Below are positions 1 to 64,000 of a stretch of 64,000 nucleotides of DNA, piece after piece. Position 1 is the first letter of the stretch. Every line of letters begins with the position of its first letter. Origin of the DNA: Candidatus Zixiibacteriota bacterium (GTDB taxonomy: Bacteria; Zixibacteria; MSB-5A5; DSPP01); contig JAKEHY010000019.1 of assembly GCA_022614805.1 (NCBI GenBank), positions 1-64,000 of the forward strand, written 5' to 3'. The notes below the pieces were generated by a model. It did no database searches. It was not told the origin of the DNA and saw only the letters and a list, made by a program, of their open reading frames with translations. The translations under genes and the position numbers were made by a program.

Positions 1-120
1 GAGTTCTTGTACCGGCAAACCTTCCTTCCACTCCCGTAAAACCGCCAGCTTTTGCTCCACATCCCAACGCTTCCTACCCGAAACCTTCCGGATCTGAACA
101 AGCATCGTCGCTGTCTCCAT
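1..120 (-). CDS. IS3-type transposase, N-terminal part (runs off the left edge)
   Basis: Only the first 40 codons are inside the window. They read METATMLVQIRKVSGRKRWD and continue with EQKLAVLREWKEGLPVQEL, the basic first helix and start of the helix-turn-helix seen in IS3/IS911-type transposase OrfA proteins, which bind the element ends. The start is the ATG at 120, four bases after a perfect AGGAGG. The rest of the gene lies to the left. The family call rests on a short stretch, so another HTH transposase group is possible; that it is a mobile-element HTH protein is more secure. Confidence 0.6.
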   Translation of the reverse strand, partial: METATMLVQIRKVSGRKRWDVEQKLAVLREWKEGLPVQEL

Positions 121-166
121 TTAACCTCCTTGACCAATTATACCTGTCCAAATCTTAAGTGGGGCA
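1..166 (-). mobile_element. Right-hand end of an insertion sequence (boundary inferred)
   Basis: Upstream of the transposase start, the minus strand begins with TGCCCCACTTAAGATTTGGA at 166 and downward. A TG-starting, partly palindromic end a few tens of bases before the first transposase codon fits an IS3-type terminal inverted repeat. The other end and any target duplication are outside the window, so the boundary is an inference. An open reading frame on the plus strand resumes immediately beyond it. Confidence 0.4.
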
Positions 167-307
167 CGGCAATCTCCGGAAACTTCTAAAGAATCGGATT
201 TGATTTACTTCATGGATGGAGGCTCATTTCTATCCGGTGGCACTCTTCTCATTATCGAATTCCATAACAATAGAGTGATAGATTTTAAAACAGTTCAAGA
301 AAGCTAA
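167..307 (+). pseudogene. 3' fragment of a gene interrupted by the insertion sequence
   Basis: From about 167 the plus strand is open in one frame to a TAA at 305-307. It encodes roughly 45 residues including LIYFMDGGSFLSGGTLLIIE followed by FHNNRVIDFKTVQES. The alternation of hydrophobic and polar residues looks like real beta-rich protein, not random reading. There is no start codon with a ribosome site; the frame runs straight back into the insertion-sequence end. The simplest reading is the C-terminal remnant of a gene cut by the element. Function is not recognised. Confidence 0.4.
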
Positions 308-343
308 GCACCATTTGCCGCAACTGTAGCTAAAACTGAAACC

Positions 344-871
344 CTACCACCCCAATTTTCTCTGGCAATTATCGCAGAACCGGTCGGAAAGCTGGTCCAG
401 CTCCAGAACGCCGGAGGCCCGGAACATCACGCACTTGGGGTTGTGGCAGTAGGAAAGCCCGAACAAATAGGCCACCTCCTGCACCGCCTTCTTAAACAAC
501 CGGTGATAAACCACCCGGTCCTCCTCCCCGCCGGCAAAAAAATCCTGCTTGAGATGATAAAGGGAAATCAAGGCCACCGACCCCAGCCGGTCCGCCTCGC
601 CGATGATGTTGGAGGAATTGGGGGTGTACAAATCCTCGTCCAAAATCCCCAAAATCTTCTCCCGGTCGTTGGACTTCAAAATCTCCAGCTTGGCTAAAAT
701 CACGGTGGAATAGTACTGCCCCCGCCGCTCGCTGAAGGCCTCTTCTGGCAGCCGCATCCCCTGCAAAATATCGACCGACGAGCCGAAGATGGCCGAAAGC
801 TGGCTCGCCAGTTTGTTGATTTGGTAAAAATCTATTTCCCCCATCGGGGCCACCACGATTTTTCCGCGCAT
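344..871 (-). CDS. Archaemetzincin-family protein with a degenerate zinc protease site
   Basis: The 175-residue protein has the size and layout of archaemetzincins, small zinc proteases with the signature HExxHxxGxxH-C-x4-C-x-M and a later CxxC. The frame of the signature is clear: E132, G138, C142, C147, M149 and C166-D-N-C169 are present. The three catalytic zinc histidines are not: they are Q131, Y135 and Y141. The four-cysteine structural zinc site is therefore kept while the catalytic site is lost, so a non-proteolytic, perhaps binding role is likely. The start is ATG 871 with GGGCGG upstream and a promoter-like sequence beyond it. Family call good; function unknown. Confidence 0.75.
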   Translation of the reverse strand: MRGKIVVAPMGEIDFYQINKLASQLSAIFGSSVDILQGMRLPEEAFSERRGQYYSTVILAKLEILKSNDREKILGILDEDLYTPNSSNIIGEADRLGSVALISLYHLKQDFFAGGEEDRVVYHRLFKKAVQEVAYLFGLSYCHNPKCVMFRASGVLELDQLSDRFCDNCQRKLGW

Positions 872-887
872 ATTACTACCGCCCGCA

Positions 888-914
888 AATATAAGCTATT
901 TTTTTATCCGTCAA
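888..914 (-). promoter_or_regulatory. Candidate sigma-70-type promoter of the archaemetzincin gene
   Basis: On the minus strand TTGACG (914-909) is followed after 15 bases by TATATT (893-888), in an A/T-rich stretch 17 bp before the ATG. The spacer is 2 bp shorter than ideal, so this is a moderate match only. Confidence 0.35.
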
Positions 915-930
915 AATTAAAGCGCCCCGT

Positions 931-952
931 AGGGGTTTGATTAATCAAACCC
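931..952. repeat. Intergenic palindrome, GTAGGGGTTTGAT type
   Basis: Positions 933-952 form a perfect 20-base palindrome (GGGTTTGATT and its complement) preceded by GTAG. The same GTAGGGGTTTG wording returns near 16449 and 24458. A T-run follows on the plus strand, but no plus-strand gene precedes it, so it is treated as a repeat and not a terminator. Confidence 0.6.
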
Positions 953-978
953 TTTTTATCAAAAGTAAAGAGAAAACC

Positions 979-1896
979 CTATTTGCTTCCCAAAAACGCC
1001 GCCCCCACCACCCCCGCCTCGTTCCCCAGCCGGGCTTTAACCACCTTAAGGGTGAGCAAAGCCGCCGGAAAGGCCCGTTGCCGAATTTCATTTTCAACCA
1101 ATTTCAACAACGGCGGATAAGCATCCACAAACCCGCCCCCCAGAACTATCTCTTCGGGGTTGATGAGATTGATGGCCGACGCCAGCCCGGCTCCGAGGTA
1201 GGCCGCCTGCCTGTCGATAAGTTCCACCGCCGGTTGCTCTTCTTTCTTGGCGGAATCCGTCAAGGCCTGAACGTTGGCGTAGCCGCGCCCCTTCGCCGCA
1301 TCTATAAGCGCGCTCACCGAAGCATACTTTTCCAAACAGCCCCGGTTGCCGCAGGCGCACTCCTTGCCTCCAAAAACGACCGTCGTATGCCCGATTTCCC
1401 CCGCCGAAAAGGAAGAGCCGCGATAAACCTTTCCGTCCAGAATCAATCCGCCGCCGATGCCGGTGCCGACCGTCACGCACAAAGCGGACTTGGAGCCCCG
1501 CGCCGCTCCGAAAAGCAGCTCGGCCAAAGCCACGCAGTTGGCGTCGTTGTCGGCATACACTGGGATGCCCGCCATCCGCAAACTTTTTTTGAGATTGACC
1601 CCCTCCCATCCCGGAATGTTGGGAGAATCGCCGAAAACTTTTCCCGTTTCGAAATTGACCGCCCCCGGGCTTCCGACGCCGATTCGGCCAACCCGCCATT
1701 TTTTCTCGGAAGCAATCGAAAGAAGCTCCCGTGCCGCCGAGCGCAACTGCTCTACCAGAACCTTTTGCCCCACGTCCGTTCGGGCCCGAATTTTTCTGGA
1801 AACGAGGATTTTTCCGTTCGGGCCCACCAGCCCGTACTTGAGGTCGGTTCCCCCCAAATCCAGTCCGATGAAAACGGAAGCTTTACCTGCCGCCAA
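979..1896 (-). CDS. ROK-family sugar kinase (glucokinase-like)
   Basis: This 305-residue cytoplasmic kinase has the ROK signatures in order: the phosphate-binding GLDLGGT near residue 11, a GTGIGGG loop, the sugar-contacting GEIGH, and the zinc site CACGNRGCLE typical of ROK glucokinases and related hexose kinases. The expected reaction is ATP-dependent phosphorylation of glucose or another hexose or amino sugar; the exact substrate cannot be read from sequence. Its start (ATG 1896) lies inside the end of the aminotransferase gene with a 14-bp overlap, so the two are very probably co-transcribed and translationally linked. No unusual residues were noted. Confidence 0.88.
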   Translation of the reverse strand: MAAGKASVFIGLDLGGTDLKYGLVGPNGKILVSRKIRARTDVGQKVLVEQLRSAARELLSIASEKKWRVGRIGVGSPGAVNFETGKVFGDSPNIPGWEGVNLKKSLRMAGIPVYADNDANCVALAELLFGAARGSKSALCVTVGTGIGGGLILDGKVYRGSSFSAGEIGHTTVVFGGKECACGNRGCLEKYASVSALIDAAKGRGYANVQALTDSAKKEEQPAVELIDRQAAYLGAGLASAINLINPEEIVLGGGFVDAYPPLLKLVENEIRQRAFPAALLTLKVVKARLGNEAGVVGAAFLGSK

Positions 1897-3097
1897 ATTT
1901 TTCCAGGCCGGAGGCCAGGATGGCCGTGGCCCGTTCTAACTTGTCGGTGGATAAAACGTAGGCGATGCGGACTTCATCCTTTCCGGCTCCCGGCGTGGCG
2001 TAAAAGCCGGCTCCCGGCGCCATCATCAAAGTCTCCCCCTGGAGGGAAAAATCGGAGAGCAGCCACCGGCAAAAATCCTCCGCGTCCTCCACCGGCAGCC
2101 GCGCCATCAGGTAAAAAGCTCCCTCCGGCTTTTCGCAAGAAACGCCGCTCATTGCTCCGAGGCGGGCAAAGAGTAAATCCCGCCGCTTTTTGTACTCCGC
2201 CGCCATCTTTTTGAAATAATCGGGCGGGATGTCGAAGGCGGCGGTGACCGCCTCCTGCTCGATGGTCGGCGAGGAAAGCCGCGCCTGCCCCATCCGCAAG
2301 GCGGCATCGACGACTTCGGTGTTCTTGCTGACCAGAAAGCCGACCCGCGCCCCGCACAGCGAAAACCGCTTGGAGGCGGAATCCAGAACGATGACCTGCT
2401 CCTCCATCTCTTTCAGATGCAAAGCGGAGAAAAATTCCCCCTCGTAGATGAATTCCCGGTACGGCTCGTCGGACAGCAAAAACAACGAGTGCCTGCGGCA
2501 CAGCTCCGCAACCATCTCCATTTCCTTTTTGGAATAGACGGTGCCGGTCGGATTGTTGGGAGAGCAGACCAAAATTGCCCGTGTCCGGGAGTTGACATGT
2601 TTTTCTATCTCCTCCTCGGGTGGCAAATGGTAACCGTTTTCCCCATAGGTGACGACCGGGTTCAGGCTAACCCCCGCCATCACCGCAAAGCCGTTGTAAT
2701 TGGTGTAAAACGGCTCGAAGACGACGATTTCATCCCCCGGAGCCGCCACCGCCATCATCGCAAAAAGCAGAGCTTCGCTTCCGCCGGTGGTGATTTGGAC
2801 GTTCTCCTCTCTCAAATCGACGTCCAGTTCCTGCTTGTAGTAGCGGATGACCTTGCTGATGAGCCGGAAATCCCCCTTGGAATTGCCGTATTCCAGAACC
2901 GGTTTGTTCCAGTTTTTCACCGCTTTTACGAACTCCGGCGGCGGGGGCAAATCCGGCTGTCCGATGTTCAGATGATAAACGGTGATGCCCCGTCTTTTGG
3001 CGGCGTCCGCCAAAGGCACCAGCTTCCGAATCGGGCTGGCCGGCTGCAAGCGCGCTCGCCGGGAAATATCGGGAAGAACGGGAGCGATGGTCTTCAC
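1883..3097 (-). CDS. Class I/II pyridoxal-phosphate aminotransferase
   Basis: The 404-residue protein has the fold type I aminotransferase pattern: NIGQPDLPPP near the N-terminus, CSPNNPTGTVYS in the middle, the PLP lysine in DSASKRFSLCGARVG and a late Arg-containing EVRIAYV segment. It should transfer amino groups between an amino acid (aspartate-like or aromatic) and a 2-oxo acid in the cytoplasm. The start is a GTG at 3097 preceded by GAGG at good spacing; an in-frame TAG lies just upstream, which limits alternatives. It is a second aminotransferase, distinct from the one at 20791-21951, and leads into the ROK kinase gene. Confidence 0.85.
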   Translation of the reverse strand: MKTIAPVLPDISRRARLQPASPIRKLVPLADAAKRRGITVYHLNIGQPDLPPPPEFVKAVKNWNKPVLEYGNSKGDFRLISKVIRYYKQELDVDLREENVQITTGGSEALLFAMMAVAAPGDEIVVFEPFYTNYNGFAVMAGVSLNPVVTYGENGYHLPPEEEIEKHVNSRTRAILVCSPNNPTGTVYSKKEMEMVAELCRRHSLFLLSDEPYREFIYEGEFFSALHLKEMEEQVIVLDSASKRFSLCGARVGFLVSKNTEVVDAALRMGQARLSSPTIEQEAVTAAFDIPPDYFKKMAAEYKKRRDLLFARLGAMSGVSCEKPEGAFYLMARLPVEDAEDFCRWLLSDFSLQGETLMMAPGAGFYATPGAGKDEVRIAYVLSTDKLERATAILASGLEKFGGR

Positions 3098-3177
3098 GCA
3101 CGCCTCATTTCTTGCAATCTAATCAACTTTTTTCCTCTGTCAATTACAGTTCTATCCGCTGCAGATTTTATCCATTT

Positions 3178-3320
3178 TGTAGGGGCGAGGTATACCTCGC
3201 CCTCCCCTCTCCACCCGGTGGAGAGGGGATAAAGGGGTGAGGTTTCGGCGTAGCGGCTTGCCCCGACTTGTTCCGAGCGTAGCCGAGGAAGCGAAGCCGA
3301 GGGGAGGTCTTTAGACCTCC
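3178..3320. repeat. Intergenic repeat block (GTAGGGGCGA plus GGAGAGGGG types)
   Basis: This block joins GTAGGGGCGAGGTATACCTC, an imperfect palindrome CCCTCTCC...GGAGAGGGG (about 3205-3226), and the palindrome GGAGGTC-TTTA-GACCTCC (3303-3320). The last one overlaps the end of the neighbouring gene and supplies its stop codon. The same words recur at 4940, 28711, 44320 and 46570. Confidence 0.7.
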
Positions 3321-4897
3321 ATTTTCATCCCAAGAATATGCTCCGCCGCCTCCAAAACATTTCCTTTGACGATGGCCGAATCATCCCGTTTTTCCGCCAA
3401 TTCCTCTTGCGCCCTTTTTCCCTGCCCCGTCAAAACTAAAATCGACCGCATTCCCTTTTTCCATCCCAGCTCCAAATCGGTAACCCGGTCGCCAACGACA
3501 AACGATCGGGAAAAATCGATGCCCAGCTCCAAATCCGCCAGCTCCGGCATTCCTGTTTCCGGTTTGCGGCAGACGCACTCCTTGCGAAATTTTTCAACCG
3601 CTCCATCCGACCAGTGTGGACAGAAGTAAAACCGGTCTATTTCCGCCCCTTCTTTCTTCAGTTTCTCTTGAACTGCGGAATGCACGGCCTCGACCCCCTC
3701 AACGGTCAAAAACCCCCTTCCTACTCCCGATTGATTCGATACTATCACTATTTTGAACCCCGCTTCCTTTAACCTTCGGATGGCCCCCGGCGCCCCGGGC
3801 AAAATCTCGATGTTATCCGGCGTGTAGTCAAAATTCCGTTCCCGGATGACTACTCCGTCCCGGTCCATAAATACCGCTGGCACCGGCTCCAAAACCGGTT
3901 TCGGTTTGACGGATTTCAAAACTGCGCGCGCCTCTTCAAAAACCTTCTCCGGCGTCAGGTCTTCAAGGCAAAACCGCCGGGAACGAAAGCAGGGCAGCTT
4001 CCCGTGCAAGCTGCACGGCGAACAGTATAAATCCAAACTCAACGCTTTTGACTTTTCTCCCAGCGGGGCGAAACCCAAAACCGGATGGGTCGGCCCGAAA
4101 AGCCCCAAGGTCGGAACGCCGCAAGCAGCCCCCAGGTGCATCAGACCCGAATCGTTTGAAACCAATAAATCCAGTTTGGAAAGACAGTTTTTAGCCCGCT
4201 CGAGCGGCTGGCCGAAGACCATAACGGCTGGCGATGAACCGGAAAACTTCTTTTTGAATTCGTTTCCCAACTCATACTCCTCTTCCGAACCGAACAGGAT
4301 AAATCGTCCAACCGGAAAAGATTTCGACAGCAGCTCCGCCAATTGTGAAAAATGCCCCACCGGCCAGAGTTTGGCCTCCCATTTCGCCCCAAGACCGAAT
4401 CCGACGGTAAAACCAGCCGGCCCCACCCAACGCCTGTGGTCTTTGCTTGTTGAAGCATTTAATTGCGGAAAGGCAACCGAACCTACCGCTTCAACTGTTT
4501 TCAAATACCGCTCCATCGTATGCGCCACTGGTCTTCGAGTTTTGGTCAGAACTTTCAAAAACCGTTCCCAACGGGCCTTGGCGTAAGTCAGTTTCCGGGC
4601 CTCGGGAAATTGTCCGGCCAGCCTTCGTGAGCGAAAATTTCTGTGCAAATCCACAATCAAATCGGGCTTGAAGGCCCGAATTTCCCTGGCCAGCTTTTCC
4701 AAGCCTCCATCGAGGTTAAAGAGTCGGTCGATGTTGGAATATCCCTCGAAAACCCCGGCATATTCCTTTTTGGTGGCAAGTGCAATTTGCGCTTGGAGAT
4801 ATTTTTGTTTCAAAGCTCGAAAAACCGGCTCGGTAAGAACAACATCCCCCAGCGAGGAAAACCGGATGACTAAAATTCTTTCAGACACCGGCGTCAA
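3311..4897 (-). CDS. Fusion of GT9 heptosyltransferase and GmhB-type HAD phosphatase
   Basis: This 528-residue protein joins two enzymes of lipopolysaccharide inner-core synthesis. Residues 1 to about 335 are a GT9 glycosyltransferase: the N-terminal RFSSLGDVVLTEP loop and the nucleotide-sugar site with SNDSGLMHLGAACGVPTLGLFGPT. From about 340 a HAD domain follows with the nucleophile motif FMDRDGVVI, then SNQSGVGRG, the zinc-binding CPHWSDG and CVCRKPETGM of D,D-heptose 1,7-bisphosphate phosphatase, and VGDRVTDLE. Transfer of ADP-heptose and removal of the 7-phosphate are thus on one chain. The start is TTG 4897 or GTG 4888; no strong ribosome site separates them. The TAA stop lies inside a palindromic repeat. 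The domain calls are firm; donor and acceptor are inferred. Confidence 0.87.
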   Translation of the reverse strand: MTPVSERILVIRFSSLGDVVLTEPVFRALKQKYLQAQIALATKKEYAGVFEGYSNIDRLFNLDGGLEKLAREIRAFKPDLIVDLHRNFRSRRLAGQFPEARKLTYAKARWERFLKVLTKTRRPVAHTMERYLKTVEAVGSVAFPQLNASTSKDHRRWVGPAGFTVGFGLGAKWEAKLWPVGHFSQLAELLSKSFPVGRFILFGSEEEYELGNEFKKKFSGSSPAVMVFGQPLERAKNCLSKLDLLVSNDSGLMHLGAACGVPTLGLFGPTHPVLGFAPLGEKSKALSLDLYCSPCSLHGKLPCFRSRRFCLEDLTPEKVFEEARAVLKSVKPKPVLEPVPAVFMDRDGVVIRERNFDYTPDNIEILPGAPGAIRRLKEAGFKIVIVSNQSGVGRGFLTVEGVEAVHSAVQEKLKKEGAEIDRFYFCPHWSDGAVEKFRKECVCRKPETGMPELADLELGIDFSRSFVVGDRVTDLELGWKKGMRSILVLTGQGKRAQEELAEKRDDSAIVKGNVLEAAEHILGMKMEV

Positions 4898-4900
4898 AAT

Positions 4901-4933
4901 AAAAAATCCCCCTGCTTGGCGGGGGATTTTTTT
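4901..4933 (-). terminator. Rho-independent terminator (symmetrical)
   Basis: An A-run, CCCCC, a short loop, GGGGG and a T-run form a hairpin usable on either strand. On the minus strand it ends transcripts from the barrel-protein gene at 5067-5711, just before the start of the heptosyltransferase fusion, which must therefore rely on read-through or a promoter within the hairpin region. Confidence 0.75.
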
Positions 4934-4939
4934 GTATCT

Positions 4940-5052
4940 CGTAGGGGCGAGGCAGGCCTCGCCCTTCCCTTCTCCGTTTCAGACTTGTCCCGAGTTAAGT
5001 CGAGGGAGAGGGGATAAAGGGGCTTGCCCTGAGCGAAGTCGAACGGGTAAGG
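4940..5052. repeat. Intergenic repeat block (GTAGGGGCGA type)
   Basis: It starts with GTAGGGGCGAGGCAGGCCTC, continues with CTTGTCCCGAG..., GAGAGGGGATAAAGGGG and CCTGAGCGAAGTCGA. The wording closely matches the blocks at 3178, 19619, 24458 and 28000. No coding content. Confidence 0.65.
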
Positions 5053-5066
5053 TGCCTTTAAGAATT

Positions 5067-5711
5067 TTAGAACCGATAATTCAACCCGAAAATCAACCCA
5101 AAATCCACGTCGGAATCCAGCTGCAATTCTCCGACCGCCGAAAGCTGTTGGGCAAATTCAAACTCCCCGCCCGCGTTGATGCCGAATTCCCCCTCCGTGT
5201 TGCTCCTGTCGCCAATCGGCGGTCCAAAATCCACGCCCACCCGCTGGATGCGCACCTGCGCCCGGCCGTAGGGGGTCATCCCCCGGCCGCTGGCGGAGAC
5301 GAACCGGTGGGAAACCATTCCGTTGAACTGGATGGAAAAAATGGAGAAAACATCCCCGAAGAAAAGCTCCACCCCACCCCCCACGGAAAGGTCGACCGGG
5401 TCGGCCGCTCGTTGTGGGCTGGCCGCTCGTTGATGCAGCACTTGATACCGGGCGTCCCCGGCCACCCCAATCCCGTCCTCGGGGCCGACGTCCACGAATC
5501 CTAACTTAAAGCCGCCGTCCACGTCGCGGGCAAAGCCGTAGCGGTATTGTCCAAAGACCGCCAGCGCGTCGTCGTCATAAATACCGACATACCCCCCCAT
5601 AAAGCTCCGCCCCTGGTCCAGGACTCGCGCATCCATCATCTGCCCCAAAAACTGCGCCCGGGCGGTGGCGGCGAACAGTAAAACCAGAGCCAATGCAAAA
5701 ACTTTTCTCAT
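5067..5711 (-). CDS. Outer-membrane beta-barrel protein
   Basis: The 214-residue protein begins with a clear signal peptide (MRKVFALALVLLFAATARAQ, cleavage after ARA) and continues as alternating beta-strand sequence rich in Gly, Phe and Tyr. It ends in GLNYRF, a C-terminal aromatic residue typical of substrates of the BAM assembly machine. I chose the ATG at 5711 because a perfect AGGAGG sits four bases upstream and the signal peptide starts there; the frame is open 13 codons further up. It probably crosses the outer membrane as an 8 to 12-strand barrel. Its ligand is not recognisable. A terminator follows at 4901-4933. Confidence 0.7.
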   Translation of the reverse strand: MRKVFALALVLLFAATARAQFLGQMMDARVLDQGRSFMGGYVGIYDDDALAVFGQYRYGFARDVDGGFKLGFVDVGPEDGIGVAGDARYQVLHQRAASPQRAADPVDLSVGGGVELFFGDVFSIFSIQFNGMVSHRFVSASGRGMTPYGRAQVRIQRVGVDFGPPIGDRSNTEGEFGINAGGEFEFAQQLSAVGELQLDSDVDFGLIFGLNYRF

Positions 5712-5812
5712 CCATCCTCCTATTGTGATAAACTTTTCCCGACCAACCATAAAGTGGCCGGAAAATAACCCCGCTCCCTGCCGCTGTCAAACTTTTTTTC
5801 AATCGGTTTCAA

Positions 5813-6217
5813 CTAATCTGTGGTGAGGGCGCACTCGATTACCTTACCAGACAAATCCAACTTCATTATAAGCCACTCTGAATCAATACTGATAAAGCTT
5901 CGCTCTGGCCCCAACCAATAAACGAGGTCGTACTCACTGAAGTACTCTGTTTTTGGGGGCTCACCAAGCAATGAAATTACTTCCGCATGTGCTTTACCGA
6001 TGAACTTTTCTCTGCTTAATAGATCGTCAACCATTCGAAGTCGGGGATAAGGCGGTTTACGCGCCGCCTCTTCATCTTTCCATTCGCTTGAGACGAAAGC
6101 CCGCCGTTGCAAGTAGTCCTCTGCTTTATACCAGTAAAAAACATATCCAAAGAAAACAAGAATTGCAGCCATAAATCCGCCGATAATCCAAATTAAAAGT
6201 TTCTTCATCCTGTTCAT
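5813..6217 (-). CDS. Small membrane-anchored protein with BamE/OmlA-like tail
   Basis: The 134-residue protein has one N-terminal membrane segment (about residues 6 to 28, LLIWIIGGFMAAILVFFGYV) and a soluble domain. The soluble part carries LLSREKFIGKAHAEVISLLG followed by EPPKTEY and a strand-rich end, a pattern that resembles the SmpA/OmlA (BamE-like) fold in which a helix-loop 'G-x-s-x-x-e-V-x-x-l-L-G-x-P' precedes beta strands. This resemblance is by eye and weak. Base composition is more A/T-rich than the neighbours, which hints at separate origin. No function is assigned. Confidence 0.6.
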   Translation of the reverse strand: MNRMKKLLIWIIGGFMAAILVFFGYVFYWYKAEDYLQRRAFVSSEWKDEEAARKPPYPRLRMVDDLLSREKFIGKAHAEVISLLGEPPKTEYFSEYDLVYWLGPERSFISIDSEWLIMKLDLSGKVIECALTTD

Positions 6218-6278
6218 CGGAATACTCGCATTAAAAAATGAATCAATGATTCAATGACTCAATCGTCAATTGTTTAAA

Positions 6279-7436
6279 TTACAACCGCACTCGCAGAAGC
6301 AAAAAAAGCCCCAAAACCGTAATCCCTCCCGCCGCCAAAAGCGCTGGAACCGCGCCAAAATTCTGCCACCCCCAGCCGATTAAACTGCCCGCGAGCAAAA
6401 AAGCGACCGAGCGGACGGCGTGGTACCAGCCGAAGGCCGAGGCCCGTTGGTCGGCCGGAACGATGCGCACCACCGCCGCCCGCATCGGGCCGTCCGTGGC
6501 GGCGTCAAAAAGGCCGAAGAATAAAAACAAAAAGGGCAAAAACTCCCGGCTTAAAAAAGCGAACCCCAGAAGCGAGACCAGATAAACCAGCCAGCCCCCC
6601 GCGAGGACTTTTTTCGGGACGCGGTCAAAGGCGTGGCCGAACGGCGCGGCAAAAAAAGAACCGGTCAGGTTAAACAAAACCCAGAAAAGCGGCAGGGTGG
6701 CGGTGGAGGTTCCCAGTTCCTGCGCCCGCAGAATGGCCAACAAATCGGGCATCCTTCCGAGATAAAGAAGAAAAACCGCCGCCAAAAACAAAAGGAAACT
6801 TCCCTTCGGCAAAGTTCCGAATATTTTCGGCCGTTCCGCCAGAACCGCCCCCGGAATCTCCTTCACCCCGGTGGCCAAAACCAAAAGCGAAAAAAAACTG
6901 GGGATGGCCGCCACCAAAAAAAGCCAGGTGTAGTTCAGCCCCACGGTTGAGATTAAAACGAACCCAATCAACGGGCCCAAAACCGCCCCGGCCGAATCCA
7001 AAGCCCGGTTGAATCCGAACGCCAGCCCGATGGTCTCCTTCGCCGTGGAATCGGACAAGAGCGCATCCCGCGGCGAGGTGCGGAACCCCTTTCCGGCCCG
7101 GTCGGAAATGCGGATGAGAAAGGCAACTATGGGGCTGCCCGCAAAGAAAAAAAGCGGCTTGGAAACGCTGGAGAAAAAATAACCGGCAAAAGTCAAACTC
7201 TTCCGTTTTCCGCTCACCTGCGACAGGTAGCCGGAAAAAAGCTGCAAAAAACTTTCCCCCGCCCGCGCCACTCCCTCGACCATACCGAGGAAAGCGGTCG
7301 TCCCGCCGAGTCCGGAAGTGAACAAAACCGGCAAAAAGGGGACAATCATATCGGAGGAAAGGTCGTTCAAAAAACTGACCACCCCCAAAACGATTACGTT
7401 CTTCGAGAGTTTTCCTTTTATACTTTTTAACATCAT
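6279..7436 (-). CDS. Major facilitator superfamily transporter
   Basis: The 385-residue protein is built of about 12 hydrophobic helices. The N-terminal half has VSFLNDLSSDMIVPFLPVLF and, between helices 4 and 5, RISDRAGKGFRTSPRDALLS, a signature of a widespread prokaryotic MFS subgroup whose members often lack a known substrate. It would move a small solute across the inner membrane using the proton gradient. Two consecutive ATG codons (7436 and 7433) follow AGGG, so the exact start is uncertain by one codon. The next gene upstream on the same strand is a ZIP metal transporter, which may point to metal-related transport, but that is inference. Confidence 0.85.
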   Translation of the reverse strand: MMLKSIKGKLSKNVIVLGVVSFLNDLSSDMIVPFLPVLFTSGLGGTTAFLGMVEGVARAGESFLQLFSGYLSQVSGKRKSLTFAGYFFSSVSKPLFFFAGSPIVAFLIRISDRAGKGFRTSPRDALLSDSTAKETIGLAFGFNRALDSAGAVLGPLIGFVLISTVGLNYTWLFLVAAIPSFFSLLVLATGVKEIPGAVLAERPKIFGTLPKGSFLLFLAAVFLLYLGRMPDLLAILRAQELGTSTATLPLFWVLFNLTGSFFAAPFGHAFDRVPKKVLAGGWLVYLVSLLGFAFLSREFLPFLFLFFGLFDAATDGPMRAAVVRIVPADQRASAFGWYHAVRSVAFLLAGSLIGWGWQNFGAVPALLAAGGITVLGLFLLLRVRL

Positions 7437-7450
7437 CCCTAAACACTTAG

Positions 7451-7472
7451 CCCAGGGGCGTCTGCCCCTGGG
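7451..7472. repeat. Perfect intergenic palindrome
   Basis: CCCAGGGGC and its complement flank a GTCT loop between the MFS and ZIP genes. It belongs to the group of short perfect hairpins scattered through this window; no T-run follows on either strand. Confidence 0.6.
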
Positions 7473-7490
7473 ACAATTTGCTTGTAGCCG

Positions 7491-8249
7491 TCATCCCTCC
7501 AGCAAATAATGTAACAACCGTTCCGTCAAATAGAATAGAAGAACGCCAGCGAACACCAGAATCGGAACTTTGGCCCCCCGCTCCCGGTTCACCTCCGGCA
7601 CCAAATCGCTGGCGGCAACATAAAGCGCCACCCCGCCGGAAAAAGATAGAAGCTGGGGAGAATAGGCGTAAACGAAGGAGGAAACCCCTCCCCCCGCCAA
7701 GGTCGCCAGGCCGAGAAACCCGGCCCAGCGCAAAGCCGTTTTTTCCGAACGCCCCGCCGCCAGGTTCAACGAGGCGACGGTGAACCCCTCTGGCAGCTTG
7801 TGCAGGCCGATGGCGACGAACATCAAGACTCCGACGACCGAGGAGAAATGGTACGCCGCCGAAATGGAAACCCCGTCCAGAAAGGAATGGACCAAAAGCC
7901 CGAGCGAGGCGGCCTGGCTGGTGCGGGAGACCTCCTCTCCGTGCACCTCCTCCCCGAAATGAAAATGCCCCGCCCAGGAGTGCTCAACGAGATGAATGAC
8001 CAGATACCCCCCCAAAAACCAGAGGGCGAAAGATTTTCCGACCGCCGAGAGCGTTTCAGGCACCACTTCGAGAAAAACCAAAGACAAAAGAAACCCGGCT
8101 CCCACCGCCATAAAGTACTTGACTGAACCCCGGTAGCGGCTCCCGGCAGCGGTGACCAAAAACCCGCCCAAAAGCGTGGCCAGCCCGGCCACGCCCGAAA
8201 AAAGCAGACTGTTCAGGCTAGGTGAAAACGCAATCAGTTGGAAAAACAC
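7491..8249 (-). CDS. ZIP-family metal transporter
   Basis: The protein (about 252 residues) has eight predicted membrane helices and the ZIP pattern: histidine-rich loop (VEHSWAGHFHFGEEVHGEE), helix 4 with LLVHSFLDGVSI and helix 5 with IGLHKLPEGF, the His/Asp/Glu residues that form the binuclear metal site. It should import zinc or another divalent metal into the cytoplasm. The reading frame is open far upstream into the divergent gene, but those residues have no ZIP character. The GTG at 8249 gives a normal ZIP N-terminus; TTG 8258 is an alternative. It is transcribed divergently from the liv operon. Confidence 0.82.
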   Translation of the reverse strand: MFFQLIAFSPSLNSLLFSGVAGLATLLGGFLVTAAGSRYRGSVKYFMAVGAGFLLSLVFLEVVPETLSAVGKSFALWFLGGYLVIHLVEHSWAGHFHFGEEVHGEEVSRTSQAASLGLLVHSFLDGVSISAAYHFSSVVGVLMFVAIGLHKLPEGFTVASLNLAAGRSEKTALRWAGFLGLATLAGGGVSSFVYAYSPQLLSFSGGVALYVAASDLVPEVNRERGAKVPILVFAGVLLFYLTERLLHYLLEG

Positions 8250-8267
8250 GCCGGGCAAGATAAACGG

Positions 8268-8297
8268 CTTGACAATACCGTCAAGTCGGCGCAAATT
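8268..8297 (+). promoter_or_regulatory. Candidate promoter and operator of the liv operon
   Basis: TTGACA (8269-8274) could be a -35 box, with a weak -10 (CAAATT, 8292-8297) 17 bases later. It lies within a perfect inverted repeat, CTTGAC (8268-8273) and GTCAAG (8280-8285), six bases apart, the size expected for a dimeric regulator site. It sits in the 88-bp gap between the divergent ZIP and livK genes. Confidence 0.35.
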
Positions 8298-8336
8298 AAC
8301 GCCCTCAAGAAAGGAACAACTATGGAGGAAAAAAAG

Positions 8337-9473
8337 ATGCGTAAATGGATAATTTTCGGATTGGCGCTTTCGCTTTCGGCCGGCTGCGCCAAACGGGACG
8401 ACGTAATCAAAATCGGCGAGTACGGCAGCTTGACCGGCACCACCGCCACCTTCGGCGTCTCCACCAAAAACGGCATCGATATGGCCACCGAGGAGATTAA
8501 CGCCGCGGGCGGGCTCTTGGGGAAAAAAATCCAGGTCATCGTCGAGGATGACCGCGGCCTGGCGGATGAGGCCGCCAGCGCGGTGAAAAAGCTGGTGACC
8601 CAGGACAAGGTCGTCGCCGTCTTGGGAGAAGTCGCCTCCAGCCGTTCCCTGGCGGGGGCCCCCATCTGCCAGGAAAACAAAATCCCGATGGTCACCCCCT
8701 CCTCCACCAATCCGGAGGTGACCAAAAAGGGGGATTACATCTTCCGCATCTGCTTCATCGATCCCTTTCAAGGAGAGGCGATGGCCAAGTTCGCCTTCGA
8801 GAACCTGAAGGTCAAAAAAGCGGCCATTTTGAAGGATAGCAAAAACGATTACTCCGTCGGTTTAGCCCAGTATTTTGCCGAAACCTTCAAGGGGCTGGGA
8901 GGCCAAATCGTGGCGGAGGAATCCTATTTTGAAGGGGACCAGGATTTCAAGGCCCAGTTGACCTCCATCAAGGGGAAAAAACCGGAGGCGATTTTCATCC
9001 CCGGCTACTATACCGAAGTCGGCCTGATTGCCCGCCAGGCCCGCGAGCTGGGTTTGAACATTCCGCTTCTGGGGGGGGACGGCTGGGATTCCCCCAAGCT
9101 GACGGAAATCGCCACCCTCAAAAAGCCCGGCGACGCCCTCAAGGATTGCTACTTTTCCAACCACTACGCCGCCGACGACCCCAATCCGGTGATTCAGGAT
9201 TTCATCAAAAAGTATAAGGCCAAATACGAGGAAGTGCCGGATGCGATGGCCGTTTTGGGGTACGACGCCGCCCACATTCTCTACGATGCCATCAAGCGGG
9301 CCGGCTCCCCCGAAGGGGCCAAAATCCGGGACGAGCTCGCCAAAACCGCCAACTTTCCCGGCGTCGCCGGGCAGACCACCATCGATTCCGCCCGCAATGC
9401 CAGAAAACCTCTGGTGGTTTTGAAAATCGGCGAAGGCGGCGCCTACGAGTATATGGCTACGGTCAACCCGTAG
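8337..9473 (+). CDS. livK: Branched-chain amino acid ABC transporter, substrate-binding lipoprotein
   Basis: The 378-residue protein is a class I periplasmic binding protein of the LivJ/LivK (ANF receptor-like) type: IKIGEYGSLTGTTATFGVST, GIDMATEEINAAGGLLGKKI, then VTPSSTNPEVTKKGDYIFR and a domain crossing near EAIFIPGYYTE. The signal peptide MRKWIIFGLALSLSAGC has a lipobox, so Cys17 becomes the lipid-anchored residue. I chose ATG 8337 since GGAGG lies eight bases upstream; ATG 8322 would add MEEKK. It should deliver Leu, Ile, Val or a related amino acid to the permeases encoded next. First gene of a five-gene operon. Confidence 0.92.
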   Translation: MRKWIIFGLALSLSAGCAKRDDVIKIGEYGSLTGTTATFGVSTKNGIDMATEEINAAGGLLGKKIQVIVEDDRGLADEAASAVKKLVTQDKVVAVLGEVASSRSLAGAPICQENKIPMVTPSSTNPEVTKKGDYIFRICFIDPFQGEAMAKFAFENLKVKKAAILKDSKNDYSVGLAQYFAETFKGLGGQIVAEESYFEGDQDFKAQLTSIKGKKPEAIFIPGYYTEVGLIARQARELGLNIPLLGGDGWDSPKLTEIATLKKPGDALKDCYFSNHYAADDPNPVIQDFIKKYKAKYEEVPDAMAVLGYDAAHILYDAIKRAGSPEGAKIRDELAKTANFPGVAGQTTIDSARNARKPLVVLKIGEGGAYEYMATVNP

Positions 9474-9505
9474 CGGCCTGCTCGTCCCGAAGCCGGTCCT
9501 TGGAA

Positions 9506-10408
9506 ATGCAGGAGTTTCTACAGCAGCTGGTCAACGGCGTCTCCTGGGGCTCCATCTACGCTTTGATTGCCTTGGGCTACACGATGGTGTACGGGGTTTT
9601 GCAACTCATCAACTTCGCCCACGGCGACGTCTTTATGCTCGGGGCTTTCTTCGGCTTCTACTTTTCCCGCTGGACCAAAATTGCGCAGGAGCCGACCCTC
9701 TTCGGCTTTTTCGCCACGCTATTGTTTGCGATGGCCGCCTGCGCGCTCGTAGGAGTTATCATCGAGCGGGCCGCTTATAAACCCCTGCGGGAGCGCCCGC
9801 GCTTGACCGCCTTGATTACCGCCATCGGCGTCTCTTTGCTTTTGGAAAACGGCGGGCAGTTGCTCTTCGGCGTCGACCCCAAATTTTTCCCCTCCCTGAT
9901 TTCGGAAACCCGGCTGTACGAATCCGCCAATTTGGTCATCTCCAACCTGCCGGTCATCATTCTCGTTGTTTCGCTGGCCTTGATGTTGTTGCTCCGCTTC
10001 ATCGTTATGAAAACAACCATCGGCAAGGCGATGCGCGCCACCGCGTTTAATCGGGAAGCCGCCGCTTTAATGGGGATAAACACCAACAACGTCATCAGCT
10101 TCACCTTTCTTTTGGGTTCCGCCCTGGCCGGTGCGGGGGGGATTTTGGTGGCTTTGACCTACCCCAAAATCGACCCGTTAATGGGACTTCTGCCCGGGTT
10201 GAAGGCCTTCGTCGCGGCCGTTCTGGGAGGCATCGGCAATATCCCCGGCGCCGTTCTGGGGGGAATGATTTTGGGGGTGTCGGAAACGATGGTCGCCGGC
10301 TATATCTCCTCTACGTTGCGGGATGCTATCGCCTTCGCCCTTTTGGTGGTGATTTTGCTGGTCAAGCCGACCGGCCTTTTGGGCAGCCGGGTGGGGGAAA
10401 AAGTTTGA
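9506..10408 (+). CDS. livH: Branched-chain amino acid ABC transporter permease LivH
   Basis: This inner-membrane permease (about 300 residues, eight or so helices) shows the LivH landmarks GYTMVYGVLQLINFAHGDVFMLG near the N-terminus, the coupling segment AFNREAAALMGINTN and the late GLLPGLKAFVAAVLGGIGNIPGA. It forms the translocation path with LivM. The start is ATG 9506; a TTG two codons earlier (9500) is possible, and no strong ribosome site decides. It follows livK after about 30 bases and overlaps livM by four. Confidence 0.92.
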   Translation: MQEFLQQLVNGVSWGSIYALIALGYTMVYGVLQLINFAHGDVFMLGAFFGFYFSRWTKIAQEPTLFGFFATLLFAMAACALVGVIIERAAYKPLRERPRLTALITAIGVSLLLENGGQLLFGVDPKFFPSLISETRLYESANLVISNLPVIILVVSLALMLLLRFIVMKTTIGKAMRATAFNREAAALMGINTNNVISFTFLLGSALAGAGGILVALTYPKIDPLMGLLPGLKAFVAAVLGGIGNIPGAVLGGMILGVSETMVAGYISSTLRDAIAFALLVVILLVKPTGLLGSRVGEKV

Positions 10409-11394
10409 AACGGCTGGCGGCCTTCATCGGGTTTTTCCTCCTCTTTCTTTTAGCCAACCGCTTTTTGCCGGAAATAATCGACCCCTACTATCTCCACCTC
10501 TTCACCCTTTCCTGCATCAACGTCATTTTGGCGGTCAGTTTGAATTTGATTAACGGCACCACCGGCCAGTTTTCGCTCGGCCACGCCGGCTTTATGGCCG
10601 TCGGCGGCTACACCTCTGCTTCGCTGACTTTCTATCTGGGGCCGAAGATTATCGCCACACTTGACTTTCTCCCCGCCATCCTGGCAAAAAACTTCGTTTT
10701 TCTTTTCGCCCTTTTGGGGGGCGGCCTCTCCGCCGCTTTTTTGGGGCTTCTGGTCGGCATCCCGTCTTTGCGGTTGAGAGGCGACTATTTGGCCATCGTC
10801 ACGTTGGGAATGGGGGAAATCGTCCGGGTTTTGATTCTGAACGTCGAGGCCATCGGCGGCGCCCGCGGCTTTTCCGACATCCCGGCCTACACCAATTTGT
10901 TCTGGATAATTTCGCTGACGGCATTGACCATCGCGGCGGTGGCCAGTTTGACCGCCTCCTCCCACGGCCGCGCCTTTCTTTCCGTGCGGGAGGATGAAAT
11001 CGCCGCCGAGGCGATGGGGGTGAACACCACCTATTACAAGGTCATCGCCTTCGTCATCGGCGCCTTTTTCGCCGGAATGGCCGGCTGCCTCTTCGGGCAT
11101 TACTTGCAGCTTTTGCACCCGAACTCCTTCACCTTTTTGAAATCGTTCGAGATTATAATTATGATAATCGTCGGCGGCCTGGGCTCCATCTTCGGCGCCG
11201 TCGTCGCCGCCGTAATTCTGACCCTTTTGCCGGAAGCCCTCCGCTATTTGGGCCCGGTCAAGGACTGGCGCATGGTCATCTATTCGTTGGCCCTGATTAT
11301 TTTGATGATAACCCGCCCGCAGGGGCTTTTTGGAAACTGGACGCCCGATTTTCGGCGCTGGTGGCCGTTCCGCAAACCCCAACCCGTCGCCTGA
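10405..11394 (+). CDS. livM: Branched-chain amino acid ABC transporter permease LivM
   Basis: The 329-residue membrane protein has the LivM signatures NLINGTTGQFSLGHAGFMAV, LRLRGDYLAIVTLGMGEIVR and SVREDEIAAEAMGVNT, then the helix pair ending in IIVGGLGSIFGAVVAAVIL. It pairs with LivH. The start is TTG at 10405, overlapping the livH stop as TTGA, so translation is probably coupled. The C-terminus ends with the common motif ITRPQGLFG. No anomaly was seen. Confidence 0.92.
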   Translation: MKRLAAFIGFFLLFLLANRFLPEIIDPYYLHLFTLSCINVILAVSLNLINGTTGQFSLGHAGFMAVGGYTSASLTFYLGPKIIATLDFLPAILAKNFVFLFALLGGGLSAAFLGLLVGIPSLRLRGDYLAIVTLGMGEIVRVLILNVEAIGGARGFSDIPAYTNLFWIISLTALTIAAVASLTASSHGRAFLSVREDEIAAEAMGVNTTYYKVIAFVIGAFFAGMAGCLFGHYLQLLHPNSFTFLKSFEIIIMIIVGGLGSIFGAVVAAVILTLLPEALRYLGPVKDWRMVIYSLALIILMITRPQGLFGNWTPDFRRWWPFRKPQPVA

Positions 11395-11403
11395 TTTTTG
11401 CCG

Positions 11404-12189
11404 ATGCCCCCGAATACTTCCGAACCGCTTCTTGAACTCGCTACCTGCTCCATCAGCTTCGGCGGCTTGAAGGCGGTCGATTCCTTCAACCTTCAGCTTT
11501 TTCCCGGCGAACTGGTCGGGCTTATCGGCCCCAACGGCGCCGGCAAAACCACCGTCTTCAACCTGATTACCGGCGTGTACAAACCGTCCGCCGGCCAAAT
11601 CCGCTTTGGCGGAAAACTGTTGAACGGTAAAAAGCCGTACCAGATTACCGCCTGCGGCCTGGCGCGCACCTTTCAGAACATCCGCCTCTTCGGCAATCTC
11701 TCCGTAGAGGAAAACGTCAAAATCGCCTGCCACCTGCATTACCAAACCTCCCTTTTCGGCTCGGTCTGGAAGGGAAAAGCGTATCGCGAGGAGGAGGCCC
11801 GTCAGCACCAAAAAATCGAATCCCTGCTCGAAGTTTTCGGATTGAAGCAGCTGTCCCGCGAAAAAGCCGCCGGACTTCCCTACGGCCAGCAGCGCCGGCT
11901 GGAGATTGCCCGCGCTTTGGCGACCGACCCGAAGCTTCTGCTTTTGGACGAGCCCGCCGCCGGCGCCAACCCGCAGGAATCCCGCGAGCTGATGGCCTTG
12001 ATTCGCTGGATTAAGGAGAAGTTCAAGCTGACCATTTTGTTAATCGAGCACGATATGCAGGTGGTGATGGGGATTTGCGAACGGATTCTGGTTTTGGATT
12101 ACGGGGAGACCATCGCCCATGGGAAGCCGGAGGAAATCCGCAAAGACCCCAAAGTCATCGAGGCCTATCTGGGGGAGGAGGCGGTGTGA
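11404..12189 (+). CDS. livG: Branched-chain amino acid ABC transporter ATPase LivG
   Basis: A cytoplasmic ABC ATPase of about 261 residues. Walker A is GPNGAGKTT, the signature region is the LivG-type LPYGQQRRLEIARAL, and Walker B is LLLLDEPAAG followed by the H-loop LLIEHDMQVVMGI. The C-terminal IAHGKPEEIRKDPKVIEAYLG is the normal LivG tail. I use ATG 11404; TTG 11398 is an alternative, and neither has a clear ribosome site, which fits coupling to livM ending ten bases before. It powers transport with LivF. Confidence 0.92.
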   Translation: MPPNTSEPLLELATCSISFGGLKAVDSFNLQLFPGELVGLIGPNGAGKTTVFNLITGVYKPSAGQIRFGGKLLNGKKPYQITACGLARTFQNIRLFGNLSVEENVKIACHLHYQTSLFGSVWKGKAYREEEARQHQKIESLLEVFGLKQLSREKAAGLPYGQQRRLEIARALATDPKLLLLDEPAAGANPQESRELMALIRWIKEKFKLTILLIEHDMQVVMGICERILVLDYGETIAHGKPEEIRKDPKVIEAYLGEEAV

Positions 12190-12206
12190 CGCCGAACAAA
12201 CATTAC

Positions 12207-12299
12207 GTAGGGGCGACCGGCTGGTCGTCCTCCCCTTCCCGTGTCGGGAAGGGGATTAAGGGGTTAGGTAGGCGGCACTTCAGTGCCGCTAATGCCGCA
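12207..12299. repeat. Repeat block inserted between livG and livF
   Basis: The 121-bp gap between these two operon genes is filled by GTAGGGGCGACCGGCTGGTC, a GGAAGGGGATTAAGGGG-type segment, and a perfect hairpin GCGGCAC-TTCA-GTGCCGC (12272-12289). The other livK-to-livG junctions are tight (about 32, -4 and 9 bp), so the block looks like a later arrival inside the operon. Confidence 0.65.
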
Positions 12300-12310
12300 A
12301 AGGAACAAAA

Positions 12311-13033
12311 TTGACCGATAACAACTTCATCCTCGAAGTCAAAAATCTCTGCGTCTTTTACGGCGGAATCCAGGCGGTCAAGGACATCTCCTTCGGCATC
12401 AAAAAAGGGGAAATCATCACCCTAATCGGCGCCACCGGCGCCGGCAAATCCACCACCCTGCGCGCGATTTCGGGGCTTTTGAAACCAAGAGAGGGGGAGA
12501 TTCTTTTGGAGGGGCGCTCGTTGAAAAACATCCCCCCCTATGAAGTGGTAAAAAAAGGAATTTCCCACGCCCCCGAGGGGCGCAAAATTTTCGCCAATTT
12601 GACCGTGCGGGAAAATCTGGAGCTGGGGGCTTATCTCCGCCGGGACAAGCCCGCCATCGGGCAGGATATGGAACGGGTTTTTGGTTTGTTCCCCCGGTTG
12701 AAGGAACGCATCAAGCAGAACGCCGGCACCCTTTCCGGCGGGGAACAGCAGATGCTGGCGATTGGCCGGGCTTTGATGTCCGCGCCAAAACTTTTGCTTT
12801 TGGACGAGCCGTCGTTGGGCCTGGCCCCGTTGTTGGTCAAGGCCATTTTCGAAGTCATCAAGGAAATCAACGCCAAGGGGGTTTCCATCATTTTGGTGGA
12901 GCAGAACGCCTATCAGGCCTTGAAAATCGCCGCCCGCGGCTACGTTTTGGAAACCGGCAAAATCACGATGACCGTCACCGCCGAGGATTTGGTGACGAAC
13001 GAGGAATTGAGAAAGGCGTATTTGGGCGGCTGA
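12311..13033 (+). CDS. livF: Branched-chain amino acid ABC transporter ATPase LivF
   Basis: The 240-residue ATPase has Walker A GATGAGKST, the LivF-type SHAPEGRKIFANLTVRENL, the signature LSGGEQQMLAIGRALM, Walker B LLLLDEPSLGLAP and H-loop ILVEQNAYQAL. GATGAGKST keeps the GxxGxGK(S/T) consensus, although LivF proteins more often have GRNGAGK. The start is TTG 12311, with AAGGA seven bases upstream. It completes the liv operon, heterodimerising with LivG. It is separated from livG by a repeat block. It faces the convergent nuclease-like gene. Confidence 0.92.
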   Translation: MTDNNFILEVKNLCVFYGGIQAVKDISFGIKKGEIITLIGATGAGKSTTLRAISGLLKPREGEILLEGRSLKNIPPYEVVKKGISHAPEGRKIFANLTVRENLELGAYLRRDKPAIGQDMERVFGLFPRLKERIKQNAGTLSGGEQQMLAIGRALMSAPKLLLLDEPSLGLAPLLVKAIFEVIKEINAKGVSIILVEQNAYQALKIAARGYVLETGKITMTVTAEDLVTNEELRKAYLGG

Positions 13034-13091
13034 CCGCAGGGGCGAACCGGCGTGTTCTCTATCGTGGAGGGAAAGGTAAGAGCATCAAAAA

Positions 13092-14246
13092 TTACTGATG
13101 TTGATCAAAAGTATATCGATCCAACACTACCCCCGTAACTTTACGGAATGGGTTGTGCTCCTTGAGTAATTCTTCCATTTCCCGGTCTTCCTTCCACGGG
13201 AATTCGGCGTAAAACCATTCAGCCTTGAACTGGTCGTTTTCTTCATGAGAAAATGAAGCCCCGATACACTTGTATAACCTCTGGTCGTATTTGTGAGCCA
13301 ACGTCAATGAAGCAAGTGAGTCGTGGCGGTCGGCGATTTCATTCTCAGCCAGCGGGACGAACACGAATCCGCAACCGGTTCGCGGGCAGGCTACCCGGTA
13401 AGGGCGCACAGCCTTATTCGCCCGGGCATTTTCAAACGAGAGAAGGACGCGCTTCTTAATTTCCCGCAACTCATCTCGTTTGAGTAGCGCAATCTCCCTG
13501 ACGATGTGGTAATAGTCCGTCGGCAGGTTATCCGTCCATACCTGGTCGTTAAAAGTGTTGATTAATCCGGACACATCCCATTCGCCAGAGCGCTGGTCAA
13601 GGCGTTGGAGGTAGCCGGCAAATTCCACAGACGGGCATGCGCCCGAATCACCCTTCAAGAATTGCCCTACCAGCGCCTGTTCCGGTAGTAAAGAGGTCTC
13701 GTTTCCCCAGTCGGTGATGAGGATTTCCCGAAAATTCAAGTAGTCCACTACTTCTGTGGGCGTGATAAGCGTTTTGATAACGCCTAAATAATCGGTCGCC
13801 TGCATTATATGGATAAAACCAGCGGACCTACTCCAGTGATGTTTAATCCGTCGGTGCGTTTCCGGCAGAGATTCGTGGGGCAGATAAACAATCAGCTTGT
13901 GTTGCTCATTTATCGCATCTACGGAAAGCGAAAAGGCATGGCCCTTATGATTTCGAACCTCAATACCATTTGACTCATCAAGATAGATGAGTGTATCCTG
14001 CACCTGCTGGGTCGCTTTTTTCAGCACCTTCCGTTCAAACCACCGCTTTTCGGCCTCAGGAGTCGTTCCCCCTCCGGCTTTCCGCTCTTTAAGCTGAAAA
14101 ATAACGAGAAAATTTCCCAGCCAAATCAAGCTGTCCGCAAGCTCAACCTTTCGGGTCGGTGCCGGGTAGAACGTCGACTTCGAGAAAGTGAATTCCCTAA
14201 AGAAATACGTTTCGTTCAGCGCAGCAAATTGATCCTCAAAAACCAT
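13092..14246 (-). CDS. Hypothetical protein with PD-(D/E)xK nuclease-like N-terminus
   Basis: The 384-residue protein is not a member of a family I can name. Residues 33 to 55 read KVELADSLIWLGNFLVIFQL and KER: an acidic E35/D38, a hydrophobic strand and then Q51-x-K53-x-R55, which is the spacing of a PD-(D/E)xK endonuclease core with Gln in the acidic position. The middle is mixed alpha/beta; a cysteine pair near CPRTGCGFVF might be structural. Base composition is lower in GC than the flanking operons, which suggests accessory DNA. It stands alone, next to a 900-bp stretch without genes. A restriction or repair role is possible but not shown. Confidence 0.55.
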   Translation of the reverse strand: MVFEDQFAALNETYFFREFTFSKSTFYPAPTRKVELADSLIWLGNFLVIFQLKERKAGGGTTPEAEKRWFERKVLKKATQQVQDTLIYLDESNGIEVRNHKGHAFSLSVDAINEQHKLIVYLPHESLPETHRRIKHHWSRSAGFIHIMQATDYLGVIKTLITPTEVVDYLNFREILITDWGNETSLLPEQALVGQFLKGDSGACPSVEFAGYLQRLDQRSGEWDVSGLINTFNDQVWTDNLPTDYYHIVREIALLKRDELREIKKRVLLSFENARANKAVRPYRVACPRTGCGFVFVPLAENEIADRHDSLASLTLAHKYDQRLYKCIGASFSHEENDQFKAEWFYAEFPWKEDREMEELLKEHNPFRKVTGVVLDRYTFDQHQ

Positions 14247-15145
14247 AGCCGGTGCCCTTCATATCTTGTGCCTCATAAATGAGGTATGCTAATACCAACC
14301 GAATGTCAAGTGCCATATTCCTGGCACGACATCGCTCGACAAAATCACAAGTCTTTCCCTTCTATTCCGGACAAATTCACTACAACTTTCGAGCGAGTTG
14401 TCCAGAGGGCGCTATTATATAGAGGGACGTGTGTGAAGGGGGTTTAGGGTCTTCCCTAATCCCTCCACAATCCACCATCCCTGTTTTGTGCAACGGGTCG
14501 GCGTCGGCGCCGCTGGCGTGCCACAGCCGAACCCTGGAAGGGTTAAAGGAATCGGTAAGACCAGGAATACGGATCCCTCCCTTCCAAGGTTGATTTCCTC
14601 CATTGGTCTGGGGGAAAGAACAGCAGATTTCCTTTCATCCGGAACCCGCTTGTCTTTGAAAGGGATAAGCGGCTATAGACCAGTTACGCTGGCGCGGGGC
14701 TTGCCGCGCGTAAGCAAAACAAGAAACAGGCAAGCCGCACGGAGAAGACCAAGTAAACGGTCTTGTCTCCTACTTTCACTGCTGTTTTAAAACCCGCCGC
14801 ACGAAAAAGAGAAACAAAAAAGGAAAGGCGTAGGGGCGGGTTTATCCCGAGCAACGCCAAGGGACCCCGCCCCTCCCTCTTCTTTTTCTGATTTCCCCCT
14901 CCCCTTGAGGGGAGGGATTAAGGGTGGGGTCAAAGACCACCCGCATTTTCACCTGCAAAATTGTTTTGATTTTGCAGCCCTCTCAAAATTCCCGCTACAC
15001 CTCCGCCCAAAAATTCCAAATTCACAACTCTTTTCCTTCCATTTTTGCCAAAATTACTTCCTGTCCCCCTGTACTTAAGGGGGACCATAGGGGTGGTTTT
15101 GTTTTTCAATGATTCAATGACTCAATCCCTCAATGATTCAATCCT
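14247..15145. other. Long gene-poor stretch
   Basis: No credible protein gene was found here. Short open frames (for example 14488-14790) have Arg/Pro/Ser-rich translations without family character. From about 14480 to 14800 the sequence has several small stems and phrases such as GTGCCACAG and GGTAAGA that recall RNase P RNA, but the universally conserved P4 strand is missing. From about 14830 the region is repeats: GTAGGGGCGGG (14831), CTCCCCTTGAGGGGAG (14895) and CCCCCTGTACTTAAGGGGG (15065). It may hold a structured RNA or gene remains. Confidence 0.4.
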
Positions 15146-15922
15146 TCACCAACCTCCCGTCGCTCCCCCTCCTCCCGAAGACCCGCCGCCGAAGCCGCCG
15201 AAACCGCCCCCAAATCCGCCGCTCCCCCCGCCCCCGCCGGAGGACCAGCCGCCCGAGCCGCCGGTCATCCACCAGGGAAGGCCGTGCTGGCCCCTCTGCC
15301 AGTGGCTGCCGCGCATATAGCGGGGTAAACCGGCTCTGCGAACGGCGCTGAAGACAACGCCAAAGATGACGGCGACGACGAAAACCAGCAAGAGAATTAC
15401 AAACCACGCCGGAGGGCCGGAGCGGGGTTTTTCGATTTCACCGGTGGCAAAATACTTTTCGAGTATCCGCTCTGCCTCCGCCACGCCGGCGGAAATGCCG
15501 CCGTAAAAATCCCCTTCTTTGAAGCGGGGGGTCATTTGGGTGCGGATGATTTCACCGGCGCGGCCGTCCGGAATCACCGGCTCCAGTCCATAGCCGACCT
15601 CGAAGCGGATTTTCCGCTCTTGTTTTGCTATGAGAATGAGAAGCCCGTTATCCAGCCCCTTCTGGCCGATTTTCCATTTTTCGAAGAGCCCGACGGCATA
15701 ATCCTCGATGGGAACGCCGTCCAAGGATTCGAAGGTGGCCACGACGATGGCCGCTCCGGTGCGGTCGAAAAAGCCCCGCAGGTTGGCTTCCAGTTCCTGC
15801 CTTTGCGAGTAAGAGAGAAGCCCGGCGAAGTCGTTCACCGCCCCGGAGGGGGAAGGGTAATCCTGGGCCAAGGCGGAGGAAAAAATTGTCAGCGAAAGCA
15901 AAAGCGGTTTGAGTTTCAACAC
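15146..15922 (-). CDS. TPM-domain (YgcG-like) secreted membrane protein with Gly-rich tail
   Basis: The 258-residue protein has a signal peptide (LLLSLTIFSSALAQ, cleaved after ALA), then a TPM domain of about 140 residues with NDFAGLLSYSQRQELEANLR, LDNGLLILIAKQERKIRFEV and GYGLEPVIPDGRAGEIIRTQ, one membrane helix (about 172-194) and a Gly/Ser-rich tail ending GGW. TPM domains occur in periplasmic or lumenal proteins linked to membrane-protein quality control and acid phosphatase activity in plants; in bacteria the role is open. The start is GTG 15922 (or the following TTG); no ribosome site is obvious. The low-complexity tail is normal for this family. Confidence 0.82.
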   Translation of the reverse strand: MLKLKPLLLSLTIFSSALAQDYPSPSGAVNDFAGLLSYSQRQELEANLRGFFDRTGAAIVVATFESLDGVPIEDYAVGLFEKWKIGQKGLDNGLLILIAKQERKIRFEVGYGLEPVIPDGRAGEIIRTQMTPRFKEGDFYGGISAGVAEAERILEKYFATGEIEKPRSGPPAWFVILLLVFVVAVIFGVVFSAVRRAGLPRYMRGSHWQRGQHGLPWWMTGGSGGWSSGGGGGSGGFGGGFGGFGGGSSGGGGATGGW

Positions 15923-15958
15923 GGGTGGGAATATAGGTGGAATTGAAAAAGAAACGAA

Positions 15959-16366
15959 CTACCGGTCGAGGGAGGACAAAACGATGCGGACGATGTCTAA
16001 AAGCCTTTCACACGAGAAGGGCTTTTTGATGTACATATCCCCGCCCGATTGAAAGCTCCGGCCGCCGTCCTCCTTGGCGTCCCGGCCGGAAAGGAAAATC
16101 ACCGGAATGCCGGCGGTGCCCTTGGCCTTCTTTAATTCTTTGCAGACGTCGTAGCCGTCCATCTGGGGCATCGAAATGTCCAAGAGGATGAGGTCGGGTT
16201 TGAAATTGCGGGCCCGCTCCACCCCCATCATGGCCGAGTTTTCCGCCATCACCTGATAGCCGACGTTTTCCAAAAAGGTCTGGACGATTTCGGTCAGTTC
16301 CGGCTCGTCGTCGATGACCAGGATTTTGGCGGTGCTGGTTTTTATCTTTCCGGTTCCTGCTGGCAT
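15959..16366 (-). CDS. Response regulator, CheY-like receiver only
   Basis: A single receiver domain of about 120 residues after a short basic leader. The acidic pair is in ILVIDDEPEL, the phospho-accepting Asp in DLILLDISMPQMDGYDV, the Thr/Ser position in IFLSGRD and the conserved Lys in YIKKPF. There is no output domain, so it would act by protein contacts after phosphorylation by a histidine kinase not found in this window. I chose ATG 16366, preceded by GGGAG; the frame extends about 39 codons upstream but that part is Pro/Arg-rich and overlaps repeat DNA. Confidence 0.87.
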   Translation of the reverse strand: MPAGTGKIKTSTAKILVIDDEPELTEIVQTFLENVGYQVMAENSAMMGVERARNFKPDLILLDISMPQMDGYDVCKELKKAKGTAGIPVIFLSGRDAKEDGGRSFQSGGDMYIKKPFSCERLLDIVRIVLSSLDR

Positions 16367-16448
16367 ATTCTCCCGGGGCGCTCCCCCCCTACGCCTATTT
16401 TCGGCTGGAAGGGCGCTTTCTTTAGGCGGGGGATAGGGTCGCGAATGA

Positions 16449-16520
16449 GTAGGGGTTTGATTAATCCCTGGCCGGGCAGGCAAACCCCTACACGGGCAGA
16501 TACATCGGTCTGCCCCTACA
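16449..16520. repeat. Intergenic repeat block (GTAGGGGTTTGATTAAT type)
   Basis: GTAGGGGTTTGATTAATCCC is followed by GCAAACCCCTAC, then GGGCAGA and its complement TCTGCCC around an 8-base loop and a CCTACA tail (about 16496-16520). Same wording as the blocks at 931 and 24458. Confidence 0.6.
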
Positions 16521-16539
16521 TATTTGGGGGATGGTGACG

Positions 16540-16545
16540 TATAAT
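16540..16545 (+). promoter_or_regulatory. Candidate -10 box for rlmN
   Basis: A perfect TATAAT sits 17 bases before the rlmN ATG. The matching -35 position (TACATA, 16517-16522) is poor. If used, the transcript would start only about five bases before the start codon. Confidence 0.35.
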
Positions 16546-16556
16546 TAAGGTAGCGT

Positions 16557-17645
16557 ATGACAGAGAATCATAAGCCCGGGATTTTGGGGCAAACACCAGA
16601 GGAGCTGGCGGAGCTGGCCGGGCGGCTGGGGGGAAAGCCGTTTCACGGGAGACAGATTTTCCGCTGGGTCAACCAGCGGGGAGTTTTCGATTTCGAGCAA
16701 ATGACCGACCTGCCGCAGGGGTTGCGGAAAACCCTGCAGGAAAAAGCCCCCATCAATCTCCCCAAGGTGGTGAAAAGCACAACCGCGGCAGCCGACGGCG
16801 CCACCAAGCTGCTTTTGCAGTACCCCGACCGGCAGGAGGCCGAGGCGGTGATTATCCGCGACCGGGGAAAAATCACCCTCTGCCTCTCCACCCAAATCGG
16901 CTGCCCGCTCGGCTGCACGTTCTGTATGACCGGGGCGATGGGGTTCAAACGGAACCTGATAGCCGGGGAAATCACCTCCCAGTTTCTTTTTGCGAAAAAG
17001 TGCCTCAAACCCGGGGAAACGGTGCGAAACATCGTTTTGATGGGAATGGGGGAGCCGCTTTTGAACTATGATGAAACGTTGAAAGCGATGCGCATCCTAA
17101 CCTCGGAGCAGGGGCCCGGTTTGGCGGCCCGAAGGATAACCCTTTCCACCGCCGGGGTGGTGCCCAAAATCCATCAACTGGCGGACGAGAATATCAAGCT
17201 GAAACTGGCCATCAGCCTGCACGCCGCCACGAATGAGAAGCGGAACCTGCTGGTGCCTTTGAACAAAAAATACCCCTTGGAAGAGCTTCTGCCGGCGGCG
17301 GAGGCGTTTGCCCGCAAACGGAAAAGACGGATAACGTTCGAGTACATTCTGATAGAGGGGATAAATGACACGCCGGAGGATGCAATGCTCTTGGCCAAGA
17401 AAGTGGCTCCGATTCCCTGCAAGATAAACTTGATACCGTACAACCCGACCCCCTTTGCGCCTTACAAACGGCCGTCGCTGGCGCGCATCAACCGCTTCCG
17501 GGAGATTCTTTTTCCCAGAACCCCGGCGGTGACGGTCCGCTTCAGCAAGGGAGGGGAAGTGGAGGCCGCCTGCGGGCAGCTGGCGGCAAACTATCCTTTA
17601 AACCACCTGCCGAAGAAATTTTTGGCACCGGCCCTTACCCCGTAA
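16557..17645 (+). CDS. rlmN: Dual-specificity rRNA/tRNA adenine-C2 methyltransferase RlmN
   Basis: The 362-residue radical-SAM enzyme methylates C2 of A2503 in 23S rRNA and of A37 in some tRNAs. The iron-sulfur motif is CPLGCTFC (Cys 116, 120, 123), followed by MTGAMGFKRNL, the SAM-binding GMGEPLLNYDE and the second half NLIPYNPT. The C-terminal cysteine that carries the methyl intermediate is in GGEVEAACGQLA near residue 345. Length and layout are normal. The start is ATG 16557. It leads into a cytochrome gene after about ten bases, an unusual partner. Confidence 0.95.
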   Translation: MTENHKPGILGQTPEELAELAGRLGGKPFHGRQIFRWVNQRGVFDFEQMTDLPQGLRKTLQEKAPINLPKVVKSTTAAADGATKLLLQYPDRQEAEAVIIRDRGKITLCLSTQIGCPLGCTFCMTGAMGFKRNLIAGEITSQFLFAKKCLKPGETVRNIVLMGMGEPLLNYDETLKAMRILTSEQGPGLAARRITLSTAGVVPKIHQLADENIKLKLAISLHAATNEKRNLLVPLNKKYPLEELLPAAEAFARKRKRRITFEYILIEGINDTPEDAMLLAKKVAPIPCKINLIPYNPTPFAPYKRPSLARINRFREILFPRTPAVTVRFSKGGEVEAACGQLAANYPLNHLPKKFLAPALTP

Positions 17646-17655
17646 AGGAGATACG

Positions 17656-18015
17656 ATGAGAAAAATACTGGCGGCGGTTCTCTTTCTGTTCGGAGCCTTC
17701 TTCTTCGCCCGCTACCTGAAATCCCAGGATTTGGGCTTCAAAAATCTCAAGGTGCTGAAGCCGGCCGACAAGGCCGAACTGATGCGGGTTATGGCGGCCT
17801 ACAACAAGGAGCTGGGGGTGAAGTGCGAGTATTGCCACGACCCCAAGGACTGGGCCAAGGAGCATAATGACAAATTTACGATGGCCCGGCGGATGCAGAC
17901 GATGGTGACTACGATAAACACCCAGTTCTTCAACTACAAGGAGGCCCCGCAAGTAAGCTGCGTTTTTTGCCACGACGGCAAACCCCGCCCGCGGGCCCTA
18001 CGGGGGAAGGGATAA
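17656..18015 (+). CDS. Diheme c-type cytochrome, reaction-centre-cytochrome-like domain
   Basis: The 119-residue exported protein has an N-terminal membrane segment (ILAAVLFLFGAFFFARYL) and two heme c motifs: CEYCH (about residue 57) and CVFCH (about residue 103). The stretch from AELMRVMAAYNKELGVKCEYCH to TMARRMQTMVTTINTQFF matches the short cytochrome family related to the photosynthetic reaction-centre cytochrome subunit, which is widespread in non-phototrophs. It would carry electrons in the periplasm. It follows rlmN closely and ends just before a strong terminator. The redox partner is not in the window. Confidence 0.83.
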   Translation: MRKILAAVLFLFGAFFFARYLKSQDLGFKNLKVLKPADKAELMRVMAAYNKELGVKCEYCHDPKDWAKEHNDKFTMARRMQTMVTTINTQFFNYKEAPQVSCVFCHDGKPRPRALRGKG

Positions 18016-18045
18016 AAAAAGCCCCGGAAAACCGGGGCCTTTTTC
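18014..18045 (+). terminator. Rho-independent terminator, bidirectional
   Basis: An A-run, GCCCCGG, AAAA loop, CCGGGGC (18021-18038) and a T-run. It ends the rlmN-cytochrome transcript on the plus strand, and its A-run serves as the U-run for the convergent synthase gene at 18061-19473. Confidence 0.9.
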
Positions 18046-18060
18046 TGATGAAAAAGGCGA

Positions 18061-19473
18061 TTACGCCGTGGCTTTGGCCTTGACGGTCTTGCGCTCGAGC
18101 CCGTCGCCGAAATATTCCGGCATATGCAGGCGGGCCTGCTCCATCATCTCTTCGTCGGAAATGGAGGTGGTGCGCTTGCCGGCGTATTGCTTTTCAATCC
18201 ACTCGAGGATTTTCATCATCCCCGGATGGCGCTTGTCTATCTGCTTGTCGCCGGAAAGGCCCAAATGCTGGTTCACCCAAAAGGAAACCCCGGCGATGCC
18301 GGACTTGTCGGTGATACCCACGGCGATCGGGCGCTTCAACACCTTTTTGGTGTCGAACACGTTGTAGATTTCCTCCGACTTCAAAACGCCGTCGGCGTGG
18401 ATGCCGGCCGAGGTCTTGTTGAACTGCTTGCCGACCAGCGGAAACATGGGCGGAATGACGTAGCCGATTTCCTCCTCGAAGTAGCGGGCAATCTCGGTGA
18501 TGGCGGTGGTGTCCACCCCGTTGTAGTCGCCACGCAAAAGAATGTATTCCATCACCAGCCCCTCCACCGGCGTGTTGCCGGTCCTTTCTCCGTAACCCAA
18601 AAGGGTGCCGTTGGCGGCCGAGCAGCCGTAGAGCCAGGCGGTCGAGGCGTTGATCAAAACCTTGTGGAAGTCGTTGTGGCCGTGCCATTCCAGCCGTTCG
18701 GAGGGAACCCCGCAGTAATGCCGCAGCGTATAGACCAGCTCCGGCACCGACTGGGGCAGAGCCGCGCCCGGATAGGGAACGGCGTAGCCCATCGTGTCGC
18801 AGAGCCGGATTTTGATGGGGATTTTGGCCTCCTCCGAAAGCCGCATCAAAGCCTGCACGAACGGAACCACGAAACCGAAGACGTCGGCGCGGGTCAAATC
18901 CTCGAGATGGCAGCGGGGGGTGATGTGGTTTTCCAAAGCCGCCCGCACCACGTCCAGGTAATCCTCCATCGCCTGCCGGCGGTTCTTTTTGAGCTTGAGA
19001 AAGATGTGATAATCGGAGCAGGAGGTCAGAATGCCGGTTTCCTTCAATCCCATTTCCTTGACCAGCTGAAAGTCGGATTTGACTGCCCGAATCCAGCCGG
19101 TGATTTCCGGATAGCGGTAGTTTTTGGCGCGGCACTTTTCCACCGCCTCGCGGTCCCTTTCGGCATAGAGGAAAAACTCGCACTGGCGCACCACGCCGTT
19201 GGGGCCGGAGAGCCGGTGCAAAAGGTCATACAAATCGACGATTTGCTTGACCGTGTAGGGCGGGCGGGCCTGCTGGCCGTCCCGGAAGGTGGTGTCGGTC
19301 ACCCAGAAATCCTCGGGCGGGTCCATCGGGTATTCCCGGCCGTGGAAATAGATTTTCGGCGGGTCGGTGTAGGGGAACTGCTCCCGCAGCAAATTCGGCT
19401 CGGCTGTGTCCACCAACTCGAATTTGTATCCGGCCCGGGACAAAAGATGCTTTTGCCTGTCCAGGTTTAACAT
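18061..19473 (-). CDS. Isopropylmalate/homocitrate synthase-family enzyme (possible Re-citrate synthase)
   Basis: This 470-residue HMGL-like enzyme condenses acetyl-CoA with a 2-oxo acid. It has a variant first motif VTDTTFRDGQQ, the metal-binding HxH in EWHGHNDFH, and ANGTLLGYGERTGNTPVEG. The C-terminal LeuA regulatory domain is absent. Its body (PEITGWIRA, LKETGILTS, HEDLTRAD-like, RLCDTMGYAVPYPGAAL) matches a subgroup usually labelled 2-isopropylmalate synthase; from memory I think the anaerobic Re-citrate synthases belong near it, but this is unproven. I chose ATG 19473, with GAGGAG two bases upstream. A promoter at 19535-19563 excludes the longer reading. A 16-codon leader precedes and overlaps it. 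Confidence 0.82.
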   Translation of the reverse strand: MLNLDRQKHLLSRAGYKFELVDTAEPNLLREQFPYTDPPKIYFHGREYPMDPPEDFWVTDTTFRDGQQARPPYTVKQIVDLYDLLHRLSGPNGVVRQCEFFLYAERDREAVEKCRAKNYRYPEITGWIRAVKSDFQLVKEMGLKETGILTSCSDYHIFLKLKKNRRQAMEDYLDVVRAALENHITPRCHLEDLTRADVFGFVVPFVQALMRLSEEAKIPIKIRLCDTMGYAVPYPGAALPQSVPELVYTLRHYCGVPSERLEWHGHNDFHKVLINASTAWLYGCSAANGTLLGYGERTGNTPVEGLVMEYILLRGDYNGVDTTAITEIARYFEEEIGYVIPPMFPLVGKQFNKTSAGIHADGVLKSEEIYNVFDTKKVLKRPIAVGITDKSGIAGVSFWVNQHLGLSGDKQIDKRHPGMMKILEWIEKQYAGKRTTSISDEEMMEQARLHMPEYFGDGLERKTVKAKATA

Positions 19474-19517
19474 AGCTCCTCGCTCGTTATTTTTTTTATG
19501 GTCACCAAAATCGTCAT
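19467..19517 (-). CDS. Possible leader peptide, MTILVTIKKITSEELC
   Basis: A 16-codon frame starts at ATG 19517 with GGAGG in front and lies in the 5' leader made by the promoter at 19535-19563. Its codons 3 to 7 read Ile-Leu-Val-Thr-Ile, and its stop overlaps the synthase start (CTATGTTAA), so it could couple translation. Leader peptides rich in branched-chain codons control such genes by attenuation in enterobacteria. I see no attenuator hairpin in the 50-base leader, so coupling or ribosome stalling would be the mechanism. It could also be chance. Confidence 0.35.
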   Translation of the reverse strand: MTILVTIKKITSEELC

Positions 19518-19534
19518 CACAAACTCCTCCATTC

Positions 19535-19563
19535 AGTATATCGACACCGGAAGCAAAAGTCAA
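19535..19563 (-). promoter_or_regulatory. Sigma-70-type promoter of the synthase gene
   Basis: On the minus strand TTGACT (19563-19558), a 17-base spacer and TATACT (19540-19535): ten of twelve consensus bases with ideal spacing. The predicted start near 19528 gives a leader of about 55 bases before ATG 19473. Confidence 0.65.
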
Positions 19564-19618
19564 TCAAAACCCGGCGTTTCTATAGATTAAAACACTTGAT
19601 CTCCGTCAAGCGTTCCGG

Positions 19619-19692
19619 ATACCCCCCTCCGGCCCTTCCCTCGACCTCGCTCGGGACAAGTCGGGCCTCGTCCCCCTTGGTAAGGGGGACAA
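19619..19692. repeat. Intergenic repeat block (CCTCGCTCGGGACAAGTCGG type)
   Basis: It includes CTTCCCTCGACC...GGGACAAGTCGGG and CCCCCTTGGTAAGGGGG, a palindrome. A nearly identical block lies at 28020-28088. Confidence 0.65.
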
Positions 19693-19721
19693 AAAAACCG
19701 GGATTAAAAGATGCGAACAGG

Positions 19722-20225
19722 TCAAGAATTTTTCGATTTCTTTCGGGCCTGGGCCAGCGCCTCGCGGCTTTGGCGGGAGAGGGAAGAAAAGAGGCCGCCG
19801 CCTGCTGATGAACCGGCAAGCGGTTGGGAGAGATACGGTTCGGCTTTGGCTTCCAGCCGGCTCAAGTCCGGCTCCGCGTTAAAGCCCAGCTTTTTCACCT
19901 TTTTGGCCAGTTCCCGGTCGCGGGTGACCAGAATTGCCGACCGTTTCGGTCGGCGGGAAAGATATTTCAGAATCCAGGAATCGGCGGTCTGGCCTGATTT
20001 GCTGAAGGCGACCGCAACCGGGCCTTGCCGGTTCGGGATTTTTGCAGCCGAAGAATTTTCGGCAACCTGAATGGAACCATCAAAAACGACCAAAAACCGC
20101 TCCCCGCTTACGGCTGAAAGCTGTTCCAGCCGGCGGACCAGTTTTTCCCTTTCCTTCTCAAGCGAAAGACCGGACAGGCGCCCGGCCTCTTCCCCGATTA
20201 GGTTGTAACCGTCTACGAGAATCAC
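19722..20225 (-). CDS. NYN-domain RNase, YacP/Rae1-like
   Basis: The 167-residue protein starts with ILVDGYNLIGE, the N-terminal acidic motif of NYN (PIN-like) nucleases, followed by FLVVFDGS and AVAFSKSGQTADSWILKYLS with the second acidic cluster, and ILVTRDRELA. This is the YacP arrangement; Bacillus Rae1 cleaves mRNA on the ribosome. The start is GTG 20225, two bases after the stop of the FmdB gene, so they share an operon. The Lys/Ser-rich C-terminus is probably disordered. Confidence 0.85.
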   Translation of the reverse strand: MILVDGYNLIGEEAGRLSGLSLEKEREKLVRRLEQLSAVSGERFLVVFDGSIQVAENSSAAKIPNRQGPVAVAFSKSGQTADSWILKYLSRRPKRSAILVTRDRELAKKVKKLGFNAEPDLSRLEAKAEPYLSQPLAGSSAGGGLFSSLSRQSREALAQARKKSKNS

Positions 20226-20227
20226 GA

Positions 20228-20590
20228 CTAATCCCCGGAGGGTTTGGGGGGTTTTGCGGACTCCGGTTTGGCTTTGGAACTGTTTCCTTTTTCTTTCGGG
20301 GCTTCGCTTTTCGGTTTTTCCTCCCCCCGGCTCCGCTCCCGTTCAGCGCCTGATGGCCTTTCGGGGCCTTTGGCGGGGCTTTCAGCCGCCGCTTTTTTCT
20401 TGTAGTTTTCGCTGCGGTAGTCGGTGATGTAGAAACCCTTCCCCTTGAACAGAAGCCCGGAGCCGCCGGAGATTTTCCGCCGGACCGGCCCGCCGCAGCG
20501 GGGGCATTCGGTCAGAGGGGCTTCCGAGATTTTCTGAAAAGCCTCGAAAAGATACTGGCAGGAACTGCATTCGTACTCGTAAGTCGGCAC
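20228..20590 (-). CDS. FmdB-family zinc ribbon protein with long charged tail
   Basis: Residues 1 to about 55 form the FmdB zinc ribbon: MPTYEYECSSCQYLFEAFQK, CPRCGGPVRRKISG and the conserved GFYITDYRSENY. The two CxxC pairs bind zinc. The remaining 60 residues are a Lys/Glu/Ser/Pro-rich disordered tail. The family often has the label putative regulatory protein but no settled function. It is the first gene before the NYN nuclease. A second, shorter FmdB lies at 29394-29615. Confidence 0.85.
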   Translation of the reverse strand: MPTYEYECSSCQYLFEAFQKISEAPLTECPRCGGPVRRKISGGSGLLFKGKGFYITDYRSENYKKKAAAESPAKGPERPSGAERERSRGEEKPKSEAPKEKGNSSKAKPESAKPPKPSGD

Positions 20591-20629
20591 TCTTCTCCTT
20601 TTCTTACCCCTTTAAAGTTTCAACAGTCC

Positions 20630-20693
20630 GTTGACCCCACCCCTCGGATTTGCTGAAAGCAAATCCTCGTTCCCTCCCCTCAAGGGGAGGGAA
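20630..20693. repeat. Intergenic repeat block (CTCCCCTCAAGGGGAG type)
   Basis: GACCCCACCCCTCGG is followed by CCTCCCCTCAAGGGGAGGG, a near-perfect palindrome. It recurs near 14895, 49776, 51885 and 54729. It fills the gap between fmdB and the aspartate aminotransferase. Confidence 0.6.
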
Positions 20694-20790
20694 AAGACTC
20701 CTCTGCTGGCGGTTCGGGAGCAAGTTAAATGGGCCACCAAACGCGAACTCAATTCCTGAAATCGTGTTGCCTGTTTCTCAAAACAGCAAT

Positions 20791-21951
20791 TCATAACCCT
20801 GAAAGCCCCGCAATAAACCGCTTCACCCCTTCTTCCAAACGGGCCTGCTGGATGGCGTAGGCCAGCCGGACGTAGCCGGGGGAGCCGAAGGCCTCGCCGG
20901 GCACCAGAGCGACGTTATGCTTTTCGAGAAGATATTGACAGAGTTCGATGGAAGTTTTGACCCGCCCGCCAAGATAGGCGGAAACATCGACCCACAAATA
21001 GAAGGCCCCCTGCGGCACCGGAAAGGCGAGTTTAGGGACCTTGCGCAAAGCTTCCACCAAAAAGTCCCGCCGGGCTTTGAATTCCCGGGCCATTTCAGCC
21101 ATCGGTTTTTGGTCTCCTCTCAAGGCCCCGACTCCCGCCTTTTGTGAAACGGAGCAGGCGTTGGTGGTGACGTGGCTTTGGATGGCGGAGGCCTTTTGGA
21201 TGACTTCTTTCGGGCCGGCGGCGTAGCCGAGCCGCCAGCCGGTCATCGCATAGGCCTTGGAAAAACCGTTGACGACGATGGTTTGCTCCATCATCCGCGG
21301 CGAGCGGGCGATGGAGGAGCTCCCGTTGGAATCATAGACAATCTTCTCGTAGATTTCGTCCGACAAAGCCCAGATTTTCCTTTGCGCCAGAACGAAGGCG
21401 AACCGGTCGAACTCTTTTTGAGAATAAACCACGCCGGTCGGGTTGCAGGGGGAATTGAGAATCAAAACCCTGGATTTCGGCGTGCAGGCCGCTTCCAGCG
21501 CATCCAAAGTCAAACGAAATCCGTTCGCCTTGGGTGTGCAAATAAATTTGGGAACGGCGCCGATGAGATTCACCATATCCGGGTAGCTGACCCAATAGGG
21601 CTGGGGGATTAAAACTTCGTCGCCGGGGGAAACCAAAGCCCAGAGGGCGTTGAAAAAGGCCTGCTTGGCGCCGTTGGAGACCAGAATCTCGTCCGGCCCG
21701 TATTCCAGCCCGTTGTCGTTTTTCAGTTTTGCGGCGATGGCCTTGCGCAACTCAAGCGTGCCGTTGTTGGGGGTGTATTTGGTGAAACCGGCGCGGATGG
21801 CGGCGATGCCGGCTTCGCAGGCATCCGGCGGAGTGGGAAAATCCGGCTCGCCGGCGGAAAGGGATATCACGTCAATCCCCTGACTGGCCAGCTCTGCCGC
21901 GCGGGTGCCGATGGCAATCGTCGGGGAGAGTTTAACTTCGGCGGGGCTCAT
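20791..21951 (-). CDS. aspC: Aspartate aminotransferase, subgroup Ib type
   Basis: The 386-residue PLP enzyme has ISLSAGEPDFPTPP, the substrate-site YTPNNGTLELR, NSPCNPTGVVYS, the PLP lysine in VNGFSKAYAMTGWRLGYAAG and the C-terminal YVRLAYA arginine. This is the standard pattern of bacterial aspartate (or aspartate/prephenate) aminotransferase, making aspartate from oxaloacetate and glutamate. The ATG at 21951 has GGAGG upstream and overlaps the end of prfB by 20 bases. The gene symbol follows the family; dual prephenate activity cannot be excluded. Confidence 0.88.
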   Translation of the reverse strand: MSPAEVKLSPTIAIGTRAAELASQGIDVISLSAGEPDFPTPPDACEAGIAAIRAGFTKYTPNNGTLELRKAIAAKLKNDNGLEYGPDEILVSNGAKQAFFNALWALVSPGDEVLIPQPYWVSYPDMVNLIGAVPKFICTPKANGFRLTLDALEAACTPKSRVLILNSPCNPTGVVYSQKEFDRFAFVLAQRKIWALSDEIYEKIVYDSNGSSSIARSPRMMEQTIVVNGFSKAYAMTGWRLGYAAGPKEVIQKASAIQSHVTTNACSVSQKAGVGALRGDQKPMAEMAREFKARRDFLVEALRKVPKLAFPVPQGAFYLWVDVSAYLGGRVKTSIELCQYLLEKHNVALVPGEAFGSPGYVRLAYAIQQARLEEGVKRFIAGLSGL

Positions 21952-23147
21952 CTTCCTCCTTTTTTGTACGATTTGCCCGTTGGGGCTCCTCGATTTCGCT
22001 TCCCTCGCTTACGCTCGGGATCTTCGACGGGGTCTTCGCCTTCCCGGCTTCGTCGGGAGTTTTCGACAAATACGCCTCGATGAATTTGTCGATTTCCCCG
22101 TCCATCACGGCCTCCACGTCGGAGGTCTCGCGGCCGGTGCGGTGGTCTTTAACCAGGGTGTAGGGCTGGAAGACGTAGGAGCGAATCTGGCTCCCCCATT
22201 CGATTTTCTTTTTGGTTTTTTCCATTTCGGACAACTTGGCTTCCTCGGCCTCCCGATAATGCTGATACAAGCGGGCCCGCAGGACTTTCATCGCCGACTC
22301 CCGGTTTTTGTGCTGGGAGCGTTCCGTCTGGCACTGCACGACGATGCCGGTCGGGATGTGGGTGATGCGCACGGCCGAGGAGGTTTTGTTGACGTGCTGG
22401 CCGCCGGCGCCGGAGGCCCGGAAGGTGTCCAGTTTTATGTCTTCATCTTTGATTTCCACTTCGAGTTTGTCCTCGATTTCCGGCAAAACAAAAACCGAGG
22501 CGAAGGAGGTGTGGCGGCGCTTGTTGGCGTCGAAGGGGGAAATTCGAACCAGCCGGTGCACGCCGGACTCCGACTTTAAATAGCCGTAGGCAAACTCGCC
22601 GGTCACTTCCAGCGTAACATCCTTGATGCCGGCTTCATCGCCGGCCTGAAAGTCCAGCATCTCGACTTTGAAACCGCGGCGTTCCAGAAAGCGGGTGTAC
22701 ATCCGCAAGAGCATCTGGGCCCAGTCCTGCGACTCCGTGCCTCCCGCCCCCGGATGGATGGTCAAAATGGCGTTTTTTGAATCGTCCTCGCCGGAGAGCA
22801 ACGTCATTACCTCAAAGGCCGAAAGCTCCCCGGCAAGTCCTTCGATTTCCCTTTCCGTCTCCGTGCGGGCGGCTTCATCTTTTTCCTCGGCGGACATATC
22901 CAAAAGGGCTTGCAAATCGGCGCTTTTTTTCTCCAGCCTTTCCAACGTGGCCAGCATTTTTTCTTCGGCGTTGATTTGTTTTAAAACCCGTTGAGCCGAA
23001 GCCGGGTCGGCCCAGAAATCGGGGGCTTCGGTTTTCTTCTTAAGGCCAGCCAGGGCTTCGGCTCGTTTGGCGGGGTCAAAGATAGCTCCGCAGTTGGGAG
23101 AGTTTTTCGGTCACTTCGACCAGCGTTCTATTGTACACGGTAGGCAT
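21932..23147 (-). CDS. prfB: Peptide chain release factor 2, made by programmed +1 frameshift
   Basis: RF2 ends translation at UGA and UAA. The gene starts at ATG 23147 and reads 23 codons ([20 protein letters not shown] then SYL) to an in-frame TGA (23078-23076). A +1 slip on CTTTGAC continues with DPAKRAEALAGLKKK and the rest of RF2, giving about 404 residues. Visible hallmarks are GGTESQDWAQ, the stop-codon-reading SPF motif (RISPFDANKRRHTSF) and the catalytic GGQ in SGAGGQHVNKT. The C-terminus has about 40 extra charged residues beyond the usual RF2 end. The ATG overlaps the tyrS stop (TAATG), indicating coupling. Confidence 0.95.
23075..23090 (-). promoter_or_regulatory. prfB autoregulatory frameshift site
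   Basis: On the minus strand the site reads CGGAGCTATCTTTGAC. CTT TGA C is the universal slippery stop of prfB, and GGAG three bases before it mimics the internal Shine-Dalgarno element that promotes the slip in E. coli (AGGGGG). Low RF2 lets ribosomes pause at UGA and shift, raising RF2. Confidence 0.92.
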
Positions 23148-24406
23148 TATTTATCCAATCCCCGGGCCTGCTCTAGGCTCTCGATTAACCGCAAAAAGCG
23201 CCTTTTTCCGACGCGCAAAATTTTTTCCTCCTTCCAGAACCGGGCGGGGACTTTGTACTGGATGTCGGACACCCGTTCGGAATCCAGTTCGACCGCGCCC
23301 TGCTCCACCAGCCGGCGCCCTTCGCTGGCGGAGACGACCAGGCCGGATTCGGTCAAAAGCCTGATAATCGGCATTCCATCCTCCCCCGCCGGCAGGGGGA
23401 AGACGGGAACGTCTTCCGGAAGCTCTCTTTTGGAAAAGACCCGCTCAAAATTGTCGCGCGCTTTTCGAGCCTCCACTTCGCCGTGATACATCCGCACCAA
23501 AGTATGGGCCAACTGTTTTTTCAGTTCCATCGGATTTTTGTTTTTATCGGCCAGGTTGGCCGCAAGCTTTTCCAGTTCGGAGGTCGGAAGGTCGGTCATC
23601 AGTTCGAAATAATGGAAAATCAGGCCGTCGGGGATGGACATCGTTTTGCCGAAAATCTGGTCGGGGGGGTCGGCTATGCCGATATAGTTCCCCAGCGATT
23701 TGCTCATACGATTGACGCCGTCCGTGCCGACCAGAACCGGCAAAGTCAATACCACCTGCGGCTCCCGGCCGAATTCCTCCTGCAGCTGGCGCCCGGCCAG
23801 CAAATTGAATTTCTGCTCGGTGGCGCCGATTTCCACGTCCGCTTCCACCTCCACGGAGTCGTAGGCCTGCATAATCGGATAGAGCAGCTCGTGGACGGAA
23901 ATGGGGGCGCCGGACTTATATCTTTTTTCAAAATCGTCCCGTTCCAGCATCCGCGCGACCGTGAAATGGGAAAGAAGCTTGAGAATGTATTCGAAGCTCA
24001 TCGGGGCGAACCATTCGCTATTTTTCCGCACTTCGGTTTTGTTTTTGTCCAAAATCTTGAAAAACTGGGCCAGGTAGGTGGCGGCGTTTTCCTCCACTTC
24101 CTTCCCGGAAAGCTGGGGGCGGGTGGCGGAGCGCCCGGAGGGGTCCCCCACCCGGGCGGTGTAGTCGCCGACGATTAAAACGATTTGATGGCCCAAGTCT
24201 TGGAACTGTTTCAGCTTGCGCAGGCCGACCGTGTGCCCGAGATGAATGTCCGGCGCGGTCGGGTCGAATCCCTGCTTGATGCGCAACGGCTTTTTTTGCT
24301 GGAAGGAGCGCTCCAGCTTTTTTTGCAACAACTCCAGCGGGACGATTTCGACCGTGCCGCGCTGGATGATTTCCAGCTGTTTTTCGACCGACAAAAACAT
24401 TGTCAT
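23147..24406 (-). CDS. tyrS: Tyrosyl-tRNA synthetase
   Basis: The 419-residue class I synthetase has the HIGH motif as H55-L-G-H58, the tyrosine-pocket stretch [20 protein letters not shown], and the KMSKS loop as [10 protein letters not shown] near residue 240. The C-terminal S4-like RNA-binding domain follows ([20 protein letters not shown] onward). The layout matches the second bacterial TyrRS type (TyrZ-like). It charges tRNA-Tyr in the cytoplasm. ATG 24406 and ATG 24400 are both possible starts. It is the first gene of tyrS-prfB-aspC, each overlapping the next. Confidence 0.95.
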
Positions 24407-24457
24407 TGAAAGTTACCGAGTTGGGGAAAAAAGGCAAGGGGGAATTGAAATTTGGAA

Positions 24458-24540
24458 CGTAGGGGTTTGGTTAATCAAACCCCTACCGGGCAAACACCCT
24501 TCGACTTCGCCCAGGGCAAGCAAGGTTCGCCCCTACGAAA
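24458..24540. repeat. Intergenic repeat block (GTAGGGGTTTG type)
   Basis: A perfect palindrome GTAGGGGTTTG with its complement around GTTAAT (about 24459-24486) is followed by CTTCGACTTCGCCCAGGGCA and CGCCCCTACG. Similar to 931 and 16449. It lies between the divergent tyrS and PBP1A genes. Confidence 0.65.
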
Positions 24541-24598
24541 AATCCCCTTGTATCACGCCCGAACGCCGATATGCAATGGGGGTAGAAGGTAATAAAGC

Positions 24599-24627
24599 TT
24601 GACCTATTTCAACGGGTCGGTTTTATT
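24599..24627 (+). promoter_or_regulatory. Candidate promoter of the PBP1A gene
   Basis: TTGACC (24599-24604), a 17-base spacer and TTTATT (24622-24627), 13 bp before the ATG. The -35 is good, the -10 moderate. The AGGAAGG ribosome site follows directly. Confidence 0.35.
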
Positions 24628-24639
24628 CAGGAAGGCGGA

Positions 24640-26730
24640 ATGAACAAAAGCAAGTTGGTGGTCGGCAGTTTGTTGGTCTTTGCCCTCGTTCTTTTTTGCT
24701 TTATTCTAATCGGCGGGCAGACTGTGCGGCAGTATGAGCGGGCCCTCCCCTCTTTGTCCCAGCTGGCCAACATCCAGCCCCGAATCGTCACCCGGGTGTA
24801 CGCCGCCGACGGCTCGGTGCTGAAGGATTTTTACAGCGAGCGGCGGATTTTGGTGCCGCTGAAGGAAATCCCCCCCTATATGAGCGATGCTTTGCTTTCC
24901 ACCGAGGACAAGCGCTTTTTCAGCCACTGGGGGGTGGATTTAATCCGGGTGCCCAAGGCCTTTTTGGTCAATTTGCAGCGGGGGGAATGGGCCCAGGGGT
25001 TTTCCACCCTGACCCAGCAGCTGGCCCGAAATCTTTTCTTGACCCGCGAAAAGACTTTGACCCGCAAGCTGAAAGAGATACTCACCGCCATCAAAATCGA
25101 ACGAACCTATTCCAAAGACGAGATTCTGGAGATGTATTTGAACCAGCATTACTTCGGCCGGGGGAGCTACGGAATCCAGGCGGCCGCGCAAACCTACTTC
25201 GGCAAAAACGCGCAGAATTTGAAAATCGAGGAGTGCGCCCTTTTGGTCGGGCTGTTGCAGGCGCCGGAACGCTACAACCCCTTCCGCAAACCGGAAGTGG
25301 CCACCAAGCGGCGGAATCTGGTCTTGAACAACATGGTAAACTACGGCAAGCTTTCCGAGAAGAAAGCCGACAGCTTGAAGCAGCTGCCGCTGGGATTGGG
25401 GGAAGGGCACGACGACGTCGGCCTGGCCCCCTACTTCACCGAAATGGTGCGGCAGTACGTGGAGACTTTTTACGGGGAGGGGGCCCTCTACGAAAAGGGA
25501 TTTTCGATTTACACCACTCTGAACAGCACCCTGCAAAAAGTGGCGGAGGACGCGGTCCACTCCGGAGTCGATTCGCTGCAGAAGAATATGGAGATGAGCC
25601 AATCCCCCGAAGACCCCGCCTATACGGTTTTGGTGCCGGAGACGACCCGAGTGGAAAGCGAGTCCGAGTCGGGCACAAAAAACGGCAAAGCTAAAATCAA
25701 AATCGGCGAAAAGCGGGTCTATAAACAGCTGCAGGCCGCCTTTGTGGCCATTGACAATTCCAACGGCAACATTTTGGGGCTGGTGGGGGGGCGGGATTTT
25801 GTGCAGACGAAATTCAACCGCGCCACCCAAGCCTTCCGCCAGCCCGGCTCGGCCTTCAAGCCGTTCGTTTATACCGCCGCCATCGAGGCGGGCGCCAAGC
25901 CGACCGATTTGATGCACGACGCTCCCTTGGTGATGAACGTTCCCGGATTCGGAGAATGGCGGCCGGAGAACGTGGACAACAAGTTCTGGGGGGAGATGAC
26001 CCTCCGCCGCGGACTGGCGTGGTCGCGCAACCTGATTGCCATCAAGCTGGCGCAAAAAATCGGGATTGAAAAGGCCATCGATTACGCTCACCGGATGGGG
26101 ATCACCTCCCCGCTCAAAGCCGTTCCCTCGCAGGCCATCGGCACTTCCGACGTGAATTTGCTGGAGATGGTTTCGGCCTATTCGGTCTTTCCGAACTTGG
26201 GGGTAAAAGTGGAACCGCGCTTTATTTTGAAAATTGAGGACAAGGACGGCAACGTTTTGGAGCGGCATGAGACCACTTCCCGCCAGGAGGTGCTGAACGC
26301 GCAGACGGCCTACATTATGATAAGTATGATGTCTTCGGTCATCAACAACGGCACGGCGGCCGCGGCGCGGCGGGCCGGGTTTGACCGGCCGGCGGCGGGG
26401 AAAACCGGCACGACCGACGATTTTACCGACAACTGGTTTATCGGCTACACACCCAACATCACCGCCGGCGCCTGGGTGGGGTTCGACGACAAGACCTCCA
26501 TTGGCGCCAACCAGACCGGCTCTTCCAACGCCTTGCCGATTTGGACCAGCTTTATGCTGGCCGCCTCGCAGTACTATCCCTACAAGGACTTCGAGATTCC
26601 TTCCGGAATAATGTTCCGGGACGTGGACCCGGAGACCGGCGAGCTGGCCACCGACGGCTGCCCGGAGACGACGCGGGAGGTTTTCACCGAAAAAACGGTG
26701 CCGACGGAGCGGTGCCACAAGCACCGGTAG
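24640..26730 (+). CDS. Bifunctional penicillin-binding protein 1A
   Basis: This 696-residue class A PBP polymerises and cross-links peptidoglycan on the outside of the inner membrane. After an N-terminal anchor (residues 5 to 27) comes the GT51 glycosyltransferase with the catalytic Glu in LLSTEDKRFFSHWGVD, QGFSTLTQQLARNLF and YLNQHYFGRGSYGIQAAA. The transpeptidase has SxxK in QPGSAFKPFVYTAA, SxN in AWSRNLIAIK and KTG in AAGKTGTTDDFTDNW. Length is typical of short PBP1A forms. The start is ATG 24640, with AGGAAGG upstream. No accessory OB insert is obvious. Confidence 0.95.
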   Translation: MNKSKLVVGSLLVFALVLFCFILIGGQTVRQYERALPSLSQLANIQPRIVTRVYAADGSVLKDFYSERRILVPLKEIPPYMSDALLSTEDKRFFSHWGVDLIRVPKAFLVNLQRGEWAQGFSTLTQQLARNLFLTREKTLTRKLKEILTAIKIERTYSKDEILEMYLNQHYFGRGSYGIQAAAQTYFGKNAQNLKIEECALLVGLLQAPERYNPFRKPEVATKRRNLVLNNMVNYGKLSEKKADSLKQLPLGLGEGHDDVGLAPYFTEMVRQYVETFYGEGALYEKGFSIYTTLNSTLQKVAEDAVHSGVDSLQKNMEMSQSPEDPAYTVLVPETTRVESESESGTKNGKAKIKIGEKRVYKQLQAAFVAIDNSNGNILGLVGGRDFVQTKFNRATQAFRQPGSAFKPFVYTAAIEAGAKPTDLMHDAPLVMNVPGFGEWRPENVDNKFWGEMTLRRGLAWSRNLIAIKLAQKIGIEKAIDYAHRMGITSPLKAVPSQAIGTSDVNLLEMVSAYSVFPNLGVKVEPRFILKIEDKDGNVLERHETTSRQEVLNAQTAYIMISMMSSVINNGTAAAARRAGFDRPAAGKTGTTDDFTDNWFIGYTPNITAGAWVGFDDKTSIGANQTGSSNALPIWTSFMLAASQYYPYKDFEIPSGIMFRDVDPETGELATDGCPETTREVFTEKTVPTERCHKHR

Positions 26731-26765
26731 TATTCCTACGGAATCACTTTTTTGAATCCTCCCTC

Positions 26766-26794
26766 TTGACTAATTCGGAATAGTGTAATAATAA
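26766..26794 (+). promoter_or_regulatory. Promoter of the Doc-fusion gene; transcript may be leaderless
   Basis: TTGACT (26766-26771), a 17-base spacer and TAATAA (26789-26794). The expected start falls at 26801-26802, that is on the ATG at 26802. There is no Shine-Dalgarno sequence between, so a leaderless mRNA is predicted. Confidence 0.5.
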
Positions 26795-26801
26795 GATTGG
26801 T

Positions 26802-27980
26802 ATGCCCAAACGGCTTCCAACTGTCATGGAACTCGCCGAAGAAGCTGGGATGGATTCGGATACCGCCACCATCTATCTTCTAGATATTGGACTGAAAATA
26901 ACCTCACCAACGCAGATAATCTACAGACATGATTTGCAGACAGCGCGTATGGCACTGAGATTGCCTCATTCGCCGCAGGTAACCGACCGTTGTTCTATCC
27001 GAAATCTCTCGGAAAGGGCTGGGATTGGTGAAAACGAAATAAGGGATCGTTTAGTCAAAGAAGGCCTCCTGGCAAAACGCCGTCTAAAACGTGTACCCCA
27101 ATACACCTTAACCAAGGTCGAAGAATGTCTAGGTCTTCGTCCAAAACCAATCGCACCTGCGCCTCAATCTTCGGTCATTCCGAAAAAAGAGGGACGGAAG
27201 CCGAAGCCCCTTTGGCCAAGAGTTGGGAAACTGCAAGATCTGGAGTATTTGAAACCAGAAGACGTACTTGAGTTTCATTATGTTCTCGTCAGGGATTTCG
27301 CCAAATCGAAAAACCCAATATTTATGCCTGGCCCTCGGAGTAGAACCTACCTTGACTCCGCCGTTCATCGCCAGAGAACTTCGCTCGGCTTTATTGCGAA
27401 GTATCCCACCGTTTCGATGGCCGCTGCTTCCTTACTGTATGGAATCGTGCTTGGCCACCCTTTTCACGATGGCAATAAACGAACAGCTTTAGTCGCAGCG
27501 CTAGTATTTTTGGACAAAAATGGATGGGTACTTACGTGTGATGAAGACGAGATATATAAATTTCTTCTTCAACTCGCAGATCACAAAGTGATTGACTCCG
27601 AAAAAGGGCAATTTGAGCTGGCCGATACGGAGGTAATAGAGGTCGCACGATGGCTTCAATCCAGAATTAAAACGGTTACCCGCAGAGAACAGCCTCTCCG
27701 CTTTCGAAATCTAAAAACAATTCTCGAAGACGAAGGTTGTGAACTTGAACCCTTACACGGAAATCGAATAAATATTCGAAGAGGGCACTTACAAACACAA
27801 GTATTTTATCAAAAAATGGGGGCTGACGTAGATAAAAATACAATTCATAAAATTCGCAAAGACTTACAGTTGGATGAGGAGCACGGTTATGATTCCGATA
27901 TCTTCTACAATAGGGGGCCGAGGATTCCTGACTTCATAAACAAATATAGAAAACTGCTTGATAAACTGGCAAAAGTTTAA
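26802..27980 (+). CDS. Doc-type Fic protein with tandem HTH domains and HicA-like tail
   Basis: The 392-residue protein has three parts. Residues 5-50 and 63-110 look like two copies of one small HTH (MELAEEAGMDSD against IRNLSERAGIGENE), similar to MerR or IF2-N folds. Residues 150-290 are a Doc domain with the intact motif H219-P-F-H-D-G-N-K-R227, the pattern of Doc kinases that phosphorylate EF-Tu, unlike AMP-transferring Fic enzymes (GNGR). Residues about 298-357 (RNLKTILEDEGCELEPLHGN ... NTIHKIRKDLQL) recall a HicA-type dsRBD fold. No separate antitoxin gene is adjacent, so the HTH part may silence or autoregulate. A/T-rich DNA suggests transfer. The Doc domain is firm; the tail is by eye. 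Confidence 0.8.
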   Translation: MPKRLPTVMELAEEAGMDSDTATIYLLDIGLKITSPTQIIYRHDLQTARMALRLPHSPQVTDRCSIRNLSERAGIGENEIRDRLVKEGLLAKRRLKRVPQYTLTKVEECLGLRPKPIAPAPQSSVIPKKEGRKPKPLWPRVGKLQDLEYLKPEDVLEFHYVLVRDFAKSKNPIFMPGPRSRTYLDSAVHRQRTSLGFIAKYPTVSMAAASLLYGIVLGHPFHDGNKRTALVAALVFLDKNGWVLTCDEDEIYKFLLQLADHKVIDSEKGQFELADTEVIEVARWLQSRIKTVTRREQPLRFRNLKTILEDEGCELEPLHGNRINIRRGHLQTQVFYQKMGADVDKNTIHKIRKDLQLDEEHGYDSDIFYNRGPRIPDFINKYRKLLDKLAKV

Positions 27981-27999
27981 AGCAACAGAGAAGGTAGGA

Positions 28000-28146
28000 A
28001 AGCGCGCCCCTACGAAACACCCTCTCCGACCCTTCCCTCGACTGTGCTCGGGACAAATCGGGTCTCGTCCCCCTTGGTAAGGGGGACAAAAAAGACAGGG
28101 GCGAATCTTGAGATTCGCCCGGGTGAACCTGAAGGTTCACCCCTAC
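28000..28146. repeat. Intergenic repeat block with two TNNA-loop palindromes
   Basis: CGCCCCTACG is followed by a CCTTCCCTCGACTGTGCTCG segment, CCCCCTTGGTAAGGGGG, and two adjacent hairpins: GGGCGAATC with loop TTGA (28099-28120) and GGGTGAACC with loop TGAA (28121-28142), then CTACGG. Confidence 0.75.
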
Positions 28147-28149
28147 GGG

Positions 28150-28644
28150 TTATAAATCCAGCGTTATCAGGCGGGGGGATAATTCGTTATCTCTGATTTC
28201 CAAAATCGCGTAAGTCAATTCCCTTCGGTCGGTGTTGAAGGAGAGGGAGCCGGGGTTGAAAAAGAGGATGCCATCCTTTTCTTCCTGATGGGGGACATGG
28301 GTATGGCCGTAGAGAATCATATCCACTTTTTCCAGAAACTTGGAACGGACTTTGTCCACCATACCCTCCGGCGCGCCGAAGCCGTGGGTGATGCCGATTT
28401 TGAACCCCTGAAGCTCGACGATGGTTTTTTCCGGCAGTTCCTTGCGGACGGCGCCGTCGTCCATATTCCCCCAGACGCCGAAGGTTTTGGCCTTTTGCTG
28501 CAAGAGTTTCAACGTGGCGGCGTTCGTCCAATCGCCGGCGTGGAGGACGATGTCCTCTTCCTTCAATTGGGAAAGAAATTCCTGCGGTATCGATTCCCGG
28601 CGTTCGGGGACGTGGGTGTCGGCGATTAGGTAAACAATGGCCAT
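28150..28644 (-). CDS. YfcE/MJ0936-type metallophosphoesterase
   Basis: The 164-residue protein is a small calcineurin-like phosphoesterase: metal ligands in LIADTHVPE, LHAGDWTN, WGNMD (the GNCD position), ITHGFG and YGHTHVPH, ending NPGSLSFNTD. This is the YfcE family, which hydrolyses phosphodiesters in vitro; the cellular substrate is unknown. The length is typical. The Asn-for-Cys-like GNMD variation is common. The start is ATG 28644. Confidence 0.9.
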   Translation of the reverse strand: MAIVYLIADTHVPERRESIPQEFLSQLKEEDIVLHAGDWTNAATLKLLQQKAKTFGVWGNMDDGAVRKELPEKTIVELQGFKIGITHGFGAPEGMVDKVRSKFLEKVDMILYGHTHVPHQEEKDGILFFNPGSLSFNTDRRELTYAILEIRDNELSPRLITLDL

Positions 28645-28654
28645 TCTACTTACT

Positions 28655-28757
28655 GATACCCCCAGCAGGGGCTGGGGGGCTCCCGGATAAATTGCTTGTT
28701 CGTTGGTAGCGGAGGTCTTTAGACCTCCACTTTGGAAGCCTAAAGGCTTCCGCTACG
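28655..28757. repeat. Intergenic repeat block with three hairpins
   Basis: CCCCAGC/GCTGGGG (about 28661-28679), GGAGGTC-TTTA-GACCTCC (28711-28728) and GGAAGCC-TAAA-GGCTTCC (28734-28751), the last followed by GCTACG. The GGAGGTC stem is the same as at 3303 and 46570. Confidence 0.75.
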
Positions 28758-28892
28758 CTTTCCCAACCCCACCCAGCCTGCCCGGTCAGGGATTCCTCGC
28801 CTTTGCTCGGAATGACAAACGAACAAGGCCGCCTGAAAACCGATAAAACCTGAACAGGCGAATCGGAAGAAAACCCCGAAAACGTACGCTTC

Positions 28893-28988
28893 TTAGCGCA
28901 GTTTCTTTTTGTGACGGTCGCGGCGGCGCCGTTTGCGCAGCTTGTGCTTTTTTATTTTGTGCCGCTTCCGTTTTTTTCCGCTGGGCAT
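28893..28988 (-). CDS. Mini ribosomal protein of the mS38/bS22 (AURKAIP1/COX24) type
   Basis: A 31-residue, extremely basic protein begins MPSGKKRKRHKIKKHKLRKR and ends RRRDRHKKKLR. This MPSGKKRKRHK opening is that of the AURKAIP1/COX24 domain proteins of Bacteroidetes-type bacteria, related to mycobacterial bS22 and mitochondrial mS38, which lie in the small subunit near the decoding centre. The ATG at 28988 has AGGAG five bases upstream. It is easily missed because of its size. It lies downstream of the HU gene on the same strand. Confidence 0.85.
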   Translation of the reverse strand: MPSGKKRKRHKIKKHKLRKRRRRDRHKKKLR

Positions 28989-29019
28989 TCGTCTCCTATC
29001 TTCCCTTGCCGTTTTTTGG

Positions 29020-29072
29020 CCCTTCTTCCCGATGGGAAGAAGGGCGGGCACAACGGTGTTGTGCCCCTACAA
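29020..29072. repeat. Hairpins between HU and the mini ribosomal gene
   Basis: CCCTTCTTCCC and its complement around GAT (29020-29044), then GGGCACAAC/GTTGTGCCC around GGT (about 29046-29066) with a CCTAC tail. Neither has a T-run on the minus strand, so they are not clear terminators. Confidence 0.6.
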
Positions 29073-29077
29073 ATACA

Positions 29078-29362
29078 TTACAATGGTTGCTTGACGATTA
29101 CCGCCTTGAACTCGTTGGAGGGTTTGAAGACCGGGACTTTCCGGTCGGGCACCGGCACCTCCTCGCCGGTGCGGGGGTTTCTGGCCTTTCTGGCCTTGCG
29201 GGCCTTCACCTTGAACGTCCCGAAACCCCGAATTTCAATGTTCTGCCCCTCCTCGAGCGATTTTTTTATCTGCTCCAGGAAGTTTTCCACCACCACCATC
29301 ACGTCGGTCCGCGTGAGGCCGGTTTTTTCGGCCACCCGCTCGACCAAATCCGCTTTGGTCAT
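29078..29362 (-). CDS. HU-family DNA-binding protein
   Basis: The 94-residue protein is a full HU/IHF fold: MTKADLVERVAEKTGLTRTD, IEIRGFGTFKVK and the arm ARKARNPRTGEEVPVPDRKV, then VPVFKPSNEFKAVI. As a homodimer it bends DNA and organises the nucleoid. The ATG at 29362 has GAGGAGG upstream. The arm carries the proline that wedges DNA. HU against IHF cannot be decided, but an unpaired single gene favours HU. Confidence 0.93.
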   Translation of the reverse strand: MTKADLVERVAEKTGLTRTDVMVVVENFLEQIKKSLEEGQNIEIRGFGTFKVKARKARKARNPRTGEEVPVPDRKVPVFKPSNEFKAVIVKQPL

Positions 29363-29393
29363 CGTTCACCTCCTCGACCGTTTAACGCCATCT

Positions 29394-29615
29394 TCAATTG
29401 TCGCCTCCGTATTTGCCGCATACACAACTCTCCGGGCCGCATCCGGCCGGACTCCTGCCGCTCTCCGAGGCCGTCCCCACTCCGAACAGCGAGAAAAGTT
29501 TTTCGACCTCCGCGCCCCCGCAGGAAGGGCAGACCGCCGTTCCGCGCTCCTCCATTCTTTGCCGGAGCTCGAAGTTCTTATTGCAATTTTTACAGCGATA
29601 TTCGTATATGGGCAT
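29394..29615 (-). CDS. FmdB-family zinc ribbon protein, short form
   Basis: The 73-residue protein begins MPIYEYRCKNCNKNFELRQR and has CPSCGGAEVEKLFS, the two CxxC pairs of the FmdB ribbon. The C-terminal half has two further cysteines (CGPESCVCG) that may bind a second metal, as in some family members. It lies between sppA and the HU gene. Function unknown. Confidence 0.85.
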   Translation of the reverse strand: MPIYEYRCKNCNKNFELRQRMEERGTAVCPSCGGAEVEKLFSLFGVGTASESGRSPAGCGPESCVCGKYGGDN

Positions 29616-29623
29616 TATCGAAG

Positions 29624-30538
29624 TTACATCTTATACAGGTATTTGAGGCCGGGGGAGAGCATATCCTTCCACTCCTCGGGCAGCTCCATCCCCTTGCCGA
29701 AAAGCTCCTCGGCCGCAAAATCGAAAATCGTGCGGCGGCGGTATTTTTTCTCCTTGACCGTTTTCGGCTCGCCGGAAATCCCCCCCATTTTTCCCGCCAG
29801 CCGGATGGCGTCCTCCTGGTTTCCGAGCACATCAATAAGCCCGTTGGCCTGGGCCTGGCGGCCGGTGAATACCGAGCCGTCCGCAAGCGCCAGCACTTTT
29901 TCGCGCTCCATCCCGCGGTTTTTAACCACGGCTTCCACGAACTGGTCGTAAGTGTCGTTGATGACCGCCTGCAGCATCTGCCGTTCCTTTTCGGTCATCG
30001 GGCGGGTGGGGGAGCCGACGTCCTTCAGTTCCCCCGACTTGATTACCTCCGTTTTGATGCCGATTTTTTTGAACAGCTCGCCGAAAACCGGGAACTCGGC
30101 AATCACGCCGATGGAGCCGGTGAGCGTGCCGGGGTTGGCGACGATGGAATCGGCCGCGCAGGCGATGTAGTAGCCGCCGGAAGCCGCCACGGAGCCCATT
30201 GAGGCGACCACGTTTTTCTTTTCTTTCGCCTCCAAGACGGCGTCGTAAATCTCCTGCGAGGCGGAAACGCCGCCGCCCGGGCTTTCGATGCGCAGCACAA
30301 TCGCCTTGACCGAGCCGTCGTCCCCGTACTTTTTCAACTGGCGGACGATTTCGGAGGAGCCGGAGATGATACCGGTGACCTCCACGATGGCGACTTTGGA
30401 ACCGAGGGCGAACATCCCGTCTTCGGTTTCGGCGTAACCGGCTCCGGCCGAAAAATAAGCCAGGGCCGCCAGAAGGCCGATTCCCAAAAAGAGGAAAAGG
30501 ATGACCAGCCCGACTATCAGATTTCTTTTGGCTGCCAT
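29624..30538 (-). CDS. sppA: Signal peptide peptidase SppA
   Basis: The 304-residue membrane-anchored serine protease degrades released signal peptides. It has one N-terminal helix (about residues 8 to 30). The nucleophile is S120 in VAASGGYYIA and the general base K172 in KSGELKDVGSP, the Ser/Lys dyad of S49 proteases. IESPGGGVSASQEIY and LTGSIGV are also conserved. This is the short, single-domain form. It starts one base after the mltD stop, so they are co-transcribed. Confidence 0.93.
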   Translation of the reverse strand: MAAKRNLIVGLVILFLFLGIGLLAALAYFSAGAGYAETEDGMFALGSKVAIVEVTGIISGSSEIVRQLKKYGDDGSVKAIVLRIESPGGGVSASQEIYDAVLEAKEKKNVVASMGSVAASGGYYIACAADSIVANPGTLTGSIGVIAEFPVFGELFKKIGIKTEVIKSGELKDVGSPTRPMTEKERQMLQAVINDTYDQFVEAVVKNRGMEREKVLALADGSVFTGRQAQANGLIDVLGNQEDAIRLAGKMGGISGEPKTVKEKKYRRRTIFDFAAEELFGKGMELPEEWKDMLSPGLKYLYKM

Positions 30539-30539
30539 T

Positions 30540-32426
30540 TTACGGTATCTGAATCACCATTCCGACCGCCAGAATGTGGGAGGAAAGGTTGTTGAAAGCC
30601 TTCAGTTCGCGAACCGAAACGCCAAAGCGCTGGGCTATTTCCCAGAGCGAATCCCCGCGCCGGACCCGGTAGGCGGTCGGGCGGGTCTGGGACGAATCGC
30701 TGGAAGCTTGTGCTTTGCTGGGCGCCGCCGGCGTCTTACCCGGAATTACGAGGCGCTTGCCGCGCGGCAGAATGTCCGAATCCAAGTTGTTGGCCTGTTT
30801 CAAGGCGGCGATGGAAACGCCGAATCTCTGAGCGAGCTTGCCGAGGGTGTCCCCCCGCCGCACCCGGTAGGTGCCCCGGGTCGATTTCTTTTCCGCCAAG
30901 TAATCGCTGGAGACGTAGGCCGGCACCAGCAGGGTTCTTCCCGCTTTGGGGCGGTAGGCTTTGCGCAGCCGGTTGATGCGGATTAAATCTCCGGCGGTGG
31001 TGCCGTAGCGCTGGGCAATTGCCATAAGCGACTCGCCCCGGCGGATTCGGTGCCGCACCAAGACCATCTTTTTGGCCTGCGGCATCTGTTCGTAGTGGGC
31101 CCAGAACTCCCCTTCTTTCCCCAAGGGAAGGCGCAGGGTGAATTTCCCCGGGGGGGTCACGCCGCGGGCCAGGTGCGGATTCAATTCCTTCAGTTCCGCC
31201 ACCGTGCAGCCGACAAAACGGGCCACCACCGAAAGCTCGAGCGGTTTGCGGACCACCACCGTGTCGAATTCGATGGGGGGCTCGTAAATCAGGTCGCCAA
31301 AACCGTACTTTTTCGGCTCCTTGGCAATCATTGTGGCGGCGGCAAAAAGGGGCACGTAGTTCTCCGTCTGCTGGCGCAGCTTCATTTCCCAGAAGTCCTT
31401 GGTATCCTGGCGCTTCATCGCCCGCGAGATGCGCCCGGGGCCGCCGTTGTAAGCCGCCAGTGCCAGTTCCCAGGAGTTGTATTTGACGTACAGGTCGTTC
31501 AAAAAATTGGCGGCGGCATAAGTCGATTTTACGAAGTCGCGCCGTTCGTCCACGAAGTAGTTGACCTCCAGGTCGTACAGCCGGCCGGTGGAGGCGATGA
31601 ACTGCCAGGGGCCGACGGCGTGGGCGTAGGAATAGGCGTGGGGATTGAAGCCGGATTCAATCAAGGGCAAAAAGACCAAATCCTGCGGCACCCCCTGTTT
31701 TTTCAAAATCTGCCGCATCAAGGGAATGTAGCGGCTGGAGCGGGAAAGATACTGGGCAAAGGGGCGGCGGGCCACCGTTTGCAAGTAGGCCAAAGCATCC
31801 GCCACCCGCTCGTTGAACGGAATGGGGATGTCGAACTTAATCGAGGGGTCCGGCCCGGTCAAAGCCTGCGGCACAAGCTGGGCCTTCAAAGACTCAAAAT
31901 TTTTCAGGTGGCGAAAACGGTCCAGAAACGAGGTGATGGAGGCTTCCGTCCCCAGGCTTCCCTGCGCCTCGAGCGTGATTTTAAGCTCGTCGGCGATTTC
32001 CGCCAAAAGCTTGTTCATCCGGGTGTGCAGCTCGGGAAACTCCTCTTCCTCTATTCCCATTTCGGAAAGCTGCTTCAAGGCCGTCTCGAATTGCTTTTGG
32101 GCGAGGTCCCATTGCCCCTGGCGGTTGGCGGTGACCCCCTCGCTTAAGAGGTCTTCGACTTCGAGCAACTGGGCGGCGTATTCATCTTCGCCGTTTTCCC
32201 CCGACCCGGAGCCGTTTCCCCCTTCTCCGTTGGAGGTTTTCTCCTGACTCTCGCCCGATTCCGGGGAGGTCTGCGAACCAGCAGAAGAAGTGGCTGTCTC
32301 CTTCGTTGAACTTTGAGGGGCCGAAGCGGTCGGTTTACCCCCTCCCCGTTTGGAGACAGACCGGCTGTGGCTGCACCCGAAAAGTGCGAAAAAGAGGCAG
32401 AAAAGTATGGACAAATACAGTTTCAT
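30540..32426 (-). CDS. mltD: MltD-type membrane-bound lytic transglycosylase with three LysM domains
   Basis: The 628-residue lipoprotein cleaves peptidoglycan glycan strands. The signal MKLYLSILFCLFFALFGC has a lipobox with Cys18. A Ser/Gly/Glu-rich linker follows, then a helical segment and the SLT domain: catalytic Glu in PLIESGFNPHAYSYAHAVGP, then GPWQFIASTG and ALAAYNGGPGRI. Three LysM repeats close the protein (YRVRRGDTLGKLAQRFGVSI and two relatives), binding the cell wall. I chose ATG 32426: AGGAGGG lies about ten bases upstream, and the ATG six codons earlier overlaps that site. Confidence 0.92.
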   Translation of the reverse strand: MKLYLSILFCLFFALFGCSHSRSVSKRGGGKPTASAPQSSTKETATSSAGSQTSPESGESQEKTSNGEGGNGSGSGENGEDEYAAQLLEVEDLLSEGVTANRQGQWDLAQKQFETALKQLSEMGIEEEEFPELHTRMNKLLAEIADELKITLEAQGSLGTEASITSFLDRFRHLKNFESLKAQLVPQALTGPDPSIKFDIPIPFNERVADALAYLQTVARRPFAQYLSRSSRYIPLMRQILKKQGVPQDLVFLPLIESGFNPHAYSYAHAVGPWQFIASTGRLYDLEVNYFVDERRDFVKSTYAAANFLNDLYVKYNSWELALAAYNGGPGRISRAMKRQDTKDFWEMKLRQQTENYVPLFAAATMIAKEPKKYGFGDLIYEPPIEFDTVVVRKPLELSVVARFVGCTVAELKELNPHLARGVTPPGKFTLRLPLGKEGEFWAHYEQMPQAKKMVLVRHRIRRGESLMAIAQRYGTTAGDLIRINRLRKAYRPKAGRTLLVPAYVSSDYLAEKKSTRGTYRVRRGDTLGKLAQRFGVSIAALKQANNLDSDILPRGKRLVIPGKTPAAPSKAQASSDSSQTRPTAYRVRRGDSLWEIAQRFGVSVRELKAFNNLSSHILAVGMVIQIP

Positions 32427-32454
32427 TGTGCCGTCCCTCCTCATAAGCCGTTAC

Positions 32455-32483
32455 CAATAATTAAATTAGTCATAGTTTGTCAA
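32455..32483 (-). promoter_or_regulatory. Candidate promoter of the mltD-sppA operon
   Basis: On the minus strand TTGACA (32483-32478), a 17-base spacer and TTATTG (32460-32455), within A/T-rich DNA about 30 bp before the mltD ATG. The -35 is perfect, the -10 poor. Confidence 0.35.
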
Positions 32484-32531
32484 GCCTTTTTATTAACTTT
32501 TTTTCCCAAGCTCTTGTATACTTTCATCTTA

Positions 32532-33446
32532 CTAATTCAGCTCCCAAAAAGTTTCGATTTTTTTTATGGCTTCCGGGTCGGCGGCGTTGAACCATTCCAC
32601 CGGCACCTGATGGCCAAACCACGTGAGTTGGCGTTTGGCATAGTTGCGCGTTTTCTGCTTAATCAATTGAACCATTTCGGCATAACCCAGCCTATCGGCC
32701 AAAAAACTGTAAATTTCCCCGTATCCGATGGTCTTAAAAGCCGGCCACGTTGGCCCAAAGCCATCCTTTTTCAGCCGCTTTACCTCCTCCACCCATCCGG
32801 CCGCCAATTGTTTGTCCACCCGTTCATTGATTCGGCGGTAGAGCTCTTTCCGCTCCAGGGTCAAACCGGCCCAGAGGAAGTGAAATCCGACCGGTGCCCT
32901 GCGGTTTTTTTCGAGCGAGGACATCGGCCGGCCGTGGGAGTAAAAGACTTCCAAGGCCCGCTCGACGCGCTGGCGGTCGTTGGGAGAAAGCCGACGGGCT
33001 TTTTCCGGGTCGACCTGGACCAACTCGGCGTGAAGCTCCGAGGCGGATTTCCCTTCCCAGGACTGGCGCAACTCCGACACCCTGCCGCTCCCGGAAAAGA
33101 GTCCTTCCGTCAAGGCTTTCAAGTACAAGCCGGTACCGCCGGCCACAAACGGTTTTATCCTCTCTTTTTTCAAATCGTTCAACACCTCTTTTGCCTTCCG
33201 GCAATACGCTTGGGCGGAAAAGGGCTCTTCCGGCCGGACGACATCCAACAGGTGGTGCCGGACCCTTCTTTCCGCCGGGGGGAGCTTGGCCGTGCCGATA
33301 TCCATTCCGGCGTAAACCTGCCGGGAATCGGCGCTTACGACCTCCCCTTTATATTTATCGGCAATTTGGGCCGCTAATTGACTCTTTCCCACACCGGTCG
33401 GCCCACAGAGGATGTAAACCGGGGAGGCTTCCTCCAAGCGGCTCAA
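32532..33446 (-). CDS. miaA: tRNA dimethylallyltransferase MiaA
   Basis: The 304-residue enzyme adds a dimethylallyl group to A37 of tRNAs that read U-starting codons. The P-loop is CGPTGVGKSQLA, followed by SADSRQVYAGMDIGTAK, FVAGGTGLYLKAL, the core PNDRQRVERALEV and the C-terminal QLTWFGH region. The start is TTG 33446, overlapping the stop of the acyl-CoA synthetase gene by four bases (TTGA), so translation is probably coupled. Length is normal. Confidence 0.95.
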   Translation of the reverse strand: MSRLEEASPVYILCGPTGVGKSQLAAQIADKYKGEVVSADSRQVYAGMDIGTAKLPPAERRVRHHLLDVVRPEEPFSAQAYCRKAKEVLNDLKKERIKPFVAGGTGLYLKALTEGLFSGSGRVSELRQSWEGKSASELHAELVQVDPEKARRLSPNDRQRVERALEVFYSHGRPMSSLEKNRRAPVGFHFLWAGLTLERKELYRRINERVDKQLAAGWVEEVKRLKKDGFGPTWPAFKTIGYGEIYSFLADRLGYAEMVQLIKQKTRNYAKRQLTWFGHQVPVEWFNAADPEAIKKIETFWELN

Positions 33447-35218
33447 GGAGTTGGAGGGGTGGAACGAACGGGTTGGGAAAACCCCTTGACGAGAGAGGCA
33501 AAAAGGTGGCGTTTAATCTTGCGGGTGTAGGTCTTTTCGAACTCCTCCCAGCGGAGGGCTATATGCTGCACCCGCTTGTAGTCGGCCAGCTGGTCGGAAA
33601 GACGGCGGACTTCGGCTCTCACTTTGGATTCGATTTCCGCATTCGACCAACTTTCCCCGGTTTGGATGGCGGCGGCTTCGAAATACTCCCTGTTTGGCAC
33701 GACAATGGCCTCGATTTCCTCCCCGTGTAGTTCGGGATTCCGGCGGCCCAAAACCAAGGCTTCGGAGATGAAGGGGGATTCCAAAAGCTTCCCCTCCACC
33801 TCCTCGGGGCAAACATTTTTGCCGCCGGGAGTGACGATGATGTTTTTGCAGCGGCCGGAGATGTGCAAATACCCTTCGTAGTCGAGATAGCCGACGTCGC
33901 CGGTGTGAAACCACCCCTCCTCATCCAAAACGGCGCCGGTGGCGGAAGGATTTTTGTAATATCCGGCCATAACGTTTTCCCCTTTGGCTAAAATTTCGCC
34001 GTGGCCGGCTTCGTCCGGGGAATCGATTTTGAATTGAACCCCCGGCAACGGCGGGCCGACCGAGGCCGGCTTCACTTTGTAAACATCCACGGGATTGACG
34101 GAGAGAACCGGCGCAGTCTCGGTCAATCCGTATCCCTGCAAAAGGGGGATTCCCAGGACCAGAAAATCCTCTGCAATTTTGGGCGGCAGGGCCGCCCCGC
34201 CGGAAACCAGAACGCGCAAACTTCCGAGACCGGCTTTGTGGCGGAAGGATTTGAAAAGAACGATGCCAACTCGCTTTTTTCCCTTTCCTATCTGACGCCG
34301 GCTCCACTTGAAAAGGAGCTTGAAAATCGAGTAGGTCAAAAATCCTTTTTTGGAAACGCCCCGGAACAGGCCTTCCGCCATTTTTTGGAAGAGGAGCGGC
34401 ACGCCCAAAATGAAGGTGGCGCCGGAGCGTTGGATGTCTTCGACCAGTTCTTTGGACTTCAAGCTGCGGGCCGTGACGACGCGGGCGCCGAAGCCCAGGG
34501 GCATCAAAAACCCGCCGGTGGATTCATAGGTGTGGGCTAAGGGGAGAACCGACAAAAAAGTATCCGCCGGGGTGCAGTCGAAAACCGACAGCACGCTCCA
34601 GATGTTGGTGACCAGGTTTTTGTGCGTAAGCATTACCCCTTTGGAGGTGCTCATTGTTCCGGACGTGAAAATCAAGGCGGCCAAATCGTCCGGTTTTATT
34701 GACGGCTGGGGAGCCATCTCCGGCCCGGAAACAAGGGTCTTCCAGCCAACGGGGGATTTTCCCGCCGCTTCGCCGTCGAGATTCACCACGCACGCGAGTT
34801 TGTATTTTTCCCAAATCTGACGGACGGGTTCTGCTTCCGGTCCGAAGAATTTCCCGGAGATAATCAGTCCTTTCATCTCCGCCATTTCGAAAATCTGGGA
34901 GATTTCCTGCGGCTTTAAACTCGGGTCCATCGGCACGACGGCCGCACCGGCGGCCTGGATGCCCAAGTAGCTTATCCCCCATTCGGGCCGGTTTTCGGAC
35001 AGCAACCCGACGCGGTCGCCTCTGCCGACACCCAGTTTCTTCAAACCGGCGGCCAAACGGAAGGCCATTTGATAAACTTCGCGGAAGGAGTAGCCCGTGA
35101 TTTTTTCGTTTTCGAAACGGCACAAAAAGGGCAAGTCTTCGTACCGTTGGGAAGCTTTCTCCAGAAGCTGGGGCAAGGTGCAGTCCTTGATTTCGGTGAG
35201 AAATTCTTGAAAGGTCAT
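33443..35218 (-). CDS. Long-chain acyl-CoA synthetase (AMP-forming)
   Basis: The 591-residue adenylate-forming enzyme activates fatty acids to acyl-CoA at the membrane face. The AMP loop is IFTSGTMSTSKGVMLTHKN, the core YGLTETAPVLS, the hinge-region GWFHTGDVGYLDYEGYLHISGR and the C-terminal catalytic lysine is in the KTYTRKIKR area. The T-loop has MST in place of the usual TGxPKG, a variation (SGTMSTSKG) seen in some long-chain acyl-CoA synthetases. It overlaps miaA. ATG 35218. Confidence 0.9.
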   Translation of the reverse strand: MTFQEFLTEIKDCTLPQLLEKASQRYEDLPFLCRFENEKITGYSFREVYQMAFRLAAGLKKLGVGRGDRVGLLSENRPEWGISYLGIQAAGAAVVPMDPSLKPQEISQIFEMAEMKGLIISGKFFGPEAEPVRQIWEKYKLACVVNLDGEAAGKSPVGWKTLVSGPEMAPQPSIKPDDLAALIFTSGTMSTSKGVMLTHKNLVTNIWSVLSVFDCTPADTFLSVLPLAHTYESTGGFLMPLGFGARVVTARSLKSKELVEDIQRSGATFILGVPLLFQKMAEGLFRGVSKKGFLTYSIFKLLFKWSRRQIGKGKKRVGIVLFKSFRHKAGLGSLRVLVSGGAALPPKIAEDFLVLGIPLLQGYGLTETAPVLSVNPVDVYKVKPASVGPPLPGVQFKIDSPDEAGHGEILAKGENVMAGYYKNPSATGAVLDEEGWFHTGDVGYLDYEGYLHISGRCKNIIVTPGGKNVCPEEVEGKLLESPFISEALVLGRRNPELHGEEIEAIVVPNREYFEAAAIQTGESWSNAEIESKVRAEVRRLSDQLADYKRVQHIALRWEEFEKTYTRKIKRHLFASLVKGFSQPVRSTPPTP

Positions 35219-35319
35219 TTAAGAGAAATCTACTATTTTTTCGATTTTGCCGCCACCGCAAAATTGACAACGGGCCCCTTTCTTAATTTCTTATATTCCA
35301 GTCAGCGCGGTAAACAGAT

Positions 35320-37830
35320 ATGACAGACCAAACCGTCTCGCATTATAAAATTCTGGAAAAAATCGGCGCCGGGGGGATGGGGGTGGTTTACAAAGCCCAA
35401 GACACCCGTCTGGACAGAACGGTCGCCCTCAAGTTTTTGCCCGAACACCTCCTGAACGATGCCGCCGCCAAGGCCCGCTTTATCCACGAAGCCAAGGGGG
35501 CCTCGGCCATCAATCATCCCAACATTACCACGGTGTACGACATCGACGAGGCGGAGGGGAAGTGTTTCATCGCCATGGAATATCTCGAAGGAAAGACCGT
35601 CAAGGCGCTCGTGAAGGAAAACCCGAAGTTAGACGAGGCTCTGGGAATCGCCATTCAGCTGGCCGAGGGACTGGCGGCCGCCCATAAAAAAGAGTTGGTG
35701 CACCGGGACATCAAGCCGGAAAACATCATGCTGACCAAAGACGGCACGGTCAAGATTATGGATTTCGGTTTGGCCAAATTAAAGGGGCAGGCCAACCTGA
35801 CCGAATCCGACGCCACCCCGGGAACGGCCGCCTATATGTCGCCGGAGCAAGCCCGGGGGGAAGAAACCGACCCCCGTAGCGACCTGTTCTCCTTCGGAGT
35901 CGTTTTATACGAGTTGGTAACCGGTCGGCTGCCGTTTTCGGGGGCGCACGCCGCCGCCGTCGCCTACTCCATTTGCTTCGAGGAACCGGAGCGCCTATCC
36001 GGCCTTCCGGAAGGGCTGCAGCGCATCCTCGAAAAGGCCTTGAAAAAAAACCGGGAGTTGCGCTATTCAAGCGCCGCCGAGTTGCAGGCGGATTTGAAGG
36101 CCCTGCGGGAGGGGAGCCTTCTGCCGGAGCGTTCTTTCCGAAGAGTCATGCTGGCGGTGCTCCCCTTTGAAAATTTGGGCCCCCCCGAGCAGGAACACTT
36201 TGCCGACGGAATAACGGACGAAATCACCACCCATCTGGCCAAAATAAGCGAACTCGGCGTCATCTCCCGCACCAGCGCCATGACATATAAGAACGCCAAA
36301 AAACCGCTGCCGCAGATTGGCCGGGAACTGAAGGTGGATTACGTGGTGGAGGGCACCCTGCGGGCGGATACGCTCGCCCACCCGCCGCGGTTGCGGGTCA
36401 GCTCGCAGCTGATTCGGGTCAGCGACGATTCGCACGAATGGGCGGAAAGTTACGACATCGTCGTAAACGATATTTTTGCCCTTCAATCCAAAATTGCCAA
36501 AAAGGTGGCATCGGCCCTGAAGGTGACCCTGCTGGAGAACGAACGCCAGGCCCTGGAGCACAAGCCGACGATGAACGTGGAGGCCTACCAGTACTATCAA
36601 CGGGGCAACGAGTATTTGCACCGGGGGTGGGACAAAAGGGACTACGAAGCGGCCGCCGAAATGTTTTCGAAGGCGATTCAACTGGACCCCGGTTTTGCCC
36701 TGGCTTACGCCCACCTTTCGGAGGCGCATTCCCTCCTGTACTGGTTTTCCTTTGACCGGACGGAAACCCGGATGAACCAGGCGAAGGCCGCCGTGGAGCA
36801 GGCCTTCAAGCTTCAACCGGGGCTGCCGGAAGCCCATATGGCTCTGGGGAGTTACTACTACCGGGGTTTTTTTGATTACGACCGCGCCATGCAGCATTAC
36901 GCCATTGCCCAGAAAAGGCTCCCAAACAGCGCCGACCTTTCGACAATGGTGGCGGCGGTCCAGCGGCGCCAGGGAAAGTTCAAGGAGGCGATAGGCAACC
37001 TAAAAAGAGCCTTTGAGCTGGACCCGCTGACCTATGGGAGATCCATAGAGGTTGGGGTTACCTGCTGTTTTATCCGCCGGTACCGGGAAGCGGAAAGTTA
37101 TTTTGACGAAGACATTTCGCTGGCTCCCGAGCGCAGTGCGGCCCATATTGCAAAAGCCTGGTCGTACGTGATTGGCGAAGGCAACGTTACCAAAGCAAGT
37201 CAAATTTTGGAAAAAGCCTCCGCCAAAATAAGTTCGGACAAGTTAGCCTTTCCCCTTGCTGTACTGGAAATGCTGGACGGCAACTATCAAGAGGCAATCG
37301 AAAAGCTTGCGAAGCCGATTGTTTTCGAGAATTACTACCTTTTCCTTAATGATTTCCCGACCTGTCTTTTGGCCAAAGCCAAGCTATACGGCCTGACAAA
37401 TCAGGAAAACCTTAAACGGGACTGTTACGATTCCTTGCGGCAGCTTTTTGAACCCCAGGTGCGGGAGCGGCCCCAAGATGCCGACAATCACACCCAACTC
37501 GGCCTGGCCTATGCGGGGTTGGGCCGCAAGGATGAAGCCGTCCGGGAAGGGGAAAAAGGGGTGGAGCTACATCCGGTCTCCGTGGATGCTTTTACCGGCC
37601 CGCGAAGAGTTCAGGAGTTGGCGGAAATACTGGTGATGGTCGGCGAGTACAATGCCGCCATGGAAAAACTGGAATATCTTTTGTCCATCCCCTCCTGGCT
37701 TTCAAAACCCCTGGTTCGCCTCGACCCCACGTGGGCGCCGCTGCGGAATCATCCGAGGTTTAAGAAGTTGGTGGCAGGGAAAATAAAAAAGGGCAACCAC
37801 ATCGGTTTGCCCCTACAAAAAAACCAATAA
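35320..37830 (+). CDS. Ser/Thr protein kinase with TolB-like and TPR domains
   Basis: The 836-residue protein has a Hanks-type kinase (residues 8 to about 275): glycine loop GAGGMGVVY, lysine in ALKF, HRDIKPENIM, DFGLAK and the P+1 segment GTAAYMSPEQARG. A TolB N-terminal/FlgO-like domain follows (AVLPFENLGPPEQEHFADGI, then VDYVVEGTLR), found in multi-domain adenylate cyclases and kinases. The second half is TPR repeats (YQYYQRGNEYLHRG onward). No membrane helix separates the parts, so it is probably cytoplasmic. The last codons come from a palindromic repeat. The ATG at 35320 lacks a clear ribosome site. Confidence 0.88.
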   Translation: MTDQTVSHYKILEKIGAGGMGVVYKAQDTRLDRTVALKFLPEHLLNDAAAKARFIHEAKGASAINHPNITTVYDIDEAEGKCFIAMEYLEGKTVKALVKENPKLDEALGIAIQLAEGLAAAHKKELVHRDIKPENIMLTKDGTVKIMDFGLAKLKGQANLTESDATPGTAAYMSPEQARGEETDPRSDLFSFGVVLYELVTGRLPFSGAHAAAVAYSICFEEPERLSGLPEGLQRILEKALKKNRELRYSSAAELQADLKALREGSLLPERSFRRVMLAVLPFENLGPPEQEHFADGITDEITTHLAKISELGVISRTSAMTYKNAKKPLPQIGRELKVDYVVEGTLRADTLAHPPRLRVSSQLIRVSDDSHEWAESYDIVVNDIFALQSKIAKKVASALKVTLLENERQALEHKPTMNVEAYQYYQRGNEYLHRGWDKRDYEAAAEMFSKAIQLDPGFALAYAHLSEAHSLLYWFSFDRTETRMNQAKAAVEQAFKLQPGLPEAHMALGSYYYRGFFDYDRAMQHYAIAQKRLPNSADLSTMVAAVQRRQGKFKEAIGNLKRAFELDPLTYGRSIEVGVTCCFIRRYREAESYFDEDISLAPERSAAHIAKAWSYVIGEGNVTKASQILEKASAKISSDKLAFPLAVLEMLDGNYQEAIEKLAKPIVFENYYLFLNDFPTCLLAKAKLYGLTNQENLKRDCYDSLRQLFEPQVRERPQDADNHTQLGLAYAGLGRKDEAVREGEKGVELHPVSVDAFTGPRRVQELAEILVMVGEYNAAMEKLEYLLSIPSWLSKPLVRLDPTWAPLRNHPRFKKLVAGKIKKGNHIGLPLQKNQ
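37790..37818. repeat. Palindromic repeat inside the kinase 3' end
   Basis: GGGCAA...TTGCCCC with a CCTACA tail encodes the C-terminal residues GNHIGLPLQ of the kinase. The wording matches the GGGCAGA...TCTGCCC hairpin near 16496. Confidence 0.55.
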
Positions 37831-37834
37831 TTTT

Positions 37835-38302
<468 letters not shown>

Positions 38303-38329
38303 AGCGCCTCCTCTCCCCTCCTCGGGAGA

Positions 38330-39418
38330 CTACAGTTCCAACAGCTCTTTGGGGGCCCGGTTCAACACTGCGCCGCGATGCGGCCCCACGTAAACGTCGT
38401 CTTCAATCCGCACCCCGCCCCAGCCGGGAATATACACCCCCGGTTCAATCGTCACCACCATTCCGGTTTTCAAAATATCCTCGCTGGTCTGTCCCACGCC
38501 CGGAAAATCGTGCACCAGAAGGCCGATGCCGTGGCCGGTGCCGTGGCCAAAATATTTACCCAACCCGGCCCGCCGGATTACTTCTCGAACTTTGCCATCC
38601 ACTTCCCTTCCCTTCACGCCCGGGCGGAGGGCTTCAATCCCCCGCCTTTGCGCCCGGAGAACCACGCCGTAAACTTTTTTCTGCCGGGAGGAGGCCTTTC
38701 CCATCACCACCGTACGGGTGATGTCCGAACAGTAGCCGGAATAAAAGGCGCCGAAATCCAGGGTGACGAACTCCCCCCTCCCGATTCTCTTTTCGCTTGC
38801 CCGCCCGTGCGGCATTGCGCTGCGGAAGCCGGAGGCGACGATGGTGCCGAAAGCCGGTTCGTCCGCCCCGTTTCGTTTCAGCCGGTACTCGATTTCGGCG
38901 GCCACATCCGCTTCCCGAACGCCGGGCCGGATGGCGGGGAGAATCTCCTCAAAAGTAATATCGGCAATTTCCACCGCCTTTTTGATGCGGGCCAGCTCCC
39001 CGGCATCCTTCACCGCCAGGAGGGTCTCCACCAAGTTTTCCGTCTTTTCCCAGAGGGCGCCCCGGATGGCGGCGCTGCACAAATCGAGCATTTTGACGGT
39101 TGTGCTTTTGGCGTCCAGTCCGACCCGCCGGCGCGGGCGGCGGAAAAAGGGAACTTCTTTCAAACCGTTCAACAGGGTGCCGGAAACCACCTCCGTTTTG
39201 ACGCCCTTGACTTCCCTTTTTATCTGCTCGGCGTAGCGGGAATCCGTGAAAAACCGGCTGCCGTCGCCGTTGGCAATCAAACCGAGCCCGTTGGAGCCGG
39301 AAAAACCGAAAAGGTAGCGAAGGTGGTGGGGCGCGGTGGCGACGAAGGCGTCCAGATTCTCTTTTTTCAACTTTAAAGCCAGCCTTCTGCGGCGGGCTGC
39401 ATATATTTTCGTATTCAT
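38330..39418 (-). CDS. Xaa-Pro aminopeptidase/dipeptidase, M24 family
   Basis: The 362-residue protein has the two-domain creatinase-like fold. The metal ligands are visible: VTLDFGAFYSGYCSDITRTV (two Asp), GTGHGIGLLVHDFPG (His) and the two Glu in TIEPGVYIPGWGGVRIEDDV. It should cleave the Xaa-Pro bond in small peptides. Such genes often precede accB in operons, as here. ATG 39418 overlaps the previous stop (ATGA). PepP against PepQ is not resolved. Confidence 0.9.
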   Translation of the reverse strand: MNTKIYAARRRRLALKLKKENLDAFVATAPHHLRYLFGFSGSNGLGLIANGDGSRFFTDSRYAEQIKREVKGVKTEVVSGTLLNGLKEVPFFRRPRRRVGLDAKSTTVKMLDLCSAAIRGALWEKTENLVETLLAVKDAGELARIKKAVEIADITFEEILPAIRPGVREADVAAEIEYRLKRNGADEPAFGTIVASGFRSAMPHGRASEKRIGRGEFVTLDFGAFYSGYCSDITRTVVMGKASSRQKKVYGVVLRAQRRGIEALRPGVKGREVDGKVREVIRRAGLGKYFGHGTGHGIGLLVHDFPGVGQTSEDILKTGMVVTIEPGVYIPGWGGVRIEDDVYVGPHRGAVLNRAPKELLEL

Positions 39419-40335
39419 CCGGCCCGCTGTTCCCGGATTTTCTGTTCCAGCTCGGCTATTTTGGTTTTATACAAGGCTTCGTCCGGGTTGGCGTTCAAAA
39501 GCTTTTGGTACACCCGCAGGGCCAGTTCGAAAAGCCCCTGCTTGGCGTAGATTTCCGCAATCGAGGCGGTCTCGAAAAGGGGTTTAGGGGCGGCCGGGGC
39601 GGAAGGGGCCGGCGCGGGCGGCTCCGGCTTGGGCGCGGGAGCCGGCTCCAAGTCGCGCGGGGAAACGGCCGCCGGGCTGGAGGGGACTGGTTCGGCGGCC
39701 TTTTCGACCAAGCTCAAATCGATTCCGACCAGGGGGGTGTCCACCCCGATTTCCTTGGCTTCCATAAATTCCCCGGGCTCCTTGCGGGCGGGGCGGACCC
39801 GCTCCGGCTTCGGTTTTTCTTGCTGAAACTCCAGCGTCGCCTCCTCCAGCTCCCCGACGGAGACCGTCAGCTCCACTTTATCCGCAATTTTGGCCGGACG
39901 GGAGGGAGGAGCAAATTCCCGCGACTCTATTTCGTGCTTCAGCTTTTCCGCTTCCAGCGAAGCTTCCTCGCAATAGGGGTCGGCTTCCAGCACCCGTTCG
40001 TAGAAGGAATAGGCCAATAGAATCTCACCCGCGCGCTGGGCCGTCTGCCCGAGCAGGTAAAGGGCGCGCAGGTTGTCGGGGTCCTGCTTCAAGGCGGCGT
40101 TTAGCACTTCCTTCGCCTTGTCGTAATCCTCCAAAGCGAGATACCCCTCCCCCAAAACCAGAAGAGCGGAAAGGTAGCCGGCCGAGCGGCCGACGTTTTC
40201 GCTGCAGAGGGCCACCGCTTCCTCCGGACGTCCCAGTTCCAAAAGGCGGGAGGCAATCCGGGCGAAAAAGGGGCGGTTCTCCGGTCTTTGAGCCGCTTCG
40301 AGGTAATAGTCGACTTTGTTGGTTTTCCAATCCAT
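39415..40335 (-). CDS. TPR protein with long Pro-rich linker
   Basis: The 306-residue protein has about four TPR units in residues 1 to 130 (FFARIASRLLELGRPEEAVA, LLVLGEGYLALEDYDKAKEV, RALYLLGQTAQRAGEILLAY), a Pro/Ala/Glu-rich linker and a final TPR-like helix pair (IAEIYAKQGLFELALRVYQK). The linker contains LTVSVGELEEATLEFQQEKP, a possible short docking segment. No catalytic part. I chose ATG 40335; GTG 40356 is possible. It is co-transcribed with pepQ. Partner unknown. Confidence 0.75.
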   Translation of the reverse strand: MDWKTNKVDYYLEAAQRPENRPFFARIASRLLELGRPEEAVALCSENVGRSAGYLSALLVLGEGYLALEDYDKAKEVLNAALKQDPDNLRALYLLGQTAQRAGEILLAYSFYERVLEADPYCEEASLEAEKLKHEIESREFAPPSRPAKIADKVELTVSVGELEEATLEFQQEKPKPERVRPARKEPGEFMEAKEIGVDTPLVGIDLSLVEKAAEPVPSSPAAVSPRDLEPAPAPKPEPPAPAPSAPAAPKPLFETASIAEIYAKQGLFELALRVYQKLLNANPDEALYKTKIAELEQKIREQRAG

Positions 40336-40489
40336 TGTGAAAAGCGAACTACCCACCCGTCCGGGCCGGTTTGTTCTGCATTGAAGTTAATTAATCTTGC
40401 CGGAAAAAGGAAGTCAAGGGGAAAAGGGCGAAAGGAAGTCATTGGGGGTTGGGCAGTTAGACCCGGAGCAGGGGCTTTGGTCTCCCCGT

Positions 40490-40957
40490 TTATAAAGATT
40501 TCAGTTTTCGCAGTAACGCGGAACTGCTTTTGCCCTTCACCACGGGGATCCGAACCACTCGCCCGCCATTGAAAAAAACCCACCCGGCGCCGACGATTTC
40601 TTTTTTTCCGTAGTCGGCCCCCTTGACCAAAACATCCGGAGAGAGCGTCTGAATGAGCGCACGCGGCATCGGCTCGGAGAAAAAAACGACATAGTCAACG
40701 TCACGGAGAGAGGAAAGAATGAGGGCGCGGTCTTTTTGAGGAACGACCGGGCGGCCCCTTCCCTTCAGCCAGCGGACGGAATGGTCGCTGTTTACGCCGA
40801 CGATTAAAACATCCCCCAGGCTTTTGGCTTTGCGTAAAAGAGCGATATGTCCGGCGTGGAGGAGGTCGAAACAACCGTTGGTGAAGACGATTTTTTTACG
40901 CCGTTTTTTAAGCCGGCGGACGATTCTTCGCAGGGCGGGAAGCGAAACCAGTCCCAA
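40490..40957 (-). CDS. D-glycero-beta-D-manno-heptose 1-phosphate adenylyltransferase (HldE C-terminal type)
   Basis: The 155-residue cytidylyltransferase-like enzyme has the nucleotide-binding FTNGCFDLLHAGHIALLRKA with HxGH, GVNSDHSVRWLKGRGRPVVP and LVKGADYGKKEIVGA, all typical of the RfaE2/HldE C-terminal domain. It makes ADP-D,D-heptose for lipopolysaccharide. The start is TTG 40957, directly after the stop of the kinase half, so the pair is a split version of the fused HldE of E. coli. Confidence 0.92.
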   Translation of the reverse strand: MGLVSLPALRRIVRRLKKRRKKIVFTNGCFDLLHAGHIALLRKAKSLGDVLIVGVNSDHSVRWLKGRGRPVVPQKDRALILSSLRDVDYVVFFSEPMPRALIQTLSPDVLVKGADYGKKEIVGAGWVFFNGGRVVRIPVVKGKSSSALLRKLKSL

Positions 40958-41950
40958 TCAAAGCTCCGATTTGATTTCGTTCCAGAGCTGTTTTTTGGTG
41001 ACCTGGGCGGTGCCCAATTCTTCAATCACCAATCCGGCGGCCCGGTTGGAAACGTAGGCCGCTTCCGGAAGCGTTGCCCCGGCGGATACGGCGGAGGTAA
41101 ACACCGCCGTGACGGTATCCCCGGCGCCGGTGACATCGTACACTTTTTTGGCCCGGGCCGGGAAGTAATGCTCTTTTCTTCCCTCAAACAGCGACATCCC
41201 TCTTTCTCCGAGTGTGACCAGCATCGACTCGGCCTCCAATTTTTTCATCAGGCCGAAGGCCACTTCCTTCAAGGACTCGTGGTCGCGGATGCGCTTGCCG
41301 TAGGCGAAGCCGGCTTCGTGGTGGTTTGGGGTTATCACCGAAACCCGGCGGTATTCGTGAAAGTGGGTTTCCTTGGGGTCAACGGCGACAAAGATTTCCT
41401 TGCGACGGCAAAAGTCCAGAAGGCCGTCCAGCAAAGGGGGAGTGATTACCCCCTTGCCGTAATCGGAGATAATCAGAAATTTGGCGCGGGAAAGCTCTTT
41501 TTTGAGCGGGGAAAGCAACTTTTCCAGAAGATTTCCGTTCAACTCCTCCGGCTTTTCATAATCGATGCGCACGACCTGCTGGGAATGGGCGAGGATGCGG
41601 GTTTTGGTGACCGTCGGGGCGGACGGCAAAGCAAGAATGCCTTCCGATTCGATTCCGGCCCGGCGCAAAAGCCCCAAAAGGGATGCTCCCCTGTCATCCT
41701 TCCCAATCAATCCGTACAAAGAGACTGGATGCCCCAGGGCCTTCAAGTTGGAGGCGACGTTGGCGGCGCCCCCCAGTTTGAGGGTGCGGGAGGAGACTTC
41801 CACCACCGGAACGGGGGCTTCCGGCGAGATGCGGCTGACGTTTCCCCAGACGTATTCGTCCAGCATCAAATCACCCAGAACGATGACCGGTTTTTTTCCC
41901 ATACGGGAGAGGATTTGTTTCAAGCGGGAGATTTTTATGGTGTCGGTCAT
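40958..41950 (-). CDS. D-glycero-beta-D-manno-heptose 7-phosphate kinase (HldE N-terminal type)
   Basis: The 330-residue PfkB-family kinase has VIVLGDLMLDEYVWGNVSRI, SPEAPVPVV, the sugar site KLGGAANVASNLKALG and the catalytic DVTGAGDTVTAVF. This is the RfaE1/HldA pattern. It phosphorylates heptose 7-phosphate at C1; the phosphatase domain at 3311-4897 and the adenylyltransferase downstream would complete the next steps. GmhA and HldD are not in the window. Confidence 0.92.
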   Translation of the reverse strand: MTDTIKISRLKQILSRMGKKPVIVLGDLMLDEYVWGNVSRISPEAPVPVVEVSSRTLKLGGAANVASNLKALGHPVSLYGLIGKDDRGASLLGLLRRAGIESEGILALPSAPTVTKTRILAHSQQVVRIDYEKPEELNGNLLEKLLSPLKKELSRAKFLIISDYGKGVITPPLLDGLLDFCRRKEIFVAVDPKETHFHEYRRVSVITPNHHEAGFAYGKRIRDHESLKEVAFGLMKKLEAESMLVTLGERGMSLFEGRKEHYFPARAKKVYDVTGAGDTVTAVFTSAVSAGATLPEAAYVSNRAAGLVIEELGTAQVTKKQLWNEIKSEL

Positions 41951-41965
41951 CGTTTGTTCATCAAA

Positions 41966-42079
41966 GCGGCATTAAAATGCCGCCTACGAAGGTTTGGATG
42001 CTGTAACCGGCTTTCTTTGCATACTCTGGCCTTTTGAATATATTGTTATCTTTAGCGAAAACAAGGTTGAAAACCTTGT
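41966..42079. repeat. Two hairpins in the divergent hldE/DUF3467 region
   Basis: GCGGCAT-TAAA-ATGCCGC (41966-41983) with a CTACGA tail, and ACAAGGTT-GAA-AACCTTGT (42061-42079), followed by CCGAGCATAGTCGAGGGGAG. No promoter could be fixed in the gap. Confidence 0.65.
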
Positions 42080-42128
42080 CGCAGACCCCGAGCATAGTCG
42101 AGGGGAGCCCGAACGAAAGGAGGAACCA

Positions 42129-42455
42129 GTGAGCGAAAAACCGCCGCAACCGGTGCAGCAGCAGATAAATCTGGAATTTCCGGAGAAGGAGGCCGAGGGG
42201 ATTTATTCCAATTTTGTTCTGATTACCCATTCCCCGTCGGAGTTCATTCTGGACTTTGCCCGGATTTTGCCGGGGCTGCCGAAATCGAAGGTGTATGCCC
42301 GGGTGATAATGACCCCCCAGCACGTCAAGTCGCTCGAGCAGGCGCTGGAGGACAACATCAAAAAGTTCGAGACCCAGTTCGGGCCGATTAAGGTGTTCGG
42401 GCAGGACCAGAAGGGGCCGGGGGGAATCGGCTTTCAGAGTTCCGGCGGCAAATGA
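42129..42455 (+). CDS. DUF3467-family protein
   Basis: The 108-residue protein reads INLEFPEKEAEGIYSNFVLI, THSPSEFILDFARILPG and KVYARVIMTPQHVKSLEQAL, the standard DUF3467 sequence, a small beta-sheet protein common in Bacteroidetes and many candidate phyla without known function. The start is GTG 42129, since AAAGGAGG lies six bases upstream; the frame is open further upstream through repeat DNA. It overlaps the GH57 start by four bases. Confidence 0.85.
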   Translation: MSEKPPQPVQQQINLEFPEKEAEGIYSNFVLITHSPSEFILDFARILPGLPKSKVYARVIMTPQHVKSLEQALEDNIKKFETQFGPIKVFGQDQKGPGGIGFQSSGGK

Positions 42456-44176
42456 GCTCCGGCTTTTTTAATTTAGTTTTACACACCCATCTCCCCTACG
42501 TTTTGGGACACGGCCGCTGGCCCCACGGGACCGACTGGCTCACCGAGGCAGTGTGCGAATGCTACGTGCCGATTTTGCGGGCCGTAACCGAGTTGAAAGA
42601 GGAGGGCATCGCCGCGCACGTCTCCTTTGGAATAACTCCCGTTCTGGCCGAACAGTTGGCCGATAAACGTCTGGCCGAGGAACTGCGCTTTTACATAAAA
42701 GAGAAACGGGAGGCGGCCCGCGCCGACGTGGAAAGTTTTTCCCGCGAAGGGTTGAAAAACCGGGCCGAGGCGGCCCGTTTCTGGCTTTCGTTCTATGCCG
42801 AACTGGAAAACTGGTACTTTGACAAATTTCACGGCAACCTGATTCCCCACCTGCGCAACCTCCAGAATGAAGGCCTTATTGAAATCCTCACCTCCGGGGC
42901 CACGCACGGCTACTTTCCTCTTTTGGGCAGCGACTCCTCCATTCAGGCCCAGATTAAGGAGGCGGTAAAAAGTTACGAGAAACATTTTGGCCGGAAACCG
43001 AGGGGAATTTGGCTGCCGGAATGCGCCTACCGTCCCTCCTATTCCTGGGCGCCGCCAGTGGGGGAAAATTCCCAAAAACCGTATTTGAGAAAAGGGGTCG
43101 AGGAATTCTTGCAGGAGGCCGGCATCGAGTACTTTTTCATCGACAGCCATTTGCTGAAGGGAGGAAAGGCTTTGGGCACGTACGTTGACCGCTTTCCCGC
43201 CCTCCGTTTTCTGAAAGAACAGGAAGAAAGGGGAACGAAAACGATTCCAGAGAGTGAACGAAGCCCCTATCGGCTCTATTGGGTCGGGGAAGCCAAAGAG
43301 AAAAAACCGGCGGCGGTTTTCACCCGCGACCCGGTGACCACCGTTTTGGTCTGGTCGGGGGAACACGGCTATCCGGGGGATGGGAATTATCTGGACTTTC
43401 ACAAGAAGCATTATCCCGGCGGGCTGCGGTATTGGAAGGTTACGCGGGTCAAATCGGATTTGGGGGAGAAAGAGGAATATAATCTCGCGGCGGTCGAGGC
43501 CCGGCTGGAGGAAAATGCCGACCATATGGTTTCTTTGGTCACGCAACAGTTAAAAAGTTTCCACGAAGCGAACAAAACTTCGGGGGTTCTTTCGGCCCTG
43601 TATGACACCGAGCTTTTTGGGCACTGGTGGTTTGAGGGGCCGCAGTTTTTGAAGAAACTCTGGAGAAAATTTTCGCAAAGTTCGGAGGTCTCCCTGGCCA
43701 CGGCCGGGCAGGCACTCGAACTGGCCCCTCCCGTCGAGCGCATAAGCCTTCCGGAAGGTTCGTGGGGGGAGGGAGGGCATCATTACATCTGGCTGAACGA
43801 GGACACGGTCTGGACGTGGGAGAAAATCTATGAAGCCGAAAAAAGATATCTTGAATTGCTCAAATCGGCCGCACCCAATCCAGACCTCAACAGGATTTTA
43901 ACCCAGTTGGGGCGCGAGCTTTTGCTTCTGGAATCCTCCGACTGGCAGTTTTTGATTTCGACTTTTTCCGCAAGGGATTATGCCGAAATGAGATTTGCCG
44001 AACATTGGGAGAAGTTTAACCGGCTGGCGGGGATGGCGGATAAAATTTCGACGGGGGGAAAATTGGAGGAAGGGGAGAAAAATTATTTGAAGGATTGTGA
44101 GGAATCGGACCGGTTATTTACGGATTTTTCGGTGAAGTCGTTTTGGCCGTTGGAGTATTCGGTTGGGGGAATATAG
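42452..44176 (+). CDS. GH57 glycoside hydrolase (1,4-alpha-glucan branching-enzyme type)
   Basis: The 574-residue protein has the GH57 landmarks: HTHLPYVLGHGRWPHGTDWL at the start, TSGATHGYFPLL, the nucleophile Glu in GIWLPECAYRP and the acid/base Asp in YDTELFGHWWFEGP, then the C-terminal helical part common to DUF1957/branching enzymes. It should create alpha-1,6 branches in glycogen in the cytoplasm. The start is ATG 42452, overlapping the DUF3467 stop (ATGA). No other glycogen gene is adjacent. Confidence 0.9.
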   Translation: MSSGFFNLVLHTHLPYVLGHGRWPHGTDWLTEAVCECYVPILRAVTELKEEGIAAHVSFGITPVLAEQLADKRLAEELRFYIKEKREAARADVESFSREGLKNRAEAARFWLSFYAELENWYFDKFHGNLIPHLRNLQNEGLIEILTSGATHGYFPLLGSDSSIQAQIKEAVKSYEKHFGRKPRGIWLPECAYRPSYSWAPPVGENSQKPYLRKGVEEFLQEAGIEYFFIDSHLLKGGKALGTYVDRFPALRFLKEQEERGTKTIPESERSPYRLYWVGEAKEKKPAAVFTRDPVTTVLVWSGEHGYPGDGNYLDFHKKHYPGGLRYWKVTRVKSDLGEKEEYNLAAVEARLEENADHMVSLVTQQLKSFHEANKTSGVLSALYDTELFGHWWFEGPQFLKKLWRKFSQSSEVSLATAGQALELAPPVERISLPEGSWGEGGHHYIWLNEDTVWTWEKIYEAEKRYLELLKSAAPNPDLNRILTQLGRELLLLESSDWQFLISTFSARDYAEMRFAEHWEKFNRLAGMADKISTGGKLEEGEKNYLKDCEESDRLFTDFSVKSFWPLEYSVGGI

Positions 44177-44179
44177 CCA

Positions 44180-44474
44180 CACCCCATCATCCCCAACCTA
44201 GGGCAGGTTGTATCCCGACGAGTCGGGATAGTGAACCGGCCCCTTACGAAACAAATACGGGCGGGCACGGATTCAGCTACGCTCACCGCAGGCAAGACCC
44301 GCCCTACAAAAACAACTCCTCACCCTCAATCCCTCTCCACAAAGTGGAGAGGGAGGTGGGCGGTTCACGAACCGCCCCTACAGAAACACTTGGATTGGGC
44401 CTAAAAAGCGGGAGCCGCCTTCAGTTAGGCTGAAGGCGGCTCGATTGCAGAGTTCCGGACCCTCGTCCGGAACT
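44180..44474. repeat. Repeat-rich intergenic region after the GH57 gene
   Basis: It holds TATCCCGACGAGTCGGGATA, GGCGGGC...GCCCGCCCTAC, CCTCTCC/GGAGAGG (about 44333-44353), GGGCGGTTC/GAACCGCCC (about 44357-44376), a perfect 13-bp inverted repeat starting GAGCCGCCTTCAG around TTAGG (44412-44442), and a 10-bp one, AGTTCCGGAC, around CCTC (44451-44474). No T-runs follow. Confidence 0.75.
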
Positions 44475-44483
44475 TAGGGCAGG

Positions 44484-44669
44484 TTATTCCCAGACACAGC
44501 TATCTGGGAGGCTCTTGGTAGAAGGGACTTGACCCTTGAGAAGAGCCAGGCATCCCTCCTGTGTGTTCCATAGAAGGCCAAAGGTTCGGTCGACCCGATT
44601 TTGACCTTCATTTATTATAACCCTGTCGGAGTGGAAAAGTTCCCACTGAAATAGATGCGTATCCTTCAT
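44484..44669 (-). CDS. Possible small protein coupled to the four-repeat protein
   Basis: A 61-residue frame starts at ATG 44669, overlapping the stop of the upstream gene as ATGA, and reads MKDTHLFQWELFHSDRVIIN, EGQNRVDRTFGLLWNTQEGC and further to CVWE. It has a balanced composition and no repeats, but no recognised family and no independent ribosome site. The overlap style matches other real gene pairs in this window. It may also be a chance frame. Confidence 0.3.
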   Translation of the reverse strand: MKDTHLFQWELFHSDRVIINEGQNRVDRTFGLLWNTQEGCLALLKGQVPSTKSLPDSCVWE

Positions 44670-46444
44670 AGTGCCAACGAGATGGTTACGCCCCAGTTGA
44701 AGGGGTCTTTGGGGGGGGCGGCGTTCCAATCCCCGGCGGAATGGCTGCCGTCGGTTACATATTTCACGGCGTAGCTGCCGGGGGGTAGTACAACGATGTC
44801 GTCAAAGAGCCGGTTTTTGGAAGCACCGCCGGCGGGCAGCGTGTTGCGCCAGGTCATCTCCCAGACCGTGCGGCCGGTCTGGTTGTTTTCTATCCAAGCG
44901 TAGTCGTACATTTCGTCCCGGCTGCCTTCGCCGATGGCGTAGACGTGCAGGGAGGTGGTTTTGGTCAGGCGGATACGCTGCTCCCGCTCGTCGTCATCCC
45001 GAACACCGACCATCTTCACCAAAATCTCTTTCGATTCAATCTCCTCGTTGTATGGACGGACCGCCTTGGGGTCGAAACTGCCGGGGACGCCGGCGACGAC
45101 GATGCCCCAGTGGTCCTGGTCATAGGGAGGGGTGGAGTTCCATTCCCCAAAGGCGTGGGAACCATCCGTGACGTAGCGCACCAGGTATTTCCCGCGCCCA
45201 AAGTGGACAATGCCGTCGAACATCCGGTTTTTGTCGGCGCCGCCGGCCGGTTCCGTGTTGGCGCGGGTCATCTCCCAAACCCGCTCTCCCGTGGCGGCGT
45301 TTTCCATGTAGCCGTAGTCGGCGAAGAAATTATCTCCCTCGGAATACTCGCCGACGGCGTAAATCCGCAAATCCATCGGCTTGTCCAAAATGAAGCCGGA
45401 GGAGAGCAGTTCGTTGTCCCGCACGCGGAGGAATTGAACCACGACCGGCTCTTTGGCCGGCTCCACCGGAACGATTTTTTTCTGCCCCGGCTCGGCGATA
45501 AGGGAAATCCCCCAGAATTCCGGGTCGTACGGGGGCGGGGAGTTCCAGCGGCCGAAAGTGTGGGAGTCGTCGGTGAAATAGACCAGCTGGTAATCCCCGG
45601 CCGGAAGGGTTAGTTTGCCGAAATACCGGCGGTTCTTTTCCGCTCCGCCGGCATGGTCGGAACGGGAATAGGCAAGCTCCCAGATTTTTTTGCGGCTGCG
45701 CATATCCTGAATGTAGCCGCCGTCGGCGGGCTGGTCGTAGGATTCCGGGTTTTCTCCGAGGCAGTAAATGGTGAGCGCGGCCGGAAGGGAAAGCTTGAAA
45801 TTCAAACTTTTGAAGCTGGAGTTGCGTGGCTGGGTGATGGAAAGGGCGACTTTGGCTTCCAAGGGGTCGGCCGCCAGCGGACGGAAGAGGTTTTTCCCGG
45901 CCGTGACCGAAAGGAAAAGTTTTCTCCTGTCTTTTTCGGAATAATATTTGTCCGTGTTGCCGAAGAAGCGTTTGAGCCCTTCAAAAAAGCCGTGGTCGTT
46001 CCAGTCGGAGTTGAAGTAATAGAACTGATCCTTTCCGATGCCGCAGTAGTAATAAAGGGCGTACTCGCCCGCGGGCAGGTTGACTTTGGCGTCCACTTTG
46101 GCCGTCCCCTTTTTACCCCAGAATTTGCCGGGACGCAGCTCGCGCGCCATCGACCAGACCGGCTTTCTGGTTTCCAAGTCGAGAATCCAGCCGTAGGCCA
46201 AGGCGTAGTCCTGGAAGCCGTCCCAATCGTCCCAGTCATCCCGGTCGTAATCCGGCTTGATTCCCATTCCCGAAACCGTGACGGTAAGGGGCTGGCTGGT
46301 TTGGAACCGCTCCACTCGCAACTCGCCGGGGCCGAAGTCGTTCCAGTTGACGATGGGGATTTGTTGCGCCTCGGATAAAACGAAGGAAAAAAGGAGGTTT
46401 ATCAGGATGCTAAGGATTAAGGACAGAATACGCCACAGGCTCAT
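44666..46444 (-). CDS. Secreted protein of four tandem beta-rich repeats, unrecognised family
   Basis: The 592-residue protein has a signal peptide (ILSLILSILINLLFSFVLSEAQ). The rest is four related units: about 40-180 (divergent), 205-318, 335-452 and 478-592. Units 2 to 4 share WE(M/L), then (T/S)xxAGGAxKNRxF, LPxGxYxVxYVTDGSHxxGxW and NxxPPxDxxxWG. Strictly kept Trp, Gly and Asp residues suggest a sugar- or metal-binding sandwich fold exposed outside the inner membrane. Unit 1 has an acidic insert (DYDRDDWDDWD) and loses the GGAxKNR motif. I know of no named domain with this motif. ATG 46444 lacks a good ribosome site. Confidence 0.75.
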   Translation of the reverse strand: MSLWRILSLILSILINLLFSFVLSEAQQIPIVNWNDFGPGELRVERFQTSQPLTVTVSGMGIKPDYDRDDWDDWDGFQDYALAYGWILDLETRKPVWSMARELRPGKFWGKKGTAKVDAKVNLPAGEYALYYYCGIGKDQFYYFNSDWNDHGFFEGLKRFFGNTDKYYSEKDRRKLFLSVTAGKNLFRPLAADPLEAKVALSITQPRNSSFKSLNFKLSLPAALTIYCLGENPESYDQPADGGYIQDMRSRKKIWELAYSRSDHAGGAEKNRRYFGKLTLPAGDYQLVYFTDDSHTFGRWNSPPPYDPEFWGISLIAEPGQKKIVPVEPAKEPVVVQFLRVRDNELLSSGFILDKPMDLRIYAVGEYSEGDNFFADYGYMENAATGERVWEMTRANTEPAGGADKNRMFDGIVHFGRGKYLVRYVTDGSHAFGEWNSTPPYDQDHWGIVVAGVPGSFDPKAVRPYNEEIESKEILVKMVGVRDDDEREQRIRLTKTTSLHVYAIGEGSRDEMYDYAWIENNQTGRTVWEMTWRNTLPAGGASKNRLFDDIVVLPPGSYAVKYVTDGSHSAGDWNAAPPKDPFNWGVTISLAL

Positions 46445-46496
46445 CAGTTTTTGATACGCCTTTTTGGGGGGTTAAGTTTCAGGTTTGTTGGGGGTT

Positions 46497-46803
46497 AAGC
46501 GCCGGACTGAAGTCCGGCCTACGGAGGCATTATTCAAACACCCCCAAAATCAACTCCGAATGAAACGGTGGAGGTCTGAAGACCTCCGTTACGCAAAACC
46601 CTGATGCATAATGAAAAGCCGGACTGAAGTCCGGCCTACGGGAAATTGTCGAGAAAACATTTATGGAAACCTCACCCCTGACACCACTCCGTAAAACGGA
46701 GAGGGGAAAAAGCAAGCACAGGTTACCCTTCGGCTGCGCTCTGGGCAGGCAAAAACCAACCTGCGCTACGGCATTTTCCCGACACTGAAGTGTCGGCTAC
46801 CAT
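46497..46803. repeat. Cluster of TNNA-loop palindromes
   Basis: GCCGGAC-TGAA-GTCCGGC (46501-46518), GGAGGTC-TGAA-GACCTCC (46570-46587), GCCGGAC-TGAA-GTCCGGC again (46618-46635) and CCGACAC-TGAA-GTGTCGG (46779-46796), each followed by CTACGG, GTTACG or CTACC. Between them lie CTCACCCCTGACACC and GGAGAGGGG words. Spacing is irregular, so it is not a CRISPR. Confidence 0.8.
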
Positions 46804-46820
46804 CGAAACATCTAAAGGAG

Positions 46821-48173
46821 TTAAAAGTCCGTTTTGCCGCTGAAGGTGAATTCCCGGATGCGCAGGGCGGGGACGTGGATGCCGCCCAAGGCGTCCCACC
46901 AGGTGTTCACCAACTTCCGCTCGCGGGAGAGCTCCACGACGTTGGAAAAGGCTTTTACCATACTTTCGGTAAAGCGCAGGTTTTTGACCCCGTGCTTGAT
47001 TTGGCCTTCTTCCACCAGAAAGACGCCGTCCCGGGTCATTCCGGTCATCGTCGCCTGGGGCGGGTCTAAAAAGCCGTTCAAGTAATGGAAGCGGGTAACC
47101 AGAAACCCGCGGGCGACGTTTTTGACCATTTTGGAAAGCCCGACCGGGCCGGCTTTCATTCCGATATGCAAGGGAACGGCCCCCTGCGCCGAAGCATCCG
47201 GCGTCAAGGCGTGACCGGTTGATTTCTTCCCCTCCTTGGCTCCGGTCAAAGTATCGTACACCACCCCCTTGGCAACCCCCTTATCGACCATCGTCACTTT
47301 TCTTTTGGCCGTCCCCTCGAAATCAAAGGGGAACGGCAGGGCTTCGGCGTCGGTGGCGTCGTCGTAGATGGTGACGTTTGGCCCGAAAAGCTGCTGGCCG
47401 ATTCTTCCCGCCAGACAGGAGGATTTTTCCTGAAAGGCGACCGAGCCGAAGGAGACGAAGCTCAACCATTCGAACAAATTCCCGACCGCGACCGGCTCCA
47501 GAACGACTTCGTATTTTCCCGGCGGAATTTCTTGGGGATGATGGGCGGCGAGGCATTTTTCTATGGAGGTTTCCGCCAGTAGGTCGAAGTCCAGTTTCCT
47601 TGTGTTTTGGGCCAGCCCTTCGGCGTAGCCGGAGGAATCGTCCGACATGGTGATTAGATTGATGGAGGCGATGGTCTGGGGCTGGTAGGCCCGGACGCCG
47701 TTGCTGTTCAAGACCGCCAGTTCCCCCTCGCCTGTTTTCAGAGAGCCATAGGCTTGCAGGTTATGTTTGGCCGCTTTTTCAAAAATCTTTTTAAGCACCG
47801 CCGCCCGTTCCTTCGGACCGAAGGCGGCCGTGGCTTTGTAGTAGGAGGTCAGTTTCGGGTATTTTTGCTTTCCAGGCAGACCGTTAAAATGAAGCGTTTC
47901 CCGCTGATGGCGGGCGATTTCCAAAGCGGCGTTCAAGGCCCGCGAGAGTTCCCCTTTTTCGAAGGTATTGGTGGAAGCCACCCCGATTTTTTTCCCCAGC
48001 GCCACGCGGAAATAAACTCTGGAATTACTCTCGGCCACGTTCTGGTGGATAATCGAGTTGGCGTAGCGGGTCAAACCGGAGTTGGAACCTACGTAAACCG
48101 CTTCAGCCTGGTCGGCCCCTGATTTTTTCAAAAGCGGCTCGAGCAAAGAAAAAATTTTCTCCCTGCCGGTCAT
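46821..48173 (-). CDS. pmbA: TldE/PmbA-type subunit of the TldD/TldE protease
   Basis: The 450-residue protein has the PmbA fold with NSRVYFRVALGKKIGVASTN, VLEPVAVGNLFEWLSF and the C-terminal GMTRDGVFLVEEGQIKHGVK NLRFTES region. It lacks the HExxxH motif, as expected for the non-catalytic partner that joins TldD to degrade unfolded or modified peptides. It overlaps tldD by four bases and so is made with it. Length is normal. Confidence 0.92.
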   Translation of the reverse strand: MTGREKIFSLLEPLLKKSGADQAEAVYVGSNSGLTRYANSIIHQNVAESNSRVYFRVALGKKIGVASTNTFEKGELSRALNAALEIARHQRETLHFNGLPGKQKYPKLTSYYKATAAFGPKERAAVLKKIFEKAAKHNLQAYGSLKTGEGELAVLNSNGVRAYQPQTIASINLITMSDDSSGYAEGLAQNTRKLDFDLLAETSIEKCLAAHHPQEIPPGKYEVVLEPVAVGNLFEWLSFVSFGSVAFQEKSSCLAGRIGQQLFGPNVTIYDDATDAEALPFPFDFEGTAKRKVTMVDKGVAKGVVYDTLTGAKEGKKSTGHALTPDASAQGAVPLHIGMKAGPVGLSKMVKNVARGFLVTRFHYLNGFLDPPQATMTGMTRDGVFLVEEGQIKHGVKNLRFTESMVKAFSNVVELSRERKLVNTWWDALGGIHVPALRIREFTFSGKTDF

Positions 48174-49612
48174 CGCGACGCTCCTACCGTGACGCCTCGA
48201 AAGCGGGCCGGGGAGGCGCCGTGAGCCACGTGGGCGGTTTGAATCGGCTCCCCCTTGCCGCAGTTGGGCACGCCCCAGACGTGCCAGTGCTTTTCATTCG
48301 TGACCGCATCGCAGGAGTTCCAGAACTCCGGCGTGATGCCGGTGTAAACCGGATTGCGGTAGAGACCTCCCAGCTTGCCATCCTTGATTTCCCAGGCCGC
48401 CTCGCAACCGAACTGGAAGTTCAGCCGGCGGTCGTCAATCGACCAGCTTTTGTTGGTGTCGATTAAAAGCCCTTCCTTCGTGTCGGCAATCAAATCCGCG
48501 AGCTCCCATTCCCCCGGAAGCAGGTTGATGTTGGTCATCCGAATCAAAGGAATCCGGTTCCAGCCGTCGGCCCGCATGGTGCCGTTGGAGGCGGCGCCGA
48601 TGACGGGAGCGGTCTCGCGCGAGGTGAGATAGCCGACGAAAAGCCCCCCGCGAATGATGTCGGAGCGCTGGGCCTTCACTCCTTCGTCGTCATAGCCGAA
48701 ACTTCCCAACCCCCCCGGCGTGGTAGCGTCGGCAACGATGTTGACCTTGCCGGAACCGTAGCGCAGCTTACCGAGCTTATCCAGGGTCATAAAACTGCCC
48801 CCCGCCAGGGAAATTTCGGTACCCAGAACCCGGTCCAGCTCGATGGGATGGCCGCAGGATTCGTGCACCTGCAGGGCCATCTGCGACCCGGTGATAATCA
48901 CATCTTTTTTTCCGGCCGGACAGTCCGGGGCCGAAAGCAGAGCCACGGCTTCATTGCGAACCCGCTCGGCGTTTCCCAACAAATCCATCTCTTCGATGAA
49001 CTCCCAGCCGCGGGTGGCGAAATCGCCGCCGTGGGAGTTCGGGTAGCTGCGGCGCTGGAGGTTTCCCTCTTCCGCAGCCGTGGCGGTGTAGCCGGCGCCG
49101 GATTCGATGATTTTCTGCTCGATGACCGAGCCCTCGGTTGAGACAAACAGCTTTTCCGTGTTGTAAAAGTTCATCGCCGCTTCGGCCACGACAATTTTGG
49201 GATGCTTTTTCAGAACGTCGCAGCAGGAAACCAAAAGGTCAATTTTATCATCCAGCGACACGGAAAACGGGTCTTGCTTCACGACCGTAACGAACCGGTC
49301 CCGGTACGGCTGCACCGGAGCCAGGCGGACTTTTTCCCTGGCGACCGTGGCCGAGGCGCGGGCAATTTCCAAGGCCCGATTGGCGGTCTTTTTCAACTCT
49401 CCCTCCGAAAGTTTGGAACTGGAAGCAAATCCCCAGCCGCCGCCGATTAGAACCCGGATGCCGAAACCGGCATCCTGCTGGCGGGAGAGCGACTCCACCT
49501 TGCCGTCTTTGACCACGATGGCCTCCGTCTGGGCGCGGATGAAGCGGGCGTCGGCGTAGTCCGCTTTTTTGGACTTCAGATATTTGATTACTCCCAATAA
49601 TTCTTCCTTCAC
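48170..49612 (-). CDS. tldD: TldD metalloprotease subunit
   Basis: The 480-residue protein carries the TldD zinc motif HESCGH (HExxxH) in QVHESCGHPIELDRVLG, with AGGSFMTLDKLG, GLGSFGYDDEGVKAQ and the late cysteine in VPNCGKGEPIQTAHVAHGA. With TldE it forms a protease that trims peptides such as microcin B17 precursors in E. coli; the native substrate here is unknown. The start is GTG 49612 with GGAGG in front. Confidence 0.94.
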   Translation of the reverse strand: MKEELLGVIKYLKSKKADYADARFIRAQTEAIVVKDGKVESLSRQQDAGFGIRVLIGGGWGFASSSKLSEGELKKTANRALEIARASATVAREKVRLAPVQPYRDRFVTVVKQDPFSVSLDDKIDLLVSCCDVLKKHPKIVVAEAAMNFYNTEKLFVSTEGSVIEQKIIESGAGYTATAAEEGNLQRRSYPNSHGGDFATRGWEFIEEMDLLGNAERVRNEAVALLSAPDCPAGKKDVIITGSQMALQVHESCGHPIELDRVLGTEISLAGGSFMTLDKLGKLRYGSGKVNIVADATTPGGLGSFGYDDEGVKAQRSDIIRGGLFVGYLTSRETAPVIGAASNGTMRADGWNRIPLIRMTNINLLPGEWELADLIADTKEGLLIDTNKSWSIDDRRLNFQFGCEAAWEIKDGKLGGLYRNPVYTGITPEFWNSCDAVTNEKHWHVWGVPNCGKGEPIQTAHVAHGASPARFRGVTVGASR

Positions 49613-49654
49613 TTTTCCTCCCCTTTTTCAAAGGGTTTTCTGCCGCCGGGGCCA

Positions 49655-49793
49655 GGCCCGGCAGACGGTTAAGCGCCCAATTTAGACCGGCTTTTGGATA
49701 TAGTCAAGATTAACTCCATAAACGGCCCGTCGATGACCCCACCCTAGGCCTCCGCTAAAGCGAAGGCCTCCTCCCTCCCCTCAAGGGGAGGGA
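49655..49793. repeat. Intergenic repeat block upstream of tldD
   Basis: A GCCGGG/CCCGGC palindrome (about 49650-49667), GACCCCACCCTAGGCC, and CCCTCCCCTCAAGGGGAGGG. It is the same CTCCCCTCAAGGGGAG word as at 20630. The rest of the 230-bp gap shows nothing. Confidence 0.5.
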
Positions 49794-49844
49794 AAGAAAG
49801 ACAGAAATTAAAGATCCGAGATTGGAGATTAGAAGAAAGACCGT

Positions 49845-50753
49845 TTATACAGATGCCAATTCTTGGCGATGTTTCAAGACATCCTCGATGCCGGCGTAGC
49901 GGCATTTCCAGCTGGCGGTGCGGACGCCATTTTTCAGAGCGGTCGAAAGGCTTTTTCCTTTGAGGATGGCAGAAATAAATCCGGCGGCAAAAAAATCACC
50001 CGCCCCCGTCTGTTCCGGCCGCTTCACCTTTGGGGCCGGATAGGAAAGGGTCTGGACGGCACCATCCCTATAGGCCAAAACGGCTCCTTTTTCGGCCAGG
50101 GTGACGATTATTCCTCTCCATCCTTTGCTTTTCCACCGGCGGCAAAAGCGAAGGAGGTTTTTCCGGTTGAAGGCCATCGCCGCCACCAGTTCCCATTCCT
50201 GTCGGTTCATTTGAACATAATCGGCATTCAAAAATACATCCCAATCCTTAGGCACCCGCGGAAAGCGCTCTCCATTCTTTTTTATCCCCAAAAGCAACGA
50301 ATGAATATCTACGTAAACCAGGCCGGCAAAATTTTCCCGCAGCTTTCGAAATTGTTTCGGTGAAACTTCCCAGCCGGAGATGAAATTGAACAGGAGGGCA
50401 TCCGCCCGCAAAGCCGGCTTCAGGTCCGGCCAAGCAAATTCCGGGACAGGGTGTTTGAGAATCTCTCTTTTTTCTCCGTTGGGCAGGTAAAAGAGGTTAA
50501 CCCGATTGCCTGGTCGTTTCAGCTTCCGCGTGTTATCCCAATGGATGTTTTTCAAGCTTTGCGAGAGACTTTTTACACGGGGCCAGACATTAGTCCCCAA
50601 AAAAGCAACCGGGCGGATTTTTGAATCGGGCAAGAGAAGGGAGAGCGCCGTCAGGTTGTATAAAATTCCCCCGTAGGAATGTCTTGTTGCTCCTTGATGG
50701 ACGATGAAATCCTCGTTGATGGAGCCCAAAACGGCGATTTTAAGCGGTGCCAA
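49845..50753 (-). CDS. PfkB-family carbohydrate kinase
   Basis: The 302-residue protein has the first PfkB motif in weak form (VLGSINEDFIVHQG, HSYGGILYN) and the second, catalytic motif complete: RPEQTGAGDFFAAGFISAIL. It should phosphorylate a sugar or nucleoside. Its start overlaps waaF by 14 bases, so it is co-transcribed with heptose transfer and lipid A acylation genes; a role in surface sugar supply is inferred. The first motif lacks the usual GG pair, so the substrate pocket may differ from ribokinase. The usual HldE kinase is at 40958. Confidence 0.85.
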   Translation of the reverse strand: MAPLKIAVLGSINEDFIVHQGATRHSYGGILYNLTALSLLLPDSKIRPVAFLGTNVWPRVKSLSQSLKNIHWDNTRKLKRPGNRVNLFYLPNGEKREILKHPVPEFAWPDLKPALRADALLFNFISGWEVSPKQFRKLRENFAGLVYVDIHSLLLGIKKNGERFPRVPKDWDVFLNADYVQMNRQEWELVAAMAFNRKNLLRFCRRWKSKGWRGIIVTLAEKGAVLAYRDGAVQTLSYPAPKVKRPEQTGAGDFFAAGFISAILKGKSLSTALKNGVRTASWKCRYAGIEDVLKHRQELASV

Positions 50754-51810
50754 CCGGCTCTTCCGTTCTTTTCAGCCAATGCTCAACGGCCTGCCGGACT
50801 TCGTCAACATTGATTAAATCCATACATTCGAGCGGGTGGTCTTTTCGGCGGCAGGTATTTCTGTAACAGGGAGAACAGAATATTTTTTTGAACAAAACCG
50901 TCTTTTTATCCGTCCAGGGGGCGATTTCGTCCGGGTCCCCCGCCCCTGCCAGGATGACGACCGGCACTCCGGCAGCGGCCGCCAGATGGCCGGCGCCGGA
51001 ATCGTTCCCCAAAAACAGTCGGCTTTTTTGGAACACAAAGAAGAGTTCGGAAAGTGAGGTTTCACCAGATAGATTAAGCGGCGAGACACCCGAAAGTTCC
51101 GCCACTTGGTCGCAAGTCGGGCGGTCGTGGGGGGCACCAACCAGAACCACTTTAACTTGTCTTTCCCGAACCAGCCGTTGAACAATTTCTGCGTATCGTT
51201 TCGAAAACCAGCGTTTGGAGAGCCCTACCGAACCGGCCGCGACGGCCACCAAGCTCCCGAAACCGCCGATTTTTCTTAAAAGGTTCTCCTTTTTTTCATC
51301 CGCGAGCGGCCGGGGCCACACGTTTAGAGCCGGAACGGACAATTTTTTTCCAGCGAAATGCTCCAGAAGCTGAAGGTAAAATTTAACCCGGTGCGGCCGT
51401 TCCCCGTCGAGCGGATAGGGCAGGGATTTGGTCAGAAAAATTTTGCGGCCTTCGGCGAAGTAGCCGAGCCGATGGGGAATGCCCGCCAGCCGGAACATCA
51501 GAGCGGAAGAGAAGGAATGGGGAAAGCAGACGGCCAAATCAAACTTTTTCCTTCTCAAATTTCCCGCTACGCGGAAAACATGGGAAACTTTGGCCGGGCC
51601 CGAAACTTTTGGCAAGGGGATTACTTCATCCGCAAAAGGATAGGAAGTAAAAAGTTCGGCCAGTTGCTCCCGAACGAGAATCGTGACCGGGGCGTTCGGA
51701 AAAATCTGATGCAGCGCCTGCAGGGCCGGGGTGGCCATTACGGCGTCTCCCAGCCAGTTGGGAAGCCGGACGGCGATGCGGTTTACGTTCGTTGCATCCA
51801 CGGATTGCAT
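50740..51810 (-). CDS. waaF: GT9 lipopolysaccharide heptosyltransferase, WaaF-like
   Basis: The 356-residue glycosyltransferase has the N-terminal IAVRLPNWLGDAVMATPALQ of the WaaF type, a middle linker, VVAVAAGSVGLSKRWFSKRY and the donor site LFLGNDSGAGHLAAAAGVPVVIL, then CSPCYRNTC. It should add the second heptose of the inner core at the inner membrane. TTG 51819 is an alternative to ATG 51810. It sits between lpxL and the PfkB kinase. The symbol rests on the N-terminal motif. Confidence 0.85.
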   Translation of the reverse strand: MQSVDATNVNRIAVRLPNWLGDAVMATPALQALHQIFPNAPVTILVREQLAELFTSYPFADEVIPLPKVSGPAKVSHVFRVAGNLRRKKFDLAVCFPHSFSSALMFRLAGIPHRLGYFAEGRKIFLTKSLPYPLDGERPHRVKFYLQLLEHFAGKKLSVPALNVWPRPLADEKKENLLRKIGGFGSLVAVAAGSVGLSKRWFSKRYAEIVQRLVRERQVKVVLVGAPHDRPTCDQVAELSGVSPLNLSGETSLSELFFVFQKSRLFLGNDSGAGHLAAAAGVPVVILAGAGDPDEIAPWTDKKTVLFKKIFCSPCYRNTCRRKDHPLECMDLINVDEVRQAVEHWLKRTEEPVGTA

Positions 51811-51867
51811 TCCAAACAAGAAACTAAACTCCGTCCGGTTTGAAAAGCAAAAGGTTTTTGCCGTGTC

Positions 51868-51904
51868 AACCCCACCCTTAATCCCTCCCCTACAGGGGAG
51901 GGGA
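51868..51904. repeat. Intergenic repeat (CCCTCCCCTACAGGGGAGGGG)
   Basis: ACCCCACCCTTAATCCC is followed by CCTCCCCTACAGGGGAGGGG, the same family as 14895, 20673 and 54729. Confidence 0.55.
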
Positions 51905-51924
51905 AAAACAAGATTAAGAAAAAA

Positions 51925-52866
51925 CTAAAGTTGGGAAGCTTGAGGCAAACGGGCTGCAACTTCAGGGGTTTTCAGGGCACCGGTTTTATAATCAATCAGG
52001 TTTTTCCATTTGCGGTGCATCCAGAGGTAGTGGTGGGGGTGCCGGCGGACGAGCTGTTCAAGACAGGAGGTGTAGGTCTGGGTCAAGCGGAAAATTTCCT
52101 CCTCCCGGTCGGCGGAGGGATTTGGCCAGAGGGCCGGAAAAATCACCGGCTTGTATTTCCACGGCCCGATTCGAACCAAAAAGCCGACAATTATGGGGGC
52201 TTGCAGCCGGACGGCAAAGGCGGCCGGGCCTTTGGAAACGGTGGTAGGCAGGCCCATGAAATCGACCACGATGCCGTCTTCGCCCACGTATTGGTCGGAT
52301 ACAAAAGCCACCAGCCGGCCCTCCGAAAGCGAACGCACCACCGAGCGGGTGGCCACACCGGTTTTGATAATGCCAACCCCCTGCCGCATCCGGTTTTTGT
52401 CAATCCATCGGTCAACCAATGGATTGCGCTGTTCCTTGACCACCACATCCAGCGGGAAACCGGATTGGCGGATAAAGGCACCTATGAGTTCCCAATTGCC
52501 GAAATGGCCGGTTACTAACACAACCCCCTTTCCTGCTTGGGCCGCTTTCCGCAGGTGCTCGATATCCTCCCCGTTGAACCGGGATTCGAAAAAGTTTTTA
52601 TCGAGCCGCCGGAAGCGGGCGAATTCGGCCATTGTCAGCCCGACGTTTTCGAACGCGGCTTTAGCCACTTTTGAATCCAGCTTTGCCAGGCTCAAATTGG
52701 TTTCTGCAACCCTGCGGCGAAAGGGAGCAAGATGGTAGTATATGCGCCCGAGCTTGCAATCGAGCCATGAAGCCATCCGCTCCGGTAAAAAAGCCAAAAA
52801 CAGGCCGAAGCCAGCGAGAAGAAGATATTCAAAAAAATATTCCACCCTTCGAACTTTATTACTCAC
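51925..52866 (-). CDS. Lipid A biosynthesis acyltransferase, LpxL/HtrB family
   Basis: The 313-residue enzyme has one N-terminal membrane segment (about residues 11 to 32) and the acyltransferase motif H-x4-E in VLVTGHFGNWELIGAF, followed by DRWIDKNRMRQGVGIIKTGV and the later DQ in FVSDQYVGEDGIVVDFMGLP. It adds a secondary fatty acid to the lipid A precursor. The start is GTG 52866. Downstream genes waaF and pfkB run the same way. LpxL against LpxM cannot be told apart here. Confidence 0.9.
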   Translation of the reverse strand: MSNKVRRVEYFFEYLLLAGFGLFLAFLPERMASWLDCKLGRIYYHLAPFRRRVAETNLSLAKLDSKVAKAAFENVGLTMAEFARFRRLDKNFFESRFNGEDIEHLRKAAQAGKGVVLVTGHFGNWELIGAFIRQSGFPLDVVVKEQRNPLVDRWIDKNRMRQGVGIIKTGVATRSVVRSLSEGRLVAFVSDQYVGEDGIVVDFMGLPTTVSKGPAAFAVRLQAPIIVGFLVRIGPWKYKPVIFPALWPNPSADREEEIFRLTQTYTSCLEQLVRRHPHHYLWMHRKWKNLIDYKTGALKTPEVAARLPQASQL

Positions 52867-52949
52867 TTTCCACCAGTCTCATACGGCTCCGAGCGTTGTA
52901 AGAAAGCAAAGCCAAGATTCAAAAACAAGCAATTTGACATCAATTCACC

Positions 52950-52977
52950 TTGACAACCCTTTGGTCGCCTCTATCTT
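52950..52977 (+). promoter_or_regulatory. Promoter of the first FG-GAP gene
   Basis: TTGACA (52950-52955), a 16-base spacer and TATCTT (52972-52977). The predicted start near 52984 precedes AAGGAGG and the ATG at 53001 well. Confidence 0.55.
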
Positions 52978-53000
52978 GAAGGAGAAAAGGAGGAAAAATT

Positions 53001-54665
53001 ATGCCTGAAAAGTTAAAATTCAGCAGGGGCCTGTTTTACTTCGCTTTTTCAGCTCTAACCCTTCAATCGTTGGCCAAAGCGGAAACTACGGCTTTTCAGC
53101 TGCTTTATCAAAAAAACGGCGACGTCGCCGATGCGTTTTTGAGCTACTCGGTCGCCGGGGCGGGAGACGTTAACGGCGACGGAAAGGCGGATTTTATCAT
53201 CGGAGCTCCCTTTATCAGCCCCGGGGGGCGCACGAATGCCGGTTCGGCTTATGTCTATTCCGGGGCGGACGGGGCTTTGCTTCACCAAAAAGACGGTATC
53301 TCCTCCGGCGACCAACTGGGTTATTCCGTGGCTGGGGCTGGGGATATAGATGGCGACGGTAAAGCGGATTTCATCATCGGCGCCATCTACACCCTCAACG
53401 GAATACCACCTGATTTCTTCTACGGTGGGTCGGCTTACGTCTATTCCGGAGCCACCGGCGGCGTGCTTTACATAAAGCAGGGAGACGACCCCGGCGGCCA
53501 ACTGGGTAATTCCGTGGCCGGGGCGGGAGATGTAAATGGGGATGGGAAAGCGGATTTTATCGTCGGCGCCCCTTTTTCCAGCCCGGGGAGTAGCTTGGCC
53601 GGTTCGGCTTATGTCTATTCCGGGGCGGACGGAGCTCTGCTCTACCAAAAAGACGGCGAAAACGCCGATGACTTACTGGGTTTCTCCGTCGCCTCGGCCG
53701 GGGATGTCGATGGCGACAGCAGAGCCGACTTCATCATTGGGGCACCGTTTGTCGACGTGGGTGTCGAGCCAGGCGGGCTTTTTTTTGATGCCGGCGAGGC
53801 CTATGTTTACTCCGGCGCCACTGGCAGCCTGCTTTACGGACCAGCCGGAAACAAAGCCTGCGAGCAACTGGGTTATTCCGTGGCCGGGGCCGGGGATGTG
53901 AACGGGGACACCAGGGCGGATTTTATAGTCGGAGCGATTGGCGCCGCGCCGGGCGGAACCGACATAGTCGGCTCCGCCTATGTTTATTCGGGGGCGGACG
54001 GCGCTCTTTTATATCAGAAAGACGGAAGCGGGCTTTTTGATGATTTCGGTTTTTCCGTTGCCGGGGCCGGAGACGCGGACGGCGACGGGAAAGCGGATTT
54101 TATCATCGGCGCCCGTTTTGCCGACCCGGGCGGGGTCAGTGACGCCGGCTCGGCCTTTCTGTATTCCGGACTGGACGGCTCCCTTCTATTCCAGAAAGAC
54201 GGCACCGGCGCCGATGACCATATGGGCTACGCCGTTGCCGGGGGTGGAGATGTAAACGAAGACGGCAACGCCGATTTCATCGTCGGGGCCGAAGCGGCCG
54301 ATCCGGGGGGGAATACCGACGCCGGCTCGGCATTCGTGTACGGCCTTATTGTCACAGACGTTTCCGAACAAGAGAGCCCTCGTCCGGCCCATTTTGAGCT
54401 TGCCCAAAACTACCCCAACCCGTTCAACCCGACAACAACCATTCAATACTACCTGCCCAAGCGGGAAAAGGTGACGCTGGAGATTTTCAATATTTTGGGG
54501 GAACAAGTGCGGGTACTGGTTGACGAAGAACAGGCGGCAGGAGAGCGCACGGCGGTTTGGGATGGGAAAGACGGGAAGGGGAAAATTCTGCCAAGCGGGA
54601 TTTATTTCTACCGCCTAAAAACCAAAGATTATTCCGAAGTCAAGAAAATGATGTTTTTGAAATAA
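53001..54665 (+). CDS. Secreted FG-GAP beta-propeller protein with T9SS sorting domain (copy 1)
   Basis: The 554-residue protein has a signal peptide (FYFAFSALTLQSLAKA), then about seven FG-GAP repeats of roughly 60 residues. Each has an (S/D)VAGAGDVNGDGKADFI-like calcium loop and AGSAYVYSGADGALL, as in the integrin alpha head. From about residue 455 comes the sorting domain: FELAQNYPNPFNPTTTIQYY, then LEIFNILGEQVRVLVD, LPSGIYFYRL and KKMMFLK. This directs export through the type IX machine and release or anchoring at the surface. The ATG has AAGGAGG upstream. A paralogue follows. Ligand unknown. Confidence 0.92.
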   Translation: MPEKLKFSRGLFYFAFSALTLQSLAKAETTAFQLLYQKNGDVADAFLSYSVAGAGDVNGDGKADFIIGAPFISPGGRTNAGSAYVYSGADGALLHQKDGISSGDQLGYSVAGAGDIDGDGKADFIIGAIYTLNGIPPDFFYGGSAYVYSGATGGVLYIKQGDDPGGQLGNSVAGAGDVNGDGKADFIVGAPFSSPGSSLAGSAYVYSGADGALLYQKDGENADDLLGFSVASAGDVDGDSRADFIIGAPFVDVGVEPGGLFFDAGEAYVYSGATGSLLYGPAGNKACEQLGYSVAGAGDVNGDTRADFIVGAIGAAPGGTDIVGSAYVYSGADGALLYQKDGSGLFDDFGFSVAGAGDADGDGKADFIIGARFADPGGVSDAGSAFLYSGLDGSLLFQKDGTGADDHMGYAVAGGGDVNEDGNADFIVGAEAADPGGNTDAGSAFVYGLIVTDVSEQESPRPAHFELAQNYPNPFNPTTTIQYYLPKREKVTLEIFNILGEQVRVLVDEEQAAGERTAVWDGKDGKGKILPSGIYFYRLKTKDYSEVKKMMFLK

Positions 54666-54689
54666 GGGGCGAAGCAGCCGGCCTCTTTT

Positions 54690-54760
54690 TTTGACCCCAC
54701 CCCTCGGCCCGCCTCCGGCGGGCCTCGTTCCTTCCCCTGCCGGGGAGGGAACGGACTTGA
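54690..54760. repeat. Intergenic repeat between the FG-GAP genes
   Basis: GACCCCACCCCTCGGCCCGC is followed by a GCCTCCGGCGGGCC palindrome and CCTTCCCCTGCCGGGGAGGG. The remaining bases up to 54889 show only an A/T-rich patch just before the next ATG. Confidence 0.55.
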
Positions 54761-54889
54761 CAAGTTAGCGGTCAGGGGGAAGTAAAAAATGACCTCCGAG
54801 GAAAACGACCCTCGCTTGAAAAGCATTATTTCCATTTGGAACTTGCAAACCGACTTCCACCAAACCGGCTGTCAGCTTATATTATAAAT

Positions 54890-56515
54890 ATGTTCGGCAG
54901 GCCTTGCGTGGCAGGCGCGCTCCTGCTTTTGATTGGCTTCGGCAAAAATGTTGCACTTGAAACACTCCCCTTCCAATTGCTTCACCAGAAAAATGGTTCC
55001 GCCCCGGAAGCCTTCGGCTCTTCCATCGCCGGAGTGGGGGACGTGAACGGGGATGGGAAGGCCGACTTTGTCGTGGGGAACCCTCTCGCCAATCCGGACG
55101 GGTTTTCCAAAGTGGGTGCCATTTACGTTTATTCGGGGGCGGACGGCGACCTCTTGTATCAAGTCGATGGGGTTTCCCCCGAAGGTGGATTTGGGTATTC
55201 GGTGGCCCAAACTGGAGACTTGGATGGGGATAGTAAAAGCGACCTCATCGTGGGGGCCCCTTATACTTCCCCCAACGCGAAGTTTCAGGCCGGCTCCGTT
55301 TTTATCCTTTCCGGCTCAAACGGCTCAACAATGTTGCAGAAGGATGGAGCCGCCCAGCTCGACTACTTTGGCACTTCCGTGGCGGGAGCCGGAGATGTAA
55401 ACAACGACGGGAAAACCGATTTTATGGTGGGAGCCACCGGAACCGACGTGGGAGGACACCCCAACGCCGGCTCGGTCTTCGTCTATTCGGGAACCGATGG
55501 CTCCCCGCTTTTTCGAAAAGATGGAAGTTCAATGTCGGAGTTTTTCGGAACTTCCGTGGCCGGCACCGGGGATGTGGATGGGGACGGCTATGCTGATTTT
55601 GTCATTGGAACTCCTTACGCGGAAGATCCGGATAGCGCTCAAAGTTTTAACTCCGGGGCCGCTTTTGTTTATTCGGGCCGGGATGGTTCTCTACTTTTCA
55701 ACTTTCAAAGCGACAAGGAAGACGATAATTTGGGTTATTCCGTCAGCGGGGCCGGAGACGTGAACGGGGACGGCCGAAGCGACTTCGTCGTGGGAGTACC
55801 ACATATCAATAACATCGGCCCCTCGGACGTTGGCAGGGCAATCATCTATTCCGGAGGGGACGGCTCGGCCCTTTGGATTTTACACGGCGACGCCGTTGGC
55901 GACTACTTTGGAACCTCGGTGGCGGGAACCGGCGACGTGGACGGCGATGGGAAGGGGGACGTGGCGGTTGGCGCCTTTGGCGCTGAAAACGGAGGACAGT
56001 TTCAGGCCGGCGCAGCCTTTGTTTTTTCCGGGGCGGACGGCGCACTGTTGTTCCGGCTGAACGGCGCGCGGGCCTACGACCGGATGGGAGTGCCGGTTGC
56101 CGGGGCCGGCGACGTCAATGCGGACGGTTACGCCGATTTCATAATAAGCGCGCCGCAAGCCGATACGGGGCGGGGTCAGGTGTTCGTGTACGGCCTTGTT
56201 CCCACCGACGCACCGGATGAGATTGCGAACCGGCCGGCGCGCTTTGAGCTTGCCCAAAATTATCCCAACCCCTTCAACCCGGCCACCACGATTCGTTACC
56301 GCCTGCCCAGACAGGAACGGGTTGCGCTGGAGATTTTCAACCTGCTGGGGGAACGGGTGAACCTTTTGGCAGACGGCCTGCAAGCCGCCGGAGAATACGC
56401 TTTCAGCTGGAATGGAACGGATAAAAAAGGGAAAACGCTGCCCAGCGGGATTTATTTTTACCGATTACGAGGAAGGGATTTTTCGGAAACGAAGAAGATG
56501 TTGTTGTTAAAGTAG
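54890..56515 (+). CDS. Secreted FG-GAP beta-propeller protein with T9SS sorting domain (copy 2)
   Basis: The 541-residue paralogue of the gene before it has a signal peptide (CVAGALLLLIGFGKNVALE), about seven FG-GAP repeats with DVNGDGKADFVVG and DVDGDGYADFVIG loops, and the C-terminal FELAQNYPNPFNPATTIRYR, LEIFNLLGERVNLLAD, LPSGIYFYRL end. I chose ATG 54890, where the signal peptide begins; an upstream TTG (54836) would add 18 residues with no signal character. TATATT lies 12 bases before the ATG and no ribosome site is present, so it may be leaderless. Order of repeats differs from copy 1. Confidence 0.88.
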   Translation: MFGRPCVAGALLLLIGFGKNVALETLPFQLLHQKNGSAPEAFGSSIAGVGDVNGDGKADFVVGNPLANPDGFSKVGAIYVYSGADGDLLYQVDGVSPEGGFGYSVAQTGDLDGDSKSDLIVGAPYTSPNAKFQAGSVFILSGSNGSTMLQKDGAAQLDYFGTSVAGAGDVNNDGKTDFMVGATGTDVGGHPNAGSVFVYSGTDGSPLFRKDGSSMSEFFGTSVAGTGDVDGDGYADFVIGTPYAEDPDSAQSFNSGAAFVYSGRDGSLLFNFQSDKEDDNLGYSVSGAGDVNGDGRSDFVVGVPHINNIGPSDVGRAIIYSGGDGSALWILHGDAVGDYFGTSVAGTGDVDGDGKGDVAVGAFGAENGGQFQAGAAFVFSGADGALLFRLNGARAYDRMGVPVAGAGDVNADGYADFIISAPQADTGRGQVFVYGLVPTDAPDEIANRPARFELAQNYPNPFNPATTIRYRLPRQERVALEIFNLLGERVNLLADGLQAAGEYAFSWNGTDKKGKTLPSGIYFYRLRGRDFSETKKMLLLK

Positions 56516-56546
56516 GGGTATGATAAATCAAACCCCGACGGGCCCG

Positions 56547-58949
56547 CTATTTCGGCTTCAGCCGTTTCAAAAGCTCGCTTCCCTTTTCCTTCAACTCTTC
56601 TTTTTTCTCTTCAACCAAACTTTCCTTTTTCTCACGGGCGCCGGGGAGGGTCAGGTTGATTTTCGGGTCGGCGCCTGTGCCGGTGAGGGCGAAGGTGACC
56701 GGAATTTTCCCCTGCGCGTCTTTCATCATTTCCAAAAGCGCCGGCGGAAGACCGAAACGCTCCGCCGCTTCGGCGGTGATTTTGGAATCCACCACAAAGT
56801 CCAAGGCCCCGTTCAGGCCCAGACTTCCGGTCGATTTGAAATCCCCGAGCGGCAGACCAAAGTTGAGCGGGTTGAAGATGAGTTTGCCATCCTGCATCCG
56901 GAAAAGCGCTTTAAGATTTTTCAGGGGCAACTCTTTTTTCCAATCCTGGCCCATTTTTTCCCCCAGTTTGGCCACCGGGCCGAAGCGCACCAGTTTTCCG
57001 GAGTCGATGTTCCAGTTGCCGTTGGCGGACATCGAACGCATTATTTCCGAGGCGACCAGACCGGCACCGGAAAAATTGCCGGAGAGATTCATTTTGCCAA
57101 AAACCGTCCCCTTTAACGGGGTAACGGCGGAGAACAGCTCGTTGGCCTCTATTCCGGTGGCTTGGATTTTGGCGTCGAACTTGGGGCGAGAGAAGTCGGT
57201 CAGGTTGCGAGTCAATTCCCCCGCTACTTTCCCCTGCAACATATCCATTGTAAAGCCATTCATACGGATGATTCCATCATCGATTTTCACCGGCGAGCGA
57301 AAGTTGGAAAAAGGGAGTTTGTTGAAAACCCCTTTTTTCACTTCAACCGTGCCGCTGCCGTTCCAGTCGGGCAGGGGGACGGTATCAACCTTGACGCCGC
57401 CCCCGGGCAGCCGTTCCGGCGGCGGGAAAAGCTGGTCCAAGTCGAGAAACTCCGAACGAAGAGTAAAAGTAACCGCGGCCGGAACTTTTCTTTTCGTTGC
57501 CGCCCAAGCGACCGCGTTGGCGACCTTGCCGGCAACGGAAATGTCCGAGTTGCCGGCCTTGAGTGAAAGTTTAAGCTGGCTGATGTCTTTGCCGGAAAGG
57601 CCGATGTCGGCGTTCAAATCGCTGATTGGGTACTTGGATTTGGGCGAGGAGTATTCCACATCCTTCACCAACAGCCGCCCGTTCAGCCGGAAACTTTCCT
57701 TGTTTTTGGCCGAACCGGAGAGGGATAAATCGGGGGTAAGTTCGCCGGAGAGTTTGGTGTCGGCCATATCCAAAAGCCCGGGCAGCACGGCCAGGTTCAG
57801 TTTTCCCTTTACATCCAGATTGATATCCTGCTTTTCCCAATCCGAGAGGCCCAAACCGACTTGAAACGGTTCGCCGCCCCAGTAGCCGTTGGAGGTGGTC
57901 AAATTCAGCCGCTTGGCCCCCAAATCCACCTTGGTTTCCAATTTTTCAACCCGGATTTTTTCCTTTACTCGAGGCGCAGCAAGCTCGAAGCTATTCACCA
58001 CCAAACCCAACTGTCCCTGCAAAGGGGAAGCGAAACGTATTTGGCCCGCAACCCTTCCCTTTCCTGAAAGTTTCCATTCCTTGGCGGCAGCCGGCAGAAA
58101 GGCGGCAAAGCTTTCCTTCAATTCAGCGGCCGAGAATTCCTCCGATTTGATGTCGAGGCGCCCCTTCTTCTCTCCCCGCAGGCCGGAAAATTCCCCAGAG
58201 GCCAAAAGGGCAATTTCACCGAAGCGGAAGGAGGCGCTTTTGACTTCCATCCGGTCTTGGACCAAGGAATAATCGAGATTATAAGATATTTCAGGCACCA
58301 GCTTTTCGGTTTCAAATTTTTGTTTGGGGGACCGATAGCGAACCAGGCCGGAGGTGAGCTTGCCGGAAAAATCCAGCTTCTTCTCCCCCTCATGATAGGC
58401 CGACTTGCTGTTCCAGTTTAGACGGGAAAGAAAAAAAATGGTTCCGGTGGAATCGTTGCGGTAGCGAATCTGGCCGTTGGAAAGGGACAGGTTTTCCACC
58501 AGCAGAAAAACGGTCCCGCCGCCCTTTGTTTTCTCGGTTCCGGCCGTGGCGGCGAACCAATCGGCAATGTTGCTTTTCCCGCTGGAAGAAACCTCGTAGC
58601 TGATGACCGGCTCGACCAGCTCCAGCGAGGTGACTTCCGCCTGTTTTTTCAAAAGCGGCAGAATTTTGACCGCCAGGGCAATTTTTTGAGCCGAAAACAA
58701 AAGGGAATCGTTAAAACCGGTGCGGTTTTTGACCTTTACGCTGGATAGATTGATTTTGATTTTTCCCCAGGCGGAAAAGGAAGCGTCGCCGACGGAGACC
58801 GGGCGGCCGAGGGCTTGTTCAGCTTTGGGTAAAACGAGCGCCAAAATCCGCTCTTTGGTGAAATAAAAGTACAGAACCGTGGCGGCAACCACCCATAGCA
58901 AAAGGAGCCCGCCGAAAAGCCAGAGGAGTCCCTTGAAGATTTTTTTCAT
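56547..58949 (-). CDS. AsmA-family protein
   Basis: The 800-residue protein has an N-terminal membrane anchor (GLLWLFGGLLLLWVVAATVL) and a long periplasmic part of AsmA type: ALGRPVSVGDASFSAWGKIK at the start and, near the end, GVFNKLPFSNFRSPVKIDDG, LSGNFSGAGLVAS and GALDFVVDSKITAEAAERFG. AsmA-like proteins are thought to form lipid-carrying grooves between the two membranes. The C-terminus is Lys/Glu-rich. I use ATG 58949, overlapping the UPF0173 stop by one base; TTG 58952 is next to it. Confidence 0.88.
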   Translation of the reverse strand: MKKIFKGLLWLFGGLLLLWVVAATVLYFYFTKERILALVLPKAEQALGRPVSVGDASFSAWGKIKINLSSVKVKNRTGFNDSLLFSAQKIALAVKILPLLKKQAEVTSLELVEPVISYEVSSSGKSNIADWFAATAGTEKTKGGGTVFLLVENLSLSNGQIRYRNDSTGTIFFLSRLNWNSKSAYHEGEKKLDFSGKLTSGLVRYRSPKQKFETEKLVPEISYNLDYSLVQDRMEVKSASFRFGEIALLASGEFSGLRGEKKGRLDIKSEEFSAAELKESFAAFLPAAAKEWKLSGKGRVAGQIRFASPLQGQLGLVVNSFELAAPRVKEKIRVEKLETKVDLGAKRLNLTTSNGYWGGEPFQVGLGLSDWEKQDINLDVKGKLNLAVLPGLLDMADTKLSGELTPDLSLSGSAKNKESFRLNGRLLVKDVEYSSPKSKYPISDLNADIGLSGKDISQLKLSLKAGNSDISVAGKVANAVAWAATKRKVPAAVTFTLRSEFLDLDQLFPPPERLPGGGVKVDTVPLPDWNGSGTVEVKKGVFNKLPFSNFRSPVKIDDGIIRMNGFTMDMLQGKVAGELTRNLTDFSRPKFDAKIQATGIEANELFSAVTPLKGTVFGKMNLSGNFSGAGLVASEIMRSMSANGNWNIDSGKLVRFGPVAKLGEKMGQDWKKELPLKNLKALFRMQDGKLIFNPLNFGLPLGDFKSTGSLGLNGALDFVVDSKITAEAAERFGLPPALLEMMKDAQGKIPVTFALTGTGADPKINLTLPGAREKKESLVEEKKEELKEKGSELLKRLKPK

Positions 58950-59632
58950 CAAAACTCCAAAGACTTTCCGGGCTCCAGAATTACCACCTTGGAGCCCTTA
59001 ACTTTCGAAGCGAAAGATTTGGGGTCCTGTTTGATGATATCCCAGGTGCTGTAGTGCATCGGCACCACCGTCTTGGGTTTTAAGAATTCGACCGCCTTGG
59101 CGGCATCCTCCGGCCCCATCGTGAAGTTGTCGCCGATGGGCAAAAGGGCCACTTCCAAAGGATGCATCTGCCCAATAAGCTGCATATCCATAAATAGCCC
59201 GGTATCCCCGGCATGGTAAACGTTTTTACCCTCCACGTTCACCACAAATCCGCAGGGATTCCCCAAATAGAGCATTTTTCCATCTATTTCGTCCCCCGAG
59301 CCGTGATGGGCAATGGTCAGCTTCACCCGGCCGAAAGGAAATGCATAGCTCCCGCCGATATGCATCGGATGAATCTTGCATCCTTTGGAAGCGCAATAGC
59401 CTTCCGCCAGCTCGAAGGGGCCAATGACTGTTGCCTGGGTGCGTTTGGCGATGGCCACCGTGTCGCCGAGATGGTCGCCGTGGCCGTGGGAGACCAGAAT
59501 GTGAGTGGCTTGAAGCTGTTCCGCCTTCACCGGAGCGGCGGGGTTTCCGGTGATGAATGGGTCAAAAAGGATTTTGTATTGGCCCGTTTCCAGCAAAAAA
59601 GCGGCGTGTCCGTACCAGGTAAGCTTGGCCAT
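58949..59632 (-). CDS. UPF0173-family metallo-beta-lactamase-fold hydrolase
   Basis: The 227-residue protein starts LTWYGHAAFLLETG and has the zinc motif LVSHGHGDHLGD, IAHHGSGD, VYHAGDTGLF and MHYSTWD. This is the UPF0173 (YtkL-like) family. It probably hydrolyses a small ester or phosphodiester; the substrate is unknown. The ATG at 59632 has GAGGAGGG upstream. It is coupled to the AsmA gene, which might suggest membrane lipid work, but that is inference. Confidence 0.9.
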   Translation of the reverse strand: MAKLTWYGHAAFLLETGQYKILFDPFITGNPAAPVKAEQLQATHILVSHGHGDHLGDTVAIAKRTQATVIGPFELAEGYCASKGCKIHPMHIGGSYAFPFGRVKLTIAHHGSGDEIDGKMLYLGNPCGFVVNVEGKNVYHAGDTGLFMDMQLIGQMHPLEVALLPIGDNFTMGPEDAAKAVEFLKPKTVVPMHYSTWDIIKQDPKSFASKVKGSKVVILEPGKSLEF

Positions 59633-59652
59633 AGTCCCTCCTCAAGGAAACT

Positions 59653-60747
59653 CTAATCGTCTATAATCTGCTCTATGATGCCGCCCCCCAGCAGGTACTC
59701 ACCGTCGTAAAAAACGGCCGATTGGCCGGGGGTAATCGCCCGCTCCGGGGCGTCAAAAACCACTCCTGCCTTCCCGTCGCCAAGCGGAGTTATGGCTGCC
59801 GGTTTCTCCTTGGCAAGATAGCGGATGCGAACCGAAGCGTTGATTTCTTTCCTGGGCGGCGCGACCGAAACCCAATTCACTTCGCGGAGGATGAAAGCCC
59901 GTTTCCAGAGTTCGGAATCGTAGGCCAAATAGACCGCCCGCCGGGACGGGTCGATTTTCTTGACATATACCGGCTGGCCGAAGGAGACTCCCAAGCCGTG
60001 GCGCTGGCCGATGGTATAGCGGTAAACACCATTATGCGCCCCTACCTCGCGGCCGTCCGGCCCAATAATCGGTCCGGAAGCGTTTCCACCGACCCGTTCG
60101 GAAACGAAGCGGGCATAGTCGCCATCCGGAACGAAGCAAATCTCGCGGCTTTCCGGCTTGTCGGCAACGGATAACCTCATTTGACGCGCCTTTTCGCGCA
60201 CTTCAAGCTTGGTCATATTGCCGAGCGGAAACAGCGTTTTTGCCAATTCATCTTGCCTTTGGCCCCAGAGAAAATAGCTCTGGTCGCGGGACAAATCGAC
60301 GGCTTTCTTCAGAACAAACCGTTCGCGCTCTTCGGAAAATTCCACCCGGGCGTAATGTCCGGTGGCGATTTTCTTTGCTCCAAAATGACGAACCTTTTCC
60401 CATAGCGCCCGGAACTTGATAAAGCGGTTGCACTGCACGCAGGGGTTGGGGGTGCGGCCGGAGAGATATTCGGAGGCGAAGTCGGAAATCACCGCCTCGA
60501 AAAACGGCTCCTGAAAATCCAGAACATAATGCGGAAAGCCAAAGCGCACGGCGGCCTGGCGGGCATCCGCCATCGATTCCAAAGAACAGCAGCGGCCGTC
60601 CTGATGGGTATCGCCGCCGACTTTGGAATAATCCCAGAGTTTCATCGTGACGCCGATTACCGGATGGCCTTCCGAAACGAGAAGGCAGGCCGCGACGGTG
60701 GAATCGACGCCGCCGGACATTGCGGCTAAAATCAAATTCTTACTCAT
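59653..60747 (-). CDS. mnmA: tRNA-specific 2-thiouridylase MnmA
   Basis: The 364-residue ATP-pyrophosphatase has the P-loop SGGVDSTVAA, the first catalytic cysteine C103 in TPNPCVQCN, the second in ESREICFVPDG and TIGQRHGL. It puts sulfur on U34 of Glu, Gln and Lys tRNAs, using sulfur that comes from IscS. The desulfurase gene lies one gene upstream (62169-63335), with an unrelated hydrolase between. The start is ATG 60747. Confidence 0.95.
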   Translation of the reverse strand: MSKNLILAAMSGGVDSTVAACLLVSEGHPVIGVTMKLWDYSKVGGDTHQDGRCCSLESMADARQAAVRFGFPHYVLDFQEPFFEAVISDFASEYLSGRTPNPCVQCNRFIKFRALWEKVRHFGAKKIATGHYARVEFSEERERFVLKKAVDLSRDQSYFLWGQRQDELAKTLFPLGNMTKLEVREKARQMRLSVADKPESREICFVPDGDYARFVSERVGGNASGPIIGPDGREVGAHNGVYRYTIGQRHGLGVSFGQPVYVKKIDPSRRAVYLAYDSELWKRAFILREVNWVSVAPPRKEINASVRIRYLAKEKPAAITPLGDGKAGVVFDAPERAITPGQSAVFYDGEYLLGGGIIEQIIDD

Positions 60748-60763
60748 CTCTTCACGCTTGCTG

Positions 60764-62110
60764 TCACCGACAATGTATGACCGCGGCTTTAACCATACCC
60801 CAAAAAGATAAACGGAGTTTTTCCTGTGGGGACCCGGCTGTTGTTAGTGAACTGTGATCCATTGTCAGCACCTCGGCCACGCGTTCTATTACTTTTTCGT
60901 TTTCGTAGTAGACGCTGTGCCGCAGGCGGATTTGCGCCTTCAGGTTGCGTACTACCGAATCCAGTTTTTGGTACAGGGTTCGCGCCCGCCGATCGGCTTG
61001 AATAGCCGCCGACGGTGGCGAAACCGATGTGGCCTCCACAACCGGGAGCCCTCGTTGAGCGGCGTGGATGGCGGGTAGGAGGTGTTCGCTTACGTCGACG
61101 CGCTCGACAAGGGTAGGAGGGTACGCCACGCCACGGTTCAAGTCCGCCATCTCGCTGTCCATAAAGAGCACGTGCCACCACGGAAAACCCAGGACGTATC
61201 GCTCCAGCACGGCCTCAAGCATTCCCAACACCATTCCATACACCAACGGTCGCATCACGATCCTCTCCGCGACACGCAACACAGGGTGCAACTTTTTCTG
61301 CACAAACTCGGAGTAGAGGCGGCGCGGTGCGGCCCCGAACTGAAGAGCGAGGTCAGCTTCATCATCGTGAGTAGTAAATAAGGTGATCTTACCACTCGCA
61401 ATCGTGCGAACTACCCGGTGCGGAGCCGGTCCGTAGACCTGTCCCATCCCCCGACCTACTGCCAAGGCCAGCGGCCAAGTCAACACCCGAAGCAATACAT
61501 CCACGAGCGCCGCCGCTCCTAAGAGCAGCCAGCCGTAAAACACCAAGACGAGCGCCAAGGAACCGACGAGCATAAGAAGCGAGTATTTTCCTGCGGTCGG
61601 GACGATGAGCTTACCGATGATAGCGAGAACACCGAGCGAGAGAAGACCGAACAGGACGACCGCGATAACAGCACGCAGGAGTCGCAAGGCCGGGCGAGCT
61701 GCAATCAGTGGAGTACCAAGCAACACAATTTGGCGGACCTGCACCCCACGCCCAAGCCGTCGCAGTGCTTCGAGCACCACATTCCCGCCATGCGAGTGTG
61801 CAACGAAGTTCACTTCGAGCGGAATCTCCGCAGTGGCCCCACTGGCAACCGCCAAGCGTTGAAGGGTGGCTGCAAGCTTTCGCGCCCCACGATGACGATC
61901 GGGGTGGTAATTCTGCCCCGACCAGTTGAACGCATCATAATCGAGTCCGGCATCGAGGGCCGACCGCCAGACTGTCCCTTTTAACCCCCGTCTGGCAAGT
62001 GCCGCCTCGAGTCGGCTCGCGAACGAAGCACGGTCGGAGTCCAGTCGCCACCACGTCTCGTCTCGAGCGAACGTGCCGTGAATTACGAGGGTTACAATTT
62101 GTCCGGCCAT
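60764..62110 (-). CDS. Membrane-associated alpha/beta hydrolase (lipase-like)
   Basis: The 448-residue protein begins MAGQIVTLVIHGTFARDETW, a lipase oxyanion-type HGTF motif, and has the nucleophile elbow FVAHSHGGNVVLEAL (GxSxG form AHSHGG) near residue 106. About 36 residues later come two to three hydrophobic helices (about 142-165 and 176-220), inserted in the hydrolase fold. It is probably a lipase or esterase at the inner membrane. It interrupts the iscS-mnmA pair and has a different codon style (more CGT/CGC and GTA) than its neighbours. ATG 62110 is preferred; 62125 is possible. Substrate unknown. Confidence 0.75.
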   Translation of the reverse strand: MAGQIVTLVIHGTFARDETWWRLDSDRASFASRLEAALARRGLKGTVWRSALDAGLDYDAFNWSGQNYHPDRHRGARKLAATLQRLAVASGATAEIPLEVNFVAHSHGGNVVLEALRRLGRGVQVRQIVLLGTPLIAARPALRLLRAVIAVVLFGLLSLGVLAIIGKLIVPTAGKYSLLMLVGSLALVLVFYGWLLLGAAALVDVLLRVLTWPLALAVGRGMGQVYGPAPHRVVRTIASGKITLFTTHDDEADLALQFGAAPRRLYSEFVQKKLHPVLRVAERIVMRPLVYGMVLGMLEAVLERYVLGFPWWHVLFMDSEMADLNRGVAYPPTLVERVDVSEHLLPAIHAAQRGLPVVEATSVSPPSAAIQADRRARTLYQKLDSVVRNLKAQIRLRHSVYYENEKVIERVAEVLTMDHSSLTTAGSPQEKLRLSFWGMVKAAVIHCR

Positions 62111-62168
62111 GTTGTCTCTCCCCATCCCTATCCTCTGCTATCGTTTACCGCAAGCAAATTTCGACGAC

Positions 62169-63335
62169 CTATTTCGCTTCAACGACTTCTTTGGACAATG
62201 CTTTTAAACGTTCCACGATTGGCGGAAGGACGGCAAGAAAATAATCGACGTCCTCTTCCGTATTGTCCCGGCCGAGGCTGACGCGGATGGAGCCCAGAGC
62301 TTCCCGTTCCGACAAACCCAAAGCCACGAGAACGTGAGAGGGTTCGGTGGCGCCGGAGGTGCAGGCGGAGCCGGAGGCAACGGCGACGCCTTCCATATCC
62401 AGCCCGACGATAATCGCTTCGCCGTCCAAGCCGGGGAACGAGATGTTCAGCGTATTGGGCAGGCGCCGCTCGAGCGAACCGTTTATCCGAAAATCCTCCA
62501 CTTTCTCCTTCAAACCGGCCTGCAGCTTTTCGCTCAAAGCGAGAAACTTCTTTTCATCCGTTTCCATACGCGCAACCGCCAGCTCGCAGGCCCGGGCGAA
62601 GCCGATGATGGAGATGAAATTTTCCGTGCCAGCCCTTCTATTTTGCTCGTGGCCGCCGCCGACCAAAATCGGGTTTAGCTTTACACCCCGGCGGACCCAG
62701 AGAGCGCCCACCCCCTTTGGACCGTAGAGCTTGTGAGCGGAAATCGAGAGCAAATCAACTCCGAGTTCGGCCACGTTGATAGGCCGTTTGCCGGCTATTT
62801 GCACGGCATCGGTGTGGAACAAAACGCCCCGCTCGCGGGCAATTTTGGCCAGTTCGGCAATGGGCTGAATGGTGCCGGTTTCGTTGTTGGCGGCCATAAT
62901 CGAGACCAGAATCGTATCCGGCCGCAGCGCTTTCATCAATTCTTCCGGCAAAACGATTCCTTCCCTCGTTGAAGCAAGGCGGGTGACTTCAAACCCCTGC
63001 TTTTCCAATTGGTGAGCTGATTCCAAAACGGCGTGGTGCTCGATTTGGGAGATGATGATATGCCGTCCGCGATGGGCGAAGGCGTGGGCAACGCCGAAAA
63101 GGGCCAGATTATCCGCTTCCGTGCCGCCGGAGGTGAAAATAATCTCCGAGGGCCTGGCACCAATGAAATGGGCGACTTTCTCCCTTGCCGATTCCAGAGC
63201 CACCTTGACTTCGCGGCCGAAGGCGTGGATGGAGGAGGGATTGCCGAAATTGGAAACAACTTCCCCCATCGCCTGCCAGACTTCCGGGGCCAAGGGAGTC
63301 GTCGCGTTGTGGTCGAAATAGACCCTGCGCTTCAT
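62169..63335 (-). CDS. iscS: Cysteine desulfurase, IscS/NifS family
   Basis: The 388-residue PLP enzyme takes sulfur from cysteine for tRNA thiolation and iron-sulfur clusters. It reads VYFDHNATTPLAPEVWQAMG, SGGTEADNLAL, EHHAVLES, the PLP lysine in SISAHKLYGPKG and the catalytic cysteine loop VASGSACTSGATEPS, of group I (IscS/NifS) length. I chose ATG 63335 (MKRRVYFDHN); the frame is open 43 codons upstream but that part is not conserved. The gene order iscS-hydrolase-mnmA suggests a main role in tRNA modification. Confidence 0.93.
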   Translation of the reverse strand: MKRRVYFDHNATTPLAPEVWQAMGEVVSNFGNPSSIHAFGREVKVALESAREKVAHFIGARPSEIIFTSGGTEADNLALFGVAHAFAHRGRHIIISQIEHHAVLESAHQLEKQGFEVTRLASTREGIVLPEELMKALRPDTILVSIMAANNETGTIQPIAELAKIARERGVLFHTDAVQIAGKRPINVAELGVDLLSISAHKLYGPKGVGALWVRRGVKLNPILVGGGHEQNRRAGTENFISIIGFARACELAVARMETDEKKFLALSEKLQAGLKEKVEDFRINGSLERRLPNTLNISFPGLDGEAIIVGLDMEGVAVASGSACTSGATEPSHVLVALGLSEREALGSIRVSLGRDNTEEDVDYFLAVLPPIVERLKALSKEVVEAK

Positions 63336-63569
63336 AGCAATCGAAATATAACCAAATCCAAAAAAAGCCGCCAATCTTTCTTGGGGAACCGGGGGGATTG
63401 CGCGGCCTTGCTTAAAACAAGAATCTCCGCTTAAACCCTCAAAAAAAACCTTCCCGGCAGCCAAATAATTATTGCAACTTCTTTACATTTCCATGACAAC
63501 TCTCGAAGCGCCATCCAGTATATAAAGCTGAAAGAAAAAAATGGAAACCGGAAAACAAGGGAGGTCGAA

Positions 63570-64000
63570 ATGAAAACTTTTTGGACGCTGCTTTTGGCCC
63601 TGGGGGGGATTTTCCTGCCGGGCCGGCTGGAGGCGCAGGAAAACGGCGGGGAAGGCCCTGGCCGGCCGCCGCTCCGCCGGTTTGGATTCGGCTTCGGAAT
63701 CTCCAGTTATTCGCCGGATTTTTCCGAGCTTAACAAGGCCTTCACTTTTGTTGAGGACCAATACCGCAATCAAGGATATACCATATCCGGCTACGGCTCC
63801 GATTTCGGCGCTGCGCCGCTTTTATGGTTCACCCTCCGGCTTCGGCCGGCCACCCCGATAGGCGTGCTTCTGGAGGCCGGCACCACGGCCGACGCGGATA
63901 GATTGGATTTCAAGGCGGTCTCGGCTTCTCTTTTGTGGTACCCATTCCTGCTCGGAAAGGCGTTTGAACCCTGTTTGGGGGCCGGCATCGGCCGCTATCA
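63570..64000 (+). CDS. Outer-membrane beta-barrel protein, N-terminal part (runs off the right edge)
   Basis: The frame starts at ATG 63570, with GGGAGG five bases upstream, and is open to the window end (143 codons). A signal peptide MKTFWTLLLALGGIFLPGRL (cleaved after LEA) is followed by FGFGFGISSYSPDFSELNKA and alternating strands with TLRLRPATPIGVLLEAGTTA and GAGIGRY. This resembles a small OmpA- or OmpW-like barrel. The rest is outside. It is divergent from iscS, and a TATATA at 63519-63524 lies in the gap but without a good -35. Confidence 0.7.
   Translation, partial: MKTFWTLLLALGGIFLPGRLEAQENGGEGPGRPPLRRFGFGFGISSYSPDFSELNKAFTFVEDQYRNQGYTISGYGSDFGAAPLLWFTLRLRPATPIGVLLEAGTTADADRLDFKAVSASLLWYPFLLGKAFEPCLGAGIGRY

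Follow-up and report, generated by a model that had tools for sequence, protein, structure and literature searches.

What does an apparently secreted protein made of repeated copies of a single domain do, and to which family does the domain belong? This question is raised by a gene in the 64,000-nucleotide stretch of a Candidatus Zixiibacteriota contig analyzed here (the window). The original prediction, made from sequence alone, described its product as a secreted protein of four copies of an undescribed domain with a binding surface outside the cell. By computation, we found a domain family with a predicted fold, a selectively conserved site, an operon context, and insertion into sensor proteins. 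The features of the locus are as follows.

44666–46444, minus strand: the gene (stop codon included), encoding a 592-residue protein that has a putative signal peptide, a divergent unit, and three intact ones
46364–46444, minus strand: putative signal peptide, residues 1 to ~27, read by eye (residues 2–26 form a helix in the model)
45899–46360, minus strand: unit 1, divergent; structural W, G, and Y kept, no E-D-D-H site, genus-specific acidic insert
45494–45850, minus strand: unit 2, with site residues E231, D241, D292, and H295
45092–45445, minus strand: unit 3, with site residues E366, D376, D427, and H430
44678–45028, minus strand: unit 4, with site residues E506, D514, D565, and H568; predicted pLDDT 96
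44412–44442, minus strand: terminator-like hairpin downstream of the gene, a 13-bp stem followed by a T-rich tail
46821–48173, minus strand: PmbA/TldE-like metallopeptidase gene, upstream on the same strand
48170–49612, minus strand: TldD-like metallopeptidase gene, upstream on the same strand

A protein of one divergent and three intact units

The open reading frame spans positions 44669–46444 of the minus strand, with the stop codon at 44666–44668. Export of the 592-residue product is suggested by the stretch MSLWRILSLILSILINLLFSFVLSEAQQ at its start, which reads by eye as a signal peptide and is devoid of a lipobox. A unit HMM matched the protein in four places, with domain E-values of 1e-63 to 1e-66 for units 2–4 (these are self-matches, since the HMM was built from these very units) and 2e-7 for unit 1. 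The secreted four-copy architecture was thus upheld, while the length of the unit, located at residues ~199–317, 334–451, and 473–589 for units 2–4, was nearer to 118 residues plus linkers than to the 115 residues proposed. The motifs that had been pointed out (AGGAxKNRxF and NxxPPxDxxxWG among them) recur, slightly varied, in each of the three intact units, but not in all four units, since unit 1 lacks both AGGAxKNR and SHxxxWNxxPP. The description of unit 1 as divergent and bearing an acidic insert proved correct. The insert, DRDDWDDWDGFQD, is common to a homologue from the same genus (L002), and the more remote relatives that were inspected lack it. When the window's own genome was searched with a 16-unit profile (the three intact units and 13 units of relatives), four places were found, all in this protein; no other unit-bearing protein, and no unit-bearing sensor, was detected there. 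As for hairpins resembling the one downstream of the gene, eight sites were found, compared to 4.0 expected in shuffles.

Predicted fold and the conserved polar site

The searches agreed with the remark that no named domain with these motifs is known: Pfam, NCBIfam, and PDB sequences all lacked a match above cut-off. The best Pfam match of the whole protein was AMPK1_CBM (CBM48, PF16561), with an E-value of 3e-5 and a score of 24.5 bits, short of the 26.8-bit cut-off. Comparisons of Pfam with single units and with sets of 16 and 22 diverse units yielded weak, scattered matches, of which a DUF5013 match below its cut-off was the best. AMPK1_CBM weakly matched 3 of the 22 diverse units and was rejected as a name for the unit, its score being under the gathering cut-off and its matching members few. 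DUF5013 (PF16405) is a doubtful name as well, as it matched one unit of 22 (E 4e-6), with 26.7 bits on its 173-residue frame against a cut-off of 28.5. CUB (PF00431) was not listed by hmmscan of the protein, of single units, or of the sets of 16 and 22 diverse units, and PPC (PF04151) was not matched in the set of 22. NCBIfam gave no match for the whole protein and scattered chance-level matches for the units. The protein matched no PDB sequence, while three profiles yielded a single match at an E-value of 1.2, obtained with the widest of them. The domain family thus seems to be undescribed, while its fold is apparently of a known type.

AlphaFold modeled unit 4 on its own as a jelly-roll sandwich with a pLDDT of 96.2. 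The model of the whole protein (pLDDT 88.5, pTM 0.82) is of low confidence at residues 139–165, which belong to unit 1. The solved fold closest to the unit model is the CUB domain of Kremen (Z 8.8, rmsd 2.3 over 91 residues), and C1s CUB1 follows at Z 7.9. PPC domains score like CUB, with a Z of 8.5 for that of Bacillus anthracis collagenase and 8.0 for a second PPC/collagen-binding domain, and GOLD domains reach a Z of about 7. Z values of about 8 are within reach of unrelated sandwich folds and do not by themselves prove kinship. Foldseek placed the tandem CUB region of neuropilin-2 at the top for the full model (E 4.7e-7, with a low TM-score). CBM6 and CBM35 were also listed by Foldseek, at E 1.9e-3; a viral structure library gave weak sandwich matches only. 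Homology to CUB or PPC was not supported, as profile–profile comparison with hhalign was not significant for either (probability 2.6–3.6% and E 0.012–0.017 for CUB; probability 1.3% for PPC). In the confident model, the unit is a jelly roll whose closest structural neighbors are CUB, PPC, and GOLD domains.

Four polar residues stand out in this predicted fold. In unit 4 numbering they are E35, D43, D94, and H97 (residues 506, 514, 565, and 568 of the protein), and all four are found in 308 of 312 units 2–4 from 104 four-unit proteins. N73 and G68-G69 are also conserved near-absolutely. In unit 1, E35 is left in 10 of 100 cases and D43 in 4 of 104, and nothing remains of the third loop. By contrast, W46 (104/104), W57 (104/104), G85 (103), and Y87 (102) are retained at 98–100%. 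The loss of the tetrad with retention of these residues implies that the functional site is separable from the fold. Judged from its residues, unit 1 preserves the structure but not the site, and provides a natural site-less control. The proposal that strict Trp/Asp/Gly conservation marks a binding surface is supported indirectly, in that unit 1 has selectively lost the polar residues, but Trp conservation is partly structural, W46 and W57 being structural-looking because they are kept even in this decayed unit.

In C1s CUB1, a Lys ligand touches E45, D98, and S100, and the Ca2+ site requires D53 (PMC4222235). Residues E45, Y52-D53, and D98-x-S100 of this domain, the sequence of which was checked against 1nzi, follow the same order as E35, Y42-D43, and D94-x-S96 of the unit. 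The strand context of the acidic residues is alike by our reading, and the E-D match is partly a manual alignment. Two hhalign runs set D43 against D53 and D94 against D98 unprompted, in alignments of no significance, with probabilities of 2.6–2.9% and E-values of 0.016–0.017, in which E is not exactly aligned. Since the order matches and the register comes without significance, a CUB-like Ca2+ site is what we infer from the analogy, rather than a result, and conservation alone would look the same for Ca2+, another metal, or a catalytic site.

Distribution, sensor hosts, and gene neighborhood

Searches revealed the family in several phyla. The unit occurs in 80 of 132 genomes of Zixibacteria (the window's phylum), in 39 of 40 genomes of Calditrichota (the phylum of a Caldithrix relative), in 51 of 296 genomes of a Bacteroidota sample, and rarely (8 of 200 sampled genomes) in Gemmatimonadota; it is also present in KSB1 and Eisenbacteria. 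The one-plus-three layout recurs in Zixibacteria, Calditrichota, KSB1, Eisenbacteria, some Bacteroidota, and rare Gemmatimonadota, and at ~590 residues it is constant in the 104 distinct proteins examined. Collections of phages, plasmids, and viral contigs contained no relatives when searched with the single unit-4 sequence. In a tree with many unresolved forks, units from different phyla group with those of the same position in the protein (8 label changes, compared to 50 in shuffles), and the tandem is therefore probably older than its spread across phyla. Other layouts were also seen. A Calditrichota homologue (L086:7796–10363) has six units, one divergent and five intact, and lies between the Omp85 and DUF4097 genes. 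A Gemmatimonadota protein (L095:8813–10360) has two units only, preceded by a lipobox-like signal (LAAMAC) and an N-terminal region of ~200 residues. One Zixibacteria genome (CP070742) carries parts of a four-unit gene at two separate loci (L031 and L083), both broken by runs of N (masked), and the gene may be duplicated there.

Single units were found inside proteins of ~1,070–1,520 residues from Bacteroidota and Calditrichota, placed among the Reg_prop propeller blades of the periplasmic sensor part. This location lends indirect support to the proposal of a binding surface outside the cell. Four hosts were scanned with Pfam (PF07494, PF07495, and PF07228 or PF02518/PF00512), and above cut-offs, L136 and L139 contain Reg_prop, Y_Y_Y, and SpoIIE, while L138 and L141 contain Reg_prop, Y_Y_Y, and HisKA/HATPase; the inserted unit was covered by no Pfam model in any of the four. 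By eye, L163 looks LytS-like, L144, L159, L161, and L165 look HisKA_3-like, and L160 looks like a hybrid kinase with a receiver and an AraC-type domain. The E-D-D-H tetrad is present in 17 of 18 single inserted units. In the tree these units form nearly one group (two changes), which is consistent with few insertions into sensors, followed by exchange of outputs. In one genome of the Bacteroidota sample, four Reg_prop/SpoIIE-type sensor genes stand in tandem (L139:1975–17574) with one unit each, and the four units have diverged from one another.

Examination of the homologues' neighbors revealed recurring partners that differ between phyla. In Calditrichota, an Omp85-family gene lies directly upstream in 16 of 20 loci, and a DUF4097 (Toastrack) gene lies directly or nearly directly downstream in 19 of 20; the three genes are on the same strand, with gaps of mostly a few bases. 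At its N-terminus, the Omp85 protein weakly resembles bactofilins, with a score that does not reach the Pfam cut-off. KSB1 and its relatives have the genes in another order, with Omp85 first, LiaF-like/DUF4097 next, and the repeat-protein gene last. The neighbors in the window are TldD and TldE, not Omp85 and DUF4097. The same TldD and TldE genes lie upstream in six other Zixibacteria loci, in five of which there is, in between, a gene for a 202–237-residue protein that, by eye only, is outer-membrane-barrel-like. A few Zixibacteria have ECF sigma and anti-sigma genes in the vicinity, but these lie at no fixed distance from the family's genes, are mostly encoded on the other strand, and were left out of the interpretation. 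The largest conserved neighbor cluster was discarded, as its members are antisense open reading frames of the gene itself.

Several repeats were observed in the window. Between the TldE gene and the repeat-protein gene there are two identical 24-nt copies of GCCGGACTGAAGTCCGGCCTACGG, at 46501–46524 and 46618–46641, with a palindrome inside, and related palindromic pieces (GGAGGTCTttaGACCTCC) occur at 3300, 28708, and 46567. The segment 53139–56049 contains thirteen repeats of ~65 nt with a 177-nt period, GDVNGDGKADFIIG-like and in the style of FG-GAP/integrin-alpha, as well as paired direct repeats of 164 and 111 nt, 1,850 nt apart; it probably encodes two tandem secreted repeat proteins born by duplication.

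A candidate envelope module and its known counterparts

Since cell-surface sensor proteins contain the domain as well, it probably serves the cell envelope as a module for ligand recognition. We favor, with a probability of about 45%, a ligand-binding envelope module in which E/D/D bind a cation in the CUB manner; the cation binding, the ligand binding, and the adaptor role described below are what we infer. The protein would be exported by its signal peptide as four tandem jelly-roll domains of the CUB/PPC/GOLD type, three of them bearing the near-invariant E, D, D, H site and the GG-x2-KNR and SHxxxWNxxPP loops, and the first being the site-less structural copy. The site would bind a divalent cation, most likely Ca2+, via E/D/D as in Ca2+-binding CUB domains, and the ordered loops would in turn retain a ligand, either within the envelope or outside the cell. 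With its three sites, the tandem protein of Calditrichota and KSB1 may act as a multivalent envelope adaptor alongside the outer-membrane Omp85 and the Toastrack proteins, and a single unit in Reg_prop sensors may recognize a similar ligand and relay the signal to outputs of the phosphatase, kinase, or AraC type. Against this reading speak the lack of significant profile similarity to CUB, Z values that unrelated sandwich folds also reach, the absence of a unit-bearing sensor from the window's own genome, and the TldD and TldE neighbors in place of Omp85 and DUF4097 in the window. It is rather unlikely that this bacterial CUB-like domain, binding Ca2+ and an envelope ligand, serves both as a three-site adaptor with an Omp85/Toastrack assembly and as a plug-in sensor domain of propeller receptors, in one undescribed envelope-sensing system common to Calditrichota, Zixibacteria, and some Bacteroidota.

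The unit could instead be a carbohydrate-binding module, a beta-sandwich in which conserved Trp residues and loops bind glycans directly, with or without Ca2+; the tandem protein would bind a polysaccharide, and the sensors would read oligosaccharides like Bacteroides hybrid two-component systems. The Foldseek matches to CBM6 and CBM35 and the weak match to AMPK1_CBM point in this direction, as does the polysaccharide use to which the Reg_prop/Y_Y_Y sensors of gut Bacteroidetes are reportedly linked. However, AMPK1_CBM stays below cut-off and leaves 19 of 22 diverse units unmatched, no CAZyme genes are prominent among the recurring neighbors, and the persistence of W46 and W57 in site-less unit 1 makes these residues look structural, so that we hold a glycan-binding role to be possible but on the unlikely side.

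We consider it improbable that the protein is a structural spacer or a surface-layer-like envelope protein, in which units stack, the conserved residues stabilize unit interfaces, and there is no diffusible ligand. The fixed four-unit architecture over many phyla, the confident multi-domain model, and the divergence of units by position would suit such a role, but lone units inside sensors keep the tetrad with no adjoining unit to stack on. More improbable still is an enzyme with three active sites, each a metal-dependent or acid–base center formed by E-D-D-H and K-N-R on the jelly roll: near-absolute conservation of the four polar or charged residues together with N73 and G68-G69 could be expected of it, but catalytic families gave no sequence match, and occurrence as a sensor insert favors binding.

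Carried by 39 of 40 sampled genomes of Calditrichota and 80 of 132 of Zixibacteria, and bearing an invariant polar site, the domain lacks a curated family, which amounts to a sizeable annotation gap. Since the unit is inserted in sensors with several output types, many Reg_prop receptors hold an input module that has gone unrecognized. Were the site CUB-like, bacterial envelopes would also make use of a chemistry that is familiar mainly from the complement proteins of animals.

Among known systems, Ca2+-binding CUB domains (C1s CUB1, MASP, cubilin, neuropilin; PF00431) have in common with the unit a jelly roll of the kind predicted for it (Z 7–9), tandem copies in secreted or ectodomain proteins, and the E...YD...D-x-S pattern in the same order. 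Yet there is no significant profile similarity, the unit lacks the CUB cysteines and the N-terminal SPxYP motif, and it has an extra invariant His, GGxxKNR and WNxxPPxDxxxWG loops, and a bacterial host. PPC (PF04151) and the collagen-binding domains of clostridial collagenases are likewise jelly-rolls that are bacterial, secreted, ~100 residues long, and often tandem, but PPC is usually a C-terminal appendage of peptidases, whereas the unit either makes up a repeat protein of its own or is inserted in a sensor. The envelope-stress loci of Toastrack (DUF4097/LiaF/LiaG; PMC11237479) are comparable in that, in Calditrichota and KSB1, the family has Toastrack genes next to it. The Toastrack partner here, however, has an apparent signal peptide (by eye) and is encoded beside Omp85 and repeat-protein genes, whereas that paper, the text of which names neither Omp85 nor Calditrichota, places Toastrack inside the cell (PMC11237479). 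Finally, the single-unit hosts have the propeller, Y_Y_Y, transmembrane helix, and output order of Reg_prop/Y_Y_Y sensors of the Bacteroides HTCS type, and differ from them in carrying a whole unit of ~118 residues between propeller blades.
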